Of a stretch of DNA of 60,100 bases, positions 1 to 60,100 are shown piece by piece. The stretch's first letter is position 1. Every line of letters starts with the position of its first letter. The translations under genes were made by a program, and so were the position numbers. Below the pieces are notes generated by a model. It had not been told where the DNA came from, made no database searches, and worked only from the letters and a program-made list of their open reading frames with translations. The stretch is from an uncultured Tidjanibacter sp. Lineage in GTDB: Bacteria; Bacteroidota; Bacteroidia; Bacteroidales; Rikenellaceae. The stretch is from assembly GCA_947852905.1 (NCBI GenBank), contig CANTVF010000005.1:108053-168152 (forward strand), written 5' to 3'.

Positions 1-813
1 ACTGTGTTTTTTGTAGTTACATTATTAATGTCATTAGCCTCTTATTATGGCATTGAACGACAGGTCAAACCTACTTGGCGTAATTTTGCTATTTGTGTAG
101 TGTTTATGATATTAACGGTAGTGCCAGCTGGATGGGTGTACGTGCATGCCGGTGTGATAAGAGATGTTCCCGAATTGAATGTAAGGAAAGGAGAGGAGCA
201 TAGAGGCATGTTTGCTGAATATTGTGATAGGGTATATGCCTATGATAAAGATTTTTCAGACTCAATTAAAGAGGATGATAAAATTAATGTTTTAGTAGAG
301 GGTGTTAGTTTTGGTCGTGATTTTGCAAATGTGTTGCTCGAATCTGATTGGGCTGATCGCATAAATCTGTCTTATATTTATTTACATGACGAAAAATATG
401 TTCAACGTTATGCCGAGTGCGACTTCTTATTTACATTTAAGAATAAACATAATGTACCACAGTATGTTTGGGATAATATAAATCCGGAAGCACAGGTGTA
501 TGGGTTGGGAACAAAGAATTTTGGGACTTGCAATGGTATAGTTTATCAACATCGTCATGATGCTGATTATTTTTCACAGACAGTTGAGATTAATAATAAT
601 TTTTATGTTGTCAATAATGATTGGAAGTCTGAATGGGGAGATTGCTATATAGATTTTTTACAGTTGTCAAGAGCTTCAGATGGAAATATCAGAGTGTTTA
701 CCGATGATGGTAAATTCATAAGTCAGGATTGTATGCATTTGACACAGGAAGGTGCACAATGGTTTGCAAAATTGATTGACTGGGAAAAATTGTTTACCTC
801 AAGCCCGATATAA
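1..813 (+). CDS. Acyltransferase-3/SGNH (OafA-like) O-acyltransferase, C-terminal part only
   Basis: The window opens inside this gene, so the start and most of the acyltransferase-3 membrane domain are missing. What remains is a last membrane segment ending in an SYYGIER-type motif, one further TM helix, then an extracytoplasmic SGNH-like domain of about 220 residues. The nucleophile block reads GVSFGRDF where the family usually has GDSHxxD, so Ser is kept but the preceding Asp is Val. The C-terminal DCMH matches the family's DxxH pair. Such enzymes O-acetylate surface polysaccharides. The gene is much more AT-rich than what follows, which suggests a transferred surface-glycan locus to the left. 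The family call is fairly firm; the substrate is unknown. Confidence 0.72.
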   Translation, partial: TVFFVVTLLMSLASYYGIERQVKPTWRNFAICVVFMILTVVPAGWVYVHAGVIRDVPELNVRKGEEHRGMFAEYCDRVYAYDKDFSDSIKEDDKINVLVEGVSFGRDFANVLLESDWADRINLSYIYLHDEKYVQRYAECDFLFTFKNKHNVPQYVWDNINPEAQVYGLGTKNFGTCNGIVYQHRHDADYFSQTVEINNNFYVVNNDWKSEWGDCYIDFLQLSRASDGNIRVFTDDGKFISQDCMHLTQEGAQWFAKLIDWEKLFTSSPI

Positions 814-850
814 TCTTGGTCGGAAAATATTTGGCGTTATGCTTTTGTAG

Positions 851-881
851 GGTGAATTTAATTTAAATTCACCTTTTTTTT
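851..881 (+). terminator. Rho-independent terminator after the acyltransferase
   Basis: A near-perfect inverted repeat (GGTGAATTTAA against TTTAAATTCACC) is followed at once by eight T residues. It lies about 40 bp past the stop codon of the acyltransferase gene. Confidence 0.85.
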
Positions 882-923
882 GTTCTTTGTGTTTATTTGT
901 TGGAAATAATCAACTGTTTGGAG

Positions 924-954
924 TTGGTTTTGGCTTAAATTTCATATATATTTG
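924..954 (+). promoter_or_regulatory. Bacteroidetes-type promoter for the 188-aa barrel protein
   Basis: TTG at 924-926 and TATATTTG at 947-954 are separated by 20 bp, matching the TTTG/TAnnTTTG consensus of the Bacteroidetes primary sigma factor. The start codon of the next gene is about 98 bp downstream. Confidence 0.6.
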
Positions 955-1051
955 TATTAAAGCGAAGAGGATCAAGCTGTTGTGGTGGTATGTCATTAGC
1001 TGAAACTGTTTGTATTTGTTTGATTATTACTAACTTAATGTAACCGTAACT

Positions 1052-1618
1052 ATGAAGAAAACTTTATTGATTATCGCGTTGGCTTTCGCTTCAGTAATGT
1101 CGGCATCGGCGCAAGAGCCGCAGACGTTGGAGAAAAAACTATGGCCACATGCGCAGGAGAAAGGGTTTCAGTTCCTTATAGGGTATCATGGTACTACCTG
1201 TAGCCCATTTAACTTCAATCCTGAATTTTCTACCATGAGTTTGGAATTTGCTCCGGGATATGCTTTCAATAGGGTGCTTTCTGTCAGGTTACCGATTGCC
1301 GGCGTCTATGAATTATATCAGAACGGTTCTTCGAGGACGTTCGAACATAACATTATGATGATAGGGGCTGCTGTGGCCTATCAGCCGTTCGTGTTTCCGT
1401 ATATAGGCGGCGGGCTTGAATTCGTGGCAGGTTTCGGCGGAACGGTTACCGGCGAATCGTCGAAATATCTGTATTATGATTTAGGGGTCGATTTCCATTT
1501 CGGTGGAGGTTTGAGTGACATTAATTTCGGAATCGGATTCCGTTATTACCAGTCCATGGCCCCGGCTTTCAAAAACAGGCCTACAATGTACACCTCCATA
1601 GGGTATAGGTTTAATTGA
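1052..1618 (+). CDS. Small outer-membrane beta-barrel protein, unknown function
   Basis: This 188-residue protein has a clear N-terminal signal peptide (MKKTLLIIALAFASVMSASA, cleavage near AQE). The mature part is rich in alternating aromatic and glycine residues (VAYQPFVFPYIGGGLEF, FGIGFRYYQS) and ends in GYRFN, a terminal aromatic typical of outer-membrane barrels. It looks like the porin-family/OmpA-like small barrels of Bacteroidetes, with perhaps eight strands. It stands alone, with its own upstream promoter and a hairpin behind it. No ligand or function can be read from the sequence. Confidence 0.7.
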   Translation: MKKTLLIIALAFASVMSASAQEPQTLEKKLWPHAQEKGFQFLIGYHGTTCSPFNFNPEFSTMSLEFAPGYAFNRVLSVRLPIAGVYELYQNGSSRTFEHNIMMIGAAVAYQPFVFPYIGGGLEFVAGFGGTVTGESSKYLYYDLGVDFHFGGGLSDINFGIGFRYYQSMAPAFKNRPTMYTSIGYRFN

Positions 1619-1637
1619 TGTAAGTTTGATCGAGATT

Positions 1638-1666
1638 ACGAACGCCGCCTTAGGAGCGGCGTTCGT
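1638..1666 (+). terminator. Terminator-like hairpin after the barrel gene
   Basis: ACGAACGCCGC at 1638-1648 pairs perfectly with GCGGCGTTCGT at 1656-1666 around a 7-nt loop, 20 bp beyond the stop codon. There is no U-run behind it (CGTTATG), so it may act as a 3' stabilising stem instead of an intrinsic terminator. Confidence 0.5.
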
Positions 1667-1879
1667 CGTTATGTGGATGTGGTGGCGGCTGCTGGTAACG
1701 CCGTTATACGGTTACCGGAGAGTGCGGGGCTGTCGGTCGGATATGTGAACGTCAGGTTAATAAAATATTTCATATGAAATAAATTTTGCTTGGGAAGGTT
1801 TGTGTGAAAGGTATTTTTATTGGTATTGTACGATTTGTGTGATTGATGTATTGTCGATTGAAAATATTTTTCATGCTCA

Positions 1880-1911
1880 TTTGGCTGTCCGGAAATTTTT
1901 TTTCAAATTTG
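1880..1911 (+). promoter_or_regulatory. Promoter of tnaA
   Basis: TTTG at 1880-1883, then a 20-bp spacer, then CAAATTTG at 1904-1911. The second element departs from TAnnTTTG only in its first base. Transcription should start near 1917, giving a leader of about 57 nt. That is too short for an E. coli tnaC-style regulatory peptide region. Confidence 0.6.
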
Positions 1912-1973
1912 TAGTATCGCAATATTAGTATTGTACGATCAATCTTTAAACGACTTTAAAAAATAGCGACATT

Positions 1974-3353
1974 ATGGAATTACCATTTGCAGAATCGTGG
2001 AAAATAAAGATGGTGGAGCCTATCCGCAAAAGCACGCGTGAAGAGCGTGAAAGGTGGATCAAGGAAGCCAATTACAACGTGTTCCAGCTCAAGGCCGAAA
2101 ATGTTTACATAGACTGTATCACCGACTCGGGTACGGGTGCCATGAGCGACCGTCAGTGGGCTGCGCTCATGCTCGGCGACGAAAGTTATGCCGGTGCTAC
2201 TTCGTTTTTCAAACTGAAAGAGGTCATTACGCGTCTTACCGGTTTCGAATATGTCATACCTACTCATCAAGGTCGCGCTGCCGAGAACGTGCTTTTCTCG
2301 TATCTCGTGCATGAGGGCGACATAGTTCCCGGCAACTCGCATTTCGATACTACGAAGGGGCATATCGAAGGCCGTCATGCCACGGCTCTCGACTGCACCA
2401 TCGACGAGGCTAAGGATACGCAGCTCGAAATACCTTTCAAAGGTAACGTGGATCCCAAGAAACTCGAAAAGGCTCTTGCCGAACATGCCGACAAGATACC
2501 GTTCATTATCGTGACGATTACCAACAATACCGCAGGCGGTCAGCCCGTATCCATGCAGAACCTGCGCGAGGTGAGGGCTATCGCCGACAAATACAAAAAG
2601 CCTGTATTGTTCGACTCCGCACGTTTCGCCGAGAACGCCTACTTTATCAAGACTCGCGAGAAAGGTTATGCCGACAAGACCATTAAGGAGATCGCTCGCG
2701 AAATGTTCGATCTGGCTGACGGTATGACCATGAGCGCCAAGAAAGACGGTATCGTGAACATGGGCGGTTTCATCGCCACCCGTAGGGAAGACTGGTACGA
2801 AGGCGCCAAAGGTTATTGTATCCAGTACGAAGGTTATCTCACTTACGGCGGTATGAACGGTCGCGACATGAACGCACTCGCTGTAGGTCTGGACGAAAAT
2901 ACAGAGTTCGACAATCTCGAGACCCGTATCAAACAGGTGGAATATCTGGCTAAACGTCTCGACGAATTCGGTATTCCCTATCAGCGTCCCGCCGGCGGTC
3001 ACGCCATTTTCGTGGATGCGAGCAAGGTGTTGACGCATGTTCCGAAAGAGGAATTCCCGGCTCAGACTCTGACCGTGGAACTCTATCTCGAAGCCGGTAT
3101 CCGCGGTTGCGAAATCGGCTATATCCTTGCCGACCGCGATCCGGTTACGCGTGAAAACCGTTTCGGCGGTCTCGACCTGTTGCGTCTTTGCGTACCGCGT
3201 CGCGTGTACACCAACAACCATATGGACGTGATCGCAGTAGCTCTCAAGAACGTATTCGATCGCCGTGAACAGATCACACGCGGTATGGAGATCGTTTGGG
3301 AGGCGGAACTTCTGCGTCACTTCACCGTGAAACTCAAACCCGCCGGAAAATAA
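1974..3353 (+). CDS. tnaA: Tryptophanase (tryptophan indole-lyase)
   Basis: This is a PLP-dependent beta-lyase of 459 residues that splits L-tryptophan into indole, pyruvate and ammonia. Family blocks are plain: TDSGTGAMSD, PTHQGR, DSARFAENAYFIK, and the PLP-lysine block MSAKKDG (Lys257 by the family pattern). Two positions separate tryptophanase from tyrosine phenol-lyase. Asp125 in HFDTTKGH matches the tryptophanase Asp where phenol-lyases have Thr. CEIG replaces the MERG of phenol-lyases, which carries the phenol-binding Arg. Both favour tryptophan. No transporter (tnaB) or leader peptide gene (tnaC) adjoins it. The ATG is chosen for its fit to the family N-terminus and the promoter just upstream. 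Indole made by gut Bacteroidales is a known host and microbial signal. Confidence 0.95.
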   Translation: MELPFAESWKIKMVEPIRKSTREERERWIKEANYNVFQLKAENVYIDCITDSGTGAMSDRQWAALMLGDESYAGATSFFKLKEVITRLTGFEYVIPTHQGRAAENVLFSYLVHEGDIVPGNSHFDTTKGHIEGRHATALDCTIDEAKDTQLEIPFKGNVDPKKLEKALAEHADKIPFIIVTITNNTAGGQPVSMQNLREVRAIADKYKKPVLFDSARFAENAYFIKTREKGYADKTIKEIAREMFDLADGMTMSAKKDGIVNMGGFIATRREDWYEGAKGYCIQYEGYLTYGGMNGRDMNALAVGLDENTEFDNLETRIKQVEYLAKRLDEFGIPYQRPAGGHAIFVDASKVLTHVPKEEFPAQTLTVELYLEAGIRGCEIGYILADRDPVTRENRFGGLDLLRLCVPRRVYTNNHMDVIAVALKNVFDRREQITRGMEIVWEAELLRHFTVKLKPAGK

Positions 3354-3375
3354 TCCGGATTGTAGGGATAATTCT

Positions 3376-3403
3376 TGCACGGCGTCCGTTTATGCGGGCG
3401 CCG
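3376..3403 (+). terminator. Possible terminator hairpin after tnaA
   Basis: CACGGCGTCCG at 3376-3386 can pair with GCGGGCGCCGTG ending at 3403, about 25 bp past the tnaA stop. Only a weak T-rich tail (CCGTTTTCGG) follows, so the call is tentative. The rest of 3404-3632 shows no gene. Confidence 0.35.
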
Positions 3404-3632
3404 TGTCCGTTTTCGGATATTCGCGAAGGAGCGAGAGCCACTGTGCAGTGTCGGAATGCTGTAATGTTTGTCGTTTGAGACGTTTGCTTATGTTGTGGGG
3501 AATGAATACTTTTGTCCGTGTGCAGCTGTTGTCGTGGTCGCCGGAACGATGCGGTTTTCAAGGCCGACGAGTGTCCGGGCGCTCGTCGTAGGTATCGGGC
3601 ACATGCAAGGATAATGATATACGAGGTAAAAT

Positions 3633-4406
3633 ATGCAGGATGTAAGGGCTAAGAAAGCGTTGGGGCAGCATTTCCTGACCGATGCTAATATAGCTTCCGG
3701 AATAGCCGGCGCGCTTTCGGGCGGAGGCGATGTGCTGGAGGTTGGATGCGGAACGGGAATGTTGACTAAATTCCTGCTGGAGAGGAACGATATTACGCTG
3801 TACGGCGCGGAGGTGGATAAGGAGAGTATAGAGTATTTGCATGAGCATTATCCCGCTTTTGCTCCGAGACTGTTCAACGGCGATTTTCTGAAGATGCCGT
3901 TGGCGGATATGTTTCCGTCGGGGGTTAAGGTTATCGGTAATTTCCCGTACAACATATCGTCCCAGATATTTTTCAAGATTCTCGATAACCGCGATCTCGT
4001 TCCGGAGTGCGTCGGTATGGTGCAGAAAGAGGTGGCGGTGCGTATGGCGGAGCCTCCCGGCAGCCGGGAATACGGCATACTGAGCGTGTTGTTGCAGGCG
4101 TGGTACGATATAGAGTATCTCTTTACCGTTCATGAACATGTGTTCAACCCGCCCCCTAAGGTCAAGAGCGCTGTGGTGCGCCTGCGTCGTAACGGTACGG
4201 AGAGTCTCGGTTGCGACGAGGTTTTGTTCGTGCGTGTCGTGAAGACGGCGTTCGGACAGCGTCGCAAAATGTTGAAGAATCCTCTGAAAGCCGTGTTCGG
4301 CGATTTCGGCGGAGAGGAACATAGGTTTTTCACGCAGCGTGCCGAGACTCTCTCGGTGGCCGATTTCGTGGAATTGACCGATTGGGTCGCCAGACATCGG
4401 CGGTAG
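3633..4406 (+). CDS. rsmA: 16S rRNA (adenine1518-N6/adenine1519-N6)-dimethyltransferase RsmA/KsgA
   Basis: This 257-residue SAM-dependent enzyme dimethylates two adjacent adenines in the 3' hairpin of 16S rRNA during late 30S assembly. Visible motifs are KKALGQHFLTD near the start, the SAM-binding VLEVGCGTGMLT (motif I), and the catalytic GNFPYNISSQI (motif IV, N-F-P-Y). A C-terminal PPPKVKSAVVRL block is typical of KsgA. Length is normal and the gene looks intact. It appears to be monocistronic, about 280 bp after tnaA. Confidence 0.95.
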   Translation: MQDVRAKKALGQHFLTDANIASGIAGALSGGGDVLEVGCGTGMLTKFLLERNDITLYGAEVDKESIEYLHEHYPAFAPRLFNGDFLKMPLADMFPSGVKVIGNFPYNISSQIFFKILDNRDLVPECVGMVQKEVAVRMAEPPGSREYGILSVLLQAWYDIEYLFTVHEHVFNPPPKVKSAVVRLRRNGTESLGCDEVLFVRVVKTAFGQRRKMLKNPLKAVFGDFGGEEHRFFTQRAETLSVADFVELTDWVARHRR

Positions 4407-4917
4407 TGTATGGCGCTGCGTAAGAGAACATTTGCGGACGCCGTGCTTGTGATACGAGAATGTGCGGATACAGTATGAAAGTCGGACAGCGTCCGGTACG
4501 GTATTGCACCGAGGAAACTTTTGCAAATTTGTGATTATAAGAGAATAACGATTGTGAACTTCGTCGCGGGCAGCATAGATGCGGAGATGTATTGACGACC
4601 GATTTCTTATTGTCGCTGCGGTAGGAAGGTGTTATGTGAACGGGCGGCCGGTGGGAAATGTGTTGCCGGTAAACGGCCCGCAAGTCGTAAATGATGCTGT
4701 TTTTCATGGATTTTATGGCATTTTGACGGGATGCGTTGAGGAGGACAGTCTCTGCGGATTCTGTTTGAAAAGACGATGTTGACGATGCGGTTTCGTGTCG
4801 TCATGAAAAAATTTTTGTCGGATGCAACATTTGATCCCTTTGCTGCATCTTATTGGTAGAAACAGTATCGCGGTGCTGGCAGATATGGGCAGAACGCGGT
4901 AATTACGTTGGTGAATT
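4407..4917. other. Gene-free stretch between rsmA and the rSAM/lipoprotein cassette
   Basis: No convincing gene is seen in about 510 bp. It holds an imperfect dyad (GATGCAAC at 4821-4828, GCTGCATC at 4842-4849) some 70 bp before the cassette, which could be an operator or a weak stem. No good TTTG-N20-TAnnTTTG promoter was recognised for the cassette. Confidence 0.4.
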
Positions 4918-5358
4918 ATGTGGAATAAAATGTTATTCAAATTATTGGCTTTGCTGGGATTCGCCGGTGTGGCATCGAGTTGCGAAACTGTCAGGGTTGC
5001 GCCCGCTGAATATGGTACTCCATATGCCGAGTATACTGTCAAAGGTCGGGTTACCGACCGTAACGACCGGCCCTTGGAAAATGTGACGGTACGTGTTTCG
5101 AGCGGTCAGAACGGAGTAGAGTGGTGGGAGGAATATGCAGACAGGACGGACGCTTCCGGTGTGTATCTCGTCGAGTTCGGGGATTTCCCGGCACAGACCA
5201 TAGTCGTCAACGCTACGGATACGGGCGGCGTGTATGAACAGCAGACGCAGCAAGTCGTTCTCGATGCCGATGATTTCGAGGGAAGCGACGGTTGGAATCG
5301 CGGACACGCTACCGTTACCGTGGACATGGTGCTTGCTGAAAAGGATTCAGGCGAATAG
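4918..5358 (+). CDS. rSAM-associated putative lipoprotein (rSAM/lipoprotein system, first copy)
   Basis: This 146-residue lipoprotein has a short hydrophobic leader and the lipobox GVASSC (Cys22). It then carries the block EYGTPYAEYTVKGRV, which recalls the small lipoproteins encoded beside a radical SAM enzyme in Bacteroidetes (TIGR04134-type). The remainder resembles a carboxypeptidase-regulatory-like/Ig fold (VTDRNDRPLENVTVRVS). The gene lies 10 bp before a second lipoprotein gene, which overlaps the radical SAM gene, so the three form one operon. In published family descriptions the lipoprotein is the presumed partner or substrate of the enzyme; no modification has been established as far as I know. 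Confidence 0.75.
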   Translation: MWNKMLFKLLALLGFAGVASSCETVRVAPAEYGTPYAEYTVKGRVTDRNDRPLENVTVRVSSGQNGVEWWEEYADRTDASGVYLVEFGDFPAQTIVVNATDTGGVYEQQTQQVVLDADDFEGSDGWNRGHATVTVDMVLAEKDSGE

Positions 5359-5368
5359 AGTTTGACGT

Positions 5369-5899
5369 ATGCGATTCGGATTTATAGATAGAATTTCAAT
5401 GGTTGCCGTAGTGGTATCGTGTCTGAGGAGACTTATCGTTGTGCTGACGGTTTTAGTGGCCGTTATGGTTGTGCCTGTGGGGTGTACGGTGGAGAAAAGT
5501 ACGGAGGACGGTGCCGGCGGAAACTTATATCCTCCGGAGGAGGATAGTTCGGAACGTTATCTCGATGTTTCGCTTGACGGCAGGGTGTGTCGTATCGACG
5601 AGTCGGGAAATACTGTACCTGTGGCAGGGCTTACGGTGACAATGAAAGATGCCAAGGGATTGGCTGTCGGATCTGTCGAGACCTCGGAGTTCGGCCGTTA
5701 TTTCATTCAGCAGGAGGACGTCGCGGTCGGCGATTATTGGGAGATGCATGTCTATGTGGAGGTGGCCGACTTTCGCGAAGGTGCCGAAATGCCCATGTAC
5801 GAGCCGCGGCGTGTATTGAAACAGATTGTAAATGCGCCCGGGGGCGTTGCCGTGCTTACCATGGACGATATCATAATTGCCGACGATTTTCAACGATGA
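5369..5899 (+). CDS. Second, divergent lipoprotein of the rSAM/lipoprotein cassette
   Basis: The protein has 176 residues with a long hydrophobic N-terminal segment ending in VPVGC, a plausible lipobox (Cys39). The mature part has a low-complexity acidic linker (EDSSERYLD) and then a carboxypeptidase-regulatory-like fold (VAGLTVTMKDAKGL, FGRYFIQQEDV) like the first lipoprotein, but without the EYGTPYA block. Its stop overlaps the radical SAM start (ATGA), which implies translational coupling. The N-terminus before the membrane segment is longer than usual for a lipoprotein, so a later start is possible, although ATG at 5369 fits the tight spacing best. Confidence 0.65.
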   Translation: MRFGFIDRISMVAVVVSCLRRLIVVLTVLVAVMVVPVGCTVEKSTEDGAGGNLYPPEEDSSERYLDVSLDGRVCRIDESGNTVPVAGLTVTMKDAKGLAVGSVETSEFGRYFIQQEDVAVGDYWEMHVYVEVADFREGAEMPMYEPRRVLKQIVNAPGGVAVLTMDDIIIADDFQR

Positions 5900-6963
5900 G
5901 TGGATTGGGTTTACGCAGGCGTTTGGCCCTCGATATTTTCGCGGGGCTTCATGACAAGACGATTGCCGCCCATGAGTTGCGTACGCTTTTCTGGGAGTGT
6001 ACTCTACGTTGTAACCTCTCCTGCCGTCATTGCGGGAGCGATTGCAAGGCTGTCGCCGGGGTGAAGGATATGCCTGCGGCGGATTTTCTGCGAGTAGTGG
6101 ATTCCATAACTCCGCATGTGGATACGCATAGGGTTATGGTGGTCATTACGGGCGGAGAGCCTTTGATGCGTCGCGATCTGGAGCAGGTCGGCCGGGCGTT
6201 GTACGACAGGGAGTATCCGTGGGGAGTGGTTACTAACGGCATGTTGCTCGACGAGAGGCGTCTGGATTCGTTGCAGCGTGCCGGTATACATGCCGTTACC
6301 GTCAGTTTGGACGGATTTCGCGAATCGCACAACTATATGCGTCGTAACGAGCGTAGTTTCGATAACGCTTTGCGCGGCATAAGGTTGTTGTCTCGAGCCG
6401 ATGAACTTATCTTCGACGTGGTGACGTGCGCCAATCGTGACAATCTCGATGCGCTCGGTGAATTCAAGGAGATGTTGATCGGCGAGGGAGTCAAGTCATG
6501 GCGTATCTTCACCGTATTTCCGGTAGGGCGTGGGGCTGACGATCCGTGTCTTCAGCTCGACGGAGGGGAGTTCCGTCGCCTGATGGAATTTATCGCGGCT
6601 ACCCGTCGCGAAGGCCGTATACATGTATGCTACGGTTGCGAGGGATTTCTTGGGCGTTACGAGGGCGAGGTGCGGGATTCGTTTTACAGTTGCAACGCCG
6701 GGGTATCCACCGCCGGAATAAGGATCGACGGCTCCATCTCCGGTTGTACGAGCATCAGGGCCGACTTCGATCAGGGCAATATATATTCCGATGATTTCAT
6801 GACCGTGTGGAACGAACGCTACGTGCCTTATCGTGACAGGGTGTGGATGCGTCGCGGTGAGTGTGCCGACTGCAAAATGTTCCGATATTGCCGCGGCAAC
6901 GGTATGCATTTGCGCGACGGCGAAGGAAACCTTCTTGTCTGCCATTACAAGAAAACGTTATGA
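5896..6963 (+). CDS. Radical SAM/SPASM enzyme of the rSAM/lipoprotein system
   Basis: A 355-residue radical SAM protein. Its 4Fe-4S motif C39-NLS-C43-RH-C46 is followed by ITGGEP (SAM-binding GGE), VTNGMLLD and VSLDGF. The C-terminal part has further cysteines (YSCNAG, SGCTS, then ECADCKMFRYC and LVCHYK), which is the SPASM/twitch pattern for auxiliary iron-sulfur clusters used by peptide-modifying enzymes. Start chosen at the ATG overlapping the preceding stop by one base; the same frame stays open further upstream but there it overlaps the lipoprotein gene. Context matches the TIGR04133-type enzyme paired with lipoproteins. The reaction is unknown; modification of a lipoprotein partner is inferred. 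Confidence 0.85.
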   Translation: MSGLGLRRRLALDIFAGLHDKTIAAHELRTLFWECTLRCNLSCRHCGSDCKAVAGVKDMPAADFLRVVDSITPHVDTHRVMVVITGGEPLMRRDLEQVGRALYDREYPWGVVTNGMLLDERRLDSLQRAGIHAVTVSLDGFRESHNYMRRNERSFDNALRGIRLLSRADELIFDVVTCANRDNLDALGEFKEMLIGEGVKSWRIFTVFPVGRGADDPCLQLDGGEFRRLMEFIAATRREGRIHVCYGCEGFLGRYEGEVRDSFYSCNAGVSTAGIRIDGSISGCTSIRADFDQGNIYSDDFMTVWNERYVPYRDRVWMRRGECADCKMFRYCRGNGMHLRDGEGNLLVCHYKKTL

Positions 6964-6969
6964 TGCGTA

Positions 6970-7314
6970 TTATGCCTTGTGGCGGCATTCCGATGAACGG
7001 TTGTAGCATGTCCGGATGTGGGTGTTAAGTTGCACAATCTCATGTATTGAGGCAGTACATTGCGTGCATGACATATGATCTTCTGAACACAGGACGGTCG
7101 AAGAGGTTGCGGAGTGGATTTCTTCGGCGCTGCGTGAGCGATGCGACATTGTTCTGTTTGATTTTTTCTGTCGCATTTTTCCCGAAGCATGGTCGAAAGC
7201 GTTGAATCCGATATACCATTCCTTGCCGGTATATAACAGGGGATACGTGTACTGAAGAATTTCCTTAACTGAAGAATTTGTACTGACTGAAGACAACGTT
7301 TTACATTTCTTCAT
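6970..7314 (-). pseudogene. Degraded N-terminus of a tyrosine recombinase (integrase) next to tRNA-Pro
   Basis: The first ~50 residues (to about 7165) contain LLYTGKEWYIGFNAFDHAS followed by GKMRQKK. That closely resembles the arm-binding N-terminus of Bacteroidetes tyrosine recombinases (xWYVxFxxYDPxxxKMRRKRI). After that the frame continues for about 60 residues with no integrase similarity and stops; the core-binding and catalytic R-H-R-Y domains are absent. It begins 128 bp from the 3' end of the tRNA-Pro gene and points away from it, the usual geometry of an integrated element. I read this as the remnant of a lost integrative element. The other two frames show no clear continuation. Confidence 0.55.
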
Positions 7315-7334
7315 GCGATGAAATGCAAAACGTT
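7295..7334. repeat. Imperfect palindrome overlapping the integrase-remnant start
   Basis: AACGTTTTACATTTC on the left mirrors GAAATGCAAAACGTT on the right around TTCATGCGAT, with few mismatches. It spans the start codon of the integrase remnant and could be an operator or recombinase-binding site. Near it, at about 7371-7389, CCCGATTTTGTCCCG carries repeated GGGACAA half-sites on the minus strand. Confidence 0.45.
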
Positions 7335-7395
7335 GATAATCAAAAGTATTCCCGAAGCGTCGTCAAATTGTCCCGATTTTGTCCCGGCACTATCT

Positions 7396-7442
7396 ACGAC
7401 CAACCCCGTAAACCGTCATTTGTCAACGATTTACGGGGTTGT
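7396..7442 (-). terminator. Hairpin immediately downstream of tRNA-Pro
   Basis: CCAACCCCGTAAA and TTTACGGGGTTG form a 12-bp stem around a ~16-nt loop directly behind the tRNA 3' end on the minus strand. There is no T-run, so it may be a processing or terminator stem, or part of the attachment region of the lost element. Confidence 0.45.
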
Positions 7443-7520
7443 TGGTCGGGATGAAAGGATTCGAACCTTCGACCTCCACGTCCCGAACGTGGCGCGCTAA
7501 CCGGGCTGCGCTACATCCCG
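7443..7520 (-). tRNA. tRNA-Pro(CGG)
   Basis: On the minus strand the acceptor arms CGGGATG and CATCCCG pair perfectly, with discriminator A and an encoded CCA. The D-arm region is GCGCAGCCCGGTTAGCGC, the anticodon stem CCACG/CGTGG encloses TTCGGGA (anticodon CGG), and the T-loop is GGTTCGAATCC. The tRNA reads CCG proline codons. A promoter element sits just upstream and an integrase remnant just downstream, so its 3' end is a likely past attachment site. Confidence 0.95.
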
Positions 7521-7536
7521 CTCTTTTAAAGCGATG

Positions 7537-7544
7537 CAAAGATA
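7537..7544 (-). promoter_or_regulatory. -7 element of the tRNA-Pro promoter
   Basis: CAAAGATA on the plus strand reads TAtcTTTG on the minus strand, a full match to TAnnTTTG, 17 bp upstream of the tRNA 5' end. No convincing -33 TTTG was found at the expected distance. Confidence 0.55.
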
Positions 7545-7668
7545 GTAAAATATCCGTACTTGAATAACATTTGCATTAAAAAAAGTTAGGTATGTTCCCA
7601 ATTTGCTTTGTTTGCAGTACGGCCGGCAGAGTGGAGCGGTCTTTGTGGCGAGGTGTCCGGGTATCGGT

Positions 7669-8526
7669 TTATTTCACTGCCTCCTCGAATACGCGAGGTA
7701 TGCCGGTCGAGAATTCGAGCTGCCGTCCGTCTGTCGGATTTATGAAACTGATGCGGTAGGCATGCAGGCATACGCGTCCCGCCGGATTTGTCTGTGCGTT
7801 GTATTTCTTGTCTCCGGCTATGGGCGTTTTGAGCCATTCCATATGGGCGCGTATCTGATTCTTTTTGCCGGTACGCAGCGACAATTCGACGAGTGCGTAT
7901 TGTCTGCCTGTTTTCAGAACTTCGTATTCCGTTATCGCCCGTTCTCCTTCTCCTTCGCGTACAGCCCACATTTTGCGATTGCGGTCTTCGCGCAGAAGCG
8001 TGTCTACTGTGCCGCGTGAGTGCGGCGGAATGCCCTCCGTTACGGCTACGTACCGTCTGTCGAGTACCATGCTCTTCCAGTTTTTTTGCAACGTTTCCTG
8101 TATCTGCTGACTTTTGGCGAATATCATCAGTCCGGAGGTCTCCCGGTCGAGACGGTGAACGACGAACAGACGTGCCGAGGGATCGTTTCGTTTTATGTAG
8201 TCGCTGAGTATGTAGAAAGCCGTCTTTTTCTGCTCCTTGTCGGTACCCACCGACAACAGTCCGTTGCGTTTGTCTATCACTATTATGTTTTCGTCCTCGA
8301 ATACGATACGCAGCATGGGGTGGCGTAGGGCGCGCGCTATCTTCTCGTTGGTTACGGTCACCGTATCTCCGGGAACGAGCGGTGCGTCGTGGCGGGTTGT
8401 GTGGCATCCGTTGACGGATACCTGTCCGTGTACGAGGTGCGATTTGACCGAACTGCGGCTGCGTTGCGGCATGGCTTCCAAAAGAAACCGGAGCAGAGTG
8501 CTCGCTTTGTCTACCTTGAATTCCAT
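7669..8526 (-). CDS. RluA-family 23S rRNA/tRNA pseudouridine synthase
   Basis: This 285-residue enzyme isomerises specific uridines in structured RNA. The N-terminus holds an S4-type RNA-binding domain (SRSSVKSHLVHGQVSVNG, about residues 20-60). The catalytic domain follows with the hallmark HRLDRETSG (catalytic Asp in LDRE), then RYVAVTEG and LRTGKKNQIRAHM. The gene is complete and alone on its strand. The sequence does not separate RluC, RluD and RluA types, so the target uridine is left open. Confidence 0.9.
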   Translation of the reverse strand: MEFKVDKASTLLRFLLEAMPQRSRSSVKSHLVHGQVSVNGCHTTRHDAPLVPGDTVTVTNEKIARALRHPMLRIVFEDENIIVIDKRNGLLSVGTDKEQKKTAFYILSDYIKRNDPSARLFVVHRLDRETSGLMIFAKSQQIQETLQKNWKSMVLDRRYVAVTEGIPPHSRGTVDTLLREDRNRKMWAVREGEGERAITEYEVLKTGRQYALVELSLRTGKKNQIRAHMEWLKTPIAGDKKYNAQTNPAGRVCLHAYRISFINPTDGRQLEFSTGIPRVFEEAVK

Positions 8527-8595
8527 AACGGTGGATTTAGTTCATAGTGTTGTCGTAATACGCGCCCGGTATTCCTCCGGTTGCTGCGTCCGCTG

Positions 8596-8603
8596 CAAAG
8601 GTA
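8596..8603 (-). promoter_or_regulatory. -7 element upstream of the RluA-family gene
   Basis: CAAAGGTA on the plus strand is TAccTTTG on the minus strand, an exact TAnnTTTG match about 70 bp before the start codon. The -33 box is weak. Confidence 0.5.
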
Positions 8604-8698
8604 AGTTAAAAAACGGTCGGGATTGCCAAGTTCAGTTCTTTTGTCGGCAGTAGTTTTATATTCATACGATGTGAAGCGGTGTGTCGAACTGTAAGCAT

Positions 8699-8725
8699 AA
8701 AAAAGGCGGTAACACGATTACCGCC
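8699..8725 (-). terminator. Rho-independent terminator of the cold-shock gene
   Basis: GGCGGTAA and TTACCGCC form a perfect 8-bp stem. On the minus strand the stem is followed by a run of T residues. It lies about 60 bp past the cold-shock gene's stop codon. Confidence 0.85.
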
Positions 8726-8783
8726 CTTGAAAAAACATTTAGATGTAAAATGAATAAATTATTTATATATAATATAACTAAAA

Positions 8784-8984
8784 TTATCCGATTACATTGA
8801 CGTTTACGGCTTGAGAGCCGCGTTTGCCTTCGCCTACTTCGAATTCGACGTTCTGTCCCTCTTCGAGGCCGCGAAAACCTTCCTTGTTGATGCCGGTGTA
8901 GTGGACGAATATGTCGCCGCCGGCTTCTGTAGTGATAAAGCCATAACCTTTGGCCGTATCAAACCATTTAACTTTTCCTTTCAT
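8784..8984 (-). CDS. Cold-shock domain protein (CspA family)
   Basis: A 66-residue single cold-shock domain (OB fold) that binds single-stranded nucleic acid and acts as an RNA chaperone. RNP1 (KGYGFI) and RNP2 (DIFVHYT) are both present, and the start [16 protein letters not shown] is classical. The gene is monocistronic with a strong terminator. A stretch of over 300 bp between it and the preceding gene could hold a temperature-responsive leader, as in other csp genes, but I did not identify a specific fold. Confidence 0.95.
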
Positions 8985-9314
8985 TATGCGGATGTTTAAT
9001 TAATGCGTTACAAAAGAAATAAAAAAATCCGAATAAACAATCGGGTTGCGGCTTTTTTTGTTACAAATTTTATATGGCGTTCGCCGTGTCGGAAAATCGT
9101 TGCAATGGTGCAGGCATCGGCTAACAGGATTGTACGTCCGCGTATTACTTTGCGATGTAGTGCTGTCGTATGTTTTACGTGTGGCGCAGGTATAGGTGGA
9201 TAGGGAAATGTGAACTGTGGTTGCGGAGAAATTCAATTCGCGTTCGGCAGGAGCGTTCCCATTTGCGGATGTCGTTCAGGTTGGGCAGTGTCGAACATGA
9301 TTTCAGGGAGTCTT
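8985..9314. other. Intergenic region upstream of the cold-shock gene
   Basis: About 330 bp with no recognisable gene. The part next to the cold-shock gene is A-rich (AAAAGAAATAAAAAAATCC) and presumably holds its 5' leader and promoter, but no clean TAnnTTTG element was found on the minus strand. Confidence 0.35.
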
Positions 9315-9869
9315 TCAGCGTTTGTATTCGCTTCTGAGAAGACTGTATATTTCGATGTCGAAGTATTCCTTGCCGCCTGCGAACTCTCCGGCTCGTTCTA
9401 TCCCTTCAAACGTAAAACCTAACCTTTTGGCTACATTGCTGCTTCGCATATTGCCGACCGCGCATGATATCTGTATGCGGTTCAGTGCCATATCGTCGAA
9501 CGCCAGCCGGCAAAGCCGGGATACGGCTTCGGTGATCAGACCGCGTCCCTGAAACGGTTCGGATAGCCAGTAGCCGATTTCAGCCTTACGGTTGGCGAGG
9601 TCTATGCTTTTGATACCTACGATACCGGCGAACGAATCGTCGCATATTATCGCGAATACTTTGTCGGAGTTTTCCGAAGTCGATTCCGTCACCGATGCGA
9701 CGTATGCCTGCGAATCGGCGACGCTTCGTGTGGCGGCGACGAACGGCAGCCAGCGTCCGAGATATTCCCGTTGAGTGTCTATTATTCCGAATATATCGGC
9801 GGCGTCTTCCTGCCGGAGCGGGCGCAGGTATGTCTGCGGCATTATTATTAGGGTGTTGTTTTCATTCAT
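9315..9869 (-). CDS. GNAT family N-acetyltransferase, RimJ/RimL type
   Basis: A 184-residue acetyltransferase. It opens with YLRPLRQEDAADIF, typical of the RimJ/RimL group, has GIVGIKSID and EIGYWLSEPFQGRGLITEAV (acetyl-CoA motif A with the Q-G-R-G loop), and then NMRSSNVAKRLGFTFEG. Relatives acetylate N-terminal amines of ribosomal proteins or small-molecule amines; the substrate here cannot be read. It is the last gene of a three-gene minus-strand operon, 15 bp after the MGMT-like gene. Confidence 0.88.
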   Translation of the reverse strand: MNENNTLIIMPQTYLRPLRQEDAADIFGIIDTQREYLGRWLPFVAATRSVADSQAYVASVTESTSENSDKVFAIICDDSFAGIVGIKSIDLANRKAEIGYWLSEPFQGRGLITEAVSRLCRLAFDDMALNRIQISCAVGNMRSSNVAKRLGFTFEGIERAGEFAGGKEYFDIEIYSLLRSEYKR

Positions 9870-9884
9870 GGCAATAGGTATTTG

Positions 9885-10190
9885 TCATTCGTCTTCCGCC
9901 GGAAATTCCCAGACGTTTTCGCGCATGTCCACACATCCGTTTTTTCGGAACGTTACCCCTTCCCTCTGCAATAGGTCGTATTGTTCTCGCCAGTGAGGGA
10001 CTGTCCGTCCGCAACTGTTGACTACACGGTGGCATGGGAGCGAGGCGGGAGCACATGACAGGATACGGCCTACCATGCGGGCATGATAGGGACGACCGGC
10101 GAGCCGCGCTACCATACCGTACGAAAGCACCTTGCCATACGGTATCTGGCCGACTACGGCATATACTTCCTCGGTGAAACCGTTATCCAT
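9885..10190 (-). CDS. MGMT-like DNA alkyltransferase, C-terminal domain only
   Basis: The protein has 101 residues and covers just the DNA-binding/active-site domain of O6-alkylguanine-DNA alkyltransferases: VGQIPYGKVLSYGMVARLAG, then the active-site loop PCHRVV, then GRTVPHWREQ and LLQREGVTF. Short alkyltransferase-like proteins (ATL) of this size usually have Trp where the cysteine sits. Here the acceptor Cys is kept, so it may be catalytically competent. It lies between the zinc-ribbon gene (11-bp gap) and the GNAT gene (15-bp gap). Confidence 0.85.
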   Translation of the reverse strand: MDNGFTEEVYAVVGQIPYGKVLSYGMVARLAGRPYHARMVGRILSCAPASLPCHRVVNSCGRTVPHWREQYDLLQREGVTFRKNGCVDMRENVWEFPAEDE

Positions 10191-10201
10191 TGCGGACGGA
10201 A

Positions 10202-10489
10202 TTATTCTTCGGCAGTAGATTTTGCGGCCCAGCGTTTGAGCTTAGGAAAGTATTCCTTCATTTTGGCGATACTCTCTTCGCGCGATGTTCCGGCGGCCGC
10301 TCCGGAGGCTTCTATCATGTCCGCACAAAGTTCTATCATCTGTTCCATAGTCATGTCTTCTTCGGTAAATTCGCCTCCCGCATAGCAGTATATGCAGTAG
10401 TCTTCGTTGCGACTGTCGTCGCCGTTAGTGCCGTAAAACGCCGGGTCGCCGAGCGGCATGCCGCAACTTTGGCAAAATTTTCTTTCCAT
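10202..10489 (-). CDS. Zinc-ribbon domain protein (putative zinc ribbon, PF12674-like)
   Basis: A 95-residue cytosolic protein. The N-terminal half is a treble-Cys zinc ribbon (CQSCGMPL then YCIYC, about residues 6-36), with GDPAFYGTNGDDS between the pairs as in the small Bacteroidetes/Firmicutes zinc-ribbon family. The C-terminal half is helical and charged (EESIAKMKEYFPKLKRW). Function is unknown. It heads the operon with the alkyltransferase-like and GNAT genes, which hints at a stress or repair setting only by association. Confidence 0.8.
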   Translation of the reverse strand: MERKFCQSCGMPLGDPAFYGTNGDDSRNEDYCIYCYAGGEFTEEDMTMEQMIELCADMIEASGAAAGTSREESIAKMKEYFPKLKRWAAKSTAEE

Positions 10490-10940
10490 TTCTTAATTTG
10501 TTTCGTTGTTGTCAATTATCTGTTTATACTTACCATAAGTACATATTTGTGCATATTTATGTCGATCTAATGCTGTTTTTGATTGTGCGATAATAATATG
10601 GTTATTTTCAGTCGGTCGGTATGGGGCGGTTTATTGGCTGAGTGTGTACCGTTCCATGTTTTGCAGACGTTCAAAGATATGCATTTTGAGTGATTAGCGG
10701 GTTTGCCGTATGGCAAAAAAATACTATATTGGAGCCCTGAAACGTTTTTTGATAAATATATATTTAGTTATTTGCTGTTTGGAGAGTGGTTTGTTTCAGT
10801 GAATATTTCAAGCGTTTACTCCCTCTTTTGTGAAGGGTTTTTAACAGTGGCCTGCGTTTTGTATATTATTTGAACGTCGATGCGGCTTGAGTGAGAGTTG
10901 AATGCATTTTAAAGTTAAAATTAAAAAATAGAATTTTGAT
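10490..10940. other. AT-rich intergenic region before the M6 protease gene
   Basis: About 450 bp between divergent genes with no gene seen. It contains a short stem TTTGCC/GGCAAA (10702-10717) followed by A residues and a run of AT-rich sequence (ATAAATATATATTTAG) that probably holds the promoter of the protease cluster. No perfect TAnnTTTG could be assigned. Confidence 0.35.
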
Positions 10941-13124
10941 ATGAAGGTTTCCTATGTTTTTAAAGTTCTGACTGCATCGTTGCTTATGGCTGCGGCTACG
11001 GTCGGAAGTTTGTACGCGGTTCCGGTATTGCCGGGGCCGAAAAAAATCGTTCAGGCAGACGGAACGACCATTACCGTTTTGAACTACGGTGACGAGAGGT
11101 TCAACTACGCCACGACGATAGACGGATACAATATCGTAAATGAGAAGGGAGTGTATTATTATGCACAGGCCGTGGGTAATAAACTCGTTTCGCTCGGGGT
11201 TCCCGCTAAGGATCCGGTCGACCGTACGGCCGAAGACCGGGCGGCTTTGGACAGGGCTACGAGCGGACTTCCGGTCGGAGTGGCGATGTATGCACAGCAA
11301 ATGGCATGCAGCGGCGGCGGACTGTCGTTCGGAGCGTCGCCCCGTAACATGGAGGCGCTGGCGGCTGCCGGTTCCGACATCAGTTCCGGCGAGCCGTTCT
11401 ACTCGCTGGTGATACTCGTCGATTTCCCCGATCAGGGATTCACGATAGACAATCCGCGCGAGGCGTTCAGCAATCTTTTGAATCAGGACGGCTATTCCTC
11501 CAATGGGGCTACCGGTTCTGCGAGGGATTATTATGTAGACAACTCCAACGGTAAGTTCAATCCTCATTTCGATGTAGTGGGACCTTATACTGTATCGGAA
11601 TCCGTATTCTACTACGGGCAGGATGCGAACGATTCCAGATTGAGGAATTTCGTTATCGAGGCTTGCGAATTGGCAGAGGCTGCCGGCGTGGATTTCTCTA
11701 AGTATGTAAATGCCGACGGTAATCTGAAGGACGTATTTATATTTTATGCCGGTTACAACAATGCGGAAGCTGCCGGCGGCTACATTCATCCTGCCCGCAT
11801 ATTCTATCCGGACGGCAGTTGGGACTTCGGAAGTTACGGCGGGGCGCGTCTTATGGCGGCTGCGTATACTTCGGAGTTGAAAGGCAGCAGCGGGGCTACC
11901 ATGACCGGCATCGGTACGTTCTGTCATGAGTACGGTCATATATTGGGATGGCCCGATATGTACGATACGGATTATTCCGCCAACGGTACAGGTTTCAATC
12001 TCGATATATTTTCGCTTATGGCCAGCGGATCTTACGTCAACGGCGGCAATACCCCGCCCGCGATAAGCGCCATGGAGCGTTACATGGTCGGTTGGGCGGA
12101 GCCTGAGGTGATCAACGCAGCCGGTGAATATACGCTGGAGCCTGTATATGACGATAAGTTCTTTGTCATCAATACGACTAATGATGGCGAATATTTCATT
12201 TTCGAGTACCGCAACGCGGCCAACAGCCGTTGGGACGCTTTCCTGCGGGACGGCAATACGACTGAGGGAACCGGTTATCCGGCTTACGGCAGCGGCTCCG
12301 GTATGATGGTATATCATGTAGATCAGTCAAACAATACCATTGCGGCGGGACTGACCGCAAAGGATCTATGGGGGCTTAATGCCAATATGGTCAATGCCTA
12401 CGGTAATCATGAGTGTATGCGTATCAAAATGGCGCAGAACATACAGCGCGGATCGAACGGCATATTGCAGGATTTCGGAAAGGCGTTCTTCCCCGGTACG
12501 GGCGGCGTTACGAAGTTTACGGCTGCGGATGCACCCAATTTTACGGGTTGGAACGGTTATTCGACCGGGTGGGAACTCGTGAATATTGCCGAAAACGGAA
12601 CTGAAAACGTAACGTTCGAGGTTAAGAAACTGGATAGCGGAAGCGTGCAGAACGTATCGGTGGAGGCTTACCAATACGACATAGTAGTGACGTTCGTTTC
12701 ACCGTTCGATGACGACTATACGGTGAAATGTACCGAAAACGGCGGTGAGACGCTGTCGCAGACTTCCGACATGCAGGCATTTCATTTCAGCGGGCTCAAA
12801 CCCGATACCAAATATACTGTTACCATATCGCTGGCCGGAAGCGACGAGGCGTTGCATACGCAGGAGGTGACGACACAGGCGGTGGTGGCTACCCGTGTGC
12901 CGTCGCTCAATATCGAATATTCGCATAACAAGGGCGACAATCTGGTATTGACCTACAGTAACATCCAGACTACGGTGTCGTCCGTGCAGTGGTATATGGA
13001 CGAACAGAAAGTAGACGGTACGGTGGTTACGCTCAACAGTACGGGCGATCATAAGATCACGGCGGAGATCAATACCTCGGAAGGTGTCGTATATCTGGTG
13101 AAATATATAAATGTCAGAGGGTAA
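10941..13124 (+). CDS. Secreted M6-family metalloprotease
   Basis: This 727-residue exported protein has a signal peptide ending near SLYA. The N-terminal region (VPVLPGPKKIVQADGT, then TTIDGYNIV) is the usual prodomain of Bacteroidetes M6 proteases. The catalytic domain carries HEYGH (329-333) followed by ILGWPDMYD, giving the zinc-binding HExxH and downstream Asp of the M6 immune-inhibitor-A family. After about residue 540 come beta-sandwich regions of fibronectin-III type (PDTKYTVTISLAG) and a final Ig-like module. No type IX sorting tail is evident. It leads a cluster with a lipoprotein 22 bp downstream. Substrate unknown. Confidence 0.88.
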   Translation: MKVSYVFKVLTASLLMAAATVGSLYAVPVLPGPKKIVQADGTTITVLNYGDERFNYATTIDGYNIVNEKGVYYYAQAVGNKLVSLGVPAKDPVDRTAEDRAALDRATSGLPVGVAMYAQQMACSGGGLSFGASPRNMEALAAAGSDISSGEPFYSLVILVDFPDQGFTIDNPREAFSNLLNQDGYSSNGATGSARDYYVDNSNGKFNPHFDVVGPYTVSESVFYYGQDANDSRLRNFVIEACELAEAAGVDFSKYVNADGNLKDVFIFYAGYNNAEAAGGYIHPARIFYPDGSWDFGSYGGARLMAAAYTSELKGSSGATMTGIGTFCHEYGHILGWPDMYDTDYSANGTGFNLDIFSLMASGSYVNGGNTPPAISAMERYMVGWAEPEVINAAGEYTLEPVYDDKFFVINTTNDGEYFIFEYRNAANSRWDAFLRDGNTTEGTGYPAYGSGSGMMVYHVDQSNNTIAAGLTAKDLWGLNANMVNAYGNHECMRIKMAQNIQRGSNGILQDFGKAFFPGTGGVTKFTAADAPNFTGWNGYSTGWELVNIAENGTENVTFEVKKLDSGSVQNVSVEAYQYDIVVTFVSPFDDDYTVKCTENGGETLSQTSDMQAFHFSGLKPDTKYTVTISLAGSDEALHTQEVTTQAVVATRVPSLNIEYSHNKGDNLVLTYSNIQTTVSSVQWYMDEQKVDGTVVTLNSTGDHKITAEINTSEGVVYLVKYINVRG

Positions 13125-13146
13125 CGGATATTAAACGCATAACGAT

Positions 13147-13575
13147 ATGAAATTTAAGAATAAAATATATGCCGCATTGCTCGCGGTATCGGTTGCGGCG
13201 ATTGCGGCCGGATGTGTTGAAAAGGGACCGGAGCATACGCCTGCATTGTTCGAAAACAAGACTACCGAAGGTTTCTACAATGGAGGAGTGTCGTTGTATT
13301 CATTCTCGAAAAACAAGGATCAGCTGTATTTCAACAAGGGAACGAATACGTTCAGAATTATGACCGACGACGGTATGAAATACGCCGAGGTCGTTCTGGA
13401 ATCTTCTATTCCGGGAGTAGGGGAGAGTGTGACCGGTACGGTTTCCAATCATGGATTGGGACAGGTCAAGGATTATAATTCCCTACAGTTCGAGGTTATC
13501 AAAAAGACCGGAGAGCAGGTGTGGCTCTGGAACGGTAAGGTCGGTTTGGGAGTCTTGATGTTTTATGTACCTTGA
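13147..13575 (+). CDS. Lipoprotein of unknown function, paired with the M6 protease
   Basis: A 142-residue lipoprotein: signal peptide with lipobox AIAAGC (Cys22), then a small beta-rich domain (GGVSLYSFSKNKDQLYF, VVLESSIPGVGESVTGTV). No family is recognised. It starts 22 bp after the protease stop and is followed by a strong terminator, so the two form one transcription unit. A role as inhibitor, anchor or accessory of the protease is possible but is only inferred from position. Confidence 0.7.
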   Translation: MKFKNKIYAALLAVSVAAIAAGCVEKGPEHTPALFENKTTEGFYNGGVSLYSFSKNKDQLYFNKGTNTFRIMTDDGMKYAEVVLESSIPGVGESVTGTVSNHGLGQVKDYNSLQFEVIKKTGEQVWLWNGKVGLGVLMFYVP

Positions 13576-13595
13576 AATGCGGTTTTAAGTATCTT

Positions 13596-13628
13596 TAAAG
13601 GCGGGACGTTATGGGTCCCGCCTTTTTT
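13596..13628 (+). terminator. Terminator of the M6 protease-lipoprotein operon
   Basis: GGCGGGAC and GTCCCGCC form a perfect 8-bp stem with a 7-nt loop, followed by TTTTTT. It begins about 25 bp after the lipoprotein stop codon. Confidence 0.9.
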
Positions 13629-13826
13629 GTTTCAGACGTTCGGGGTATTCGTGGGCGGGAAACATAGTTTTTTCCGGTGAAAAATATCATGGCGATGCAA
13701 CATTTCAAGGCTCTGCCGCGTCTTAATAATGAATCGCCAGGGGGCTGAGATGCGATTTTTGCAGCTAATCTTTGCGTAATAAATTAATTTTCCATTAATT
13801 TGTCATGATAAAGTATTCTTAAAAAT

Positions 13827-15518
13827 ATGAACAGATATACTAACGTAAAGATTACAGGTGTTTTATGTGCTTTCATGGTGCTTGGAGCAGGCGTGGCGAA
13901 TGCACAGGAGGATACCAAAGGCCGTATCTCCGGTAGTTATGAAACGAATACCATGTATTATATGCCGGACGACAAGGTGTATAACGATATGGGAAATGCG
14001 TTTCCGAAAGACAGATTCGGATCTAACAACTATCTGAAACTGGATTATACCCGCGGCAGGTTTTCTGCAGGTATTCAGGGCGAATTGTACGCTCCTGTCA
14101 TTCAGGGTTACAAACCGGCCGAAGGGTATCAGGGCGCGAGAATATCCAATAAATATGTGAGTTGGACGGACGACAGTTTCTCCGTTACCGTGGGTGACTT
14201 TTACGATCAGTTCGGCAGCGGTCTTATATTCCGTACCTATGAGGACCGTGCACTCGGCTTCAACAATTCGCTCGAAGGTGCTAGGGTGACCTACAATTAT
14301 TCCGACATATTGAGCGTCAAGGGTATTTTCGGTCGTCCGAGGTTGTTCACCGGTTATGCGCCGGTGTGGGTGCGCGGCGCCGACGTATCTTGGTCGATAC
14401 TTTCGATGTTCGGCGTTTACAATCAGTATTTGGCTCTTGAAGGAAGTTATATTTCCAAATATGACGAGTCTCGGGAGCAGTATACCGATATTAATGACAA
14501 ACCTCTGCTTACGACCGATATGAATGCGTGGTCGGCAAGATTGGTATATGAGGTCGCCGGATTCTCTATTAAAGGCGAATTGGTAGGTAAGGCTCCTAGC
14601 GTGTATAAGGAGCACGATAATTTCGATGAGGTTGCCAGAGCCGGTCGCGGCCAGTTGGTAGAGTTGGGATACAGCGGTTACGGTTGGGGCGTTTCGCTTA
14701 CCGGACGTGCACTCAGGTATATGGACATGTATATACTCGACAAGAATACGACTGATTATATGGATTTGGGTCTGTGCAACGTTTTGAACTATATGCCGTC
14801 GCTTACCCGCCAGTATACCTATTCTTTGGCCAATCTAGACCCTTATGTTGTTAACGGCGAGGGTGAAAGGGCTGCACAAGCCGATATATATTATAACTTC
14901 CGTAAAAAGACCGCTCTCGGCGGAAGGTACGGTACCAAACTACACCTGAACGGTTCGATAGCATATAAGCCGTATAATGTGATTATGCCGAGTACCGTAG
15001 GTGCTTCCGACGAATGGACTTTCGCCAATCTGGATGCGAGCATAGACGTCGAGAAACAGTGGAACAAGAAGTTCAAGACTACGGCCTTGTTCGCTTACCA
15101 GAGATTGTTGGGTAAAAGAAACGACCGACTTTATAACAGGTATGTTTTCGTTGCCGATATGTTGTATAAATTTACTCCGAGAAATTCGCTTCGTCTGGAA
15201 TTGCAGTATCTCCATGCTCCGTGGGGTACACTTACGCAGGAGGGCGAGCAGCGCGATACGCGTGATCACGGCGATTGGTGGGCTGCAATGGCTGAATTCA
15301 GTATGGCTCCCCGTTTCAGTATCTTCGCGAGCGATATGTACAATTACGCTTACGAAAAGATACATTATTACAGCTTCGGCGTAAGTTATACCAAATCCAG
15401 TACGAGGATCGCATTGAGTTACGGACGTAACCGTGCAGGTATGGTTTGCTCCGGCGGTGTGTGCCGCGAGATGCCGGCTTATACTGGATTCAACCTTTCG
15501 ATCACGACTTCGTTCTGA
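13827..15518 (+). CDS. DUF6029-family outer-membrane beta-barrel protein
   Basis: This 563-residue protein has a signal peptide ending in VANAQ. It consists of repeated amphipathic strands rich in Tyr, Gly and Asn, with the block ISNKYVSWTDDSFSVTVGDF and then FGSGLIFRTYEDRALGFNNS, which I recognise from the DUF6029 family. The C-terminus FNLSITTSF ends in an aromatic, as barrels do. It is probably a large integral outer-membrane protein of unknown role. The Omp28-like lipoprotein gene follows 56 bp later with no terminator between, so the two are likely co-transcribed. Confidence 0.8.
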   Translation: MNRYTNVKITGVLCAFMVLGAGVANAQEDTKGRISGSYETNTMYYMPDDKVYNDMGNAFPKDRFGSNNYLKLDYTRGRFSAGIQGELYAPVIQGYKPAEGYQGARISNKYVSWTDDSFSVTVGDFYDQFGSGLIFRTYEDRALGFNNSLEGARVTYNYSDILSVKGIFGRPRLFTGYAPVWVRGADVSWSILSMFGVYNQYLALEGSYISKYDESREQYTDINDKPLLTTDMNAWSARLVYEVAGFSIKGELVGKAPSVYKEHDNFDEVARAGRGQLVELGYSGYGWGVSLTGRALRYMDMYILDKNTTDYMDLGLCNVLNYMPSLTRQYTYSLANLDPYVVNGEGERAAQADIYYNFRKKTALGGRYGTKLHLNGSIAYKPYNVIMPSTVGASDEWTFANLDASIDVEKQWNKKFKTTALFAYQRLLGKRNDRLYNRYVFVADMLYKFTPRNSLRLELQYLHAPWGTLTQEGEQRDTRDHGDWWAAMAEFSMAPRFSIFASDMYNYAYEKIHYYSFGVSYTKSSTRIALSYGRNRAGMVCSGGVCREMPAYTGFNLSITTSF

Positions 15519-15574
15519 CGCAGATAGAACTGAATTTGCATAAACAATTATAAACCTTATTTATTTTAACGACT

Positions 15575-17101
15575 ATGAAAACAATCAAGAAACTGAGCTA
15601 TCTTCTTATGGCCGGTGCGCTGTTGTTTACAGCTTGTAATGAGCCTAAAGGTCCGGACGGGCCTGATGGAGGTAAGGACGAACTCGTTCTTACTGCCGAT
15701 AGGGAAAGCATCATGAACGACGGCAAAGCCAAGGTTACGTTCACTGTAATGGACGGTGAGAAGGATGTTACCACCGATGCGGTTATTACCAATACGACCG
15801 ATAACGTGGCTCTCGACGGATATACGTTCTCTTCGACCACCGGCGGCGAATACAAGTTCACCGCATCTTATGACGGCAAGACTTCCAACGAAGTGACGAT
15901 AAACGTTACGAGCGTAGTTCTGTCCGTAGACGTGAATGAAATCCATGCCGAAGGTCAGGGCAAGGCTACCTTTACCCTCATGTTCGGTGAGGAAGACGTT
16001 ACTTCGGAAATGTATCTGACTAACCTTACTTTGGGAACAGAAATGGAGAAAGGCGTTAATGAGTTCGTTTCTACGGATTATACCGACGAGTTCGAATTCC
16101 AGGCCAAATACAAAAACCAGCTTTCCAACAAGGTTACCGTAACGGTTATTCCCGCAGTGGAATCGCCTGTCCGTATCAAAGCCGATAAAGGTCGTGTAGC
16201 TGTCGGTGATGTGGTTACGTTCACCGTACTCAACGAGGGTGAGGACGTGACTTCGAGCGCTACTATCAAAAATGCCGACAGCGGCGAGGCTATCAGCGGC
16301 AATACCTATACCGTAGCTGCCGAGGGTACTTTTAACTTTGTTGCCGAATACGGTGAAAACCAGTCGCAGACTATCAGCGTAGGTACGGGGCAGTTCCATA
16401 AGAACGTGATGTTCCTCAAATATACGAGCGTAGGTTGCGGTTACTGCCCCGGTATGGCAGAATCTATCGAGAATGCCGATAAACTTGTTCCCGGCAGGAT
16501 CGTTGAAATGGCAGTACACAGCTTGCAGATGGGTAGCGACCCGTTGGTACCGTCCAATCTTTCCGAACTGACCGGCCGTTTCCCCGACACTTACGGTCTG
16601 CCCTTTACGTACGTAGATTTTGTTGGCGGCATTCAGGGCTTGGTAGGAACTGCCGAGGTGGTTAAGCAGGTAAAGAATTATATGAAGAACGAGGCTTACG
16701 TCGGTTTTGCGGTAGATTCCAAGATAGAAGGTAACAAGATTATCGCTACCGTTAACGCTACGTTGGGTAAGGCTACCGGCGGCGACTTCAAGCTCGGCGT
16801 GTCGCTCGTTGAAAACGGCGTAAAAACCAATGTTTCGCAGTCCGGTGCTTCTGAAGGCGTTAATTATGTACATAACCACACTTACCGAAAGAGCGCTACT
16901 CATGCACTTGGAGACGCTTTGGATAAGAGCCTTACTGAAAATGAAACATTCACTAAGACTTATGAATTCGACGCTTCCGGTTACAATGCCGAGAACTGTC
17001 AGGTTATCGTGTACGCTATCAAGGATCTCGGCTCCTCTATGGAGTGTATCAATGTCGTAGCGTGCGATGCAGACGGTTGGGTTGACTACGAATTCGAATA
17101 G
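15575..17101 (+). CDS. Omp28-related lipoprotein with Ig-like repeats and a thioredoxin-like CGYC motif
   Basis: A 508-residue surface or periplasmic lipoprotein. After the lipobox LLFTAC (Cys20) comes a PDGPDGGKDE linker, then three Ig-like repeats of about 85-90 residues (each with a GKAxFTxxxGxxDVT core, about residues 35-270). The C-terminal domain contains FLKYTSVGCGYCPGMAE with CGYC at 288-291. That thioredoxin-like motif marks the Omp28 family of Porphyromonas and relatives. A redox or disulfide role is possible but not shown in the family that I know of. It is co-transcribed with the DUF6029 barrel and ends in a terminator. Confidence 0.83.
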   Translation: MKTIKKLSYLLMAGALLFTACNEPKGPDGPDGGKDELVLTADRESIMNDGKAKVTFTVMDGEKDVTTDAVITNTTDNVALDGYTFSSTTGGEYKFTASYDGKTSNEVTINVTSVVLSVDVNEIHAEGQGKATFTLMFGEEDVTSEMYLTNLTLGTEMEKGVNEFVSTDYTDEFEFQAKYKNQLSNKVTVTVIPAVESPVRIKADKGRVAVGDVVTFTVLNEGEDVTSSATIKNADSGEAISGNTYTVAAEGTFNFVAEYGENQSQTISVGTGQFHKNVMFLKYTSVGCGYCPGMAESIENADKLVPGRIVEMAVHSLQMGSDPLVPSNLSELTGRFPDTYGLPFTYVDFVGGIQGLVGTAEVVKQVKNYMKNEAYVGFAVDSKIEGNKIIATVNATLGKATGGDFKLGVSLVENGVKTNVSQSGASEGVNYVHNHTYRKSATHALGDALDKSLTENETFTKTYEFDASGYNAENCQVIVYAIKDLGSSMECINVVACDADGWVDYEFE

Positions 17102-17125
17102 TCTTAGTCGATTACAGTATTATGG

Positions 17126-17156
17126 AAAAAGGGGCGCATATTGCGCTCCTTTTTTA
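17126..17156 (+). terminator. Terminator after the Omp28-like gene
   Basis: GGGGCGCA and TGCGCTCC form an 8-bp stem with one G-U pair and a 3-nt loop, flanked by A5 before and T6 after. This makes it potentially bidirectional. Confidence 0.85.
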
Positions 17157-17584
17157 TTTGTGATTGTGAAGACCGTCTTGATGATGTTGGCCGTATCATG
17201 ATTTGCTCCGATGCGGACAAAATTGCCGGTTTTCCCGTCGGTATTCGGCTTAGCCGTCGTTAGTTGTGGTAATGATTTGTGTGGCTGTCGTAAATGGGGA
17301 CGGTTGGAGGGTGAGGAATGCCGTTGGCGATGCCTCAGCCGTAATGGGGTGCCCGGAACGTCGTTATGCGTTGCAGCCGCACACTGAAGCGACAACGGAT
17401 CATCTGCCATGCGGGCTGTATGGTATACGGAGTGGAAGAGCTATGAGATATTTTACCTTATGACGTAGGATTCGTATCCCGATAGGTGAAAGTCGTTTTC
17501 CGGTGGAAAATCGTCTACCTGTTTTGGAAATGCCGAACGTGGGGTATGTTCTCCGGTTGTGGGTGCGGCCGGTTTATTGCCGTA
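17157..17584. other. Gene-free stretch between convergent genes
   Basis: About 430 bp with no supported gene, RNA or repeat. Open frames here show no protein-like composition. Confidence 0.35.
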
Positions 17585-18055
17585 TCAGTATTCCGTCTTG
17601 TCCGATTTTTCTTTCCACGTTCGGAAAGCCTCGAGAGCTTCCGTGTGGAGCAGGTTTTCCGATTTCAGTCTGCGATGTTCCGGTTGCAGCGCCAGTTCGT
17701 CGTATATGAACGAATCGTCGAATCCGGCTTCTTTCGCATCAGTACGGGTACCGGCGTAATAGAGTTTGTCGAGGTGAGCCCAGTAAATGGCTCCCATACA
17801 CATCGGACAAGGCTCGCACGATGAATATATCTCGCAGCCGGAGAGATCGAAGGTGCCGAGGGCTGCCGCGGCAGCCCGTATGGCGTTTATCTCCGCATGC
17901 GCGGTAGGGTCGCAGGTCCGTGTCACGAGGTTGACTCCTGTGGCTATTATTTTTCCGTTTTTGGTTATTATTGCCCCGAACGGTCCGCCGCCATTCTCGA
18001 TGTTGGCTGTTGACAGCTCTATGGCTCTGGTCATGAATGTTTCTTTTTCTGTCAT
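17585..18055 (-). CDS. guaD: Guanine deaminase (CDA fold, GuaD type)
   Basis: A 156-residue zinc deaminase that converts guanine to xanthine and ammonia. The zinc site is HAE (His53, catalytic Glu55) plus EPCPMC (Cys83, Cys86). The rest follows the Bacillus GuaD pattern: NGGGPFGAII, GAIYWAHLDKLYYAG, EAGFDDSFIY and a C-terminal tail ending in EY that in GuaD dimers reaches the partner's active site. Length equals that of Bacillus GuaD. This separates it from tRNA-editing TadA, which is encoded elsewhere in this window. The gene is monocistronic. Confidence 0.9.
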   Translation of the reverse strand: MTEKETFMTRAIELSTANIENGGGPFGAIITKNGKIIATGVNLVTRTCDPTAHAEINAIRAAAAALGTFDLSGCEIYSSCEPCPMCMGAIYWAHLDKLYYAGTRTDAKEAGFDDSFIYDELALQPEHRRLKSENLLHTEALEAFRTWKEKSDKTEY

Positions 18056-18450
18056 GCTTTAATGTGTTTTTTGTACGTTCGGTGGTGCATACCGTCATGT
18101 GCGTGTCTGCAATGGATATATGACGGCTATGCGTGGCGGCCAACGGTTTTGAAAGTGTAAATGTAGTCATTTCATGTAAATGAAACAATCCGAAGTACGG
18201 TTGTCGGCTGCCGTGAACGGTTGACCGCGAAATGGCGGTGCCTGTCGCGCGGGACTTGTCGAAACGATGTGTAGAGGCCGTTCTACAGTTTATTTATATC
18301 GTATGCGTACATTATACTGTTTCGATATTTATTGAAAAATGACGGAAGTGAACCGGATTATGGCTATATTTGTGTTGGGAGGTTTGCCGGATAAAACGTT
18401 AAAGCCGAATTATATGAAATAATGCTCCGGCACGCAATAGATTTATCGGA
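18056..18450. other. Intergenic region with a -7 element for the GNAT-ibrA-ibrB operon
   Basis: About 395 bp between divergent genes. TATATTTG at 18365-18372 is a full TAnnTTTG match on the plus strand, about 79 bp before the operon's first start codon. No -33 box stands out. No gene is seen in the rest. Confidence 0.45.
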
Positions 18451-18855
18451 ATGGAAATCGAGAAAGTGGAAGGGACTTCGGACCGTTTGTACTCGCTCGT
18501 CGCACCACTCGTAATGCGGCGGAGTGTGTTGCGTCAGAATAATAACTATCCGTTCTGGACATCCCGGTCCCATATCTGGTTTGTCGCTATGGAAGGCGAT
18601 GCGGCGGTAGGTTTCGTTCCCGTAGAGTTGAAGGACAACGGCAGTATAAAGATAAACAATTATTATGTAGCCGGTGACGACGGGTCGCAACTTACGGCTT
18701 TGCTTGGTGCCGTCGTACACGACTACGGAGGCAGGTGTCCCATTTGTGCCGTAGTTCATGCACGTCATGTACCTTTGTTTTGCGCCGCAGGGTTTTCGGC
18801 CGTAAAAGAGTGGAAACTTTACGTGAAAATGGAATATGGCAAAAGTGGCAAATAG
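18451..18855 (+). CDS. Small GNAT-fold protein, first gene of the ibrAB operon
   Basis: A 134-residue protein. Its layout fits a compact GNAT acetyltransferase: VAMEGDAAVGFVPVEL (strands beta2-beta3), KINNYYVAGD, a helix, and a C-terminal LFCAAGFSAVKEWKLYVKM that copies the GNAT motif-B pattern (GFxxxxxWxxYxxM). The acetyl-CoA Q/RxxGxG/A loop is not obvious, so activity is uncertain. The 3' end overlaps the next gene by 20 bp, which couples it to IbrA. No substrate can be proposed from sequence. Confidence 0.6.
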   Translation: MEIEKVEGTSDRLYSLVAPLVMRRSVLRQNNNYPFWTSRSHIWFVAMEGDAAVGFVPVELKDNGSIKINNYYVAGDDGSQLTALLGAVVHDYGGRCPICAVVHARHVPLFCAAGFSAVKEWKLYVKMEYGKSGK

Positions 18856-20152
18856 TCATCCGAACGTATACGAGCTTGCCCAACAACGTCTGCATACCAT
18901 ATTCGCTTCGTTCGATAATGTATATGTATCCTTTTCAGGCGGAAAGGACAGCGGCGTATTGCTGAATCTGTGCATAGACTATATACGGAAACACGGTCTC
19001 AAAAGAAAGCTGGGCGTGTTCCATATGGATTACGAGATACAGTATAGGGATACGATAGCTTATGTGGACAAGACTTTGGCTGCAAATCGCGATATACTCG
19101 AAGTGTACCGTGTATGCGTACCGTTCAAGGTACAGACGTGTACGTCCATGTTTCAGCAATACTGGCGCCCGTGGGAGGAGTCGAAACGCGATCTGTGGGT
19201 ACGTAAGATGCCGGAAGGATGTCTTACGACGCAGGATTTTCCATTTTTCACGGAGACGATGTGGGACTACGAGTTCCAGAGTCGTTTTGCCGAGTGGCTG
19301 CATGAACGTAAACATGCCACGCGCACGTGTTGTCTGATCGGCATACGGACGCAGGAGAGTTTCAACCGCTGGCGAAGCATATACAGCGACCGGAACAATC
19401 ATCGTTTTCGCGGCGAACGCTGGATACGCGAATGGCGCTGCGGGCATATTTGCAGCGCTTATCCGATATTCGACTGGTTGACTTCCGACGTGTGGACAGC
19501 CAACGGAAAGTTCGGCTGGCCGTATAACCGGCTTTACGATCTGTATTATATGGCGGGAGTGCCATTGGACAATCAGCGGGTTGCCAGCCCGTTCATATCG
19601 CCGGCCATTTCGAGTCTGCAACTTTACAAGGCTATAGATCCGGATACGTGGGGACGTATGATAGGTCGCGTGAATGGCGCTAATTTCGCGCAGTTGTACG
19701 GTAGGACTTCGGCTATAGGGTGGCAGTCCATAAAATTGCCTAAGGGGTTGACATGGGAGAGATACATGCATTTTCTGTTGTCCACGCTCCCGGAGGAGAC
19801 GCGACGCAGCTACCTCGAAAAATTGTCGGTCAGCATCAGATTTTGGCGCGAGAAGGGCGGTTGCCTGTCTGACAAGACGATAGCGCGGTTACGGCAGGCA
19901 GGAGTGCCGATGATCGTGGGCGAAAAGAGCGGTTACCGTACCGACAAGAAACCTGTCAGAATGGAGTATATGGATGATATAGATGTTCCGGAGTTCAGCC
20001 AGCTGCCTACGTTCAAGCGTATTTGCATCTGTATATTGAAGAACGACCATGCCTGTAAATATATGGGATTCTCGCCCAACAAGAAGGAGACGCAGCGCCG
20101 TAAAAAAATAATGGAACAGTATGAAACGTTGTTGCGAAACACAAGAGGGTGA
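18836..20152 (+). CDS. ibrA: IbrA-like PAPS-reductase-family protein (DUF3440)
   Basis: This 438-residue protein has an N-type ATP-pyrophosphatase/PAPS reductase fold. The PP-loop SGGKDS lies at 34-39, followed by LGVFHMDYEIQYRD. A conserved region EGCLTTQDFPFF ... RTCCLIGIRTQESFNRW resembles the DUF3440 proteins typified by E. coli IbrA. The C-terminal half (DUF3440 proper) includes GEKSGYRTDKKP. Relatives include DndC/SspD-type enzymes that act in DNA phosphorothioation, but IbrA itself is known only as a regulator of immunoglobulin-binding genes. Start chosen at ATG 18836, overlapping the GNAT gene; the 3' end overlaps ibrB by 32 bp. Function here is inferred to be nucleotide or nucleic-acid related. 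Confidence 0.82.
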   Translation: MAKVANSHPNVYELAQQRLHTIFASFDNVYVSFSGGKDSGVLLNLCIDYIRKHGLKRKLGVFHMDYEIQYRDTIAYVDKTLAANRDILEVYRVCVPFKVQTCTSMFQQYWRPWEESKRDLWVRKMPEGCLTTQDFPFFTETMWDYEFQSRFAEWLHERKHATRTCCLIGIRTQESFNRWRSIYSDRNNHRFRGERWIREWRCGHICSAYPIFDWLTSDVWTANGKFGWPYNRLYDLYYMAGVPLDNQRVASPFISPAISSLQLYKAIDPDTWGRMIGRVNGANFAQLYGRTSAIGWQSIKLPKGLTWERYMHFLLSTLPEETRRSYLEKLSVSIRFWREKGGCLSDKTIARLRQAGVPMIVGEKSGYRTDKKPVRMEYMDDIDVPEFSQLPTFKRICICILKNDHACKYMGFSPNKKETQRRKKIMEQYETLLRNTRG

Positions 20153-20693
20153 GGCATTCCGCAGCCCTGTCTACAACGTGCGCGCCGTACCGGTGGAGAA
20201 AGTCGTAGCCAACAGTTACAACCCCAATATAGTGGCGCCTCCGGAAATGAAACTTCTGGAACTTTCCATCTGGGAGGACGGGTATACGATGCCGTGCGTG
20301 TGTTACTATGACAAGGAGCGCGATCTGTACGAACTTGTGGACGGCTATCACCGGTACATGGTACTCAAGACCTCGCGAAGGATATACGAACGGGAAAAGG
20401 GATTGTTGCCGGTGACGGTCATAGAGAAGGATATTTCCAACCGTATGGCTTCCACGATAAGGCACAACCGTGCACGCGGAGCGCATAATATCGAGCTGAT
20501 GAGCGAGATAGTGGCCGAACTCTCTAAAGCCAATATGTCCGATCAGTGGATCATGAGGCATATAGGTATGGACCGCGACGAACTGTTGCGCCTGAAACAG
20601 GTTACAGGTATCGCGGCACTTTTCGCCGATAAGGAGTTCAGTGCCGGAGCTGCGCTCGGTTTCGCCGAGGAGAAGGAGCCGGTGGGGGAGTAA
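20121..20693 (+). CDS. ibrB: IbrB-like ParB/sulfiredoxin-fold protein
   Basis: A 190-residue protein with an N-terminal ParB/Srx domain: VRAVPVEKVVANSYNPN, LELSIWEDGYTMP, then DGYHR (74-78) in place of ParB box motif GERR, and ASTIRHNRARGAHN as the second ParB box. The C-terminal half is helical (KANMSDQWIMRHIGMDRDELLRLKQ), like the helix-turn-helix of ParB relatives. It is always next to IbrA in the pairs I know. The 32-bp overlap with ibrA and the operon with a GNAT-like gene imply one functional unit. Confidence 0.82.
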   Translation: MKRCCETQEGEAFRSPVYNVRAVPVEKVVANSYNPNIVAPPEMKLLELSIWEDGYTMPCVCYYDKERDLYELVDGYHRYMVLKTSRRIYEREKGLLPVTVIEKDISNRMASTIRHNRARGAHNIELMSEIVAELSKANMSDQWIMRHIGMDRDELLRLKQVTGIAALFADKEFSAGAALGFAEEKEPVGE

Positions 20694-21257
20694 TGCCGGC
20701 AGACAGTCGTTTCCTGTCGCTATGTCGTTGTCGGAGAAAATTATAGTCAGGCAGCGCGTTCCGGCATGAAGGTTATGCGGTCGACAATCTGTTGTTGCTT
20801 GTTGATCATTGAGTCCCACGTATTTTCTTCTTGTCTGTTTCGTTCTGGCCTAACTTTTCTGTGTGTAACACGTATGTGAGGAGGCTTGTGTGGCTTTCTA
20901 TCGTGTAGGGCTGCGGAAAGAGAGCATAGGGGCGTTGTCGTATGTTCGGTGGGGCATCTGCTTTTAATCTCATGCAGACCTTGAATCTTGTATCTCCAAT
21001 CCGTAATGAAGTATCGTAACAAAGGCGTATGTCGGTCAGTGCCGACTATGGTCGACATCGTATAGTATCTGTGGCGTGTTTTCTAACAGGTGTTAGGCTA
21101 ATTATGTTTTATATCTTTGCCTTTAACTTATATGTGATTATAAATCAATGGTATACTTGCGATGTCGATGAGTATGTGAAATCGGTAAAATTCTGAAAAA
21201 TGTCATGTTGTGATAAAAAATAGATTGTCGTGATTTTATAAACTTATTTGATTTTCG
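20694..21257. other. Intergenic region between ibrB and the MATE leader
   Basis: About 560 bp without a supported gene. A second -7-like element, TATCTTTG, occurs at 21112-21119 and could drive a longer MATE transcript. Base composition shifts to AT-rich towards the MATE gene. Confidence 0.35.
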
Positions 21258-21265
21258 TATCTTTG
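21258..21265 (+). promoter_or_regulatory. -7 element of the MATE gene
   Basis: TATCTTTG is a full TAnnTTTG match. Transcription from it would start near 21271, immediately before the folded leader. The -33 region is poorly conserved. Confidence 0.55.
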
Positions 21266-21271
21266 TACATG

Positions 21272-21448
21272 TAAAACTGGCAAGCGTTTTATAACCTTGG
21301 TAAACACAAGGCGAGTTATCCTTGGAAAGGCAGAAGCCCGACTGATGACCGTGAACGATCGCTGCTGCGGCAGTGCTTGGCTTAAAGCCGAGAAATCGCG
21401 TCATATGTCAGGCTTATTTTATGTTTAATCCTTTCCAATGGTAACAAA
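21272..21448 (+). promoter_or_regulatory. Structured, apparently bistable 5' leader RNA of the MATE gene (candidate riboswitch or attenuator)
   Basis: Several strong helices are visible. The 5' hairpin pairs 21291-21299 with 21307-21319. A 16-bp long-range helix (one mismatch, one G-U) pairs 21315-21330 with 21430-21445, just before the MATE ATG at 21449. Segment GTTAT (21315-21319) is used by both, so the two are mutually exclusive. Inside the long-range helix an interrupted stem pairs 21334-21348 with 21401-21415, enclosing two hairpins (21360-21365/21370-21375 and 21379-21382/21386-21389). A 27-codon open frame (21345-21428) also runs through it. I could not match it to TPP, cobalamin, FMN, SAM, guanidine or yybP-ykoY classes. 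Confidence 0.65.
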
Positions 21449-22795
21449 ATGAGACCAAAAGTATTCGATTTGGGACAGACGAGTGTTGCCCGTCTGTTCG
21501 GTATCTATTTCTTTCCGACTCTTGTCGGAATGTTGAGTACCTGCGTAGTGACTGCTACGGACGGTATATTTGTCGGGCATGGGGTAGGAGCGAATGGTTT
21601 GGCAGCGGTAAACATCTGCTATGCTCCGGGGATGATTATAATGGGAATCGGCATGATGCTCGGAATGGGAGTATCTGTAACGGCCGCTTTTCAACTTTCG
21701 CATGATAATATTGAAAAAGCCCGAGCGAATGTCTTTTCCGCATTGTTCATTTCAACGTTGATAACGGTTGTCCTTGCAGTCATGGTTCTATCAAACCTTA
21801 ATTTGGCTGTCGTGTTTTTGGGTAGCTCGGAAACCCTTTCTTCACAAGTCAAAGATTATCTGCAATGGTTTGCTCCCGGATTGATGTTCCAGCTATGGAC
21901 AATTATAGGTTTGTTTGTTATAAGGCTCGACGGTTCTCCTGCTTATGCGATGTGGTGTAATGTTGTGCCGGGAGTTCTGAATATCACTTTGGATTATATC
22001 TTTATTTTCCATTTGGATATGGGGGTTAGCGGGGCGGCTTTTGCGACCTTCATCAGTTTTATGACGGGAGGCGTTATGGTTATAGTCTATCTGTTTCGTT
22101 TTGCCGATAAATTGCGTATTGCCAATGTACACCTTTTCCGATTGAGGGAAACGGCTGCCTATTGTTATGCTCAATGCAAAGTCGGATTATCGGTGTTGTT
22201 GGGAGAAGGTGCACTCGGCATAATGACTTATATGGGTAATCTGATGTTCATGAAATATGCGGGTGATGCCGGTGTAGGGGCTTTCAGTGTGGCATGTTAT
22301 TTCGCTCCGTTCGTATTTATGACAGGAAATGCCGTCGCGCAATCAGCTCAGCCTATTATCAGTTATAATTTTGGGATCGGGGCATTGAAACGGGTCGTAC
22401 AGACGGAGCGGATTGCTGTTGGCGCAGCGATAATTTGCGGTCTGCTTATAACTTCCGTGTTCGTAATGTTCCCTCGTATAATGGTAAGTCTGTTCATTGA
22501 TGCAAAATCCGCAGCGGGAGTAATTGCAACAAGAGGCTTGCCGATTTTTGCAATGGCTTTCGTGGCATTCGTTTTCAATTTGACTGTTATTGGCTATTTC
22601 CAAAGTGTGGGAAAAGTCCGCCTTTCCGTCATATTCGCCTTACTTCGTGGTATTGTTTTCATTATTCCGGCTTATCTTATTCTTCCGTCGGTATGGGGAA
22701 TAAATGGCGTATGGTTGGCGCAGTTCGTTTCGGAGGTATTGACCTCCTTGACAATAGTTGCTTTTTATTGTTGGAATAGAATTAGGGCTTTTTAA
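21449..22795 (+). CDS. MATE-family multidrug/toxin efflux transporter
   Basis: This 448-residue inner-membrane protein has about 12 hydrophobic segments in two similar halves. N-terminal half: LFGIYFFPTLVGMLSTCVVTATDGIFVGHGVGANGLAAVN, the typical MATE TM1-TM2 pattern. Second half: YMGNLMFMKYAGDAGVGAFSVACYFAPFVFMTGNAVAQSAQPIISYNFG, the mirrored motif. It resembles MepA/NorM-type exporters that expel drugs or metabolites with Na+ or H+ antiport; substrate is unknown. The gene is more AT-rich than its neighbours and is preceded by a strongly folded leader whose 3' arm reaches the start codon, so expression is probably controlled after transcription starts. Confidence 0.92.
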   Translation: MRPKVFDLGQTSVARLFGIYFFPTLVGMLSTCVVTATDGIFVGHGVGANGLAAVNICYAPGMIIMGIGMMLGMGVSVTAAFQLSHDNIEKARANVFSALFISTLITVVLAVMVLSNLNLAVVFLGSSETLSSQVKDYLQWFAPGLMFQLWTIIGLFVIRLDGSPAYAMWCNVVPGVLNITLDYIFIFHLDMGVSGAAFATFISFMTGGVMVIVYLFRFADKLRIANVHLFRLRETAAYCYAQCKVGLSVLLGEGALGIMTYMGNLMFMKYAGDAGVGAFSVACYFAPFVFMTGNAVAQSAQPIISYNFGIGALKRVVQTERIAVGAAIICGLLITSVFVMFPRIMVSLFIDAKSAAGVIATRGLPIFAMAFVAFVFNLTVIGYFQSVGKVRLSVIFALLRGIVFIIPAYLILPSVWGINGVWLAQFVSEVLTSLTIVAFYCWNRIRAF

Positions 22796-22956
22796 TTATT
22801 CGAGTTGTATTTCCGTATTCCTTGCAGGGTGTTCTCCATTTTTCCGGTATATTTTAGTTCGATAGAGGTGAGTTGTATAATAACGTGTTCGCTCGCGGCG
22901 TATGTTTCTGCGATGTCGGTCGGTCATGGCGATACGTAGCCGGACAGAGAATCGGT

Positions 22957-23166
22957 TTATATTTTCGTTAGCGCGCTGCCTTTGTGGGCCGCTATGTGAG
23001 CCGTCTTGTCGCTTTTGATTTCGTATTGGGGATCCTGTGCGGATGCGTGGTGTCTGTATCCCTTATAGTCGAAATCGGAGGTATGCACTTCGATTATAGT
23101 TCCGCTTACTATACCGGCTTCGGAGTTCCAGCGCACCCTGTCTCCTGTTTTAAATTTCGTCGTCAT
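22957..23166 (-). CDS. DUF2945/HVA1-type small TUDOR-like protein
   Basis: This 69-residue cytosolic protein begins TTKFKTGDRVRWNSEAGIVSGTI and contains YRHHASAQDPQYEIKSDKT and AAHKGSALTKI, the complete pattern of the short hypervirulence-associated/TUDOR (DUF2945) family. Its biochemical role is unknown; family members occur in bacteria and fungi. It stands alone between the MATE gene and tRNA-Met. Confidence 0.85.
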   Translation of the reverse strand: MTTKFKTGDRVRWNSEAGIVSGTIIEVHTSDFDYKGYRHHASAQDPQYEIKSDKTAHIAAHKGSALTKI

Positions 23167-23400
23167 CTTGTAGTCGTATTTTTAGGTAAGTCGTGTCGTT
23201 CGGATAGTTTTTTCATGGCGTGCTGCTCTCTGTCATGAGTGCCGGAGGCTTTCGCATGCCTGAAAACTTTTATGGCCGGCTGCAATGGGTATTATGACGA
23301 CGAACATGGCATTATTCAGTTTTACAGGAATAATCGTGCCAATTCGTGGCTGATGGCTTTGTCGGGGAGACGGGGTTGGACGTTTATGTGTATACGGAAA

Positions 23401-23430
23401 GAGGTCGCGATACATATCGCGACCTCTTTT
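23401..23430 (-). terminator. Terminator downstream of tRNA-Met
   Basis: GAGGTCGCGAT and ATCGCGACCTC form a perfect 11-bp stem around ACAT. T residues follow on both strands (TTTT on plus, TTT on minus), so it may work in both directions. It begins 8 bp after the tRNA 3' end. Confidence 0.85.
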
Positions 23431-23437
23431 GACCGTG

Positions 23438-23511
23438 TAGCGAGTCTGAGACTTGAACTCAGGACCTCATGATTATGAATCATGCGCTCTGACCAGCTGA
23501 GCTAACTCGCC
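23438..23511 (-). tRNA. tRNA-Met(CAT), elongator type
   Basis: On the minus strand GGCGAGT pairs with ACTCGCT (first pair G-U). The D-arm is GCTCAGCTGGTCAGAGC, anticodon stem CATGA/TCATG holds loop TTCATAA (anticodon CAT), and the T-loop is GAGTTCAAGTCTC. There is no encoded CCA. The paired G-U acceptor end and lack of the three G-C pairs in the anticodon stem rule out initiator Met; a lysidine-modified Ile tRNA cannot be fully excluded. Confidence 0.9.
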
Positions 23512-23533
23512 GTTTGCTTTCGTAAAGCAGGTG

Positions 23534-23564
23534 CAAAAGTAACGATTATTTTCGTTCCTGCAAA
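23534..23564 (-). promoter_or_regulatory. Promoter of tRNA-Met
   Basis: On the minus strand TTTG (plus 23561-23564), a 19-bp spacer and TActTTTG (plus 23534-23541) match the Bacteroidetes consensus, 23 bp before the tRNA 5' end. Confidence 0.7.
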
Positions 23565-24027
23565 TATCGCAGGTGTTTTTTAGTTGTAAAATGATGAAAT
23601 TGTCCTGTTACGGATTGATATTCTTCGCCATTCCGATGCGACGGGAATGTCGTGCTGCGGTCTGTTGGGTATGTTTACGTAATCTTGTATTTCTACCGGT
23701 CGTGGCCGCATCGCCGTGTAGTATCGCCTGAGATGCTTTAGCGCGAGGTGCGGAAACGGTAACTGGCTTTATGGTTAAACTCTTTGCTGGTATTGTTCGT
23801 GGAGGTCTGTGAACCGCGCTATCCGTCGGATAGTTTGATCGTCGGTCGCTGCGTGGCGCGTAAGCTGTCGTATGATGGTTTCATAGACAGCGTGACTGTA
23901 CAGTGACGGCCATCGTTGGTCTTGTCCTACCGGATGACGTTATCATGGGTTGCATTTGAAATCCATAGATCTTTGATTAGGCGGTAGTTCACAGGGTTAT
24001 GGCTTTCGTACTTGACGCCGGTTATGG
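23565..24027. other. Gene-free stretch between tRNA-Met and xseB
   Basis: About 460 bp in which I see no gene, RNA or repeat. Confidence 0.35.
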
Positions 24028-24234
24028 TTATTCCGGCTGTTCTTCGCCGAGTGCCTCGGAGACCTCCGCTTCGGCTTTCGACAACCTTTCGCGGCAGAAT
24101 TTTATCAGTTCTCCGGCGCGGCGGACTTGAGCCGCGAGAGCGTCTATGTCCGGGTTGGCTTCGTTCATTTTTGCCAGTATGGTTTCTATTTCGGCCATTG
24201 CCGCGGCATAGGTCATTTTATCGTCTTTCTTCAT
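24028..24234 (-). CDS. xseB: Exodeoxyribonuclease VII small subunit
   Basis: A 68-residue helical protein (MTYAAAMAEIETILAKM, then DIDALAAQVRRAGELIKFCRERLSKAEAEV), the standard two-helix hairpin of XseB. Several copies assemble along the coiled-coil arm of XseA to form exonuclease VII, which degrades single-stranded DNA from both ends into short oligonucleotides. The gene overlaps the 3' end of xseA by 17 bp, so the two subunits are translationally coupled. Confidence 0.93.
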   Translation of the reverse strand: MKKDDKMTYAAAMAEIETILAKMNEANPDIDALAAQVRRAGELIKFCRERLSKAEAEVSEALGEEQPE

Positions 24235-25564
24235 GATTCGTTTTGTTATTTGTCGGATTTGTCGTTTCCGTTACTTCGGCCGAGATGCAGCCGTCGTATA
24301 GCGTTATGTCGAGTTTGTCGCCCGGATTCAGATTCGATGCGTTTTTCACTGCGGTACCTTCCGAACGGACTATGGCGAAACCTCTGGCGAGTATGTTGCG
24401 CGGATCGACTGCGGCCGTCAGGCGTTCGGCCTGCATGAGCTCCCGCGCGGCGGATGCCATAGTTTGCGATGCCAGTGCTTTTAAGGTACCGGGAAGCGAT
24501 GAGAGAAAGGTATGTTGTTCGGCAAGTGTTCTGACAGCCGTAGATTTTATCTTTTCCTGCAATGCGTCCATGCGCCATGTAAGGCGGGACGATACTCCGT
24601 AGGCGCGTTCACGGAGCAATGCGCCTATCATGTCGATCTCCCTGCGATGTTGCAGCAGGGTACGGGCGGCGATGTTGCGTACCGCATCTCCGAGGGCGAG
24701 CAGACGTCCGTCGAAATCGGCGACACGGTCAACGAGAAATGCGGCTACTGCCGTAGGCGTTTTGAGCGACAGGGCAGCTACCATATCGACGACGCTCTGG
24801 TCCTTGTCGTGTCCGAGGCCGGTGACGACCGGCAACGGGAACTGGGCTACATGGAAACCGAGCAGATATGAGTTCAGAAAGCTGAGATCGCTTTGCGAAC
24901 CTCCGCCACGGATGATTACCGTAACGTCGAAATCTTCCATGGCATCGGCTATGCGTTCGAGAGCGTCTATTATCGAATTTTCGGCTCCGTGTCCCTGCAT
25001 GACTGCTTCGAAAAGCGTCGTCTTGAAAGCGTACGGACTGGCGCCGAGTTCATTCATGAAGTCCTGATAACCGGCTGCCTGCGGTGACGACACTACGGCG
25101 ATGCGAAGCGGCACCGCAGGAAATTCCAATTCACGGTTGAGGTCGAATACTCCGTCTTCGCGCAACTGAGCAATGGTCTGTTGCCGTTGCCGCTCCAGAT
25201 CGCCCATGGTGTACAGCGGATCTATGTCTGTCACCCGCAACGAGAGACCGTACAGTTCGTGGTATGTCACGGTGACGTTGAGCAGTACGTTCATGCCGGC
25301 CTCCAGCGATCGTCCGGTTGCTCCGCGGAAGTACGAAGACAGCATTCCGTACTGGCTTGCCCATATTACGGCGCTTGCCTGCGCTTTGGGTACTCCGTTG
25401 CGTCCTCCTTTCTCCACGAGCTGTATGTAGCAGTGTCCAGACCGGGCGTTTACCTTGAGTTCGCCTATCTCGGCAGCGATCCATACCGGCGTGTCGAAAG
25501 CGTCGCATAACGTCTGGCGTATGCATTCCTGTAGTTGCGATAATGTAAGGTGACTGTCCGGCAT
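24218..25564 (-). CDS. xseA: Exodeoxyribonuclease VII large subunit
   Basis: This 448-residue catalytic subunit has an N-terminal OB fold (about residues 5-100: LTLSQLQECIRQTL ... VWIAAEIGELKVNARSGHCYIQLVEK), then the nuclease domain (RIAVVSSPQAAGYQDFMNEL, VTVIIRGGGSQSDLSFLN, PVVTGLGHDKDQSVVDMVA), a long helical region and a C-terminal RGFAIVRSEG ... GDKLDITLYDG segment. I chose the start at 25564 (MPDSHLTLSQ). The frame is open a further 32 codons upstream but that extension is unlike the family. Confidence 0.93.
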   Translation of the reverse strand: MPDSHLTLSQLQECIRQTLCDAFDTPVWIAAEIGELKVNARSGHCYIQLVEKGGRNGVPKAQASAVIWASQYGMLSSYFRGATGRSLEAGMNVLLNVTVTYHELYGLSLRVTDIDPLYTMGDLERQRQQTIAQLREDGVFDLNRELEFPAVPLRIAVVSSPQAAGYQDFMNELGASPYAFKTTLFEAVMQGHGAENSIIDALERIADAMEDFDVTVIIRGGGSQSDLSFLNSYLLGFHVAQFPLPVVTGLGHDKDQSVVDMVAALSLKTPTAVAAFLVDRVADFDGRLLALGDAVRNIAARTLLQHRREIDMIGALLRERAYGVSSRLTWRMDALQEKIKSTAVRTLAEQHTFLSSLPGTLKALASQTMASAARELMQAERLTAAVDPRNILARGFAIVRSEGTAVKNASNLNPGDKLDITLYDGCISAEVTETTNPTNNKTNHEERR

Positions 25565-25668
25565 AGTACTGTCGAGGATAATGTATTGCTGTTTCGTGCC
25601 TGTACGTGGCTTGATGTCGTGAAAATGTGACGTCGTATGGTTACTTGTCGACGTTTTCACTGAAAGAT

Positions 25669-25705
25669 AAGGCCGTACCGGAACTCCTTCGCCCGATACG
25701 GCCTT
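25669..25705 (-). terminator. Hairpin after aspS
   Basis: AAGGCCGTA (25669-25677) and TACGGCCTT (25697-25705) form a 9-bp stem between the aspS stop and the xseA start. The minus-strand tail is ATCTTTC, a weak U-run, so termination may be partial. Confidence 0.5.
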
Positions 25706-25758
25706 GTCCGCAGTTGGTATGTTTCCGTTCGCGGCTCAGTGCCGGCGGATGTGGGATA

Positions 25759-27516
25759 TTATTTTTCTTTCAGTTCCACCTTGAGGTTGAGTTCCTCCAA
25801 CTGGGCGTCCGATATGGGCGACGGGGCATCGAGCATGACGTCGCGTCCGGCGTTGTTTTTCGGGAATGCGATGTAGTCCCTTATGGAGTCGGAGCCGCCG
25901 AACAGAGAGCAGAACCTGTCGAAACCGAAGGCTATGCCTCCGTGGGGCGGTGCGCCGTACTTGAAGGCGTTCATGAGGAAGCCGAACTGTTCCTGTGCGA
26001 CTTCGTGGCTTATGCCGAGCAGGTCGAACATGCGGCTCTGCAACTGGCTGTCGAAGATACGTATGGAGCCTCCGCCGACCTCTACGCCGTTTACTACGAA
26101 GTCGTAGGCATTGGCGCGTATGCTGCCCGGATCAGTGTCGAACAACGGTATGTCTTCCGGTTTGGGAGAGGTGAAGGGGTGGTGCATGGCGTAATAGCGA
26201 CCTGTCTCGTCGTCCCATTCGAGAAGCGGAAAGTCGACAACCCACAGCGGCGCGAACTTATGCGGATCGCGCAGACCCAGACGGTCGCCCATTTCCAGAC
26301 GCAGCGTATTGAGCGCCGCGAGGGTTTTCATCTTGTCGCCTGCGAGAATCATCACCAGATCGCCCGCTTCGGCGCCGCATTCCTTGCCCATTGCGGCGAG
26401 TTCCTCCGGAGCGAAGAATTTGTCTATGCTCGATTTTACCGATCCGTCCGCTGCGAAACGTATCCACACGAGGCCTTTGGCGCCTACCTGCGGGCGTTTC
26501 ACGAATTCGGTCAGCTCGTCTATCTGTTTACGGGTGTAGTCCGCACAACCTTTTGCGGCTATGGCGCCCACGTATGCCGCCGAATCGAATACTCCGAAGC
26601 CGTGTCCGTGAGCCGAAGCGGTCAGTTCGTGGATTTCCATACCGAAACGGATATCCGGTTTGTCGGAGCCGTAACGTGCCATGGCTTCGCTCCACGGCAT
26701 TCTCGGCAGACTGTAGTCTATTTCCACGCCTATGGTTTCGCGGAACAGATATTTCGCCATGCGTTCGAAAAGTTCCAGCACGTCCTCCTGCTCTACGAAC
26801 GACATTTCGCAGTCTATCTGCGTGAATTCCGGCTGACGGTCGGCTCGCAGGTCTTCGTCGCGGAAACAGCGTACTATCTGGAAATAGCGGTCGTAACCGG
26901 AAACCATGAGCAACTGTTTTAGCGTCTGCGGAGACTGCGGCAGAGCGTAGAACTGGCCTTCGTTCATGCGCGAGGGTACCACGAAGTCGCGTGCGCCCTC
27001 CGGCGTGGATTTTATGAGGAACGGTGTCTCTATTTCGAGGAAATTCTCGGCGTCCAGAAAACGGCGTATGCTCTGCGCCATACGGTGACGCAGGGTGAGG
27101 TTGCGTTGCAGCGGAGGACGTCTCAGGTCGAGATAGCGGTATTTCATGCGCAGTTCGTCGCCGCCGTCGCTGTTCTCCTCTATGGTGAACGGGGGCACCT
27201 CCGAGCGGTTGAGTATGTTGATTCCGCCGACGGCCACTTCTATGTCGCCGGTGGGCATTTTCGGGTTTTTGGAGGAACGCTCCACGACGCGCCCGTTTAC
27301 CTGAAGCACGTATTCGCGTCCTATTTCGGCGGCCGTCTCGCGCACCTGTGCGGGAGAGTGTTCGTCCACCACGAGCTGGGTTATGCCGTAACGGTCGCGA
27401 AGATCTATGAAAGTCATGGCGCCGAGGTTGCGTACTTTCTGTACCCAGCCTGCGAGCTGTACCTCCTTACCGGCGTCTTCTATGCGGAGTTCTCCGCATG
27501 TGTGGGTTCTGTACAT
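25759..27516 (-). CDS. aspS: Aspartyl-tRNA synthetase
   Basis: This 585-residue class IIb synthetase charges tRNA-Asp. The N-terminal OB-fold anticodon-binding domain is at about residues 1-105 ([22 protein letters not shown]), followed by class II motif 1, motif 2 ([22 protein letters not shown]) and motif 3 ([10 protein letters not shown]). A bacterial-type GAD insertion domain lies between motifs 2 and 3, about residues 280-415. Start chosen at 27516 ([10 protein letters not shown]), the canonical bacterial N-terminus; the frame extends 30 codons upstream without family resemblance. Divergent from tadA. Confidence 0.96.
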
Positions 27517-27622
27517 ATTTTTTTCGTATATGTTTATGGAATATCGTCGTTCGCGGCATCTGAAATATATAAGCGGGAATGCTTTGCATGACCGCGGACG
27601 TTCCAATTAAAAAGTTCGTTCA

Positions 27623-27650
27623 TATATTTGCGGAACGGATTTCAAAGGTA
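27623..27650. promoter_or_regulatory. Overlapping divergent -7 elements for tadA (+) and aspS (-)
   Basis: TATATTTG at 27623-27630 on the plus strand faces tadA (start 27660). CAAAGGTA at 27643-27650 reads TAccTTTG on the minus strand and faces aspS (start 27516). Both match TAnnTTTG exactly and predicted start sites fall within a few bases of each other, so the two polymerases should compete. Confidence 0.55.
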
Positions 27651-27659
27651 CTAATTTTC

Positions 27660-28121
27660 ATGGAGACGGAACACGTGAACGATGAATTTTTTATGCGCGC
27701 CGCAATTTCGCAGGCTATGATAGCGTTAGAAAAGGAAGAAGTTCCCATAGGGGCTGTGGTTGTCGCTGGGGGGCGGATAGTATCCAGAGGGTATAACCTC
27801 GTGGAGACGCTTACCGACGCTACCGCTCATGCCGAGATGCAGGCCCTTACCGCGGCGATGCATGCCTGTGCAGGCAAGTATCTGCGTGAATGTACGTTGT
27901 ATGTGACCGTCGAGCCTTGCATCATGTGTGCGGGGGCTATCGCGTGGGCGCAGATAGGACGGCTGGTATACGGGGCTTCCGATCCCAAGCGCGGTTATAC
28001 GTCCGTCGGCGGGGCGATTCTCCACCCGAAAACGGTCGTTACCGCTGGTGTTCTCGAGGAGGAGTGCGCGGGACTGATGGGTGGATTCTTCGCTAAATTG
28101 CGCGGACGGCATTTGCAATAA
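27660..28121 (+). CDS. tadA: tRNA-specific adenosine deaminase TadA
   Basis: This 153-residue zinc deaminase converts A34 of tRNA-Arg(ACG) to inosine. Motifs: VPIGAVVVAGGRIVSRGYN, HAE (His57, Glu59), VEPCIMCAGAI, and the TadA-specific RLVYGASDPKRG (GASDPKxG loop). The C-terminal FFAKLRGRHLQ resembles the FFxxxR tail that grips the tRNA. Start set at 27660 because METEHVNDEFFM matches the family's opening and lies about 30 bp after a good -7 element. Confidence 0.93.
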   Translation: METEHVNDEFFMRAAISQAMIALEKEEVPIGAVVVAGGRIVSRGYNLVETLTDATAHAEMQALTAAMHACAGKYLRECTLYVTVEPCIMCAGAIAWAQIGRLVYGASDPKRGYTSVGGAILHPKTVVTAGVLEEECAGLMGGFFAKLRGRHLQ

Positions 28122-28142
28122 TGTACGATTTTCATATTTTTG
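28112..28142 (+). promoter_or_regulatory. Promoter of the TPR protein gene
   Basis: TTTG at 28112-28115 and TATTTTTG at 28135-28142 with a 19-bp spacer, an excellent Bacteroidetes promoter. The -33 box lies inside the last codons of tadA. The leader is about 80 nt. Confidence 0.7.
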
Positions 28143-28227
28143 TCGGTCGCTTGAATTCGGAATGCCGTTGTCAGGCATCGTTCCGGCGGAAAAAGATGAG
28201 CACACAACTAAAATATAGCATATAACG

Positions 28228-29190
28228 ATGAAAAAAATCCAGATTTTGTTTGCCGCGGCGGCTATGTTTGCTGTGGCGGATCTTTCGGCACAGACGGTCA
28301 ACGATGTGAATGCTAAGTATAACGAGGCGGTAGCTTTGATCCAGGCCAAGAATTACGAGGCATCTATCCCTGTTCTCGAGCAGGTGGTGGAGATGGGCTT
28401 CAATGCCGGCCCCGATGCTTCAGCGACTATCCAGCAGGCTCAGAAACTTATTCCGACATGTTATTTCCAGTACGGCCTTTCGTTGTGCAAGACGGGAAAA
28501 CTGGAGGAGGCTATTCCGGTACTCGAAAATGCTATACAGTATGCCGAACTGTTTCAGGACGTCAAGGTACTGAATAACTCGCGTAAACTCATATCGCAGA
28601 CTTATACGCTTCTGGGCGCCGACGCTTTCAACGACAAGGATTGGGCCAAGGCCATAGATGTGTTCTCGAAGGGTTACGCCGCAAATCCTACGGATACGGA
28701 TCTGGCACTCTATCTGGCCGAAAGTTATTCGGAGTCGGGTGATCTTGAGAACGGTCTGAAAACATATCACGATATAGTCAATCTCGAAGCACGTCACAGC
28801 CGCTACGAGGAACCGGCCGCCAAAGCTCGTGAGAAAATAGCTTATTATCAGACACTGCGGGCAATGAAAGCAGCCGAAGAGGGTAAGACAGACGATGTCT
28901 ATGCGTATGTAGACGATATTCTTTCCGTCGATCCAGACAATGCCGCAGCCCAGATGTTGAGGGTGCAGACAGCTAACAATGCACAGCAGTGGAATCGTGT
29001 TATTGAGTGGGGCGATGCCGCGGCTACGGCTCAGACCGATCCCGATATGGCTTCGTCGATCTATTTCATGCTCGGTGCCGCTTATCAGAATACGGAAAAC
29101 AAGGATGCCGCCATTGCCAATTACAGCAAGGTGACTTCCGGCGATCATGCGGCAGCTGCACGTCAGCAGATCGAATTGCTCAATAAATAG
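28228..29190 (+). CDS. Exported tetratricopeptide-repeat protein
   Basis: This 320-residue protein has a signal peptide ending in LSAQ. The mature part is a series of about six to seven TPR-like helical pairs (YNEAVALIQAKNYEASIPVLEQVV; YGLSLCKTGKLEEAIPVLENAI; LLGADAFNDKDWAKAIDVFSKGYA; YFMLGAAYQNTENKDAAIANYSKV). It is predicted to be periplasmic and to act as a protein-protein scaffold. No partner is evident from the neighbours. It has its own promoter and a strong terminator. Confidence 0.85.
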   Translation: MKKIQILFAAAAMFAVADLSAQTVNDVNAKYNEAVALIQAKNYEASIPVLEQVVEMGFNAGPDASATIQQAQKLIPTCYFQYGLSLCKTGKLEEAIPVLENAIQYAELFQDVKVLNNSRKLISQTYTLLGADAFNDKDWAKAIDVFSKGYAANPTDTDLALYLAESYSESGDLENGLKTYHDIVNLEARHSRYEEPAAKAREKIAYYQTLRAMKAAEEGKTDDVYAYVDDILSVDPDNAAAQMLRVQTANNAQQWNRVIEWGDAAATAQTDPDMASSIYFMLGAAYQNTENKDAAIANYSKVTSGDHAAAARQQIELLNK

Positions 29191-29233
29191 CCATAGATAC
29201 GATCCGCATCATATTATATGGATCGTAAAATAG

Positions 29234-29277
29234 ACGCGGGGACAGTTCTTTTTCATAGAACTGTCCCCGCGTTTTTT
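29234..29277 (+). terminator. Strong terminator after the TPR gene
   Basis: ACGCGGGGACAGTTCT and AGAACTGTCCCCGCGT form a perfect 16-bp stem with a 7-nt loop, then TTTTT. A smaller dyad (ACGATCC/GGATCGT, 29200-29226) precedes it. Confidence 0.93.
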
Positions 29278-29717
29278 GTTTTCCTAACCGGTAAGCCAAG
29301 ATTCAGGATGTAATTGAGGGTACCGCTTTCATTGCCGAGAAAATGCCTGTCGATGAGAAGTTTTAAATCGCTTGAGTTGTAGTCGCTTGGACGTAGGACT
29401 ATGATGCCGATACGGTTGGCATATCGTTGCCGTGGCATGTACCGTTTGCAGAATGGCTTATATGTTACCGAAGTACGGCGTGCCGGTTATGCGTTTTAGG
29501 GCTGTGATTCTTTCTGGTGCGTGACTGGCGGTGGTCGCATGTGTTTCGCCGGCAGTTTTCGCGGCTGGATACCGCGTTCCGTAGCGGTGTATGGAGTCCG
29601 TATACGGGAATGTCTTGTTTCCGGAATGTCGCTTTGCGATGTTTCGTCGCGGCGGAGTCGCTCGAACGGTATTGCCCGTCAGATGCGCTGGTTTGCAGTA
29701 TGTCCGGCCGTTCTGAT
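29278..29717. other. Gene-free stretch before the urea transporter
   Basis: About 440 bp without a convincing gene or RNA. Open frames on both strands lack family resemblance. Confidence 0.35.
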
Positions 29718-29747
29718 TTTGTATCCTTAATAAAAGGCGTATATTTG
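29718..29747 (+). promoter_or_regulatory. Promoter of the urea-transporter gene
   Basis: TTTG at 29718-29721 and TATATTTG at 29740-29747 with an 18-bp spacer. A transcript from here would start near 29753. Confidence 0.55.
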
Positions 29748-29814
29748 CCGTGATCCGGAAAGTTTTGTCTGCCGTCTTAAGGTTATAGGGGAATATCGTT
29801 AAAGATATCGTGTC

Positions 29815-30705
29815 TTGAAAGGAAGATGTCCGAAATATTTTTGTCGTGTACGCAGGTGGTGCGTTATCGTGTCCCGCGGCATCGGACAGGTCATGTTTCA
29901 GGAGAATGCCTGTTCCGGTTGTTTCATGCTTGCCGCAGTAGCGTTGCATTCGTGGCCGCAGGCGGTCATGGCTCTCGCAGGTAATGTTATCGGTAATGTA
30001 ACGGCTGTCGCGGCCGGATATTCCCGCAGGGATATATATCGCGGTCTGTACGGATTCAACGGTACGCTCGTCGGGATAGCCGTCGGTGTATATTTCCGGT
30101 TTTCGGTATTGTCTGTCGCGGTACTTGTCGCCGGAGCCGCATTGTCGTCATGGATCGCCCGGTTGTTTTCACGGCGGAAAGGATTGCCCGGACTTACGGC
30201 ACCGTTCATCATATCCGTATGGGCTATGATGTCAGTAGGACGTATCGTGTTTCCGGACATGCTTCCCGTTGTCGAAACTCCTGTCGCCGATACCGTCGAG
30301 CCGTTCGGGGCATTCTGCAGGTCTGTAGGGCAGGTCATGTTTCAGTGTAGTACGCTTTCCGGAATGCTTTTCCTTGTCGGCATATCGTGCAGTTCGCTGC
30401 GGGGGACTTTAAATGCTGCTATCGGAGCCGCATTGCCGTTGCTCGTAGCATTGATTCCGGGAATCGGTTACGGAGCTTTCAATGCCGGTCTGTTCGGTTA
30501 TAACGGGGTGCTGTGCGCCATGGCTTTAGGCGGCAGTGTACGTAATTACGGGTGGGTGTTGATTGCCGTGGCGTTGTCGGTTGTTTTGCAGATTGCCGGT
30601 ATGGCTGCCGGATTAGCGACGCTTACGGCTCCTTTCGTATTGTCGGTGTGGATTGTAGAGTGCCTGCACAAAACCGTTTCCCGTATGGCTTGTAAAAGAC
30701 GGTAA
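29815..30705 (+). CDS. Urea transporter (UT family), start unclear
   Basis: A membrane protein of about 280-296 residues with the internal duplication of urea channels. RGIGQVMFQENACSG and RSVGQVMFQCSTLSG are the two matching signatures; YGFNGTLVGIAVG/GYNGVLCAMALGG and GLTAPF/TLTAPFVLSVW are the paired pore motifs. It would let urea diffuse across the inner membrane. No urease gene is nearby. No ATG opens this frame before the first signature. Candidate starts are TTG 29815 or GTG 29869. An ATG at 29826 in another frame begins a plausible N-terminus (MSEIFLSCTQVVRYRV), so a one-base frameshift around 29860-29870 is possible. Confidence 0.85.
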   Translation: MKGRCPKYFCRVRRWCVIVSRGIGQVMFQENACSGCFMLAAVALHSWPQAVMALAGNVIGNVTAVAAGYSRRDIYRGLYGFNGTLVGIAVGVYFRFSVLSVAVLVAGAALSSWIARLFSRRKGLPGLTAPFIISVWAMMSVGRIVFPDMLPVVETPVADTVEPFGAFCRSVGQVMFQCSTLSGMLFLVGISCSSLRGTLNAAIGAALPLLVALIPGIGYGAFNAGLFGYNGVLCAMALGGSVRNYGWVLIAVALSVVLQIAGMAAGLATLTAPFVLSVWIVECLHKTVSRMACKRR

Positions 30706-30804
30706 TCGTCCGCGGTTTCTTCTTATGGCGACAAGTGATATGGCGATGTATTTGCGATGTTATGACGGCGGATTTGCCGGTGTTCGTACATTTGGACGGG
30801 ATGG

Positions 30805-31674
30805 TCAATCCTCTTCTCCTTTACGGTTTATGGTGTCGAGTACCCGTTCTATGCGGCGGGCGAGCAGGTTATAGTAGTAATAGCTTCCCCATGCGAGTAC
30901 GGATTGAAGTCCTGTGTGGTTGAATACCATGATCTCGTCGGCTCCTGCGAGTTCGCTTGCGTCTATGTTGCGCTCGTATACTTTTATACCGGCCATGTCG
31001 CATGCCGTAGTCATGAGTTCCCTTTCGAGGCATTGCGGCGCGGTATCAGGCGCCGGAGGCGTGTACAGCGCGCCATCTTTGGCGAGGAAAACAGGATATT
31101 CTCCGCACGATACGAGACGTTGCGCCCGATTGGCACGCAGGGCTATGTGTGCGCCCTTGCGGGCGGCGAAAGCCTGCATATAGTCGGTCGTGGTGAGAGA
31201 TACTGCGGTGCGGTGTCCGGAAAATGGTATTTCGTAGTTTGTCAGAATGGCCGTGGGGCGCAGACTTATCAATTCGTAACCTCGGTATATGGTGGAACGG
31301 TCGCAGGCGATTATGGTGTCAGGTTCGTTATCAGAATTGTCGGCCGGCGGCACGAGGTACACGCATACTATGTTGCCGAGCATCGGCATGTCGTTTTCGT
31401 CGAGCAGCGTCGTTATACGGCGGCGCAACGATTCCATATCTATCCGCGGCGAGAGGCCGTAGAGTTTTTCATACGAAGCGCGTGCGTATTCCATGTGGCG
31501 GGAGAGGTATAACGGTTTGTGTACCGAAGTATTCACGGCGGCGTATACATAGTTCCCTCGCAACAGGGAATTCAAGGTCCTGTCGCCGGATACCGTTTCG
31601 GTAAGCGTTTCGTTATGGTATATTTTCCCCGCGGATTGCATGTTTACGTTCGTCGTGAGGTTTTGGGTTGGCAT
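30805..31674 (-). CDS. Class IV aminotransferase-like protein lacking the PLP lysine
   Basis: A 289-residue protein with the fold-type IV PLP-enzyme layout (branched-chain aminotransferase/aminodeoxychorismate lyase group): RTLNSLLRGNYVYAAVN, HMEYARASYEKLYG, CGEYPVFLAKDGALYTPP and ELAGADEIMVFNHTGLQSV. Where active members have K-x3-N-Y (Schiff-base lysine), this has SLTTTDYM (159-166) with no Lys. The usual E-x4-N motif is also altered (CGEYPVFLA). It is therefore probably not a working aminotransferase. It is the last gene of the murB-tilS-holA operon (23-bp gap). Role unknown. Confidence 0.75.
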   Translation of the reverse strand: MPTQNLTTNVNMQSAGKIYHNETLTETVSGDRTLNSLLRGNYVYAAVNTSVHKPLYLSRHMEYARASYEKLYGLSPRIDMESLRRRITTLLDENDMPMLGNIVCVYLVPPADNSDNEPDTIIACDRSTIYRGYELISLRPTAILTNYEIPFSGHRTAVSLTTTDYMQAFAARKGAHIALRANRAQRLVSCGEYPVFLAKDGALYTPPAPDTAPQCLERELMTTACDMAGIKVYERNIDASELAGADEIMVFNHTGLQSVLAWGSYYYYNLLARRIERVLDTINRKGEED

Positions 31675-31697
31675 GATATGCCGCCTTTCGCCCGAAG

Positions 31698-32774
31698 TCA
31701 GGCCAGAAATATTTTCAGCAGCAGTTCGCGCAGCAGTTCGCCGTTATCGGCAGTACCGCCTCCGATGCCTTTGCTGCGCATGTCGTAGTCGCGCAGCAGG
31801 CCGAGTATGGCGAAAACCTTTTTGTTCGGGTACGCCGTAGCCGCCTGTTTGTATTCGTTCAGGAAAAACGGATTCGGCAGTTTGAGCAATGCGCTGAGTT
31901 CGGCGTCCGACGGCATCGGCATATTTTTGTGTTTCGCCTCCCAGCGTTTGTAGTTCAAGATGAAGATACGCTGGAAATGGGTGAACAGCGCGCTGATTGT
32001 CACCGTCAGCGGATTGTCTTTCGGGTTGTTGCGGAAGTGATCGGCTATCAGCATGGCGCGTGCCATGTTCTTTTCCGATATGGCTTTCGTAAGTTCGAAA
32101 TTATTGAAATCCTTGCTTATGCCGATATTGTCCTCTATGTGCTGTGCGGTTATGCACTTGGTGCCTTCGGGCAGGTATGTCAGCAACTTGCCTATCTCGT
32201 TGGAGATTTTGGCTATGTCGGTACCCAGATGATCGGTAAGCATGGCGAGCGCACGCGCGTCTATCGAACAGCCCTTCGAGCGAACGAAGTCGCCCAGCCA
32301 CGACGATATTTCGTAGTCGCGCGGTCGGACAGATTCCAGTACTTCACCTTTCTGTGATATGTGTTTATAAAGCTGGGTGCGTTTGTCTATGCTTTTACCT
32401 TTGAAACAGAGTACGAGTATGGTGGTGGGGGCGGGCGCCGCCGTGTAGAGCGACAGCTGTTCCGGTTTACGCAACGATTGCGCCTCGCGCACGATGATGA
32501 CTTCGTAACGTCCCATCATCGGCATCTGGCGCGCATAGTTGATTATCGTTCCCTCGTCTGTGTCCTTGCCGTAGACGGTTATCTGGTTGAAAGGCTTCTC
32601 TTCGTCGGTCAGCACCTTGTCGGCCAGCAGTCCGGCTATGGAGTCGATGAAGTAACCCTCCTCGCCCATGAGAAGATATACGGGAGCGAACTTGCCTCCG
32701 ATAATATCTTTCCGCAGACGGTCGTATGCGGCTACTGTATCCTTGAATGCGGCCTTGCCGCTGCTCTTTGCCAT
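31698..32774 (-). CDS. holA: DNA polymerase III delta subunit
   Basis: A 358-residue clamp-loader subunit that opens the beta clamp. The pattern is clear: FAPVYLLMGEEGYFIDSIAGLLAD near the N-terminus, then LVLCFKGKSIDKRTQLYK, LTDHLGTDIAKISNEIGKLLTYL and a C-terminal helical collar domain (ANP-rich LLKLPNPFFLNEYKQAA). The frame is open far upstream, but that part overlaps tilS in another frame. I chose ATG 32774 (MAKSSGKAAF), 38 bp after tilS. Part of a four-gene operon. Confidence 0.92.
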   Translation of the reverse strand: MAKSSGKAAFKDTVAAYDRLRKDIIGGKFAPVYLLMGEEGYFIDSIAGLLADKVLTDEEKPFNQITVYGKDTDEGTIINYARQMPMMGRYEVIIVREAQSLRKPEQLSLYTAAPAPTTILVLCFKGKSIDKRTQLYKHISQKGEVLESVRPRDYEISSWLGDFVRSKGCSIDARALAMLTDHLGTDIAKISNEIGKLLTYLPEGTKCITAQHIEDNIGISKDFNNFELTKAISEKNMARAMLIADHFRNNPKDNPLTVTISALFTHFQRIFILNYKRWEAKHKNMPMPSDAELSALLKLPNPFFLNEYKQAATAYPNKKVFAILGLLRDYDMRSKGIGGGTADNGELLRELLLKIFLA

Positions 32775-32812
32775 AGGACTGTGTGGAATTGTCGTGCTTT
32801 GCCGAGAGCCTA

Positions 32813-34156
32813 TTATTGCAACGTCTCCTTGCGAAGACGAAGTATGTTTTCTGTCGTGTCGGACACTTTGTAGCGGTCGTCTATTCTGCGTCCCACTACC
32901 CAGACTATCTCCTCGCCGCTCACCAGCACGAACTGGCGGGCTTTGTCCGGGAGCGACACCTTTTCGTTTATCAGGAAGTCGCTGACGCTTTTGCGACCGT
33001 GCATGCCGAACGGTACGAATGTGTCGCCGTCGCGCCAACGTCGCAGTTTCAGAGGCCACGACAGTTTGTCGGCATCGATCAACGCCACGTTTTCCGGTTG
33101 GCGCAGACTGTCTATGTTGTCTATGTCGGTATGTTCGGCCAATACGACGCTGTTGCCGCAGTATACCTTGTGGGCCCTGTCGGAGAGTTCCACTTCGCAG
33201 TCGTCGTCTTCGGATATGGGTGCTACTACTATCTTGCCCCGATCTATATAGGCCGCGAAATCCTTTGAATAGAACTTCTTGCCCGTGGCGCCTTTCTGGA
33301 GCGCCTCGAACAGACCGTCGACGACATCGCCCTTGAAACCGTAGCCGGAACTCATTATTTCGTATATGACATAATTGATAGGCATCTTCGGATCTATGGA
33401 CGAAGGGTCTATCGTCACGAGATCGCCGCTGCGCGATACGGCTATGTCCCTGACCTTTTCCATGCAGCGGTTTATGAAAATCTGTGCGTCGCCCAGACGG
33501 CTGATGTTGGCGCCCATGACCTCCGTGAAATTCGGGTTTATGTCTCGCAGTATGGGGACTATGCCCAGACGTATCTTGTTGCGCATGTATTTGGTCGAAC
33601 GGTTCGAGGAGTCCTCCCTGAACGGTATCTTGTGCGCCGAGGCGTATTCGAGTATCTCCTTGCGGGAGGCGAACAGCAGCGGGCGGATGATCTTGCCGTT
33701 GATGTTGTGTATGCCGGTCAACCCTTTCAGTCCAGTGCCGCGCATCAGGTTGATGAAAAAAGTCTCTATCGAGTCGTCCGCATGGTGCGCTATGGCTATC
33801 GCGTCGTAGCCGTGTTCTTCGCTGAGTTCTTTGAACCATTCGTAACGGAGCCTGCGTGCGGCTATCTGCACCGATTCTCCTGTCTTTTCCATTTCGCCTT
33901 TGGTGTCGAAACGCCGGTTGTAGAACGGCAGACCGTATCCCGATACGCGTTCCTGTACCAGTACCTCGTCTTCGTCGGACTCTTCGCCCCGCAGCTGGAA
34001 GTTGCAGTGGGCCACGCCGACGTCGTAACCCGACGATACGAACAGGTCCATCATGACCATGGAATCAACGCCGCCGCTGACCGTGAGCAGTATCCTGTCC
34101 TGCGGGTCGACCAGCGCGTGATCTTTTATATACCTCTGAAACTTCTCTATTAGCAT
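32813..34156 (-). CDS. tilS: tRNA(Ile)-lysidine synthase
   Basis: This 447-residue enzyme attaches lysine to C34 of tRNA-Ile(CAT) so that it reads AUA codons. The N-terminal PP-loop ATP-pyrophosphatase domain carries SGGVDS (27-32), VAHCNFQLRGEESDEDE, AIAHHADDSIETFFINLMRGTGLKGL and RPLLFASRKEILEYA. The C-terminal substrate-binding domain includes LKLRRWRDGDTFVPFGMHGRKSVSDFLI, typical of TilS_C. Second gene of the murB operon. Confidence 0.95.
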   Translation of the reverse strand: MLIEKFQRYIKDHALVDPQDRILLTVSGGVDSMVMMDLFVSSGYDVGVAHCNFQLRGEESDEDEVLVQERVSGYGLPFYNRRFDTKGEMEKTGESVQIAARRLRYEWFKELSEEHGYDAIAIAHHADDSIETFFINLMRGTGLKGLTGIHNINGKIIRPLLFASRKEILEYASAHKIPFREDSSNRSTKYMRNKIRLGIVPILRDINPNFTEVMGANISRLGDAQIFINRCMEKVRDIAVSRSGDLVTIDPSSIDPKMPINYVIYEIMSSGYGFKGDVVDGLFEALQKGATGKKFYSKDFAAYIDRGKIVVAPISEDDDCEVELSDRAHKVYCGNSVVLAEHTDIDNIDSLRQPENVALIDADKLSWPLKLRRWRDGDTFVPFGMHGRKSVSDFLINEKVSLPDKARQFVLVSGEEIVWVVGRRIDDRYKVSDTTENILRLRKETLQ

Positions 34157-34218
34157 GGTGCTTTGTCTTTTTTATATGTGTCCTCTTATATTTGTTCTTG
34201 TTACGGAATGCCGGCCGC

Positions 34219-35235
34219 TTACCATATGTTTACTTCCGGCTCTATTCGTATGCCGAACTTTGAGGCTACGTCTTCGGTAATGGCATCCGACAGGGCTATG
34301 ATATCCTTGCCTGTGGCTCCGCCGCGGTTGACGAGTATCAGTGCCTGCTTTTCGTATACTCCGGCACGGCCGAGCGCGGCGCCTTTCCATCCGGATTTTT
34401 CTATGAGCCACCCGGCCGGAATCTTGACCTCTTCGGGCGTGTCGCCCGGATAGACCGGCATCTCCGGAAAGCGTTCCTTCAATTCTTCGGCCTTGCGGAG
34501 CGGCACTAACGGATTCTTGAAAAAACTGCCCGCATTTCCGATGACGGCCGGATCGGGAAGTTTGGCGCTGCGTATGCCTGTCACGGCACGGCGTATGTTT
34601 TCGAGCGTAGGATCGCCGAGTTTTGCTGTCTCGTGTTCCAATGCGCCGTATCCCAGAATCGGTGACGGCTCGCGGGAGAGGGCGAAATTTACGGCACATA
34701 TTACTACACGGCCTTTCAATGCGTGCTTGAAAATGCTGTCGCGGTATCCGAAACAGCAATGTTCGCCGGCGAGTACGCTCTCCTTGAGCGTAGTCATGTC
34801 GAGCAGTTCCACCGAATGTATTATGTCGCCCGCTTTGGCGCCGTATGCGCCTATGTTCTGCACGGGTGCGGCACCTACTGTACCCGGTATGGCCGACAGA
34901 TTTTCCGCTCCCCATAATCCGAGGTTTATGCATCGGCTGACGAAATCGTCCCAATCGAGTCCGGCTTCGGCCCTTACGATTACCTTATTTTTCGTATTTC
35001 CCGTTATCGCGAAATCGGTGCCGACGCAATGCAGCAGTGTCCCGCGGAAATCTTCGGTGAAAAGTATGTTGTTGCCTCCGCCTATTACGGCTGTAGGTGC
35101 GTCGGCATGTTCACGCGCGGCGAGATATGCGGCCAGTTCAGCCGCATTGCCGAATTCCACCAGGCGCGATGCCTTGGCGTCGATGCCGAAACTGTTGCGG
35201 CCGAGCAACGGTGCGTTTTCTATCTCTTTTATCAT
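34219..35235 (-). CDS. murB: UDP-N-acetylenolpyruvoylglucosamine reductase
   Basis: This 338-residue FAD/NADPH enzyme makes UDP-N-acetylmuramate, the second committed step of peptidoglycan synthesis. FAD-binding residues lie in AVIGGGNNILF; the substrate region shows GTVGAAPVQNIGAYG and FGYRDSIFK (E. coli-type I MurB with the YR loop). NAGSFFKNPLVP holds the catalytic Ser. C-terminal AGWLIEKSGWKGAALGRAGVY is typical. First gene of the murB-tilS-holA-aminotransferase-like operon. A -7 element lies only 8-15 bp before the start codon, so the transcript may have almost no leader. Confidence 0.96.
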   Translation of the reverse strand: MIKEIENAPLLGRNSFGIDAKASRLVEFGNAAELAAYLAAREHADAPTAVIGGGNNILFTEDFRGTLLHCVGTDFAITGNTKNKVIVRAEAGLDWDDFVSRCINLGLWGAENLSAIPGTVGAAPVQNIGAYGAKAGDIIHSVELLDMTTLKESVLAGEHCCFGYRDSIFKHALKGRVVICAVNFALSREPSPILGYGALEHETAKLGDPTLENIRRAVTGIRSAKLPDPAVIGNAGSFFKNPLVPLRKAEELKERFPEMPVYPGDTPEEVKIPAGWLIEKSGWKGAALGRAGVYEKQALILVNRGGATGKDIIALSDAITEDVASKFGIRIEPEVNIW

Positions 35236-35242
35236 AACGCTG

Positions 35243-35250
35243 CAAATTTA
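35243..35250 (-). promoter_or_regulatory. -7 element of the murB operon
   Basis: CAAATTTA reads TAaaTTTG on the minus strand. The predicted transcription start is within about 3 nt of the murB ATG (35235). The -33 region is not convincing. Confidence 0.5.
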
Positions 35251-35520
35251 CCCAAAAAAATCGGATTTGTCCGGCCGGAAATGTTATTCTTACTATGGGG
35301 ATGAAAAAGCGTATAGCGGCGGCAGATTCCGTGTCGGGACATGGCAAAGTAGGCATGTCCGGCTATGCTGCGTCTGTTTGAGGAAAGTAAAAAAATGATC
35401 ATTCGGACACAAGAAACCGAAATGTCGCGCGTTATACCCGACAAACGGCATGCTGTCGGACAAATGAAATTGTAATGTATATTTATTGTCGACAGCGTGA
35501 TACGAACGAAAAATTTTTTA

Positions 35521-35528
35521 TATATTTG
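35521..35528 (+). promoter_or_regulatory. -7 element before the DUF4301 gene
   Basis: TATATTTG is a full consensus match, 23 bp upstream of the DUF4301 start codon. This promoter may also serve the V-ATPase operon, which follows closely. The rest of 35251-35550 shows no gene. Confidence 0.55.
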
Positions 35529-35550
35529 ACAGTATTCACTAAAACGCGCA

Positions 35551-37026
35551 ATGGCAGAATTGAAAATAGTTTCCCGCAAAGGAACGGCCGAACCCTCTGA
35601 AAAAGCCGTTGAGGAGCAGTTGACCCGTTTCCGGGAAGGGTTTCCGTATTTACGAATTACGGCTCCGGCCGGTGTCGGAAACGGGATAGAACGATTGCCG
35701 CAGGAACGGGTGGAGTCTCTCGGCAAATATTATGACAGCTTGTCCGGAGATCTGAAGATTGTGAAATTCGTACCTGCTTCCGGAGCTGCCACGCGGATGT
35801 TCAAGGATCTTTTCGGTTATCTCGATACTGGAAAAACTAATGATGCGGCCGATACTGTATATGAAAGGCTCGAAGATTTCGCTTTCGGGGCCGAAGCCGC
35901 CGCTATCGCCGGTCGTGAGGCTACGCATGAAAGTGTCGTGCGGGCCATACTGTCGCCATCGGGACTCGGTTACGGCTCGATGCCCAAGGGACTGATTCTG
36001 TTTCACAAGTATCCCGCAGAGGTGCGTACCGCGCTCGAAGAACATCTCGTCGAGGGGGCGCAATACGCTGCCGGCAACGGTCGTGTCAATCTTCATTTTA
36101 CGGTTTCTCCGGAACATGTGGACGATTTTGCCGCTTTGCTCGAAAAGGTCATGCCTGTTTACGAATCGCGTTTCGGCGTGACTTACCACGTGGAGCTTAG
36201 CGTGCAGGACGGAACTACAGATACCATAGCCGTGAATCCTGACAATACTCCGTTTACGGACGCTTCGGGTAAACCTGTTTTTCGTCCTGCGGGGCACGGG
36301 GCATTATTGTCCAATCTGGCCGGAATAGATGCCGATCTGGTGTTTATCAAGAATATAGATAACGTGACGACCGACTCCCGCAGATCGGCTACCGTGCTGT
36401 ACAAGAAAGCTCTCGCCGGTTTGCTGCTCGAATTGCGCAGCGAGGTGTTTTCGTATCTGGACCGTATGAGCGATAACGGGGCGTCGCAGGCAGAACTGGA
36501 CGCTGCCGCCGGATTCGTTTCGGACAAGTTGCATATAGGATTGCCATCCGGATTCGACGGGTGGCCTGCGCAGCGCCGTCGTGAATGTCTGGTCGGATTG
36601 CTCGACCGTCCTGTGAGGGTGTGCGGCATGGTGCGGAATCAGGGAGAGCCGGGCGGAGGACCGTTCTTCGCTCGCAATGCCGACGGTACGGTTTCGTTGC
36701 AGATAGCCGAACTGGCGCAGATCGCTCCCGGCGACCGCCATATGCTGTCTGAGGCTACCCATTTCAATCCGGTCGATCTGGTCTGTTCGTTTACCGACCG
36801 CGAAGGGCGGGTGCGCGACCTGCAGCGCTATGTCGATCCGCAGACGGGGCTTATATCCGAAAAGTCGAAAGACGGCAGACCGTTGCGTGCGCTGGAATTG
36901 CCGGGATTGTGGAACGGGTCTATGTCGGGATGGATTACGGTATTCGTGGAGGTGCCGTTGGAGACGTTTACGCCGGTCAAGACGGTTACCGATCTATTGA
37001 GGCCGGAACATATGGAAAAACGATAA
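35551..37026 (+). CDS. DUF4301 family protein
   Basis: A 491-residue cytosolic protein recognised as the Bacteroidetes DUF4301 family: LKIVKFVPASGAATRMFKDLF, SGLGYGSMPKGLILFHKYP, VEGAQYA, VFIKNIDNV, GMVRNQGEPGGGPF and a C-terminal LPGLWNGSMSGWITVFVEVP. The PASGAATRMFK block recalls the nucleotide-sugar pyrophosphorylase G-x-G-T-R-M pattern, so a nucleotidyltransferase-like fold is possible. This is only a resemblance. It lies 19 bp before the V-ATPase operon and is probably co-transcribed with it. Confidence 0.85.
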   Translation: MAELKIVSRKGTAEPSEKAVEEQLTRFREGFPYLRITAPAGVGNGIERLPQERVESLGKYYDSLSGDLKIVKFVPASGAATRMFKDLFGYLDTGKTNDAADTVYERLEDFAFGAEAAAIAGREATHESVVRAILSPSGLGYGSMPKGLILFHKYPAEVRTALEEHLVEGAQYAAGNGRVNLHFTVSPEHVDDFAALLEKVMPVYESRFGVTYHVELSVQDGTTDTIAVNPDNTPFTDASGKPVFRPAGHGALLSNLAGIDADLVFIKNIDNVTTDSRRSATVLYKKALAGLLLELRSEVFSYLDRMSDNGASQAELDAAAGFVSDKLHIGLPSGFDGWPAQRRRECLVGLLDRPVRVCGMVRNQGEPGGGPFFARNADGTVSLQIAELAQIAPGDRHMLSEATHFNPVDLVCSFTDREGRVRDLQRYVDPQTGLISEKSKDGRPLRALELPGLWNGSMSGWITVFVEVPLETFTPVKTVTDLLRPEHMEKR

Positions 37027-37045
37027 AATCAATATAAGAAGGACT

Positions 37046-37663
37046 ATGGAAAACAAACTTCAGGAATTGACCAATCGCCTCTACGAGGAGGGATTGTCGA
37101 AAGGACGCACCGATGCGGAGAAGCTCGTGTCCGACGCCCGCGCCGAAGCGGAGCGTATAGTAAGGGAGGCACGTGAAGAGGCTGCGTCCATAACCGATAA
37201 GGCGCGCCGCGAAGCGGAGGAATTGCGTAAGAATACGATGACCGAGATCGCTCTTGCCGGGCGTCAGGCAGTAGCGGCGCTTAAGGAGAGTATCGCCGGA
37301 ATGATAATAGCCCGGACGGTTGAAGGGTCGGTACATGAAGTTGCCGTAGATCCTAAGTTCATAAAAAAGATGTTGCTCGCCGTTGCAGAGAATTGGAACG
37401 GCGCTTCGGCAGGTAAAGTTACGCTGGAGGCTCTGTTGCCGCTTCAGTGGCGCGAAAAGTTCGAGGAGGAGTTCGAGGGTGCTACCAAGGAGTTGCTGTC
37501 AGCCGGCGTGGAGGTAGGTTATTCGGACAAGGTGCGTGACGGATTCAAGATAGGCGAGAAGAACGGCGGATTCTATATCAGTTTCACCGACGCCGATTTC
37601 GATGCGCTTTTGGGCGAATATCTGAAAGACAAGGTCGCCAAGATATTGTACGCAGAAAATTAG
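37046..37663 (+). CDS. atpE: V-type ATPase subunit E
   Basis: This 205-residue peripheral-stalk subunit has a long charged N-terminal helix (about residues 1-90; DARAEAERIVREAREEAASI) that would form the coiled coil of the stator. It is followed by a globular C-terminal domain (GFKIGEKNGGFYISFTDADFDALLGEYL) that binds the catalytic head. First gene of the V-ATPase operon; 6 bp before the DUF2764 gene. No separate G subunit gene is seen beside it. Confidence 0.88.
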   Translation: MENKLQELTNRLYEEGLSKGRTDAEKLVSDARAEAERIVREAREEAASITDKARREAEELRKNTMTEIALAGRQAVAALKESIAGMIIARTVEGSVHEVAVDPKFIKKMLLAVAENWNGASAGKVTLEALLPLQWREKFEEEFEGATKELLSAGVEVGYSDKVRDGFKIGEKNGGFYISFTDADFDALLGEYLKDKVAKILYAEN

Positions 37664-37669
37664 ACGCGT

Positions 37670-38536
37670 ATGTTGTTCCGTAAAAATTATTATACTCTCG
37701 TTGCTGGGTTGCGGGAATACGCTCTCGATTCGGATACCAAGGGATTCGATGCTCCGGCTATCATAGCCGAGGTGAAAGAGAACGTTTCCTCCGGCGATAG
37801 GCGTATTGTCGAGTTGCTGTATACCTATTACGACATACAGAATATTGTCAGCCTGCGTTCAGGCAGGGAGTATTTCTCCCGCCTCGGTAATCTCTCGCGC
37901 GAAGAGTTGGAAGAGGAATTGACGGCGCCTTCTCGTCTCCCGGCATGGCTCGGCCGGATCGTGACGGCTTATAACGCCGCAGAGAAAGAGGGGGCTGAGA
38001 GTGTTGCCGAGGATGAGGAACTGGATATGGAAGCGTCGTTCGAACGCAATCTGTTCGCGGCCTATTACCGGCAGTGCGAAAAATCGCCGTCGCGTTTCAT
38101 GCGCCGTTGGAGCGAGTTCGACCGCACGTTGAGGAACATATCCGCCGCATTCGCAGCGCGTCGCAGGAATATGCCTGTCGCGGATGTCATTGTGGGCGGA
38201 GGAGATATAGCCGCCGCGCTTTCGAGAAGTTCGGCCGCCGATTTCGGTATCAAGGGAGAGGTGGCCTATGTGGATCAGGTCATGTCGGCGGTGGCCGATG
38301 CGGGCAATCTTGTCGAAAAGGAGAATACGATAGACGCGATCCGTTGGGATATGGCCGGAGAGCTTACGGAAATGAACTATTTCGATATAGATTATATTCT
38401 GGGCTATCTGGTCAGGATCAATATAATAGACCGTTGGGCCGCACTCGATCCGCAGCGGGGCAGGGAGATGCTGCATAAACTCGTCGGGTCGCTCAAGGGC
38501 GAAGGTCTGCCTGCCGATGACAATGGGCGGGAGTGA
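37670..38536 (+). CDS. DUF2764 family protein of the V-ATPase operon (possible subunit C equivalent)
   Basis: This 288-residue, largely helical cytosolic protein (NYYTLVAGLREYALDSD, ELLYTYYDIQNIV, FNYxxD-type region YFDIDYILGYLVRINIIDRW) always appears, in my knowledge, between subunits E and A in Bacteroidetes V-ATPase operons. Subunit C/d, the funnel linking rotor and head, sits at this place in other operons and is also an all-helical protein of similar length. I therefore suggest it is a divergent subunit C. This is inferred from position and shape only. Confidence 0.8.
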   Translation: MLFRKNYYTLVAGLREYALDSDTKGFDAPAIIAEVKENVSSGDRRIVELLYTYYDIQNIVSLRSGREYFSRLGNLSREELEEELTAPSRLPAWLGRIVTAYNAAEKEGAESVAEDEELDMEASFERNLFAAYYRQCEKSPSRFMRRWSEFDRTLRNISAAFAARRRNMPVADVIVGGGDIAAALSRSSAADFGIKGEVAYVDQVMSAVADAGNLVEKENTIDAIRWDMAGELTEMNYFDIDYILGYLVRINIIDRWAALDPQRGREMLHKLVGSLKGEGLPADDNGRE

Positions 38537-38568
38537 TACTCATCCGGGAAAAACAATAAAGCAATTAT

Positions 38569-40329
38569 ATGAAAACAAAAGGTAAAGTAACCGGCATCAT
38601 TTCCAATATAGTGATCGTTAGGGTCGAAGGTCCTGTCGCCCAGAACGAGATCGCCACTATCGAGTTGGGCGATATCAGAATGATGGCCGAGGTCATAAAG
38701 GTCATAGGCGATGACGCCTATGTGCAGGTATTCGACTCGACGCGCGGTCTGCGTGTCGGGACGGTTGTGGAATTTGAAGGGCATATGCTCGAGGCTACTC
38801 TGGGGCCGGGTATCCTGTCCCGTAATTACGACGGGTTGCAGAACGACCTTGCCGATATGGACGGACTGTTCATCACGCGCGGTCTCTCTTCCAAGCCGTT
38901 GGACGAAGAGGTGCTTTGGGAATTCAAGCCGCTCGCCCGGCCGGGCGACACGGTGGAAGCCGGCGACTGGCTCGGCGAAGTACAGGAGAAGTGGATCGCA
39001 CACAAGATAATGGTACCGTTCGTAATGGATGGTACGTATACGGTACAAAGCGTTGCAGAGGCCGGTGAATACAATATAAACGATACGGTGGCTGTGCTGA
39101 CAGATGCATCTGGGGCGGAACACAAGGTGACTATGGTGCAACGGTGGCCGGTGAAGAAGGCTATCAAGGCCTATGTTTCCAAGCCGCGTCCGTCGCGTAT
39201 TTTGGAGACCGGCGTCCGTCCGATAGATACGTTCAACCCGATAGCCGACGGTGGTACGGGATTCATCCCCGGTCCGTTCGGTGCCGGTAAGACCGTGTTG
39301 CAGCATGCGATAGCCAAGCAGGCCGAAGCCGACATAATCATAATGATAGCCTGCGGCGAGCGAGCCAACGAGGTGGTCGAGATATTCGCCGAGTTCCCGC
39401 ATCTGGACGACCCGCATACGGGTCATAAGCTCATGGAGCGTACCACTATTATATGCAATACGTCGAACATGCCGGTGGCGTCGCGAGAGGCTTCCGTTTA
39501 CATGGGTATGACGATAGGCGAGTACTACCGTGCTATGGGACTGAAGGTGCTTATTCTCGCGGACTCCACGTCGCGTTGGGCGCAGGCGTTGCGCGAAATG
39601 AGTAACCGTCTGGAAGAGCTTCCGGGGCAGGATGCGTTTCCTATGGACCTGTCGGCTATCATATCCAACTTCTATGCTCGTGCCGGGCTCGTACACCTGC
39701 GCAACGGGGCGACGGGTTCGGTGACGTTTCTCGGAACGGTTTCCCCGTCGGGAGGTAACCTCAAGGAGCCTGTTACGGAGGCTACGCAGAAGGCCGCGAG
39801 GTGTTTCTACGCCCTTTCGCAGCAGCGTGCCGACAGCAAGCGTTATCCGGCCATAGATCCGTTGGACAGCTATTCCAAGTATCTCGAATATCCGGAAATC
39901 GTGGAGTATCTCGACGAGCGCATAGAACCCGGCTGGGCGGCTCTCGTAAACAAGGGCAAGACTATCGTGCAGCGTGGCAAGGAGGCCTCGGAACAGATAG
40001 ACATCCTCGGCGACGACGGAGTGCCCGTAGAATATCACGACCGTTTCTGGAAGAGCGAACTCATAGACTTCGTCATCCTGCAGCAGGATGCGTTCGATGC
40101 GATAGATGCCAATACCCCGCTCGAACGTCAGAAATACATGTTCAATCTCGTGCTCGAAATATGCGACCGCAACTTCGATTTCGAGGATTTCCAGCATTGC
40201 GTGGAGTTCTACAAGTCGCTTATCAATGCGTTCAAGCAGCTCAACTATTCGGAGTGGCAGAGCGACAAGTTCGCACAGTACCGTGCGCGCATCGACGAGC
40301 TGGTATCGGAAAGGGAGTCTAAAAACTAA
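38569..40329 (+). CDS. atpA: V-type ATPase catalytic subunit A
   Basis: The 586-residue catalytic head subunit. The N-terminal beta-barrel is followed by a V/A-type insertion (bulge) domain, the Walker A GPFGAGKT at 235-242, Walker B region VLILADSTSRWAQALREMS, and the C-terminal helical domain. The P-loop GPFGAGKT is the A/V-type form and not the F-type GGAGVGKT. It hydrolyses or makes ATP together with subunit B. Gap to subunit B is 12 bp. Confidence 0.96.
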   Translation: MKTKGKVTGIISNIVIVRVEGPVAQNEIATIELGDIRMMAEVIKVIGDDAYVQVFDSTRGLRVGTVVEFEGHMLEATLGPGILSRNYDGLQNDLADMDGLFITRGLSSKPLDEEVLWEFKPLARPGDTVEAGDWLGEVQEKWIAHKIMVPFVMDGTYTVQSVAEAGEYNINDTVAVLTDASGAEHKVTMVQRWPVKKAIKAYVSKPRPSRILETGVRPIDTFNPIADGGTGFIPGPFGAGKTVLQHAIAKQAEADIIIMIACGERANEVVEIFAEFPHLDDPHTGHKLMERTTIICNTSNMPVASREASVYMGMTIGEYYRAMGLKVLILADSTSRWAQALREMSNRLEELPGQDAFPMDLSAIISNFYARAGLVHLRNGATGSVTFLGTVSPSGGNLKEPVTEATQKAARCFYALSQQRADSKRYPAIDPLDSYSKYLEYPEIVEYLDERIEPGWAALVNKGKTIVQRGKEASEQIDILGDDGVPVEYHDRFWKSELIDFVILQQDAFDAIDANTPLERQKYMFNLVLEICDRNFDFEDFQHCVEFYKSLINAFKQLNYSEWQSDKFAQYRARIDELVSERESKN

Positions 40330-40341
40330 ACCGTTACGACA

Positions 40342-41667
40342 ATGACAACGAAAGCATTTCAGAAGATATATACTAAAATAGAGAATATCAACAAGGCTAC
40401 CGTGACGGTACGCGCCCAAGGGGTGGGTAACGACGAACTGGCGACGGTTGGCGGCAAGCTCGCTCAGGTGGTGCGTATTTCCGGTGACGAAATAACCCTT
40501 CAGGTCTTTCAGGGGACCGAGGGTATAGCCACGGATGCGGAAGTGGTGTTTCACGGTGAGCCTCCGGTATTGAAAGTCAGCGACGATCTTGCCGGGCGTT
40601 TCTTCGACGCCTACGGCAATCCGCTGGACGGCGGCTCTGCCGTGGAGGGCGAAGCTCGCGAGATCGGCGGCCCGACGGTCAATCCGTTCAAACGTATACA
40701 GCCGTCGGAGCTCATCGCTACGGGTATAGCCGGTATCGACCTCAACAATACGATAGTGTCCGGACAGAAGATTCCGTTTTTCGCCGACCCCGACCAGCCC
40801 TATAACCAGGTCATGGCGAGCGTGGCGCTAAGGGCGCAGGCCGACAAGATCATATTGGGCGGTATGGGTATGACCAACGACGACTTCCTCTATTTCCGCA
40901 ATCTGTTCGAAAACGCCGGCGTTCTCGACAGGATCGTTTGTTTCGTGAATACTACGGAGAATCCTCCCGTGGAACGTCTGCTCGTGCCCGACATGGCGCT
41001 TACGGCGGCAGAATATTTTGCGGTTGACAAGGGCGAGAAAGTCCTCGTACTGTTGACCGACATGACGCTGTATGCCGATGCGCTGGCTATAGTTTCCAAC
41101 CGTATGGACCAGATACCGTCGAAGGACTCTATGCCCGGCTCGCTATATTCCGACCTCGCGAAGATTTACGAGAAGGCCGTGCAGTTGCCCGGCGGCGGAT
41201 CGATAACCATTATCGCCGTGACCACGCTTTCGGGAGGCGATATCACGCATGCCGTGCCCGACAACACTGGATACATTACCGAGGGACAGTTGTTCCTGCG
41301 TAAGGACAGCGATACCGGTAAGGTCATCGTCGATCCGTTCCGAAGCCTTTCGCGTCTGAAACAGCTCGTGATCGGCAAGAAGACGCGCGAGGATCACCCG
41401 CAGGTCATGAATGCCGCGGTAAGGCTTTATTCCGATGCCGCCAACGCCAAGACCAAACTGGAGAACGGTTTCGACCTGTCGGATTACGACGAAAGGACGC
41501 TGAAGTTCGCCAAGGCATATTCGGAAAAACTGCTCGCCATAGATGTCAATATAGAAATAACGCAGATGCTCGATACGGCATGGCGTCTGTTCGCCGAGTA
41601 TTTTACCAAGAGCGAAGTGGCCATAAAGGAGGAACTTACCGAAAAGTATTGGCCAAAAACAGCATAA
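40342..41667 (+). CDS. atpB: V-type ATPase regulatory subunit B
   Basis: The 441-residue non-catalytic partner of subunit A in the hexameric head. It shows the typical IPFFADPDQPYNQ region in place of a P-loop, then RIVCFVNTTENPPVERLLVPDMALTAAEYFA, LLTDMTLYADALAIVSNRMDQIPSKDSMPGSLYSDLAKIYEKA and TLSGGDITHAVPDNTGYITEGQ. Complete and of normal length. The next small gene starts 4 bp after its stop codon. Confidence 0.95.
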   Translation: MTTKAFQKIYTKIENINKATVTVRAQGVGNDELATVGGKLAQVVRISGDEITLQVFQGTEGIATDAEVVFHGEPPVLKVSDDLAGRFFDAYGNPLDGGSAVEGEAREIGGPTVNPFKRIQPSELIATGIAGIDLNNTIVSGQKIPFFADPDQPYNQVMASVALRAQADKIILGGMGMTNDDFLYFRNLFENAGVLDRIVCFVNTTENPPVERLLVPDMALTAAEYFAVDKGEKVLVLLTDMTLYADALAIVSNRMDQIPSKDSMPGSLYSDLAKIYEKAVQLPGGGSITIIAVTTLSGGDITHAVPDNTGYITEGQLFLRKDSDTGKVIVDPFRSLSRLKQLVIGKKTREDHPQVMNAAVRLYSDAANAKTKLENGFDLSDYDERTLKFAKAYSEKLLAIDVNIEITQMLDTAWRLFAEYFTKSEVAIKEELTEKYWPKTA

Positions 41668-41671
41668 AGTT

Positions 41672-42088
41672 ATGGTGAAACGACGTGATTATTGGCTGTA
41701 TGGCCTGATGCAAAGCACTGCGTGGTGGATACTGTTCTGTGCAGCCTGTATGTTTGTCGAGGATTTCGACGGTAAGATTCTGTTGCGTCGTCTCGTGATA
41801 GGATTGTGCATTTCGGCGGTAGGAACGTTTCTGATCGGCGGGCTGGAAATGTGGAGACGGCGCGGGAACGATACCGACGTCGCGACTCTCTGGAATCATT
41901 GGCTGGTCGGATTGGTGCAAAGCGTGGCTGTCGTATTGCTTGTGATGATACTCCGAGGTGTGCATGGCATATCCGCAGGTTCATGGGTAGCGGCTTCGGC
42001 ATTCACGCTCGGTGCGGGAACGCTCGTTTTAGGCAGTATAGAACGTTGGCGGCGTCGGAACTTAAAGAGTAAAACGTATGGCAATTAA
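41672..42088 (+). CDS. Four-TM membrane protein inside the V-ATPase operon, unknown
   Basis: This 138-residue protein consists of two similar halves. Each starts with a short polar stretch and a WLYGLMQS/WLVGLVQS motif, then two hydrophobic helices, and ends in a basic EMWRRR or ERWRRR. There are therefore four predicted TM helices with an internal duplication. It starts 4 bp after subunit B and overlaps subunit D by 11 bp, so it is made with the enzyme. I know no V-ATPase subunit like it; an assembly factor for the membrane ring (compare AtpI/Vma21 in other systems) is a guess. Confidence 0.75.
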   Translation: MVKRRDYWLYGLMQSTAWWILFCAACMFVEDFDGKILLRRLVIGLCISAVGTFLIGGLEMWRRRGNDTDVATLWNHWLVGLVQSVAVVLLVMILRGVHGISAGSWVAASAFTLGAGTLVLGSIERWRRRNLKSKTYGN

Positions 42089-42683
42089 ATTTCAATATAA
42101 CAAGACGTCGCTCGGCGACATGCGCAAGAAATTGCAGATGCGTCAGCGTGCTTTGCCGACAATCAAGAGCAAGGAATCGGCTTTGCGTCTGGAAGTGAAG
42201 AAGGCGCGCGATGCCGCGTCGGATTTCGAGATGCAGTTGCAGGATCTGCTCGGTCGGTACGAGTATATGGCGTCGCTATGGGGCGAATTCGACGGCGGAC
42301 TTCTTACGGTCAAGAACGTGGACATCGCTACCGGTAAGATAGCCGGCGTCAATGTTCCGGTACTGAGCGGAATAGAGTTCGAGGAAAAACCTTACGATCT
42401 GTTCAGCAGTCCGGTGTGGTTTGCCGACGGCATAGACCTGTTGAAGCGTATCGCCCGGCTTGGTATAGAGTACGAGGTCTATATGCGTAAGACCGAGTTG
42501 CTCGACCATGCCCGGAAAAAGACCACTCAGAAGGTTAACCTGTACGAGAAGGTGCAGATTCCCGGTTACGAGGCGGCCATACTGAAAATCAAGCGTTTCC
42601 TTGAAGATGAGGAGAACCTCTCCAAGAGTGCGCAGAAGATAGTGAAAAGTAAACACGAACATTCACAGCAGCAGACCGTATGA
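42078..42683 (+). CDS. atpD: V-type ATPase subunit D
   Basis: The 201-residue central-shaft subunit, a long antiparallel coiled coil: LGDMRKKLQMRQRALPTIKSKESALRLEVKKAR at the N-terminus and KVNLYEKVQIPGYEAAILKIKRFLEDEENL at the C-terminus match the V/A-type D family. It transmits rotation between the head and the rotor ring. It overlaps the four-TM gene (11 bp) upstream and subunit I (ATGA) downstream. Confidence 0.92.
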   Translation: MAIKFQYNKTSLGDMRKKLQMRQRALPTIKSKESALRLEVKKARDAASDFEMQLQDLLGRYEYMASLWGEFDGGLLTVKNVDIATGKIAGVNVPVLSGIEFEEKPYDLFSSPVWFADGIDLLKRIARLGIEYEVYMRKTELLDHARKKTTQKVNLYEKVQIPGYEAAILKIKRFLEDEENLSKSAQKIVKSKHEHSQQQTV

Positions 42684-44494
42684 TAGTAAAAATGAGTAAA
42701 TATACTTTTGTACTCTATCATAAGAGGCAAAAGGAGTTCCTCGAAGCGTTGCAGCAGCTCGGTCTGGTGGATATAACGACTACCGCGTGGGAGGCCGACG
42801 ACGAGGAACGAGCCATGATGTCGGAACTCGATCAGTTGCGTGCGGCTAAAGCGTATCTGAAAGAACTGGCTTCCGAAGAAGGATTCCGTGCGGGCGAGCC
42901 GTATACGGACGGACGCGAGGCGTTCGAACGTTACCGCGAAGCTGCTGCGGCTATAGACGATCTCGGCGGTCGTCTGGAGAAGTCGCGCCGCGAGGCTGAG
43001 GAGTTGGCGGTGTGGGGCGAGTTTTCGCCCGACGATATACGCCGTCTCGGCGAGTCTGGCGTGACGTTGCGTTTTTTCTCTGCATACAAGAGCGAATTGC
43101 AGTCGATAATGTCTGCCTATGGCAATGACATGATTATAGAGCCGGTTGCCGAAAAGGACGGCAGGGCATATTTCATAGTCGTGCAGACGGGCGAAGGCGT
43201 CGATGTGCCGTTCGATGCGCAGGAGTACAAGATGCCGGATATGACGGCGGCGGACAAGGCGGCGGAAATCGGACGTCTTGAAAAGCAACTCGCATCGTGG
43301 CGGGAAGTTATGGCGCGTGTATACGCTTCGACGGATAAGCTGGAGGAGTATGCGGTAGGCCTGAAAGATCGTTTCGATTTCACGCGTGCTACCCATTGCG
43401 GAGTGCGCGAAGCGGAAAACACTCTTGTCATAATGGAAGGGTGGGCTACGGAAGATACTTCCGGTAAGGTGGATGCCTTGTTGGAAGAGTGGCCTGATGT
43501 GGTGTATATCAAGGAACGGCCTACGCCGCAGGACGATACTCCCGTGGTGTTGAAAAACAATAAGTTCGCCAATCCTTTCGAAGTGATAGGTCAGTTCTAT
43601 GCGCTTCCGAAATACGGTACTATAGATCTGACGGCGTTTTTCGGCCCGTTCTACATGATATTTTTCGGGTTCTGTCTGGGCGATGCCGGTTACGGACTGT
43701 TGCTCGTGCTTGCATCCTTCTTTCTGCGTCGCAAGAAGACGACGGCGATGAAGCAGATAGCTAACCTGACGCTTTTGTGCGGCGCGGCTGCCGTAGTGTT
43801 CGGATTCCTCGCCGGATCGTTCTTCGGCGTGCAGCTGGCCGGTTTGGAGATGTTCTCTGACATGAAGGCCAAGTTCCTCGATACGGATATGCTGTTTACC
43901 CTGTCGTTGGCACTCGGTGGCGTTCAGATAGTATTCGGACTTGTACTGAATGTCATCAATACTACGCGCCAGTACGGATTCAAATATTCGCTCGGAACGT
44001 TGGGATGGTTGTTGGTGTTGCTCGGAGGCGTGTTGTTGCTGTTGCCTCCGATGATGGGTCTCGCCGCGCTCCCGGCTGCGCTATGTTACACGATCATGGG
44101 TATCGGCGGCATATTGATGCTGTTCCTGAACAATCCTAACCGCAATCCGTTGATAAATTTCGGCAGCGGACTTTGGGACACTTACAATAATGTGACCGGT
44201 CTGTTGGGCGATATTCTGAGTTACATACGTCTTTTCGCCCTGTGCCTTTCGGGCGGGACGCTCGCGCTGGTATTCAACGACCTTGCATTCGGTTTGACCG
44301 AAGGGCTGCCGATAGTGGTGCGTCAGATAGTGATTCTCGTGATACTCGTCTTCGGACACAGCATTAACCTTTTCATGTCGGCTTTGGGCGCTTTCGTCCA
44401 TCCGATGCGTCTGACATTCGTGGAGTTCTACAAGAATGCGGGCTTCGAGAGTACGCAGAGGGAATTTACCCCGTTGCGTAAAAACGGCAGATAA
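42680..44494 (+). CDS. atpI: V-type ATPase subunit I (a)
   Basis: The 604-residue stator subunit has a long soluble N-terminal half (residues 1-300, partly coiled coil, binds the peripheral stalks) and a C-terminal membrane half with about seven TM helices. Key patterns: FGPFYMIFFGFCLGDAGYGL, NVTGLLGDILSYIRLFALCLSGGTLA (the SYIRLFAL helix carries the essential Arg) and FVHPMRLTFVEFYKNAGFE. It forms the ion half-channels with the K-ring. The start overlaps the stop of subunit D. Confidence 0.95.
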   Translation: MIVKMSKYTFVLYHKRQKEFLEALQQLGLVDITTTAWEADDEERAMMSELDQLRAAKAYLKELASEEGFRAGEPYTDGREAFERYREAAAAIDDLGGRLEKSRREAEELAVWGEFSPDDIRRLGESGVTLRFFSAYKSELQSIMSAYGNDMIIEPVAEKDGRAYFIVVQTGEGVDVPFDAQEYKMPDMTAADKAAEIGRLEKQLASWREVMARVYASTDKLEEYAVGLKDRFDFTRATHCGVREAENTLVIMEGWATEDTSGKVDALLEEWPDVVYIKERPTPQDDTPVVLKNNKFANPFEVIGQFYALPKYGTIDLTAFFGPFYMIFFGFCLGDAGYGLLLVLASFFLRRKKTTAMKQIANLTLLCGAAAVVFGFLAGSFFGVQLAGLEMFSDMKAKFLDTDMLFTLSLALGGVQIVFGLVLNVINTTRQYGFKYSLGTLGWLLVLLGGVLLLLPPMMGLAALPAALCYTIMGIGGILMLFLNNPNRNPLINFGSGLWDTYNNVTGLLGDILSYIRLFALCLSGGTLALVFNDLAFGLTEGLPIVVRQIVILVILVFGHSINLFMSALGAFVHPMRLTFVEFYKNAGFESTQREFTPLRKNGR

Positions 44495-44520
44495 CGATAA
44501 CGAAACAATAATCAAACTAA

Positions 44521-44994
<474 letters not shown>

Positions 44995-45045
44995 TATATT
45001 TTCGGTACGTGAGGGTCCTGCACTGCACGGAACCGTATGTATCGC

Positions 45046-45093
45046 ACGCTATCGGAACTTTGCATAATAGCAAAGTTCCGATAGCGTTTTTTT
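45046..45093 (+). terminator. Terminator of the V-ATPase operon
   Basis: CGCTATCGGAACTTTGC and GCAAAGTTCCGATAGCG form a perfect 17-bp stem around ATAATA, followed by seven T residues. Confidence 0.95.
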
Positions 45094-45414
45094 ATGTTAT
45101 TATCGGAAACGATTGGGGGGACGGTATGTAAGACGTAGAAATTAAAGTGTTTTTATGTCGTGGATATTGTCTTTAAAATCAACGTTATAGCTTGTGATTA
45201 TAATATTATTGCGTCGTGTTTGCTTGATTTAAAGTAATGAATGTTTTTATTTAAGTAAAATGTATTTTACCTTTAAGTGTGGCTTTTGACGGCATCTGTA
45301 TGTCGGGGGGGGGGGATTGCGGATAATAATTTCGACGTATTTAAATCTGAAAGCGTTCGTCTGATATGGCGTATCTGCTTTAGGGAAAAGGGTAGAGCGT
45401 ATTTTATGACAATT
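45094..45414 (+). other. AT-rich intergenic region before the S41 peptidase
   Basis: About 320 bp without a gene. It contains an 11-G homopolymer (45305-45315, listed separately) in otherwise AT-rich sequence. Confidence 0.4.
45305..45315 (+). repeat. Poly-G tract (11 G)
   Basis: Eleven consecutive G residues in an AT-rich intergenic stretch, about 100 bp upstream of the S41 peptidase -7 element. Such tracts are prone to slipped-strand changes in length, and also to sequencing error. Confidence 0.8.
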
Positions 45415-45422
45415 TATTTTTG
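45415..45422 (+). promoter_or_regulatory. -7 element directly before the S41 peptidase
   Basis: TATTTTTG matches TAnnTTTG and ends 6 bp before the ATG at 45429. Transcription would begin at or within 1-2 nt of the start codon, implying a leaderless mRNA. No clear -33 box. Confidence 0.5.
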
Positions 45423-45428
45423 CATGGT

Positions 45429-47300
45429 ATGGTAAGGTGTTTGAAATTTTTGTTGCCGTTGTGCTTTATCGGTATTGCAACGGCTCAGTCTGTGCATGCT
45501 GGTCCTGTCGCAGTAAATGCCGTACAGGAATCGTTCGCCCGCGCATGGGGATTGGTGCGTTATTTTTCGCCCAACCCATATACGCAGGAATGGAACGAGG
45601 ACGAGTGGTTTACCGTCTGTCTGTACCTGTTTGAACGTCTGCCAGAAGACGGCGACCCGCAGAGGATGTTGGAGTTGCTGCGACCGCTCGCCCCCAATGC
45701 CTCTATAAGTGCATCGCCGGACGACGAGCGGCGCAGTATAGTCGGTGATAAGGCGGACTATCGTTACCGGCAGCATCATGGCGGCGGGAAAGTCGTAATT
45801 CCCGGAATAGCGCGTATGCTGTACAAGGAGTATCGCCATTACGAGCCTTTTTATTCCGAACTCGTCGTCTGCGACGATACGCCGAACACACCGCAGGCGG
45901 GCACGGCATACGCATACGAAGTATTCGAGGGGCTATATCTGCATCTGCCGGTGGCCGAACGCGAGGATGTGTTTTCGGAAAAAGAGACGAAAGCATTGCT
46001 GCGGGCCGCTACGAAAGAGTGGAAAAAGATGTTGAAAAGTTACGGAGAAGATATGGTCTCTCGCACTATCGGACTCTTCAATAATGAAAGTTACCGTGTG
46101 ACGGATATTCTGACCCGCTGGAATCATGTGCAACATTTTTATCCTTATCTGACAGAGGATGCTCCGGATTGGGATTCGCACTTGCCTGTCATGCTTGATA
46201 GAATGCGAAATATGGCACCGGTATTAAGAGATAACCTCCTTAAAGATCTGTTGCAATATCGCACAACCGTTTTAGAACTCATGAATCCTATACACGACAG
46301 CCACCTCTCCGTAGGATGGAGTCTTAGTCTCACTCCCCCCGTAGGTCGCTACATTACATATTCTTACTTGCCTCTCCAACTCGACCTCGTTGAGAACACG
46401 GTCCTCATTGCCGCCGTATCCCCCGACGCGACCACCGCTATCACCCCCGGCAGCATTCTCGAAGCCGTGAACGGCTGCGACGCATTCGCGCTGCTGGAGG
46501 AACAATTATCGCATGTCAATTCCAGCAACCGCCGCGCCGCCCTTTACAAGGCACTCCCCGACATAATATCGTCGCCCGATGCGGATGCCGAAATAACGCT
46601 GCGCTACCGCACGCCCGACGGAGAGCCGGCAGAGGCGACCATGATAACGAGTGTCACGCGCCCCTACTTCGACCGCGCCACGGTCGAGGGGCCTTTTATG
46701 CGTTTTACGGAAGATAATATAGCCATAGTCGATCCGCGCCAGAGAAGCGCTACTTACGAGGAGTTCGCTGCGCATCTCGATTCGATCCGTAACGCCCGCG
46801 GCGTGGTGTTCGACCTGCGCGGATATCCCATGTACGATTTCGACAAGGTGCTGGCGCACTTGACCGACGTGCCGCTGTCCACATCGTTCATATCCACTCC
46901 GGTATATCGTTTCCCTTGCCAGATGCACGTGACCTACAGCAAGAACGATGAACGGATAGAACCCATTGCTCCGAAGATAGATGCTCCGGTCGTATTCCTT
47001 TGCGATTCGGATGCCGTGAGCTGGGCCGAGACGGTATTGATGCTGGCGGACGGATACGGTCTGGGAACTATTGTCGGTACGCCTTCGTGCGGCACCAACG
47101 GCGACGTGACGGATTATATGTTAAGGGTATTCAACTACAAGATGACCGCCAACCATGCCGTAAACGTGGACGGCAGCCGTAACCACGGCATAGGCGTCAT
47201 ACCCGACATTGAGGCGACGGAAACCCTCGACGGCTACCTCGCCGGTCGCGACGAAGTCCTCGAAGCCGGTTTGGAGTATGTCAGAGGAAATCTGAAGTGA
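45429..47300 (+). CDS. Exported S41-family (C-terminal-processing-like) peptidase
   Basis: A 623-residue protein with a signal peptide (MVRCLKFLLPLCFIGIATAQ). A helical N-terminal region (about 30-240) precedes a PDZ-like stretch (PGSILEAVNGCDAF) and the S41 core domain: GVVFDLRGYP, then DSDAVSWAE with the nucleophile Ser531, and GTIVGTPSCGTNGDV. The SWAE block matches the family SxxE pattern. Such peptidases cleave unfolded or C-terminally exposed proteins in the periplasm. Start chosen at ATG 45429; a TTG three codons upstream is less likely. Expression may start from a promoter that abuts the start codon. Confidence 0.88.
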   Translation: MVRCLKFLLPLCFIGIATAQSVHAGPVAVNAVQESFARAWGLVRYFSPNPYTQEWNEDEWFTVCLYLFERLPEDGDPQRMLELLRPLAPNASISASPDDERRSIVGDKADYRYRQHHGGGKVVIPGIARMLYKEYRHYEPFYSELVVCDDTPNTPQAGTAYAYEVFEGLYLHLPVAEREDVFSEKETKALLRAATKEWKKMLKSYGEDMVSRTIGLFNNESYRVTDILTRWNHVQHFYPYLTEDAPDWDSHLPVMLDRMRNMAPVLRDNLLKDLLQYRTTVLELMNPIHDSHLSVGWSLSLTPPVGRYITYSYLPLQLDLVENTVLIAAVSPDATTAITPGSILEAVNGCDAFALLEEQLSHVNSSNRRAALYKALPDIISSPDADAEITLRYRTPDGEPAEATMITSVTRPYFDRATVEGPFMRFTEDNIAIVDPRQRSATYEEFAAHLDSIRNARGVVFDLRGYPMYDFDKVLAHLTDVPLSTSFISTPVYRFPCQMHVTYSKNDERIEPIAPKIDAPVVFLCDSDAVSWAETVLMLADGYGLGTIVGTPSCGTNGDVTDYMLRVFNYKMTANHAVNVDGSRNHGIGVIPDIEATETLDGYLAGRDEVLEAGLEYVRGNLK

Positions 47301-47532
47301 AAGGCATACCGGGGTGAGGCATATTCAACGACTAATTAGGGCAAAACCGTCGTTAACATTATTATACTCTCGGACAATTGGTGTTACACAGACTTTCATA
47401 CAGGCTTTTATCCAGAAAATCATGACTTTATGCAAATCCTGACGCTGAAAACAATCGGTTAAAGCTGAATGGGCGTATCTTATACCTCATGTCTTTATCG
47501 TTCCGTGCATATGGAATGATCCGTTGTTTATC

Positions 47533-48252
47533 CTATTTCATGGCGAGAGACGACGAGCGCGATAGTATGGGACTCGTATTGCAATACTGTTTGTCGGCTG
47601 CGTATATGAAGAGCACTGCGCCCTCTTTGATGACATCTATGACCTCGTCGTTGATTTCCTTTGGTAAAGACGGGCAACCGAAGCTGCGGCCGAGCCTGCC
47701 GGCCGAGGAGATGAACGAGCGGTCGCAGTAGTCTGCGCCGTGTATGACAATGGCGCGTTCCATGGCTTTGTCGTTGATGCCCTGTTCGAGTCCTTTTAGG
47801 CGCAGCGAGTAGCCGTTTCTACCTTGGTATGTATTGGCTGTAAGGTAAAATCCGAGGGAACTTTTGTGTGAGCCGGGTACGTTGGAGAACGATGTGGCAT
47901 AGTTGTCGCCGCTGCCGCGGCCGTGCGCCACGAGCGAACGGTAGAGTATCTTTTTGTTTTCGAGGTCTATGACGAAGAAACGTTCCTGTGTGGAGGGTTT
48001 GGAGTAGTCCACCAGTACGAGTATGTTTTTTGTCTTGTCTTTTATCTGCTCGAATCCGGTTATCGCCTGTTCGAAGGCGGCGTAATCTACAGTGCCTTGC
48101 AGAGATAGGGTTTCATACAATGCATGGTGGTTGTCCATTGCAGTCGTGACGGCGATGGTTTCGGCATTTTTGTCGGCGGGGAGGCCGGTATTGGCGGAGA
48201 CGGTTATCGTCAGTGCGGCCGTTATGAATGCGAGCGGAAATATTCGTTTCAT
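47533..48252 (-). CDS. L,D-transpeptidase-type murein enzyme (YkuD_2, PF13645-like)
   Basis: A 239-residue exported protein (signal peptide MKRIFPLAFITAALTITVSA). The catalytic domain shows FFVIDLENKKILYRSLVAHGRGSG, SLRLKGLEQGIND, IVIHGADYC and GRSFGCPSLP, with His in IHGADY and Cys in SFGCPSLP as the likely catalytic pair. Members of this group resemble L,D-transpeptidases that make 3-3 cross-links or attach proteins to murein; the exact activity is unproven. Found near a second, dissimilar YkuD enzyme. Confidence 0.88.
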   Translation of the reverse strand: MKRIFPLAFITAALTITVSANTGLPADKNAETIAVTTAMDNHHALYETLSLQGTVDYAAFEQAITGFEQIKDKTKNILVLVDYSKPSTQERFFVIDLENKKILYRSLVAHGRGSGDNYATSFSNVPGSHKSSLGFYLTANTYQGRNGYSLRLKGLEQGINDKAMERAIVIHGADYCDRSFISSAGRLGRSFGCPSLPKEINDEVIDVIKEGAVLFIYAADKQYCNTSPILSRSSSLAMK

Positions 48253-48334
48253 TTGCGTTGTCTGTGCCTGAAATTTCGGCTAACGAAAAGATTTACACAA
48301 TGTAGGATATATTCTGCATTGTTGCGTATCAAGA

Positions 48335-48342
48335 CAAATGTA
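48335..48342 (-). promoter_or_regulatory. -7 element of the YkuD_2 gene
   Basis: CAAATGTA reads TAcaTTTG on the minus strand, about 83 bp upstream of the start codon. The -33 box is not evident. Confidence 0.45.
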
Positions 48343-48520
48343 ACTAAAAATATTATAAGGCTGCATTAAGTGCTGAATATTTTTACTTTAAATGCGGCAT
48401 TTGGAACGGTAATACGGTGTTTTGCTGTAGTTTGCATGTGGTATTTTCGTATGACGGCACGGCGGGTGTACGTCTGGCCGTTTGTTGTTGCATCCGGCGA
48501 TGCATTCGTATTCGGTAAAA

Positions 48521-48555
48521 GTAAAAAACATATGGCGACCCTTGTCGCCATATGT
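48521..48555 (-). terminator. Terminator of the second L,D-transpeptidase gene
   Basis: ACATATGGCGAC and GTCGCCATATGT form a perfect 12-bp stem with a 4-nt loop. On the minus strand the stem is followed by TTTTT. It lies about 65 bp after the gene's stop codon. Confidence 0.9.
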
Positions 48556-48621
48556 TCCCGTCATCGTTTTGGAGACTTTCTTCGGGTTTTAGTCTCAGTC
48601 TGTTACGAACTTCGGCTACCG

Positions 48622-49632
48622 TCATTCGATCACTACTACGAGCGATTCGAGCGGCGTGGCCCAGTCGTATATGTATTTGGCGTGGGACGTGGCGTTGCGT
48701 ACGCACATGTGAGAGCGAGGGGTGGTGCCGAGCGTCCATGTAAATTCTATGTAATCCTTCTGTGTGGCGTCCGGATTGTTGAGCGGAACGCCGTGGATGT
48801 ATGCGCCGCGCGTGAAACGGCTCGCCCACGGCGCGAATCCGGCTATGGCCGACGAGCCGTCTTTCAGGTAATACATTTTGGGTTTGTGCTCCTGCACTAC
48901 GTATGTGCCGAGCGGGGTTTCCTGCTGGTAGGGGGGATTGTGAAGTCCGGTAGTGGCCGGGTTCATGCTCAGCACGTACCATATGTCGTCTTCTCCCTTT
49001 TCGAGCGTCGCAATATTCTGGTTGGTGCGGTCTACGAAAATGACTTTGTCGAAACGGTTTGTCGATAATTTTTTCACATACTTTTCCGGAACATACCACG
49101 AGCCGTCGTATATCATCGAACATATCTTGACGTATCCGGCCGTATCCTTCAGATACCTGAACAGGGTGCCGTCCCTGCCGTACCTTGTCGGAACGGAGAA
49201 GTTGTCTGCGGAATACAGCGGTATGGCCTGCGTGCGGCTCGTGCCGTGGATGTCGGTGTCAGTGTTGTAGGCGTCCCGTCCGTGAGATGCCGTGAGCGGT
49301 GCCGTGCCGTTTTTGTTCTTGTAGTTTTGCAGGGTTACCCATAGGTCGGACGGATTACGCTGGCCGTATTCGAGTTCGATGAGCGTCTGCCGTATACGGT
49401 CCCATTGAAATTCCCGTGTGGAGCCGTTGTAGGCGTAACTGTCTTCGAGCGTGTGGTCGGTGTAGACGAGGCGTTTTACGATCTCGACGTTTACAGGACG
49501 CATATCCGGTACGGAGGTGCATAGCGAACACCATGTCGCTCCCGGCGGTGTATCGTTTGCCGATTTTGCGGTCGCTGTCACGGACATTATGGTAATGGCG
49601 CAGACAATGGCTGTGATGACATGTGTTTTCAT
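48622..49632 (-). CDS. L,D-transpeptidase (YkuD domain)
   Basis: A 336-residue exported protein with a signal peptide ending near TATA. The N-terminal half (about 30-190) is of unknown fold. The YkuD domain follows: KVIFVDRTNQNIATLEKG, QQETPLGTYVV, GAYIHGVPLN (catalytic His), then TTPRSHMCVRNA, a variant of the family S/T-H-G-C-x-R/N block with the catalytic Cys kept. It is predicted to form 3-3 peptidoglycan cross-links or to tether lipoproteins. It differs strongly from the YkuD_2 enzyme encoded 370 bp away. Confidence 0.88.
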   Translation of the reverse strand: MKTHVITAIVCAITIMSVTATAKSANDTPPGATWCSLCTSVPDMRPVNVEIVKRLVYTDHTLEDSYAYNGSTREFQWDRIRQTLIELEYGQRNPSDLWVTLQNYKNKNGTAPLTASHGRDAYNTDTDIHGTSRTQAIPLYSADNFSVPTRYGRDGTLFRYLKDTAGYVKICSMIYDGSWYVPEKYVKKLSTNRFDKVIFVDRTNQNIATLEKGEDDIWYVLSMNPATTGLHNPPYQQETPLGTYVVQEHKPKMYYLKDGSSAIAGFAPWASRFTRGAYIHGVPLNNPDATQKDYIEFTWTLGTTPRSHMCVRNATSHAKYIYDWATPLESLVVVIE

Positions 49633-49801
49633 TATTGTGTCGTTTTTTTATATGTATTGCACTATTTGTGCCGATTTGTTCCGGCAGACTGTAGTATTGT
49701 CTGCTTTGCTGCAATTTTTGTGCAGTTTGTTTCGTGGCGGTACTTTTGCCGCATTGTCATATATATGGAGCATTAATGGCGACCGTTGGCGGATGGATAT
49801 G

Positions 49802-49830
49802 AAAAGGGGACGTATCGCATGTACGTCCCC
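49802..49830 (-). terminator. Terminator of glnA
   Basis: GGGGACGTA (49806-49814) and TACGTCCCC (49822-49830) form a 9-bp stem; the minus-strand tail is TTTT. It lies about 55 bp after the glutamine synthetase stop codon. Confidence 0.8.
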
Positions 49831-49883
49831 TTTATTATTAAAGGCATTATTTTGAAGAATATGCCGAAAATTATATCGATCCG

Positions 49884-51386
49884 TTATCCGCAATAGTAGT
49901 AGCGGCGAACCATTTTAGCCATTAGTTCCGGATCCTGCTTGATCTCTTCGCGTATGTTGCCGTCGTTATACGAGCGTAGCGTCGCGATGATGCTGTCGAT
50001 CATAGCTTTGTTGAATACGCCTTTGGCTTCGTATATGTCACGTTGTTCAGCGAGTTTGTCGGCCGATGCCATGCATGAGTCGGGAAGCTGCGCGAGGGTT
50101 GCCACACGGGCTTTGTTTTCTTCCTTGTGGATGTTGACATCCACATAGGTCTTTTCGGCGATTTCGAGACCGTCGGGCAGTTCGAGGCCGTAGCGGCATG
50201 CTACGCAGAGCGACGCCAGCAGCTGGTAAATGTCTGCCGAGCAGTCTGCCGAACGTATCTCGACAGTCTGTTTGCCGGAGGAGTCGCGGAGTGTTTCTTT
50301 CTCGTTGGGGTTGGCCTGTGCGAACATGTCGCGTTTCGATGTCCAGCCGAGGGGGACGCGGACGAGTACCGAACGGTTTCTGTCTCCCCAGCAGATGTTG
50401 GTCGGAGCTTCCTGATGCGGAACCAGACGGAAGTACGAGGTCGGATTGGCGTTTCCGAATGCGGTGATCGACGGAGCCAGTTTCATCATACCGGCTATGG
50501 CGCGGCGTGCTATGTCGGAGAGTTTGCCGTTTTCGTCGAGCATCATGTTTTTGCCGTCTTTCATTATGCGCATGTGTATGTGGAGTCCGGAGCCTGCTTT
50601 TCCTTCGGTGATTTTCGGCGCGAAGCTGACGTCGAGACCGTACTCGTAAGCGAGGTTGCGGATAACCCATTTAGCGAGCATGAGCTGGTCGGCTGCCGCT
50701 TCCACGTCGGTCGGCAGGAACTCGATTTCGTTCTGTTCGTAGATGTGTCCGTCGAGGGTGAAGTTACCTACCTCGGAGTGGCCGTATTTGATCTGGCCGC
50801 CTACGAGGGCGACATAATACATGCACTGTGTACGGAAGCTGTTGAATTTCGCGAACGGAGCCGATTCATGGTATCCCTTCTGGTCTACCGCCGGGAACAT
50901 AGCCGTCTGTTCGTTGGCCGGAGCCGATACGTAGTATTCCAATTCGCCCATCGCTTCGTAGGTCATACCGGTCGCTTCGGTGAACGCTTTCTTTGCCTTC
51001 ACGAGCGTATATTCCGGAGAACTTTCGAGACGTTCGCCGTCCTTGTTGAAGAACGAGCAGAGGAAACTTACCGTCGGGAGTTCGGCGAAGGGATCGACGA
51101 ACGCCGTGCGCAGACGGGGAATTACGTAAAGGTCGCTGCTGCCTGCTTCGATGAACGGGAAGAGGCTCGATCCGTCAACCCTTTCACCGAGGGTGAGTAT
51201 CGAGTTGAGGTATGCTTCGTTGGTAATAACGAAGTTCAGGGTTTTGAGCCTGCCGTCGGCGGCAGGGTACATGAAGTTTACCATTCCGATGCCGTTTTCC
51301 TTGATGAAGGAGGTAATGTCGGCAAGGGTGAATTCCGAAGCAGGTTTGCCTATGAGCGCCTGCATTGTGTTTGAACGAATGTCCAT
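49884..51386 (-). CDS. glnA: Glutamine synthetase, type I family
   Basis: A 500-residue enzyme that makes glutamine from glutamate, ammonia and ATP. The N-terminal beta-grasp domain is followed by the catalytic core: FPFIEAGSSDLYVIPR, GELEYYVSA (metal-binding Glu), GHSEVGNFTLDGHIYEQNEIEF, GKAGSGLHIHMRI, and NPTSYFRLVPHQEAPTNICWGDRNRSVLVRVPLG. The Tyr-containing adenylylation loop of E. coli GlnA (NLYDLP) is not present, so that form of control is unlikely. Start taken at 51386 (MDIRSNTMQAL); the frame extends 20 codons upstream but a promoter and leader hairpin occupy that region. Confidence 0.9.
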   Translation of the reverse strand: MDIRSNTMQALIGKPASEFTLADITSFIKENGIGMVNFMYPAADGRLKTLNFVITNEAYLNSILTLGERVDGSSLFPFIEAGSSDLYVIPRLRTAFVDPFAELPTVSFLCSFFNKDGERLESSPEYTLVKAKKAFTEATGMTYEAMGELEYYVSAPANEQTAMFPAVDQKGYHESAPFAKFNSFRTQCMYYVALVGGQIKYGHSEVGNFTLDGHIYEQNEIEFLPTDVEAAADQLMLAKWVIRNLAYEYGLDVSFAPKITEGKAGSGLHIHMRIMKDGKNMMLDENGKLSDIARRAIAGMMKLAPSITAFGNANPTSYFRLVPHQEAPTNICWGDRNRSVLVRVPLGWTSKRDMFAQANPNEKETLRDSSGKQTVEIRSADCSADIYQLLASLCVACRYGLELPDGLEIAEKTYVDVNIHKEENKARVATLAQLPDSCMASADKLAEQRDIYEAKGVFNKAMIDSIIATLRSYNDGNIREEIKQDPELMAKMVRRYYYCG

Positions 51387-51420
51387 GTCCTTTATGTTTT
51401 CAGGTTTAGTTCTCGCTATT

Positions 51421-51470
51421 ACAGCCCGTGTGCTTTCTTTGTGCAACGGGCTGTATTTGTCGCAAAGTTA
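51421..51470 (-). promoter_or_regulatory. glnA promoter and 5' leader hairpin
   Basis: CAAAGTTA (51463-51470) reads TAacTTTG on the minus strand, with a predicted start near 51457. The transcript would open directly with a 9-bp hairpin (ACAGCCCGT 51421-51429 against ACGGGCTGT 51446-51454), 35 nt before the ATG. Confidence 0.5.
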
Positions 51471-51742
51471 TCAATATTTATCTGAAAAAACATTTTTGGC
51501 TAAGAATTATTAGTGTAATAGCTTTCGCGATATAAATCTGAAACCGTACGGAGGAATATTCGTGTTGTCTGTTTCGGGATTGTAGGTACAGCGCAGACGC
51601 AGTAGTGATGTGGAGAAGTGTTTGTATATCAGTAAAGTATGTTGATGTGCTTGAGATGTTACCGGGAAATGAGCGGATGGTTTTCTTCGGCGTGCGTCAC
51701 GTGAAGGGAGGCGGCCGTGTTCCTCTCTGTAGATGAGAAACT
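51471..51742. other. Gene-free stretch upstream of glnA
   Basis: No gene, RNA or repeat was recognised in about 270 bp between the glnA promoter and the terminator of the Bor-like gene. Confidence 0.3.
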
Positions 51743-51771
51743 ATTACGGCGGTCTTATTGACCGCCGTAAT
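51743..51771 (-). terminator. Terminator-like hairpin after the Bor-family gene
   Basis: ATTACGGCGGTC and GACCGCCGTAAT form a perfect 12-bp stem with a TTATT loop. The minus-strand tail is AGTTTCTC, only weakly U-rich. Confidence 0.7.
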
Positions 51772-51803
51772 CATATCGAGGAATACCGTATCCCGTTTGT
51801 GTG

Positions 51804-52175
51804 TTATTCGAGCTCTATAGGGCTTATGTCGATATCGTCTTGAGTTATCGCCTTAGCAGGTGCGTTGAGGTCGCGCAAAGGAACATAATATACGGTTTCG
51901 GTAGGAGTGTATATTCCGCAGGTGATTCCTCCGACGAGACTGTTCAGAAAACTCATGTAGGTTTTTACGACATAGTTGTCGTATCCTACGGTATATTGGG
52001 ATGCATACATCGTCGCGTTGTCGAGCGGAACGAGACCGTAAATGAGGTGGTGGTTCCATTCGCGGCTGACTTCAACGAGCGGTTCGTTGGGCCGGACGTT
52101 ACCGACTATGATCCGCGTGTTGTAGCACGAGGTCATTGCTATGGCGCACAAGGCCAGAATAAAAAGTTTTTTCAT
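51804..52175 (-). CDS. Bor/Iss-family lipoprotein
   Basis: A 123-residue lipoprotein with lipobox AIAMTSC (Cys17). The mature sequence shows HHLIYGLVPLDN and KTYMSFLNSLVGGITCGIYTPTETVYYV, which follows the lambda Bor pattern (HHFFVSGIG ... KTETQQTFVNGLLGFITLGIYTP). Bor and Iss are outer-membrane lipoproteins linked to serum resistance in enterobacteria; that role cannot be assumed here. It has its own -7 element and terminator. Confidence 0.82.
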   Translation of the reverse strand: MKKLFILALCAIAMTSCYNTRIIVGNVRPNEPLVEVSREWNHHLIYGLVPLDNATMYASQYTVGYDNYVVKTYMSFLNSLVGGITCGIYTPTETVYYVPLRDLNAPAKAITQDDIDISPIELE

Positions 52176-52249
52176 CGTTCTTTAAGTTTATGTCGCCAAT
52201 ATGTGCGCACGATAATCATTGCAATCATGCGCATTAGGGTTTTCTATCG

Positions 52250-52257
52250 CAAATATA
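52250..52257 (-). promoter_or_regulatory. -7 element of the Bor-family gene
   Basis: CAAATATA reads TAtaTTTG on the minus strand, about 75 bp before the start codon. No clear -33 box. Confidence 0.5.
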
Positions 52258-52506
52258 TTTATTTTGGTACACATATGACGTTATAGGTTGTCTTAATAAT
52301 GCGTTCGCAGAAAATAATTGTATTTACAACACTATTGGAGAGGGGCGGTGTGTATAGAATTTGACGTTAGAGCCATTTTAATATTATATTGGAGGTATAT
52401 GTTTTTTTGTATATGGTTGTTTGTGATTCTTTTTGGAGAAAGATTTTGGATGTATTAGACAAATGTTTTAATTTAGATGACAGAAAATTTTAAACCCAAG
52501 TAGAAT

Positions 52507-53010
52507 ATGAATACTGATAAATTTTTTATCGCGGCTGTTGCGGTCGGTATTTTGTTTTGTTCATGCGGAAAAACGACGGAAGCGGTTCCGGAAAAAAGCA
52601 AGAGTACACACAGTTTTTATGTGGATAACAGGTTGTCGGAAAAGGTGACGCTGTATTTTGTCGAGATGGACTTGGAAAACGAATTGTCTGAAGATTATCA
52701 GCTTAATACGTATAACGATGTGTTTGTCTACGGAAATGAAAGTCTGCTCGTACGCTATTATGACAACAGTTTTTATAAAGATGCCGAAGCATTGAACGCT
52801 TTTGAATACAGGGTATTGAAAGCGACTCATGATCCTTATGCGACGGAGTGTTATATTAAGGATTTCGAGCGTTCGTCTAATCCGTACGGTGTGTCTAAAA
52901 ACTTATGGCGTAGGGAATATTGGTCTTATCGTCAGATAGATAAGTGGAACGCCGAATATACGTTGGTAGTGGATGAAAAATTGATGGAAGAGATTTTCGC
53001 GCGAGACTAA
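52507..53010 (+). CDS. Lipoprotein, paralogue A of a tandem pair
   Basis: A 167-residue lipoprotein (lipobox LFCSC, Cys20). It shares long blocks with the next gene: KSKSTHSFYVDNRLSE, ELSEDYxLNTY, LLVRYYDNSxxKDxEALNAF and KWNAEYTLVVDxKL. The second half is rich in Trp and Tyr (LWRREYWSYRQIDKW), typical of a compact beta domain. No known family is recognised. The gene is more AT-rich than the core genes. It and its paralogue probably arose by tandem duplication and form an operon with a larger lipoprotein. Confidence 0.75.
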   Translation: MNTDKFFIAAVAVGILFCSCGKTTEAVPEKSKSTHSFYVDNRLSEKVTLYFVEMDLENELSEDYQLNTYNDVFVYGNESLLVRYYDNSFYKDAEALNAFEYRVLKATHDPYATECYIKDFERSSNPYGVSKNLWRREYWSYRQIDKWNAEYTLVVDEKLMEEIFARD

Positions 53011-53052
53011 AATCTGGGGAAACATTTTCGAATATCCATAAAATTATTGATT

Positions 53053-53544
53053 ATGCGTACGAGTAGATTTGCGCCTGTTATTGCAGCGCTTTGTATGTTG
53101 CAGCTGTCTTGTTGTAAAGAAAACGAGCCGCAGCCTCAACCGAAAAAAAGTAAGAGTACCCACAGTTTTTATGTGGACAATAGACTGTCTGAAGATATAG
53201 AAGTATTTTCTACAGTAGTATGGGGAGCGATGTGTATGGAACTGTCTGAAGATTATTTGCTGAACACATATCATGATCTTGGGGTGGCTGCTCAAGAGAA
53301 GTTGTTGGTGAGATATTACGATAACAGTAAATTTAAGGATTCCGAAGCATTGAATGCTTTCGATTATGATAGGGTTTTGCAGGCAACACGTAATTCATTT
53401 ATCGAATTTCAGATAGTTTACAAAGGCAGAAAATCGAAGGATCTCTGGAGCGGAGAGTATTGGGATTATTATCAGAAGGACAAGTGGAACGCCGAATATA
53501 CGTTGGTAGTCGATCGTAAATTAATTGACGAGCTGTTTGATTGA
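53053..53544 (+). CDS. Lipoprotein, paralogue B of a tandem pair
   Basis: A 163-residue lipoprotein with lipobox LQLSC (Cys18 or 19). It follows its paralogue by 42 bp. The shared blocks listed there are kept in the same order, while the segment after NRLSE (DIEVFSTVVWGAMCM) and the centre (RNSFIEFQIVYKGRKSKD) differ, so the copies have diverged unevenly. Start chosen at ATG 53053; a TTG two codons upstream is unlikely. Function unknown. Confidence 0.75.
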   Translation: MRTSRFAPVIAALCMLQLSCCKENEPQPQPKKSKSTHSFYVDNRLSEDIEVFSTVVWGAMCMELSEDYLLNTYHDLGVAAQEKLLVRYYDNSKFKDSEALNAFDYDRVLQATRNSFIEFQIVYKGRKSKDLWSGEYWDYYQKDKWNAEYTLVVDRKLIDELFD

Positions 53545-53586
53545 GATAGATTATTTATTGATTAACCCTGCTAAAATAATTTGGCT

Positions 53587-55311
53587 ATGAAGAAAAATTT
53601 ACTGATTGTCGCGTCATTGTTGATGACATTGACAAACTTGTATTCCTGCAATGATATGAAATGCGAAATTCCGGAACAGACGGAGCGTAAGTATGCTGAC
53701 AGTAATGTTTATGATGAATTGGTCGGTAATTTGGCACTTGCTGTCAATAAGGCAGTTGTCAATAGCCCTGATTTTAGGAAATTGGTGAAAGAACAGGTAA
53801 TGTTGCAGTTCGACGGAGATTATGATATGCTTTTACAGACTGCGGCACCTATGACCATAACACCTGTGCAAGGAGCTGTCACTCGTAGCAGCGGTGAATT
53901 TACTGTAGCCGATATGTTGGAATATTATTATCCTGTAGGAACGACAAGAATTTCTGATAAATCTATTCTTGATGAATTGGCCGAGTTGTATCCGAATTTA
54001 CAGATTTCAGTTCCTGTACATGCCGATGAGTGGAATCCGGAAGAATATACGCCTGTTGTATGTTTTATTCCGTCCGACTATGTCGATTTGGAGACCCCGA
54101 CCGTGCAGGGATTCGATGCAGAAGGCAATTCAGTTACGATCGATGCTATTAATGAGCCGGATGAGCCAGTGATAGTTATTGGGCTCAGTGAGCGTAGTGG
54201 AGGAGTGATAGGAGACGGAGAGTGGGGTGGTACCGTGCCTCCGTTACAGCAGTTGTGTGCGCCGGTTGTTACCGGTTCATATACAAATAATACCGTTGTT
54301 CTCAGTTGGACGTGTATTTCTGTTAATATCAGTCCTCAAGGATATAAAATTTACAGGTCGGATCTGAATGGTAATGGTGAATATACTTTGGTAGCTACCG
54401 TTGGAGCCTCGGTTAAAAGTTATAAAGATACGGAAATATTGGCCAATCGAAGTTATTCGTACAAAGTAGCGAGTTATAATGGATTCCAGAATAAGATGTC
54501 GGAACCTATAGTAATTGAAACTAATTATGATAAACCAGAGGCTGTATCCTATCTGTCTGTAGATGCAATAGGTAAGAGACGACTTAAAGTAGAATGGACT
54601 AATCCGTCTACGGAGTTTTATAGTACGCGTATAGAAAGGTTATGCGGCATTGATAATGAGCCGTATAAACTGGTCGCAGTAATAGAACCGCACGAAAATG
54701 TATATTTCGATACGGATGTCGAGCCGGGTGTCAAATATACCTATCGTGTCAGGAAAGTCGATAATCAAGGTCGTTTGTCCGATGCTTATACGGCCTATGC
54801 TTATGCTACTTTCCGTAATCCTGATGCCGCATCGAAGATATATTTAAAGCAGATTAAATGTAATTTGAATTTGGTCGAGGGGTGGCTGTTGGGAAAACCT
54901 GAATTCGAATTTAAAGTAGCCGGCATGGATAACCGGAATGATAAAACTCCTAAGGATTTACAAAGCAGTGCATTTGTGAAATTCGATTCGAGAAGCGGGG
55001 TTTCACAAATATTCAATGGAGTGCTTATGTATAACTGGTCTTATTTCAATCATCTACAATATTATCCGATACTTACGTTTGCTGCCGAGGAATTGGATAA
55101 CGGCAGCAGTGTGACCATTAACGTGAAGGCTTCGGTGGCTGTGAAAGCGTCGGAGGGTATCGAGTTGGGAGCATCTGTCGAAGTCCCGCTTAAATTTTCT
55201 ACCCAGGGGGAATATTGCGGTGAAAGCAAAATCCTGTATTTTGAAGATCCGGAAACATGGTTGGATTATCCGAGGAATGAGTTACGTATACTTATCAGCG
55301 AACAACCATGA
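53587..55311 (+). CDS. Large lipoprotein with fibronectin-III-like domains
   Basis: A 574-residue lipoprotein (lipobox NLYSC). The N-terminal 200 residues (SSGEFTVADMLEYYYPVG, ISVPVHADEWNPEEYTPVVCFIPSDY) recall an uncharacterised domain in other Bacteroidetes lipoproteins. Two fibronectin-III-like units follow (SPQGYKIYRSDLNGNGEYTLVA ... NRSYSYKVASYNG; RIERLCGIDNEPYKLVAVI ... VKYTYRVRKVDNQG) and a beta-rich C-terminus. Probably surface-exposed and adhesive or structural. It is third in the lipoprotein operon and a terminator follows. Start at ATG 53587. Confidence 0.78.
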   Translation: MKKNLLIVASLLMTLTNLYSCNDMKCEIPEQTERKYADSNVYDELVGNLALAVNKAVVNSPDFRKLVKEQVMLQFDGDYDMLLQTAAPMTITPVQGAVTRSSGEFTVADMLEYYYPVGTTRISDKSILDELAELYPNLQISVPVHADEWNPEEYTPVVCFIPSDYVDLETPTVQGFDAEGNSVTIDAINEPDEPVIVIGLSERSGGVIGDGEWGGTVPPLQQLCAPVVTGSYTNNTVVLSWTCISVNISPQGYKIYRSDLNGNGEYTLVATVGASVKSYKDTEILANRSYSYKVASYNGFQNKMSEPIVIETNYDKPEAVSYLSVDAIGKRRLKVEWTNPSTEFYSTRIERLCGIDNEPYKLVAVIEPHENVYFDTDVEPGVKYTYRVRKVDNQGRLSDAYTAYAYATFRNPDAASKIYLKQIKCNLNLVEGWLLGKPEFEFKVAGMDNRNDKTPKDLQSSAFVKFDSRSGVSQIFNGVLMYNWSYFNHLQYYPILTFAAEELDNGSSVTINVKASVAVKASEGIELGASVEVPLKFSTQGEYCGESKILYFEDPETWLDYPRNELRILISEQP

Positions 55312-55326
55312 GTTACAAGTTTTATC

Positions 55327-55362
55327 TTCCGCCTCTCAGGCTAATCTGAGAAGCGGAATTTT
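55327..55362 (+). terminator. Terminator of the lipoprotein operon
   Basis: TTCCGC-CTCTCAG pairs with CTGAGA-AGCGGAA (one mismatch) around a 6-nt loop, followed by TTTT. Confidence 0.8.
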
Positions 55363-55443
55363 CATGCGGAGTCGTTGCCGGGCGGGGGCGGATAGTGCAG
55401 CCACGGCTTACACCATATAGACGACGGCATCGGGCGGAGCCGG

Positions 55444-55920
55444 TTATGGAGTCACGGGAATCGAATGCCTTGTAAAGTCGTATTTCAGATGCAGTTTTTC
55501 GCCTGTCTTTTCAAACCGTTCGTCGAGTATTTCGAGGGTGGTCGTACCTTCGTACAGAAAGTTGAAGATACGCTTTCCGTCATGAGTGATCATTTGCCAT
55601 ACGGTGGCGTTTATGTCCTCCGGGGTGCCGCGTTGCGTGAAGCGTTTTCCTGTGTAAGTTGCGGTTTGCCTGTCGGGGGCGATTATGGATAGCGTGAATG
55701 TACCGTCGCCGCTGTATTCCGGATTGTATAGCGTTAGAGCATACGAGGTGCCGTCGGATATGAATCCTTCGTATATGCGTATTTGCAACTTTCCCAGTTC
55801 GCATCTGTACAGGTTTGTATTGATGCAGAGGGGCGTTCCGGCGGTTACGGCTGGTGCGGGATACGCTGCATGGCATGTGGCCAGCGACAGAAACAGTGCT
55901 GATATGTAGATCGGTTTCAT
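55444..55920 (-). CDS. Secreted protein of unknown function
   Basis: A 158-residue protein with an N-terminal signal peptide (MKPIYISALFLSLATCHA). A Cys lies at the end of the hydrophobic stretch, so it may be a lipoprotein. The mature part is beta-rich: YALTLYNPEYSGDGTFTLSII, GKRIFNFLYEGTTTLEI, GEKLHLKYDFTRHSIP. No family is recognised. It starts 18 bp after the AraC-type regulator stop on the same strand, so the two may be co-transcribed. Confidence 0.65.
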   Translation of the reverse strand: MKPIYISALFLSLATCHAAYPAPAVTAGTPLCINTNLYRCELGKLQIRIYEGFISDGTSYALTLYNPEYSGDGTFTLSIIAPDRQTATYTGKRFTQRGTPEDINATVWQMITHDGKRIFNFLYEGTTTLEILDERFEKTGEKLHLKYDFTRHSIPVTP

Positions 55921-55938
55921 GGCTGTAGGACATTATTG

Positions 55939-56832
55939 TCAGGTTTGATCTGTGGTGCGGCGGTATTTCAGCGGCGTGATACCCGTGTGATGTTTGAAAT
56001 ATTGTACGAATACCGAAGGACTTGAAAAATTCATGTCTTCTGATATTTGCAGTATGGTGCGGTCTGTCGTTTTCAGTTGTGTCTTTATCTCCACTATGAC
56101 CTGTTCGTTGATCCAGTCGAGAATGGAACGGCCGGTTATGCGTTTTATTTCGCCGGAAAGGTATTTGGGCGTGCGGTGCATGCGGTCGGCGTAGAACGCG
56201 ACGCTTCGTTCGGTTTTGTAGTTGCGCGCCAGAAGCGAGAAAAATTCGTCGGATAGCTTTTCCTGCCGCATTCGGCGGCTGTCGGTATTTTTGCCGGATA
56301 AGGATTTGTAGATGCCACAGACCTCCAGCATCATGGCATAGAGCAGCGTCTTGGCTATCTCTTCTCTGTAAATGTTGTCTATTTCGGCGTACTCCCTCTC
56401 TATGAAACGGTAATATTCCACCAGATGCGTCATTTTTTCGTCAGTTATGCGGACGACTGGCATTCTCCTTGAAGCGTTCAGTATGTCTATGTCGGCAGGA
56501 GAAGGAAAACCGAGTATTGTGTCGAGCGATACTACTATGGTGCGGCGGACGAAATCGGGGGACAGCGACGGCTCTTCCATGAGTTGGTTTGGCGGCAGCA
56601 ACATCAGCGTACCGTGGCCTATGTTGTAGGTATTGCCGTTTACTTTTATCGTACCGGACCCGTCGAGGCACAGACCTATCACGAAGTCGGTGAATACGAA
56701 CGAATCCTTGCTTTCGTATAGTTTGTGTAACTCGTCGTCGGGCGACAGATAGAAGCCTTTCAGGGACTGCGGCGCGGCTATACGCGACAGATCGCCCATA
56801 TCTATTTTGCGTAGTTTCTGCTTGGTAGGCAT
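55939..56832 (-). CDS. AraC-family transcriptional regulator
   Basis: A 297-residue regulator. The N-terminal cupin-like sensing domain includes LDGSGTIKVNGNTYNIGHGTLMLLPPNQ (about residues 50-85). The C-terminal 100 residues carry two helix-turn-helix units: VAFYADRMHRTPKYLSGEIKRITG and ILQISEDMNFSSPSVFVQYFKHHTGITPLKYR, the AraC/XylS signature. Start set at 56832 (MPTKQKLRKI); the frame extends upstream across the intergenic promoter region. It is divergent from the P-type ATPase gene and could control it. The ligand is unknown. Confidence 0.9.
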   Translation of the reverse strand: MPTKQKLRKIDMGDLSRIAAPQSLKGFYLSPDDELHKLYESKDSFVFTDFVIGLCLDGSGTIKVNGNTYNIGHGTLMLLPPNQLMEEPSLSPDFVRRTIVVSLDTILGFPSPADIDILNASRRMPVVRITDEKMTHLVEYYRFIEREYAEIDNIYREEIAKTLLYAMMLEVCGIYKSLSGKNTDSRRMRQEKLSDEFFSLLARNYKTERSVAFYADRMHRTPKYLSGEIKRITGRSILDWINEQVIVEIKTQLKTTDRTILQISEDMNFSSPSVFVQYFKHHTGITPLKYRRTTDQT

Positions 56833-56872
56833 ACGATTGGTAAAACCGACTTTCGGAACATTTTTTATACTG

Positions 56873-56880
56873 CAAACGTA
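56873..56880 (-). promoter_or_regulatory. -7 element of the AraC-type regulator
   Basis: CAAACGTA reads TAcgTTTG on the minus strand, 41 bp before the start codon. On the plus strand, CAACTTTG at 56904-56911 may be the degenerate -7 box of the ATPase gene. Confidence 0.5.
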
Positions 56881-56939
56881 ATAAGATATTTCATTATAAC
56901 CGTCAACTTTGCGAATCGGAACAAAGAAATGTTTTAAAT

Positions 56940-59582
56940 ATGGAAGATACTTTTTATAAAATGTCCGCCGAAGAGGCGGTCGAACGCTTGAACAGCGATC
57001 CGGACAACGGTTTGAGTACGGAGGAAGCGCAACGCCGTCTGAAGGAGAACGGTTACAACGAGTTTGCGAAGGCAAAGCATAAAAGTTTGATCGTGAAATT
57101 TTTCAGCCAGTTCAAAAGTTTCATGATAATAGTGCTGCTTGCGGCGGCTGTAATTTCCGGAGTGGTCGGAGTTCTCAACGGCGAAGGTTTTACCGACAGT
57201 ATTATCATTCTCGCTATCGTGATTCTCAACGCTATCATTGGCGTGGCACAGGAGGCCAAGGCGGAGAAGTCGCTGGAAGCGCTCGAAAAAATGTCGGCAC
57301 CTCATTGCAAGGCGGTGAGGGACGGCGAAGTTCGTGTCATAGAGTCGCGCGAACTCGTGGTCGGCGATATCGTGGAACTGGAAACGGGCGACTCCGTGCC
57401 TGCCGATCTTCGATTGACGCAGGCCGTGAATCTCAAGGTGCAGGAGGCGGCTCTTACGGGCGAGTCCGTTCCGGAAGAGAAACATACGGCCGCCATAGGG
57501 GAGAATGTACCGATAGGGGACAGGGAGAATATGGCGTTCGCTTCGTGCAGCGTGACTTACGGGCGTGGCCGTGGTGTAGTAGTGGCTACGGGAGCTCGGT
57601 CGGAAGTAGGCAAGATAGCCTCCATGATCCAGTCCGTTCCCGATATGAAAACGCCCATGCAACAGAGGCTCGACCAACTGGGCAAGATATTGGCCATTGC
57701 CGCGTTGAGCATATGCGCCCTCATTTTTATAATAGGAATACTTTACGGCAACGATCTTCTGACCATGTTCATGACGGCCGTGAGTCTTGCGGCAGCGGCC
57801 ATTCCGGAAGGATTGCCTGCTGTTTCGACTATAGTGCTGGCCGTAGGCGTGCAGCGGTTGGCCAAACGGAATGCCATAGTACGCAACATGCCTTCGGTGG
57901 AGACGCTCGGCAGTACGACGGTGATATGTTCCGACAAGACGGGTACGCTTACGCAAAATCGTATGACCGTAGTGAAGACGTTCACCGACGGAGTTATAAA
58001 CGATGCAGGAACGGATACCGATGCAGTGCGCATGTTGATACGCATAGCTGTGCTGGCCAATGATGCCAAACTGAGCCGTGAGAACGGTGCGGCCGTCGGT
58101 GTGGGCGATCCTACAGAAACGGCTCTTCTGGATCTCGGTATAGTACACGGGCTCGACAAGGACGAGATACAGGAACATGAGCCGCGTGTGGCTGAAATAC
58201 CGTTCGATTCCGTGCGTAAACTCATGACCACCGTGCACCGTGACGGAGAGGGACGGCTGACCGTCTGCGTGAAGGGCGGTATGGACGAGTTGCTCGCATG
58301 CTGCGACAGGATTTACGAGCAGGGTGCGGTACGTTCCATTAACGATTATGACAGACAGGCGCTTGCCGCCGCCAATATGGAGATGGCCGGTCAGGCTTTG
58401 CGGGTCTTGGCCATGGGTTTCAAAGAGATCGACGCATTGCCTGAAAAGGTATCGCCTGAAACGTTGGAAAACGGTCTCGTATTCGTCGGCATGGTCGGGA
58501 TGATAGATCCGCCACGCGAAGAGGTGCGCGATGCCGTTGCCGAATGTCGCCGTGCCGGTATAAAACCGGTTATGATTACCGGCGACCATAAGATAACGGC
58601 TACCGCCATAGCCCGGTCGCTCGGTATAATGACCGACGCAAACATAGCCCTGACGGGTACCGATGTAGAAAAAATGTCGGAGGAGGAGTTGCGCGATACA
58701 GCTCCCGACGTGGCTGTTTTCGCCCGTGTATCTCCTGAACACAAGGTGCGTATTGTCAAGGCTTACCAGCAGAACGGCAATGTCGTAGCCATGACCGGCG
58801 ACGGAGTGAACGATGCTCCGGCTCTCAAACTTGCCAACATAGGCGTTGCAATGGGCATAACGGGAACGGACGTTTCCAAAGAGGCGGCCGACATGGTGCT
58901 GGCCGACGATAATTTCGCTACCATAGTTTCGTCCGTATCGGAGGGAAGACGCATATACGACAATATAGTCAAGGCGATCCAATTCATGCTGTCCACCAAT
59001 CTAGGCGAGATTCTGGTGCTGTTCATTGCGGTGATCTGTAACATGGTTTCTCCGTTGCTGCCTATTCATATCCTATGGATAAACCTCGTTACCGACAGCC
59101 TCCCCGCTCTCGCGCTAAGCGTCGATCCGGCCGAAAAGGACATTATGGATCGCAAACCGATAGATTCGCGGCAGGGTATCATGACAAAGCCTTTCGCAAC
59201 CAGAATATTGTTGCAGGGGTTGTTGATAGCCGCACTTACGCTGACGGCTTACCGGATAGGTCTGCGCGAATCCATAGATGTAGCCCGGACGATGACCTTC
59301 GCTACGTTGGCCTTTTCGCAGATAACGGTGATATTCAGTATCCGTGCGCACAATCACAGCGCATTCAAAGGTATGTTTACCAACAAGTATCTGTGGGGCG
59401 CAGCGTTGATAGTTGTCGCTCTGATGCTCGTGGTCATGTTGATACCGGGAATCCGCGAAGCGTTCCATGTCGTGCCTCTGGGCGGCGTACAATGGCTGTG
59501 GGTCGTCGGGCTGTCGCTGGCAGCCATGTTGTTGAGCGAAGTGGCTAAATGGTTGGTACGCAAAATCCATCCTGTCAAATAA
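56940..59582 (+). CDS. P-type (P2A, calcium-type) cation-transporting ATPase
   Basis: An 880-residue inner-membrane pump with about ten TM helices. Landmarks: N-terminal cation-ATPase domain ([15 protein letters not shown]), actuator loop [11 protein letters not shown]4 motif [10 protein letters not shown] as in Ca2+ pumps, phosphorylation site DKTGTLT with Asp332, nucleotide-binding CVKGGMDE, hinge [12 protein letters not shown], and [16 protein letters not shown] in TM6. The TM4 PEGLP and TM6 NLVTDxxP arrangement favours Ca2+ (PMR1/SERCA-like), though Na+ or Mn2+ cannot be excluded. Divergent from an AraC-type regulator. Confidence 0.92.
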
Positions 59583-59609
59583 TCCCGGATTGCTATCCGG
59601 AATAAGACA

Positions 59610-59674
59610 AACCCTTTCGTCGGCTTTACCGTCGGTCGTTTCCGCCATTGCGGTTATGCCGACGAAAGGGTTTT
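59610..59674 (+). terminator. Terminator after the P-type ATPase
   Basis: AACCCTTTCGTCGGC and GCCGACGAAAGGGTT form a perfect 15-bp stem around a 33-nt loop, followed by TTGG (TTTT counting the last stem bases). The large loop is unusual and can form its own small stem. Confidence 0.7.
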
Positions 59675-59993
59675 GGTATTTGGTTATTTTATGCGTGGTG
59701 TCCGGTAATGTCGGGCATTTGTTTTTGTGTTTTTGATTTCAGGCAAACGGGAACGGATATTATATGCTATACAGCTGGGAGATAGGGCATGCCTTATATT
59801 ATATTCTGTGCTGTGAATATTTGCGTTGTTTCCTCCGGAGAGGAACTCCTGTTGGGGTCAAGAAATATGATTATGGCAATTTGAAACAGCCAATCGATTG
59901 ATTTATGGCAAGGTACGGCTGTCTGTCCGGAAGTGTTTAATAAGCGTGTCTGCGGCACCGTATTGTAAATTCGTGCATTTTGCACGGATTAGC
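59675..59993. other. AT-rich intergenic region before tRNA-Ser
   Basis: About 320 bp without a recognised gene. A short dyad CGTGCA/TGCACG occurs at about 59973-59986. Confidence 0.35.
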
Positions 59994-60025
59994 TTTGGAG
60001 AATAGGACTAATTGACTTATATTTG
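59994..60025 (+). promoter_or_regulatory. Promoter of tRNA-Ser
   Basis: TTTG at 59994-59997 and TATATTTG at 60018-60025 with a 20-bp spacer, a textbook Bacteroidetes promoter. The tRNA starts 25 bp downstream. Confidence 0.8.
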
Positions 60026-60049
60026 CATCCGCTTTAGGATTACAAGCCC

Positions 60050-60100
60050 GGAGAGATGGGTGAGTGGCTTAAACCACCAGTTTGCTAAACTGACGTACGG
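60050..60100 (+). tRNA. tRNA-Ser(GCT), 5' part, cut by the window edge
   Basis: GGAGAGATG at the 5' end, a D-arm GGGTGAGTGGCTTAAACC, and an anticodon arm CAGT-TTGCTAA-ACTG (anticodon GCT) match class II tRNA-Ser. The variable arm has just begun (GACGTACGG) when the window ends. It would read AGC/AGT codons. Confidence 0.88.

Follow-up and report, generated by a model that had tools for sequence, protein, structure and literature searches.

Some riboswitches are platforms for the control of translation, in which the start site of the gene is hidden. The described system closest to the leader reported here is Gd4v, a guanidine-IV-variant candidate riboswitch with two hairpins and a pseudoknot, in which the 3' hairpin is a terminator that carries an extra hairpin, D2, on top (PMC9788692). 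Gd4v is associated with MATE, GNAT, and transaminase genes, Bacteroidetes are among its hosts, it is enriched in the gut, and its ligand is unknown (PMC9788692). Guanidine-IV (GGAM-1) has two hairpins and a kissing loop and works as a terminator ON switch, with MATE among its genes (PMC7736828, PMC11611296); D2 is absent from guanidine-IV in the sugE-linked set (PMC9788692).

The window analyzed here is a whole stretch of 60,100 nucleotides from an uncultured Tidjanibacter sp. (Rikenellaceae), in which a gene for a MATE exporter of 448 aa (positions 21449-22795, forward strand) is preceded on the same strand by a leader RNA at 21272-21448, recognizable from its fold and from its alignment to the leaders of two sister genes. 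We lean towards the view that this leader is a remodelled descendant of a Gd4v-like MATE switch candidate and now acts mainly on translation. The exporter scores 106.4 bits against Pfam MatE (1.6e-30; cut-off 24.9), which makes it a member of that family, and it falls below the curated cut-offs of all named NCBIfam pumps. Upstream of the leader, TATCTTTG at 21258-21265 (forward strand) fits TAnnTTTG, the -7 box of Bacteroidetes promoters, and an earlier note on this DNA had this element start transcription at the edge of the leader; by pattern match, a similar box lies 21-33 bases upstream of the leaders in 30 of 46 relatives. Elsewhere in the window, a PAPS-reductase/DUF3440 protein and then a 190-aa protein without a Pfam match are encoded at 18836-20693, a gene pair that presumably resembles IbrA/IbrB.

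The leader is a real, strongly structured RNA. Positions 21266-21460 fold at -66.5 kcal/mol, compared with a mean of -45.4 (sd 4.2) for 200 dinucleotide shuffles, none of which is as low in energy (z -5.0), so the strong folding claimed in the earlier note holds; when raw energy is considered, 28 of 400 stretches of 180 nt sampled from both strands of the window fold as low. In the best fold of 21272-21460, 21315-21320 pairs with 21440-21445 and 21322-21330 with 21430-21438. The 16-bp long-range helix that had been proposed between 21315-21330 and 21430-21445 does form, but with 15 of its 16 positions paired and a mismatch at 21321/21439, and its end lies three bases ahead of the ATG at 21449, not next to it as had been proposed. 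The start codon is nevertheless covered, through the pairing of CGTTTT (21285-21290) with AAAATG (21446-21451) in the best fold, and this pairing and the long helix together leave the ribosome site and the start codon paired. Between -20 and +3, the bases of the window leader are paired with a mean probability of 0.83, versus 0.28-0.73 in seven relatives folded likewise, amongst which the sisters L014 and L070 stand at 0.70 and 0.73. Since 9 of 300 shuffles contain some 16-position helix with 15 or more pairs when G-U is counted, the length of the helix alone is only mildly unusual. The duplex between the P1-strand arm and the stretch before the ATG reaches -19.7 kcal/mol, a value attained by none of 300 shuffles (-5.2, sd 1.5). 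Inside the long helix, the interrupted stem proposed earlier is present at 21334-21354/21396-21415, as 5+3+5+4 bp, and both inner hairpins (21360-21375 and 21376-21392) are present in the best fold as well.

Bistability at equilibrium, as claimed for this leader, is not supported: the pairs of the long helix have probabilities of 0.93-1.0, the outer pairs of the competing 5' hairpin (21291-21319) have a probability of 0.0, and freeing 21430-21445 from all pairing takes 14.2 kcal/mol. A kinetic switch during transcription is possible, as predicted from the alternative pairings, since CAAGG at 21307-21311 has a CCTTG on each side with which it can pair as long as the 3' arm is still to be transcribed.

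No known Rfam class accounts for the leader. A search of the window with Rfam 15 at gathering thresholds returned only two tRNAs, and 21100-21600 at E up to 10 gave a single antisense match (E 5.7). Three relatives (L013, L007, and L010) also yielded only tRNAs at gathering thresholds, and the L013 leader at E up to 10 gave 21 matches, none of them at gathering score. The fold and the Rfam search thus bear out the proposal that the MATE gene has a structured, regulatory leader without an Rfam match, and no report of this leader was found in the literature searched, which covered few subscription papers. Copies of the leader are equally scarce. Among 150 family genomes, DNA homologs outside its own genome amount to two matches of 40-41 nt, at one of which (L003) the MATE leader motif described below was not seen; plasmids gave no match with leader plus gene, phages gave one match inside the MATE gene and none in the leader, and viral contigs gave no window-type leader by a 25-nt pattern. 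The lack of a second copy of the window-type leader in the family genomes, plasmids, phages, and viral contigs searched counts against the descent that we favor.

The leaders of the relatives share a nearly invariant motif composed of GTTTTGTAATCCTCATCGGAGGG, a variable linker, GCCGGATAAGATGACTGGGTAAAACC, a closing strand, and a U-run/terminator. In 45 sequences, 97.5% of cells pair overall (97.2% in P1 and 96.8% in P2) and the U-run is present in most alignment rows, giving a two-hairpin plan with a 3' terminator and U-run. D2 is a 3-bp helix with 97.8% of its cells paired and one pair changed on both sides in two sequences; its pair type differs in L083 and L089. The letters that may kiss, AUC and GAU, are complementary in all 45 sequences, and all but one of their pairs are invariant. 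The covariation check suggested for homologous leaders was run on this motif of the relatives and found double-sided changes at three pairs, four cells in all, a result that 2 and 0 of 500 shuffles attain; a control slid by +3 has an equal number of double changes but only 45.4% of its cells paired. A putative conserved GTTTT/AAAAC pairing in the relatives, judged by eye, is contradicted by L082. In five relatives (L051, L063, L082, L083, and L089), the linker between P1 and P2 seemingly holds one extra small hairpin, judged by eye. The invariant loop contains an ATG followed by two codons and a stop (ATG ACT GGG TAA) in 42 of 46 distinct motif copies, the stop being TAA, TAG, or TGA (e.g., in L013, L009, L010, and L024), and this frame may simply come with the loop, or it may be a reading frame of minimal length.

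The genome of the window itself holds a paralog, L013, that has 49% identity to the window MATE and carries the motif, so that canonical and presumably remodelled versions stand side by side in one organism. By DNA, the motif occurs in 35 of 268 family genomes. All 54 other homolog places at E 1e-100 or better in these 268 genomes were checked for it: 31 of the 32 homologs that are at least 46% identical to the window MATE have the motif (the exception is L056), and none of the 22 homologs at 45% identity or less has it. It is also present in a Porphyromonadaceae MAG (L070), a Muribaculaceae MAG (L071), a contig from a viral collection (L014), and one MATE-encoding record from a phage collection (L095). 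Covariance-model scans of the order and of the phylum, both under strict filters, matched 14 of 393 and 14 of 395 genomes, respectively. Twelve of the matches in the order are credible, and L084 and L085 were rejected because the motif is absent on reading. In the phylum, the genome of the window and one other genome of the order are matched by the motif, and the other 12 matches (25.8-33.4 bits) were discarded, none having both conserved blocks; no motif beyond Bacteroidales was thus found by the model, under these filters, among the 395 phylum genomes. Two copies occur in other settings: downstream of one on a Bacteroides plasmid (L094:2858-2921), no MATE gene lies within 3 kb, and the first gene annotated after it encodes an AI-2E family transporter and is read from the opposite strand; a canonical motif at L076:1501-1586 lies ahead of a protein that resembles a MATE of another subfamily and for which a comparison with the window MATE at E 1e-20 gave no match.

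The position of the window MATE amongst these proteins carries much of the argument. It is 55% identical to L014 and 53% to L070, and both the 46-protein and the 66-protein tree place it as sister to these two (support 100/99). The smaller tree excludes 19 motif-less family homologs and the larger adds these and L095 (41 proteins with the motif, 24 without, plus the window MATE); five fragmentary MATE rows (L021, L029, L040, L043, and L044) are left out of both. The place of the window MATE is the same after this addition, and both sisters have the canonical motif. Apart from the window MATE, the 48-row branch around it and its sisters consists of 38 motif rows and nine motif-less rows, the latter forming one group with L051. 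The branch of the window MATE is long (1.36 and 1.57 in the 46- and 66-protein trees), and since the trees are also midpoint-rooted, we treat the presence of the motif in the ancestor as an inference only. No ortholog more than 53% identical was found among the 268 family genomes or in the genome collection; L014, at 55%, was reached through the motif search.

When the window leader is laid against those of its sisters, parts of the motif can be followed along the forward strand. GTTTT at 21286-21290 aligns in both L014 and L070 with the first letters of the relatives' GTTTTGTAATCC block, and it is followed by a 24-nt insert relative to the sister leaders (21291-21314) that holds a 5' hairpin (21295-21299/21307-21311). 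Alignment and fold mark the 5' arm of the long helix (21315-21330) as a putative remnant of the relatives' P1 (CCTT-GGA-AAGG), and P2 at 21334-21415, multi-branched in the best fold, is the counterpart of their terminator hairpin according to the fold and the covariance-model alignment. Within P2, GATGACCG at 21344-21351 appears to be retained from the relatives' GATGAC(C/T)G block, and the two inner hairpins (21360-21392) lie in an insert of ~45 nt that replaces the small hairpin D2. At the 3' end, TTATTTTATG (21414-21423) aligns as the counterpart of the U-run, the simple terminator pattern being gone (a pattern scan of the leader found no terminator-like site), and the 3' arm of the long helix (21430-21445), placed by the fold and the duplex comparison, lies just upstream of the start codon. 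The alignment with L014 reads GCGTTTT, the 24-nt insert, GTTATCCT, GGCA, GAAGCC-GA, and GATGACCG, then the ~45-nt insert and GGC..ATTTTATGT; the 3' end TTTTATG...CCTTT...AACAAAATG is common to the window leader and L070.

From these parts, we infer common descent of the leader, repression of translation by default, and an opening that switches the pump on. The ancestral leader would have been a Gd4v-like candidate riboswitch ahead of this MATE clade in Bacteroidales. By analogy with the published mechanism of guanidine-IV, ligand binding in the relatives would let P1 kiss the terminator hairpin P2, so that termination does not occur. In the lineage of the window, the kissing-capable letters of the P1 loop would have been lost, an insert would have widened the terminator hairpin, and the P1 strand would have become an arm of the 15-bp helix that, together with CGTTTT/AAAATG, covers the ribosome site and the start codon. 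Translation would then be repressed by default, and an opener (a ligand, a helper protein, or co-transcriptional folding) would turn the pump on. A move of the output from termination to the hiding of the start is the simplest account. Complementarity of P1 to the stretch before the start, extreme in the window leader, exists in a weaker form in L070 already (-8.8 kcal/mol, reached by 3 of 300 shuffles), which counts for this descent. It is not significant in L014 (z -1.3), and 7 of 33 other relatives have it at z -2 or less, which counts against. In a bolder version, which we hold to be doubtful, the riboswitch changed both sensing and output: after duplication and fast change of the pump, the kissing loop was lost, new hairpins perhaps came to bind a new compound, and the terminator gave way to the start-hiding helix, the Bacteroidales motif forming a branch of its own, absent from the catalogues, within the guanidine-IV superfamily.

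The loss of the ancestral parts also fits a switch in decay, its function lost, its present fold a by-product, and its pump weakly or constitutively expressed. The P1 loop lacks AUC and the GATGAC that is kept is paired inside P2, so that the two loops are unable to kiss, and no simple terminator hairpin with a U-run is left; the MATE sits on a long branch and the leader is a singleton. We nevertheless consider decay unlikely, given that a z score of -5.0 and a near-perfect new helix over the start are not its usual products, that the MATE gene keeps its reading frame unbroken through 448 codons, and that motif-less relatives such as L068 (by eye) have no such leader.

Whether the leader derives from the motif at all can be weighed against controls. 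The relatives' covariance model does not recognize it: 7.6 bits is the best match in 1.3 kb, but over 50 kb nine other stretches score higher (the two inspected look like terminator hairpins) and one scores equal (E 8.9 for the leader), so the leader is ruled out as a plain member of the motif. At least 90% of 45 relatives agree in 56 columns; the leader keeps 40 of these, as do 50 of the 3240 control stretches, this leader included, and only 12 of the 20 invariant columns are kept. The leader aligns to each sister with a score of 54.5; of 1000 shuffles, 2-7 score as high under global alignment and 3-5 under local alignment. Among 3240 window stretches, the L014 score is reached by nine, none of which is this leader, and the L070 score by one, which is this leader. 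Sequence similarity by itself is therefore suggestive of common descent, and the case rests on position and gene tree. A new, unrelated leader that replaced the motif, with a structure of independent origin and a chance similarity to the sisters, would account for the low score and rank in the covariance model and for the control stretches that do as well on conserved letters and on the L014 score. It would leave to coincidence that place, strand, and distance to the box are equal to those of the sisters' leaders, that matches occur at both ends, and that in 60 kb the L070 score is reached only here, and we regard it as quite improbable. Descent from the motif is favored by the motif in front of both sister genes and 31 of 32 close homologs and by the leader alignments, and is opposed by the 7.6-bit score, the invariant columns, the long branch, and the midpoint rooting. 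A translation-coupled attenuator, in which a ribosome on a leader ORF opens the long helix and ribosome-stalling drugs alter pump output, is very improbable: the ORF at 21297-21428 (TTG start, 43 aa, inner ATG at 21345) does end two bases before the 3' arm, but an ORF of such length is not improbable and has neither a ribosome site nor homology to support it, and the fold has the ATG at 21345 paired, the same ATG meeting a stop after three codons in 42 of 46 relatives.

If the window leader is a remodelled descendant, the relatives' motif, which hardly varies across the one MATE clade of gut-type Bacteroidales that it precedes, and its altered counterpart offer a useful pair. A comparison of what both pumps export and of how their leaders respond could help to find the ligand of Gd4v, and could show how the output of a riboswitch changes.

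Compared with the described systems, the motif of the relatives fits Gd4v in its two hairpins, terminator, D2, MATE genes, and occurrence in Bacteroidetes, a comparison made by text description, which is why we call it Gd4v-like and not Gd4v. The mutated loop letters of Gd4v are an adjacent G-U (PMC9788692), whereas the letters that may kiss in the relatives are AUC/GAU, and the window leader differs further in having no AUC, no simple D2, and no simple terminator. The earlier claim that the leader fits no known class therefore holds for Rfam, but MATE leaders of the same clade fit the description of Gd4v and the window leader is their likely descendant. With guanidine-IV, the relatives' motif shares two hairpins, a terminator, and MATE genes, and it differs in having D2, absent from sugE-linked guanidine-IV. 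The window leader, in which no ligand domain is recognized, resembles the start-hiding riboswitches in the predicted masking of its ribosome site and ATG by the long helix.
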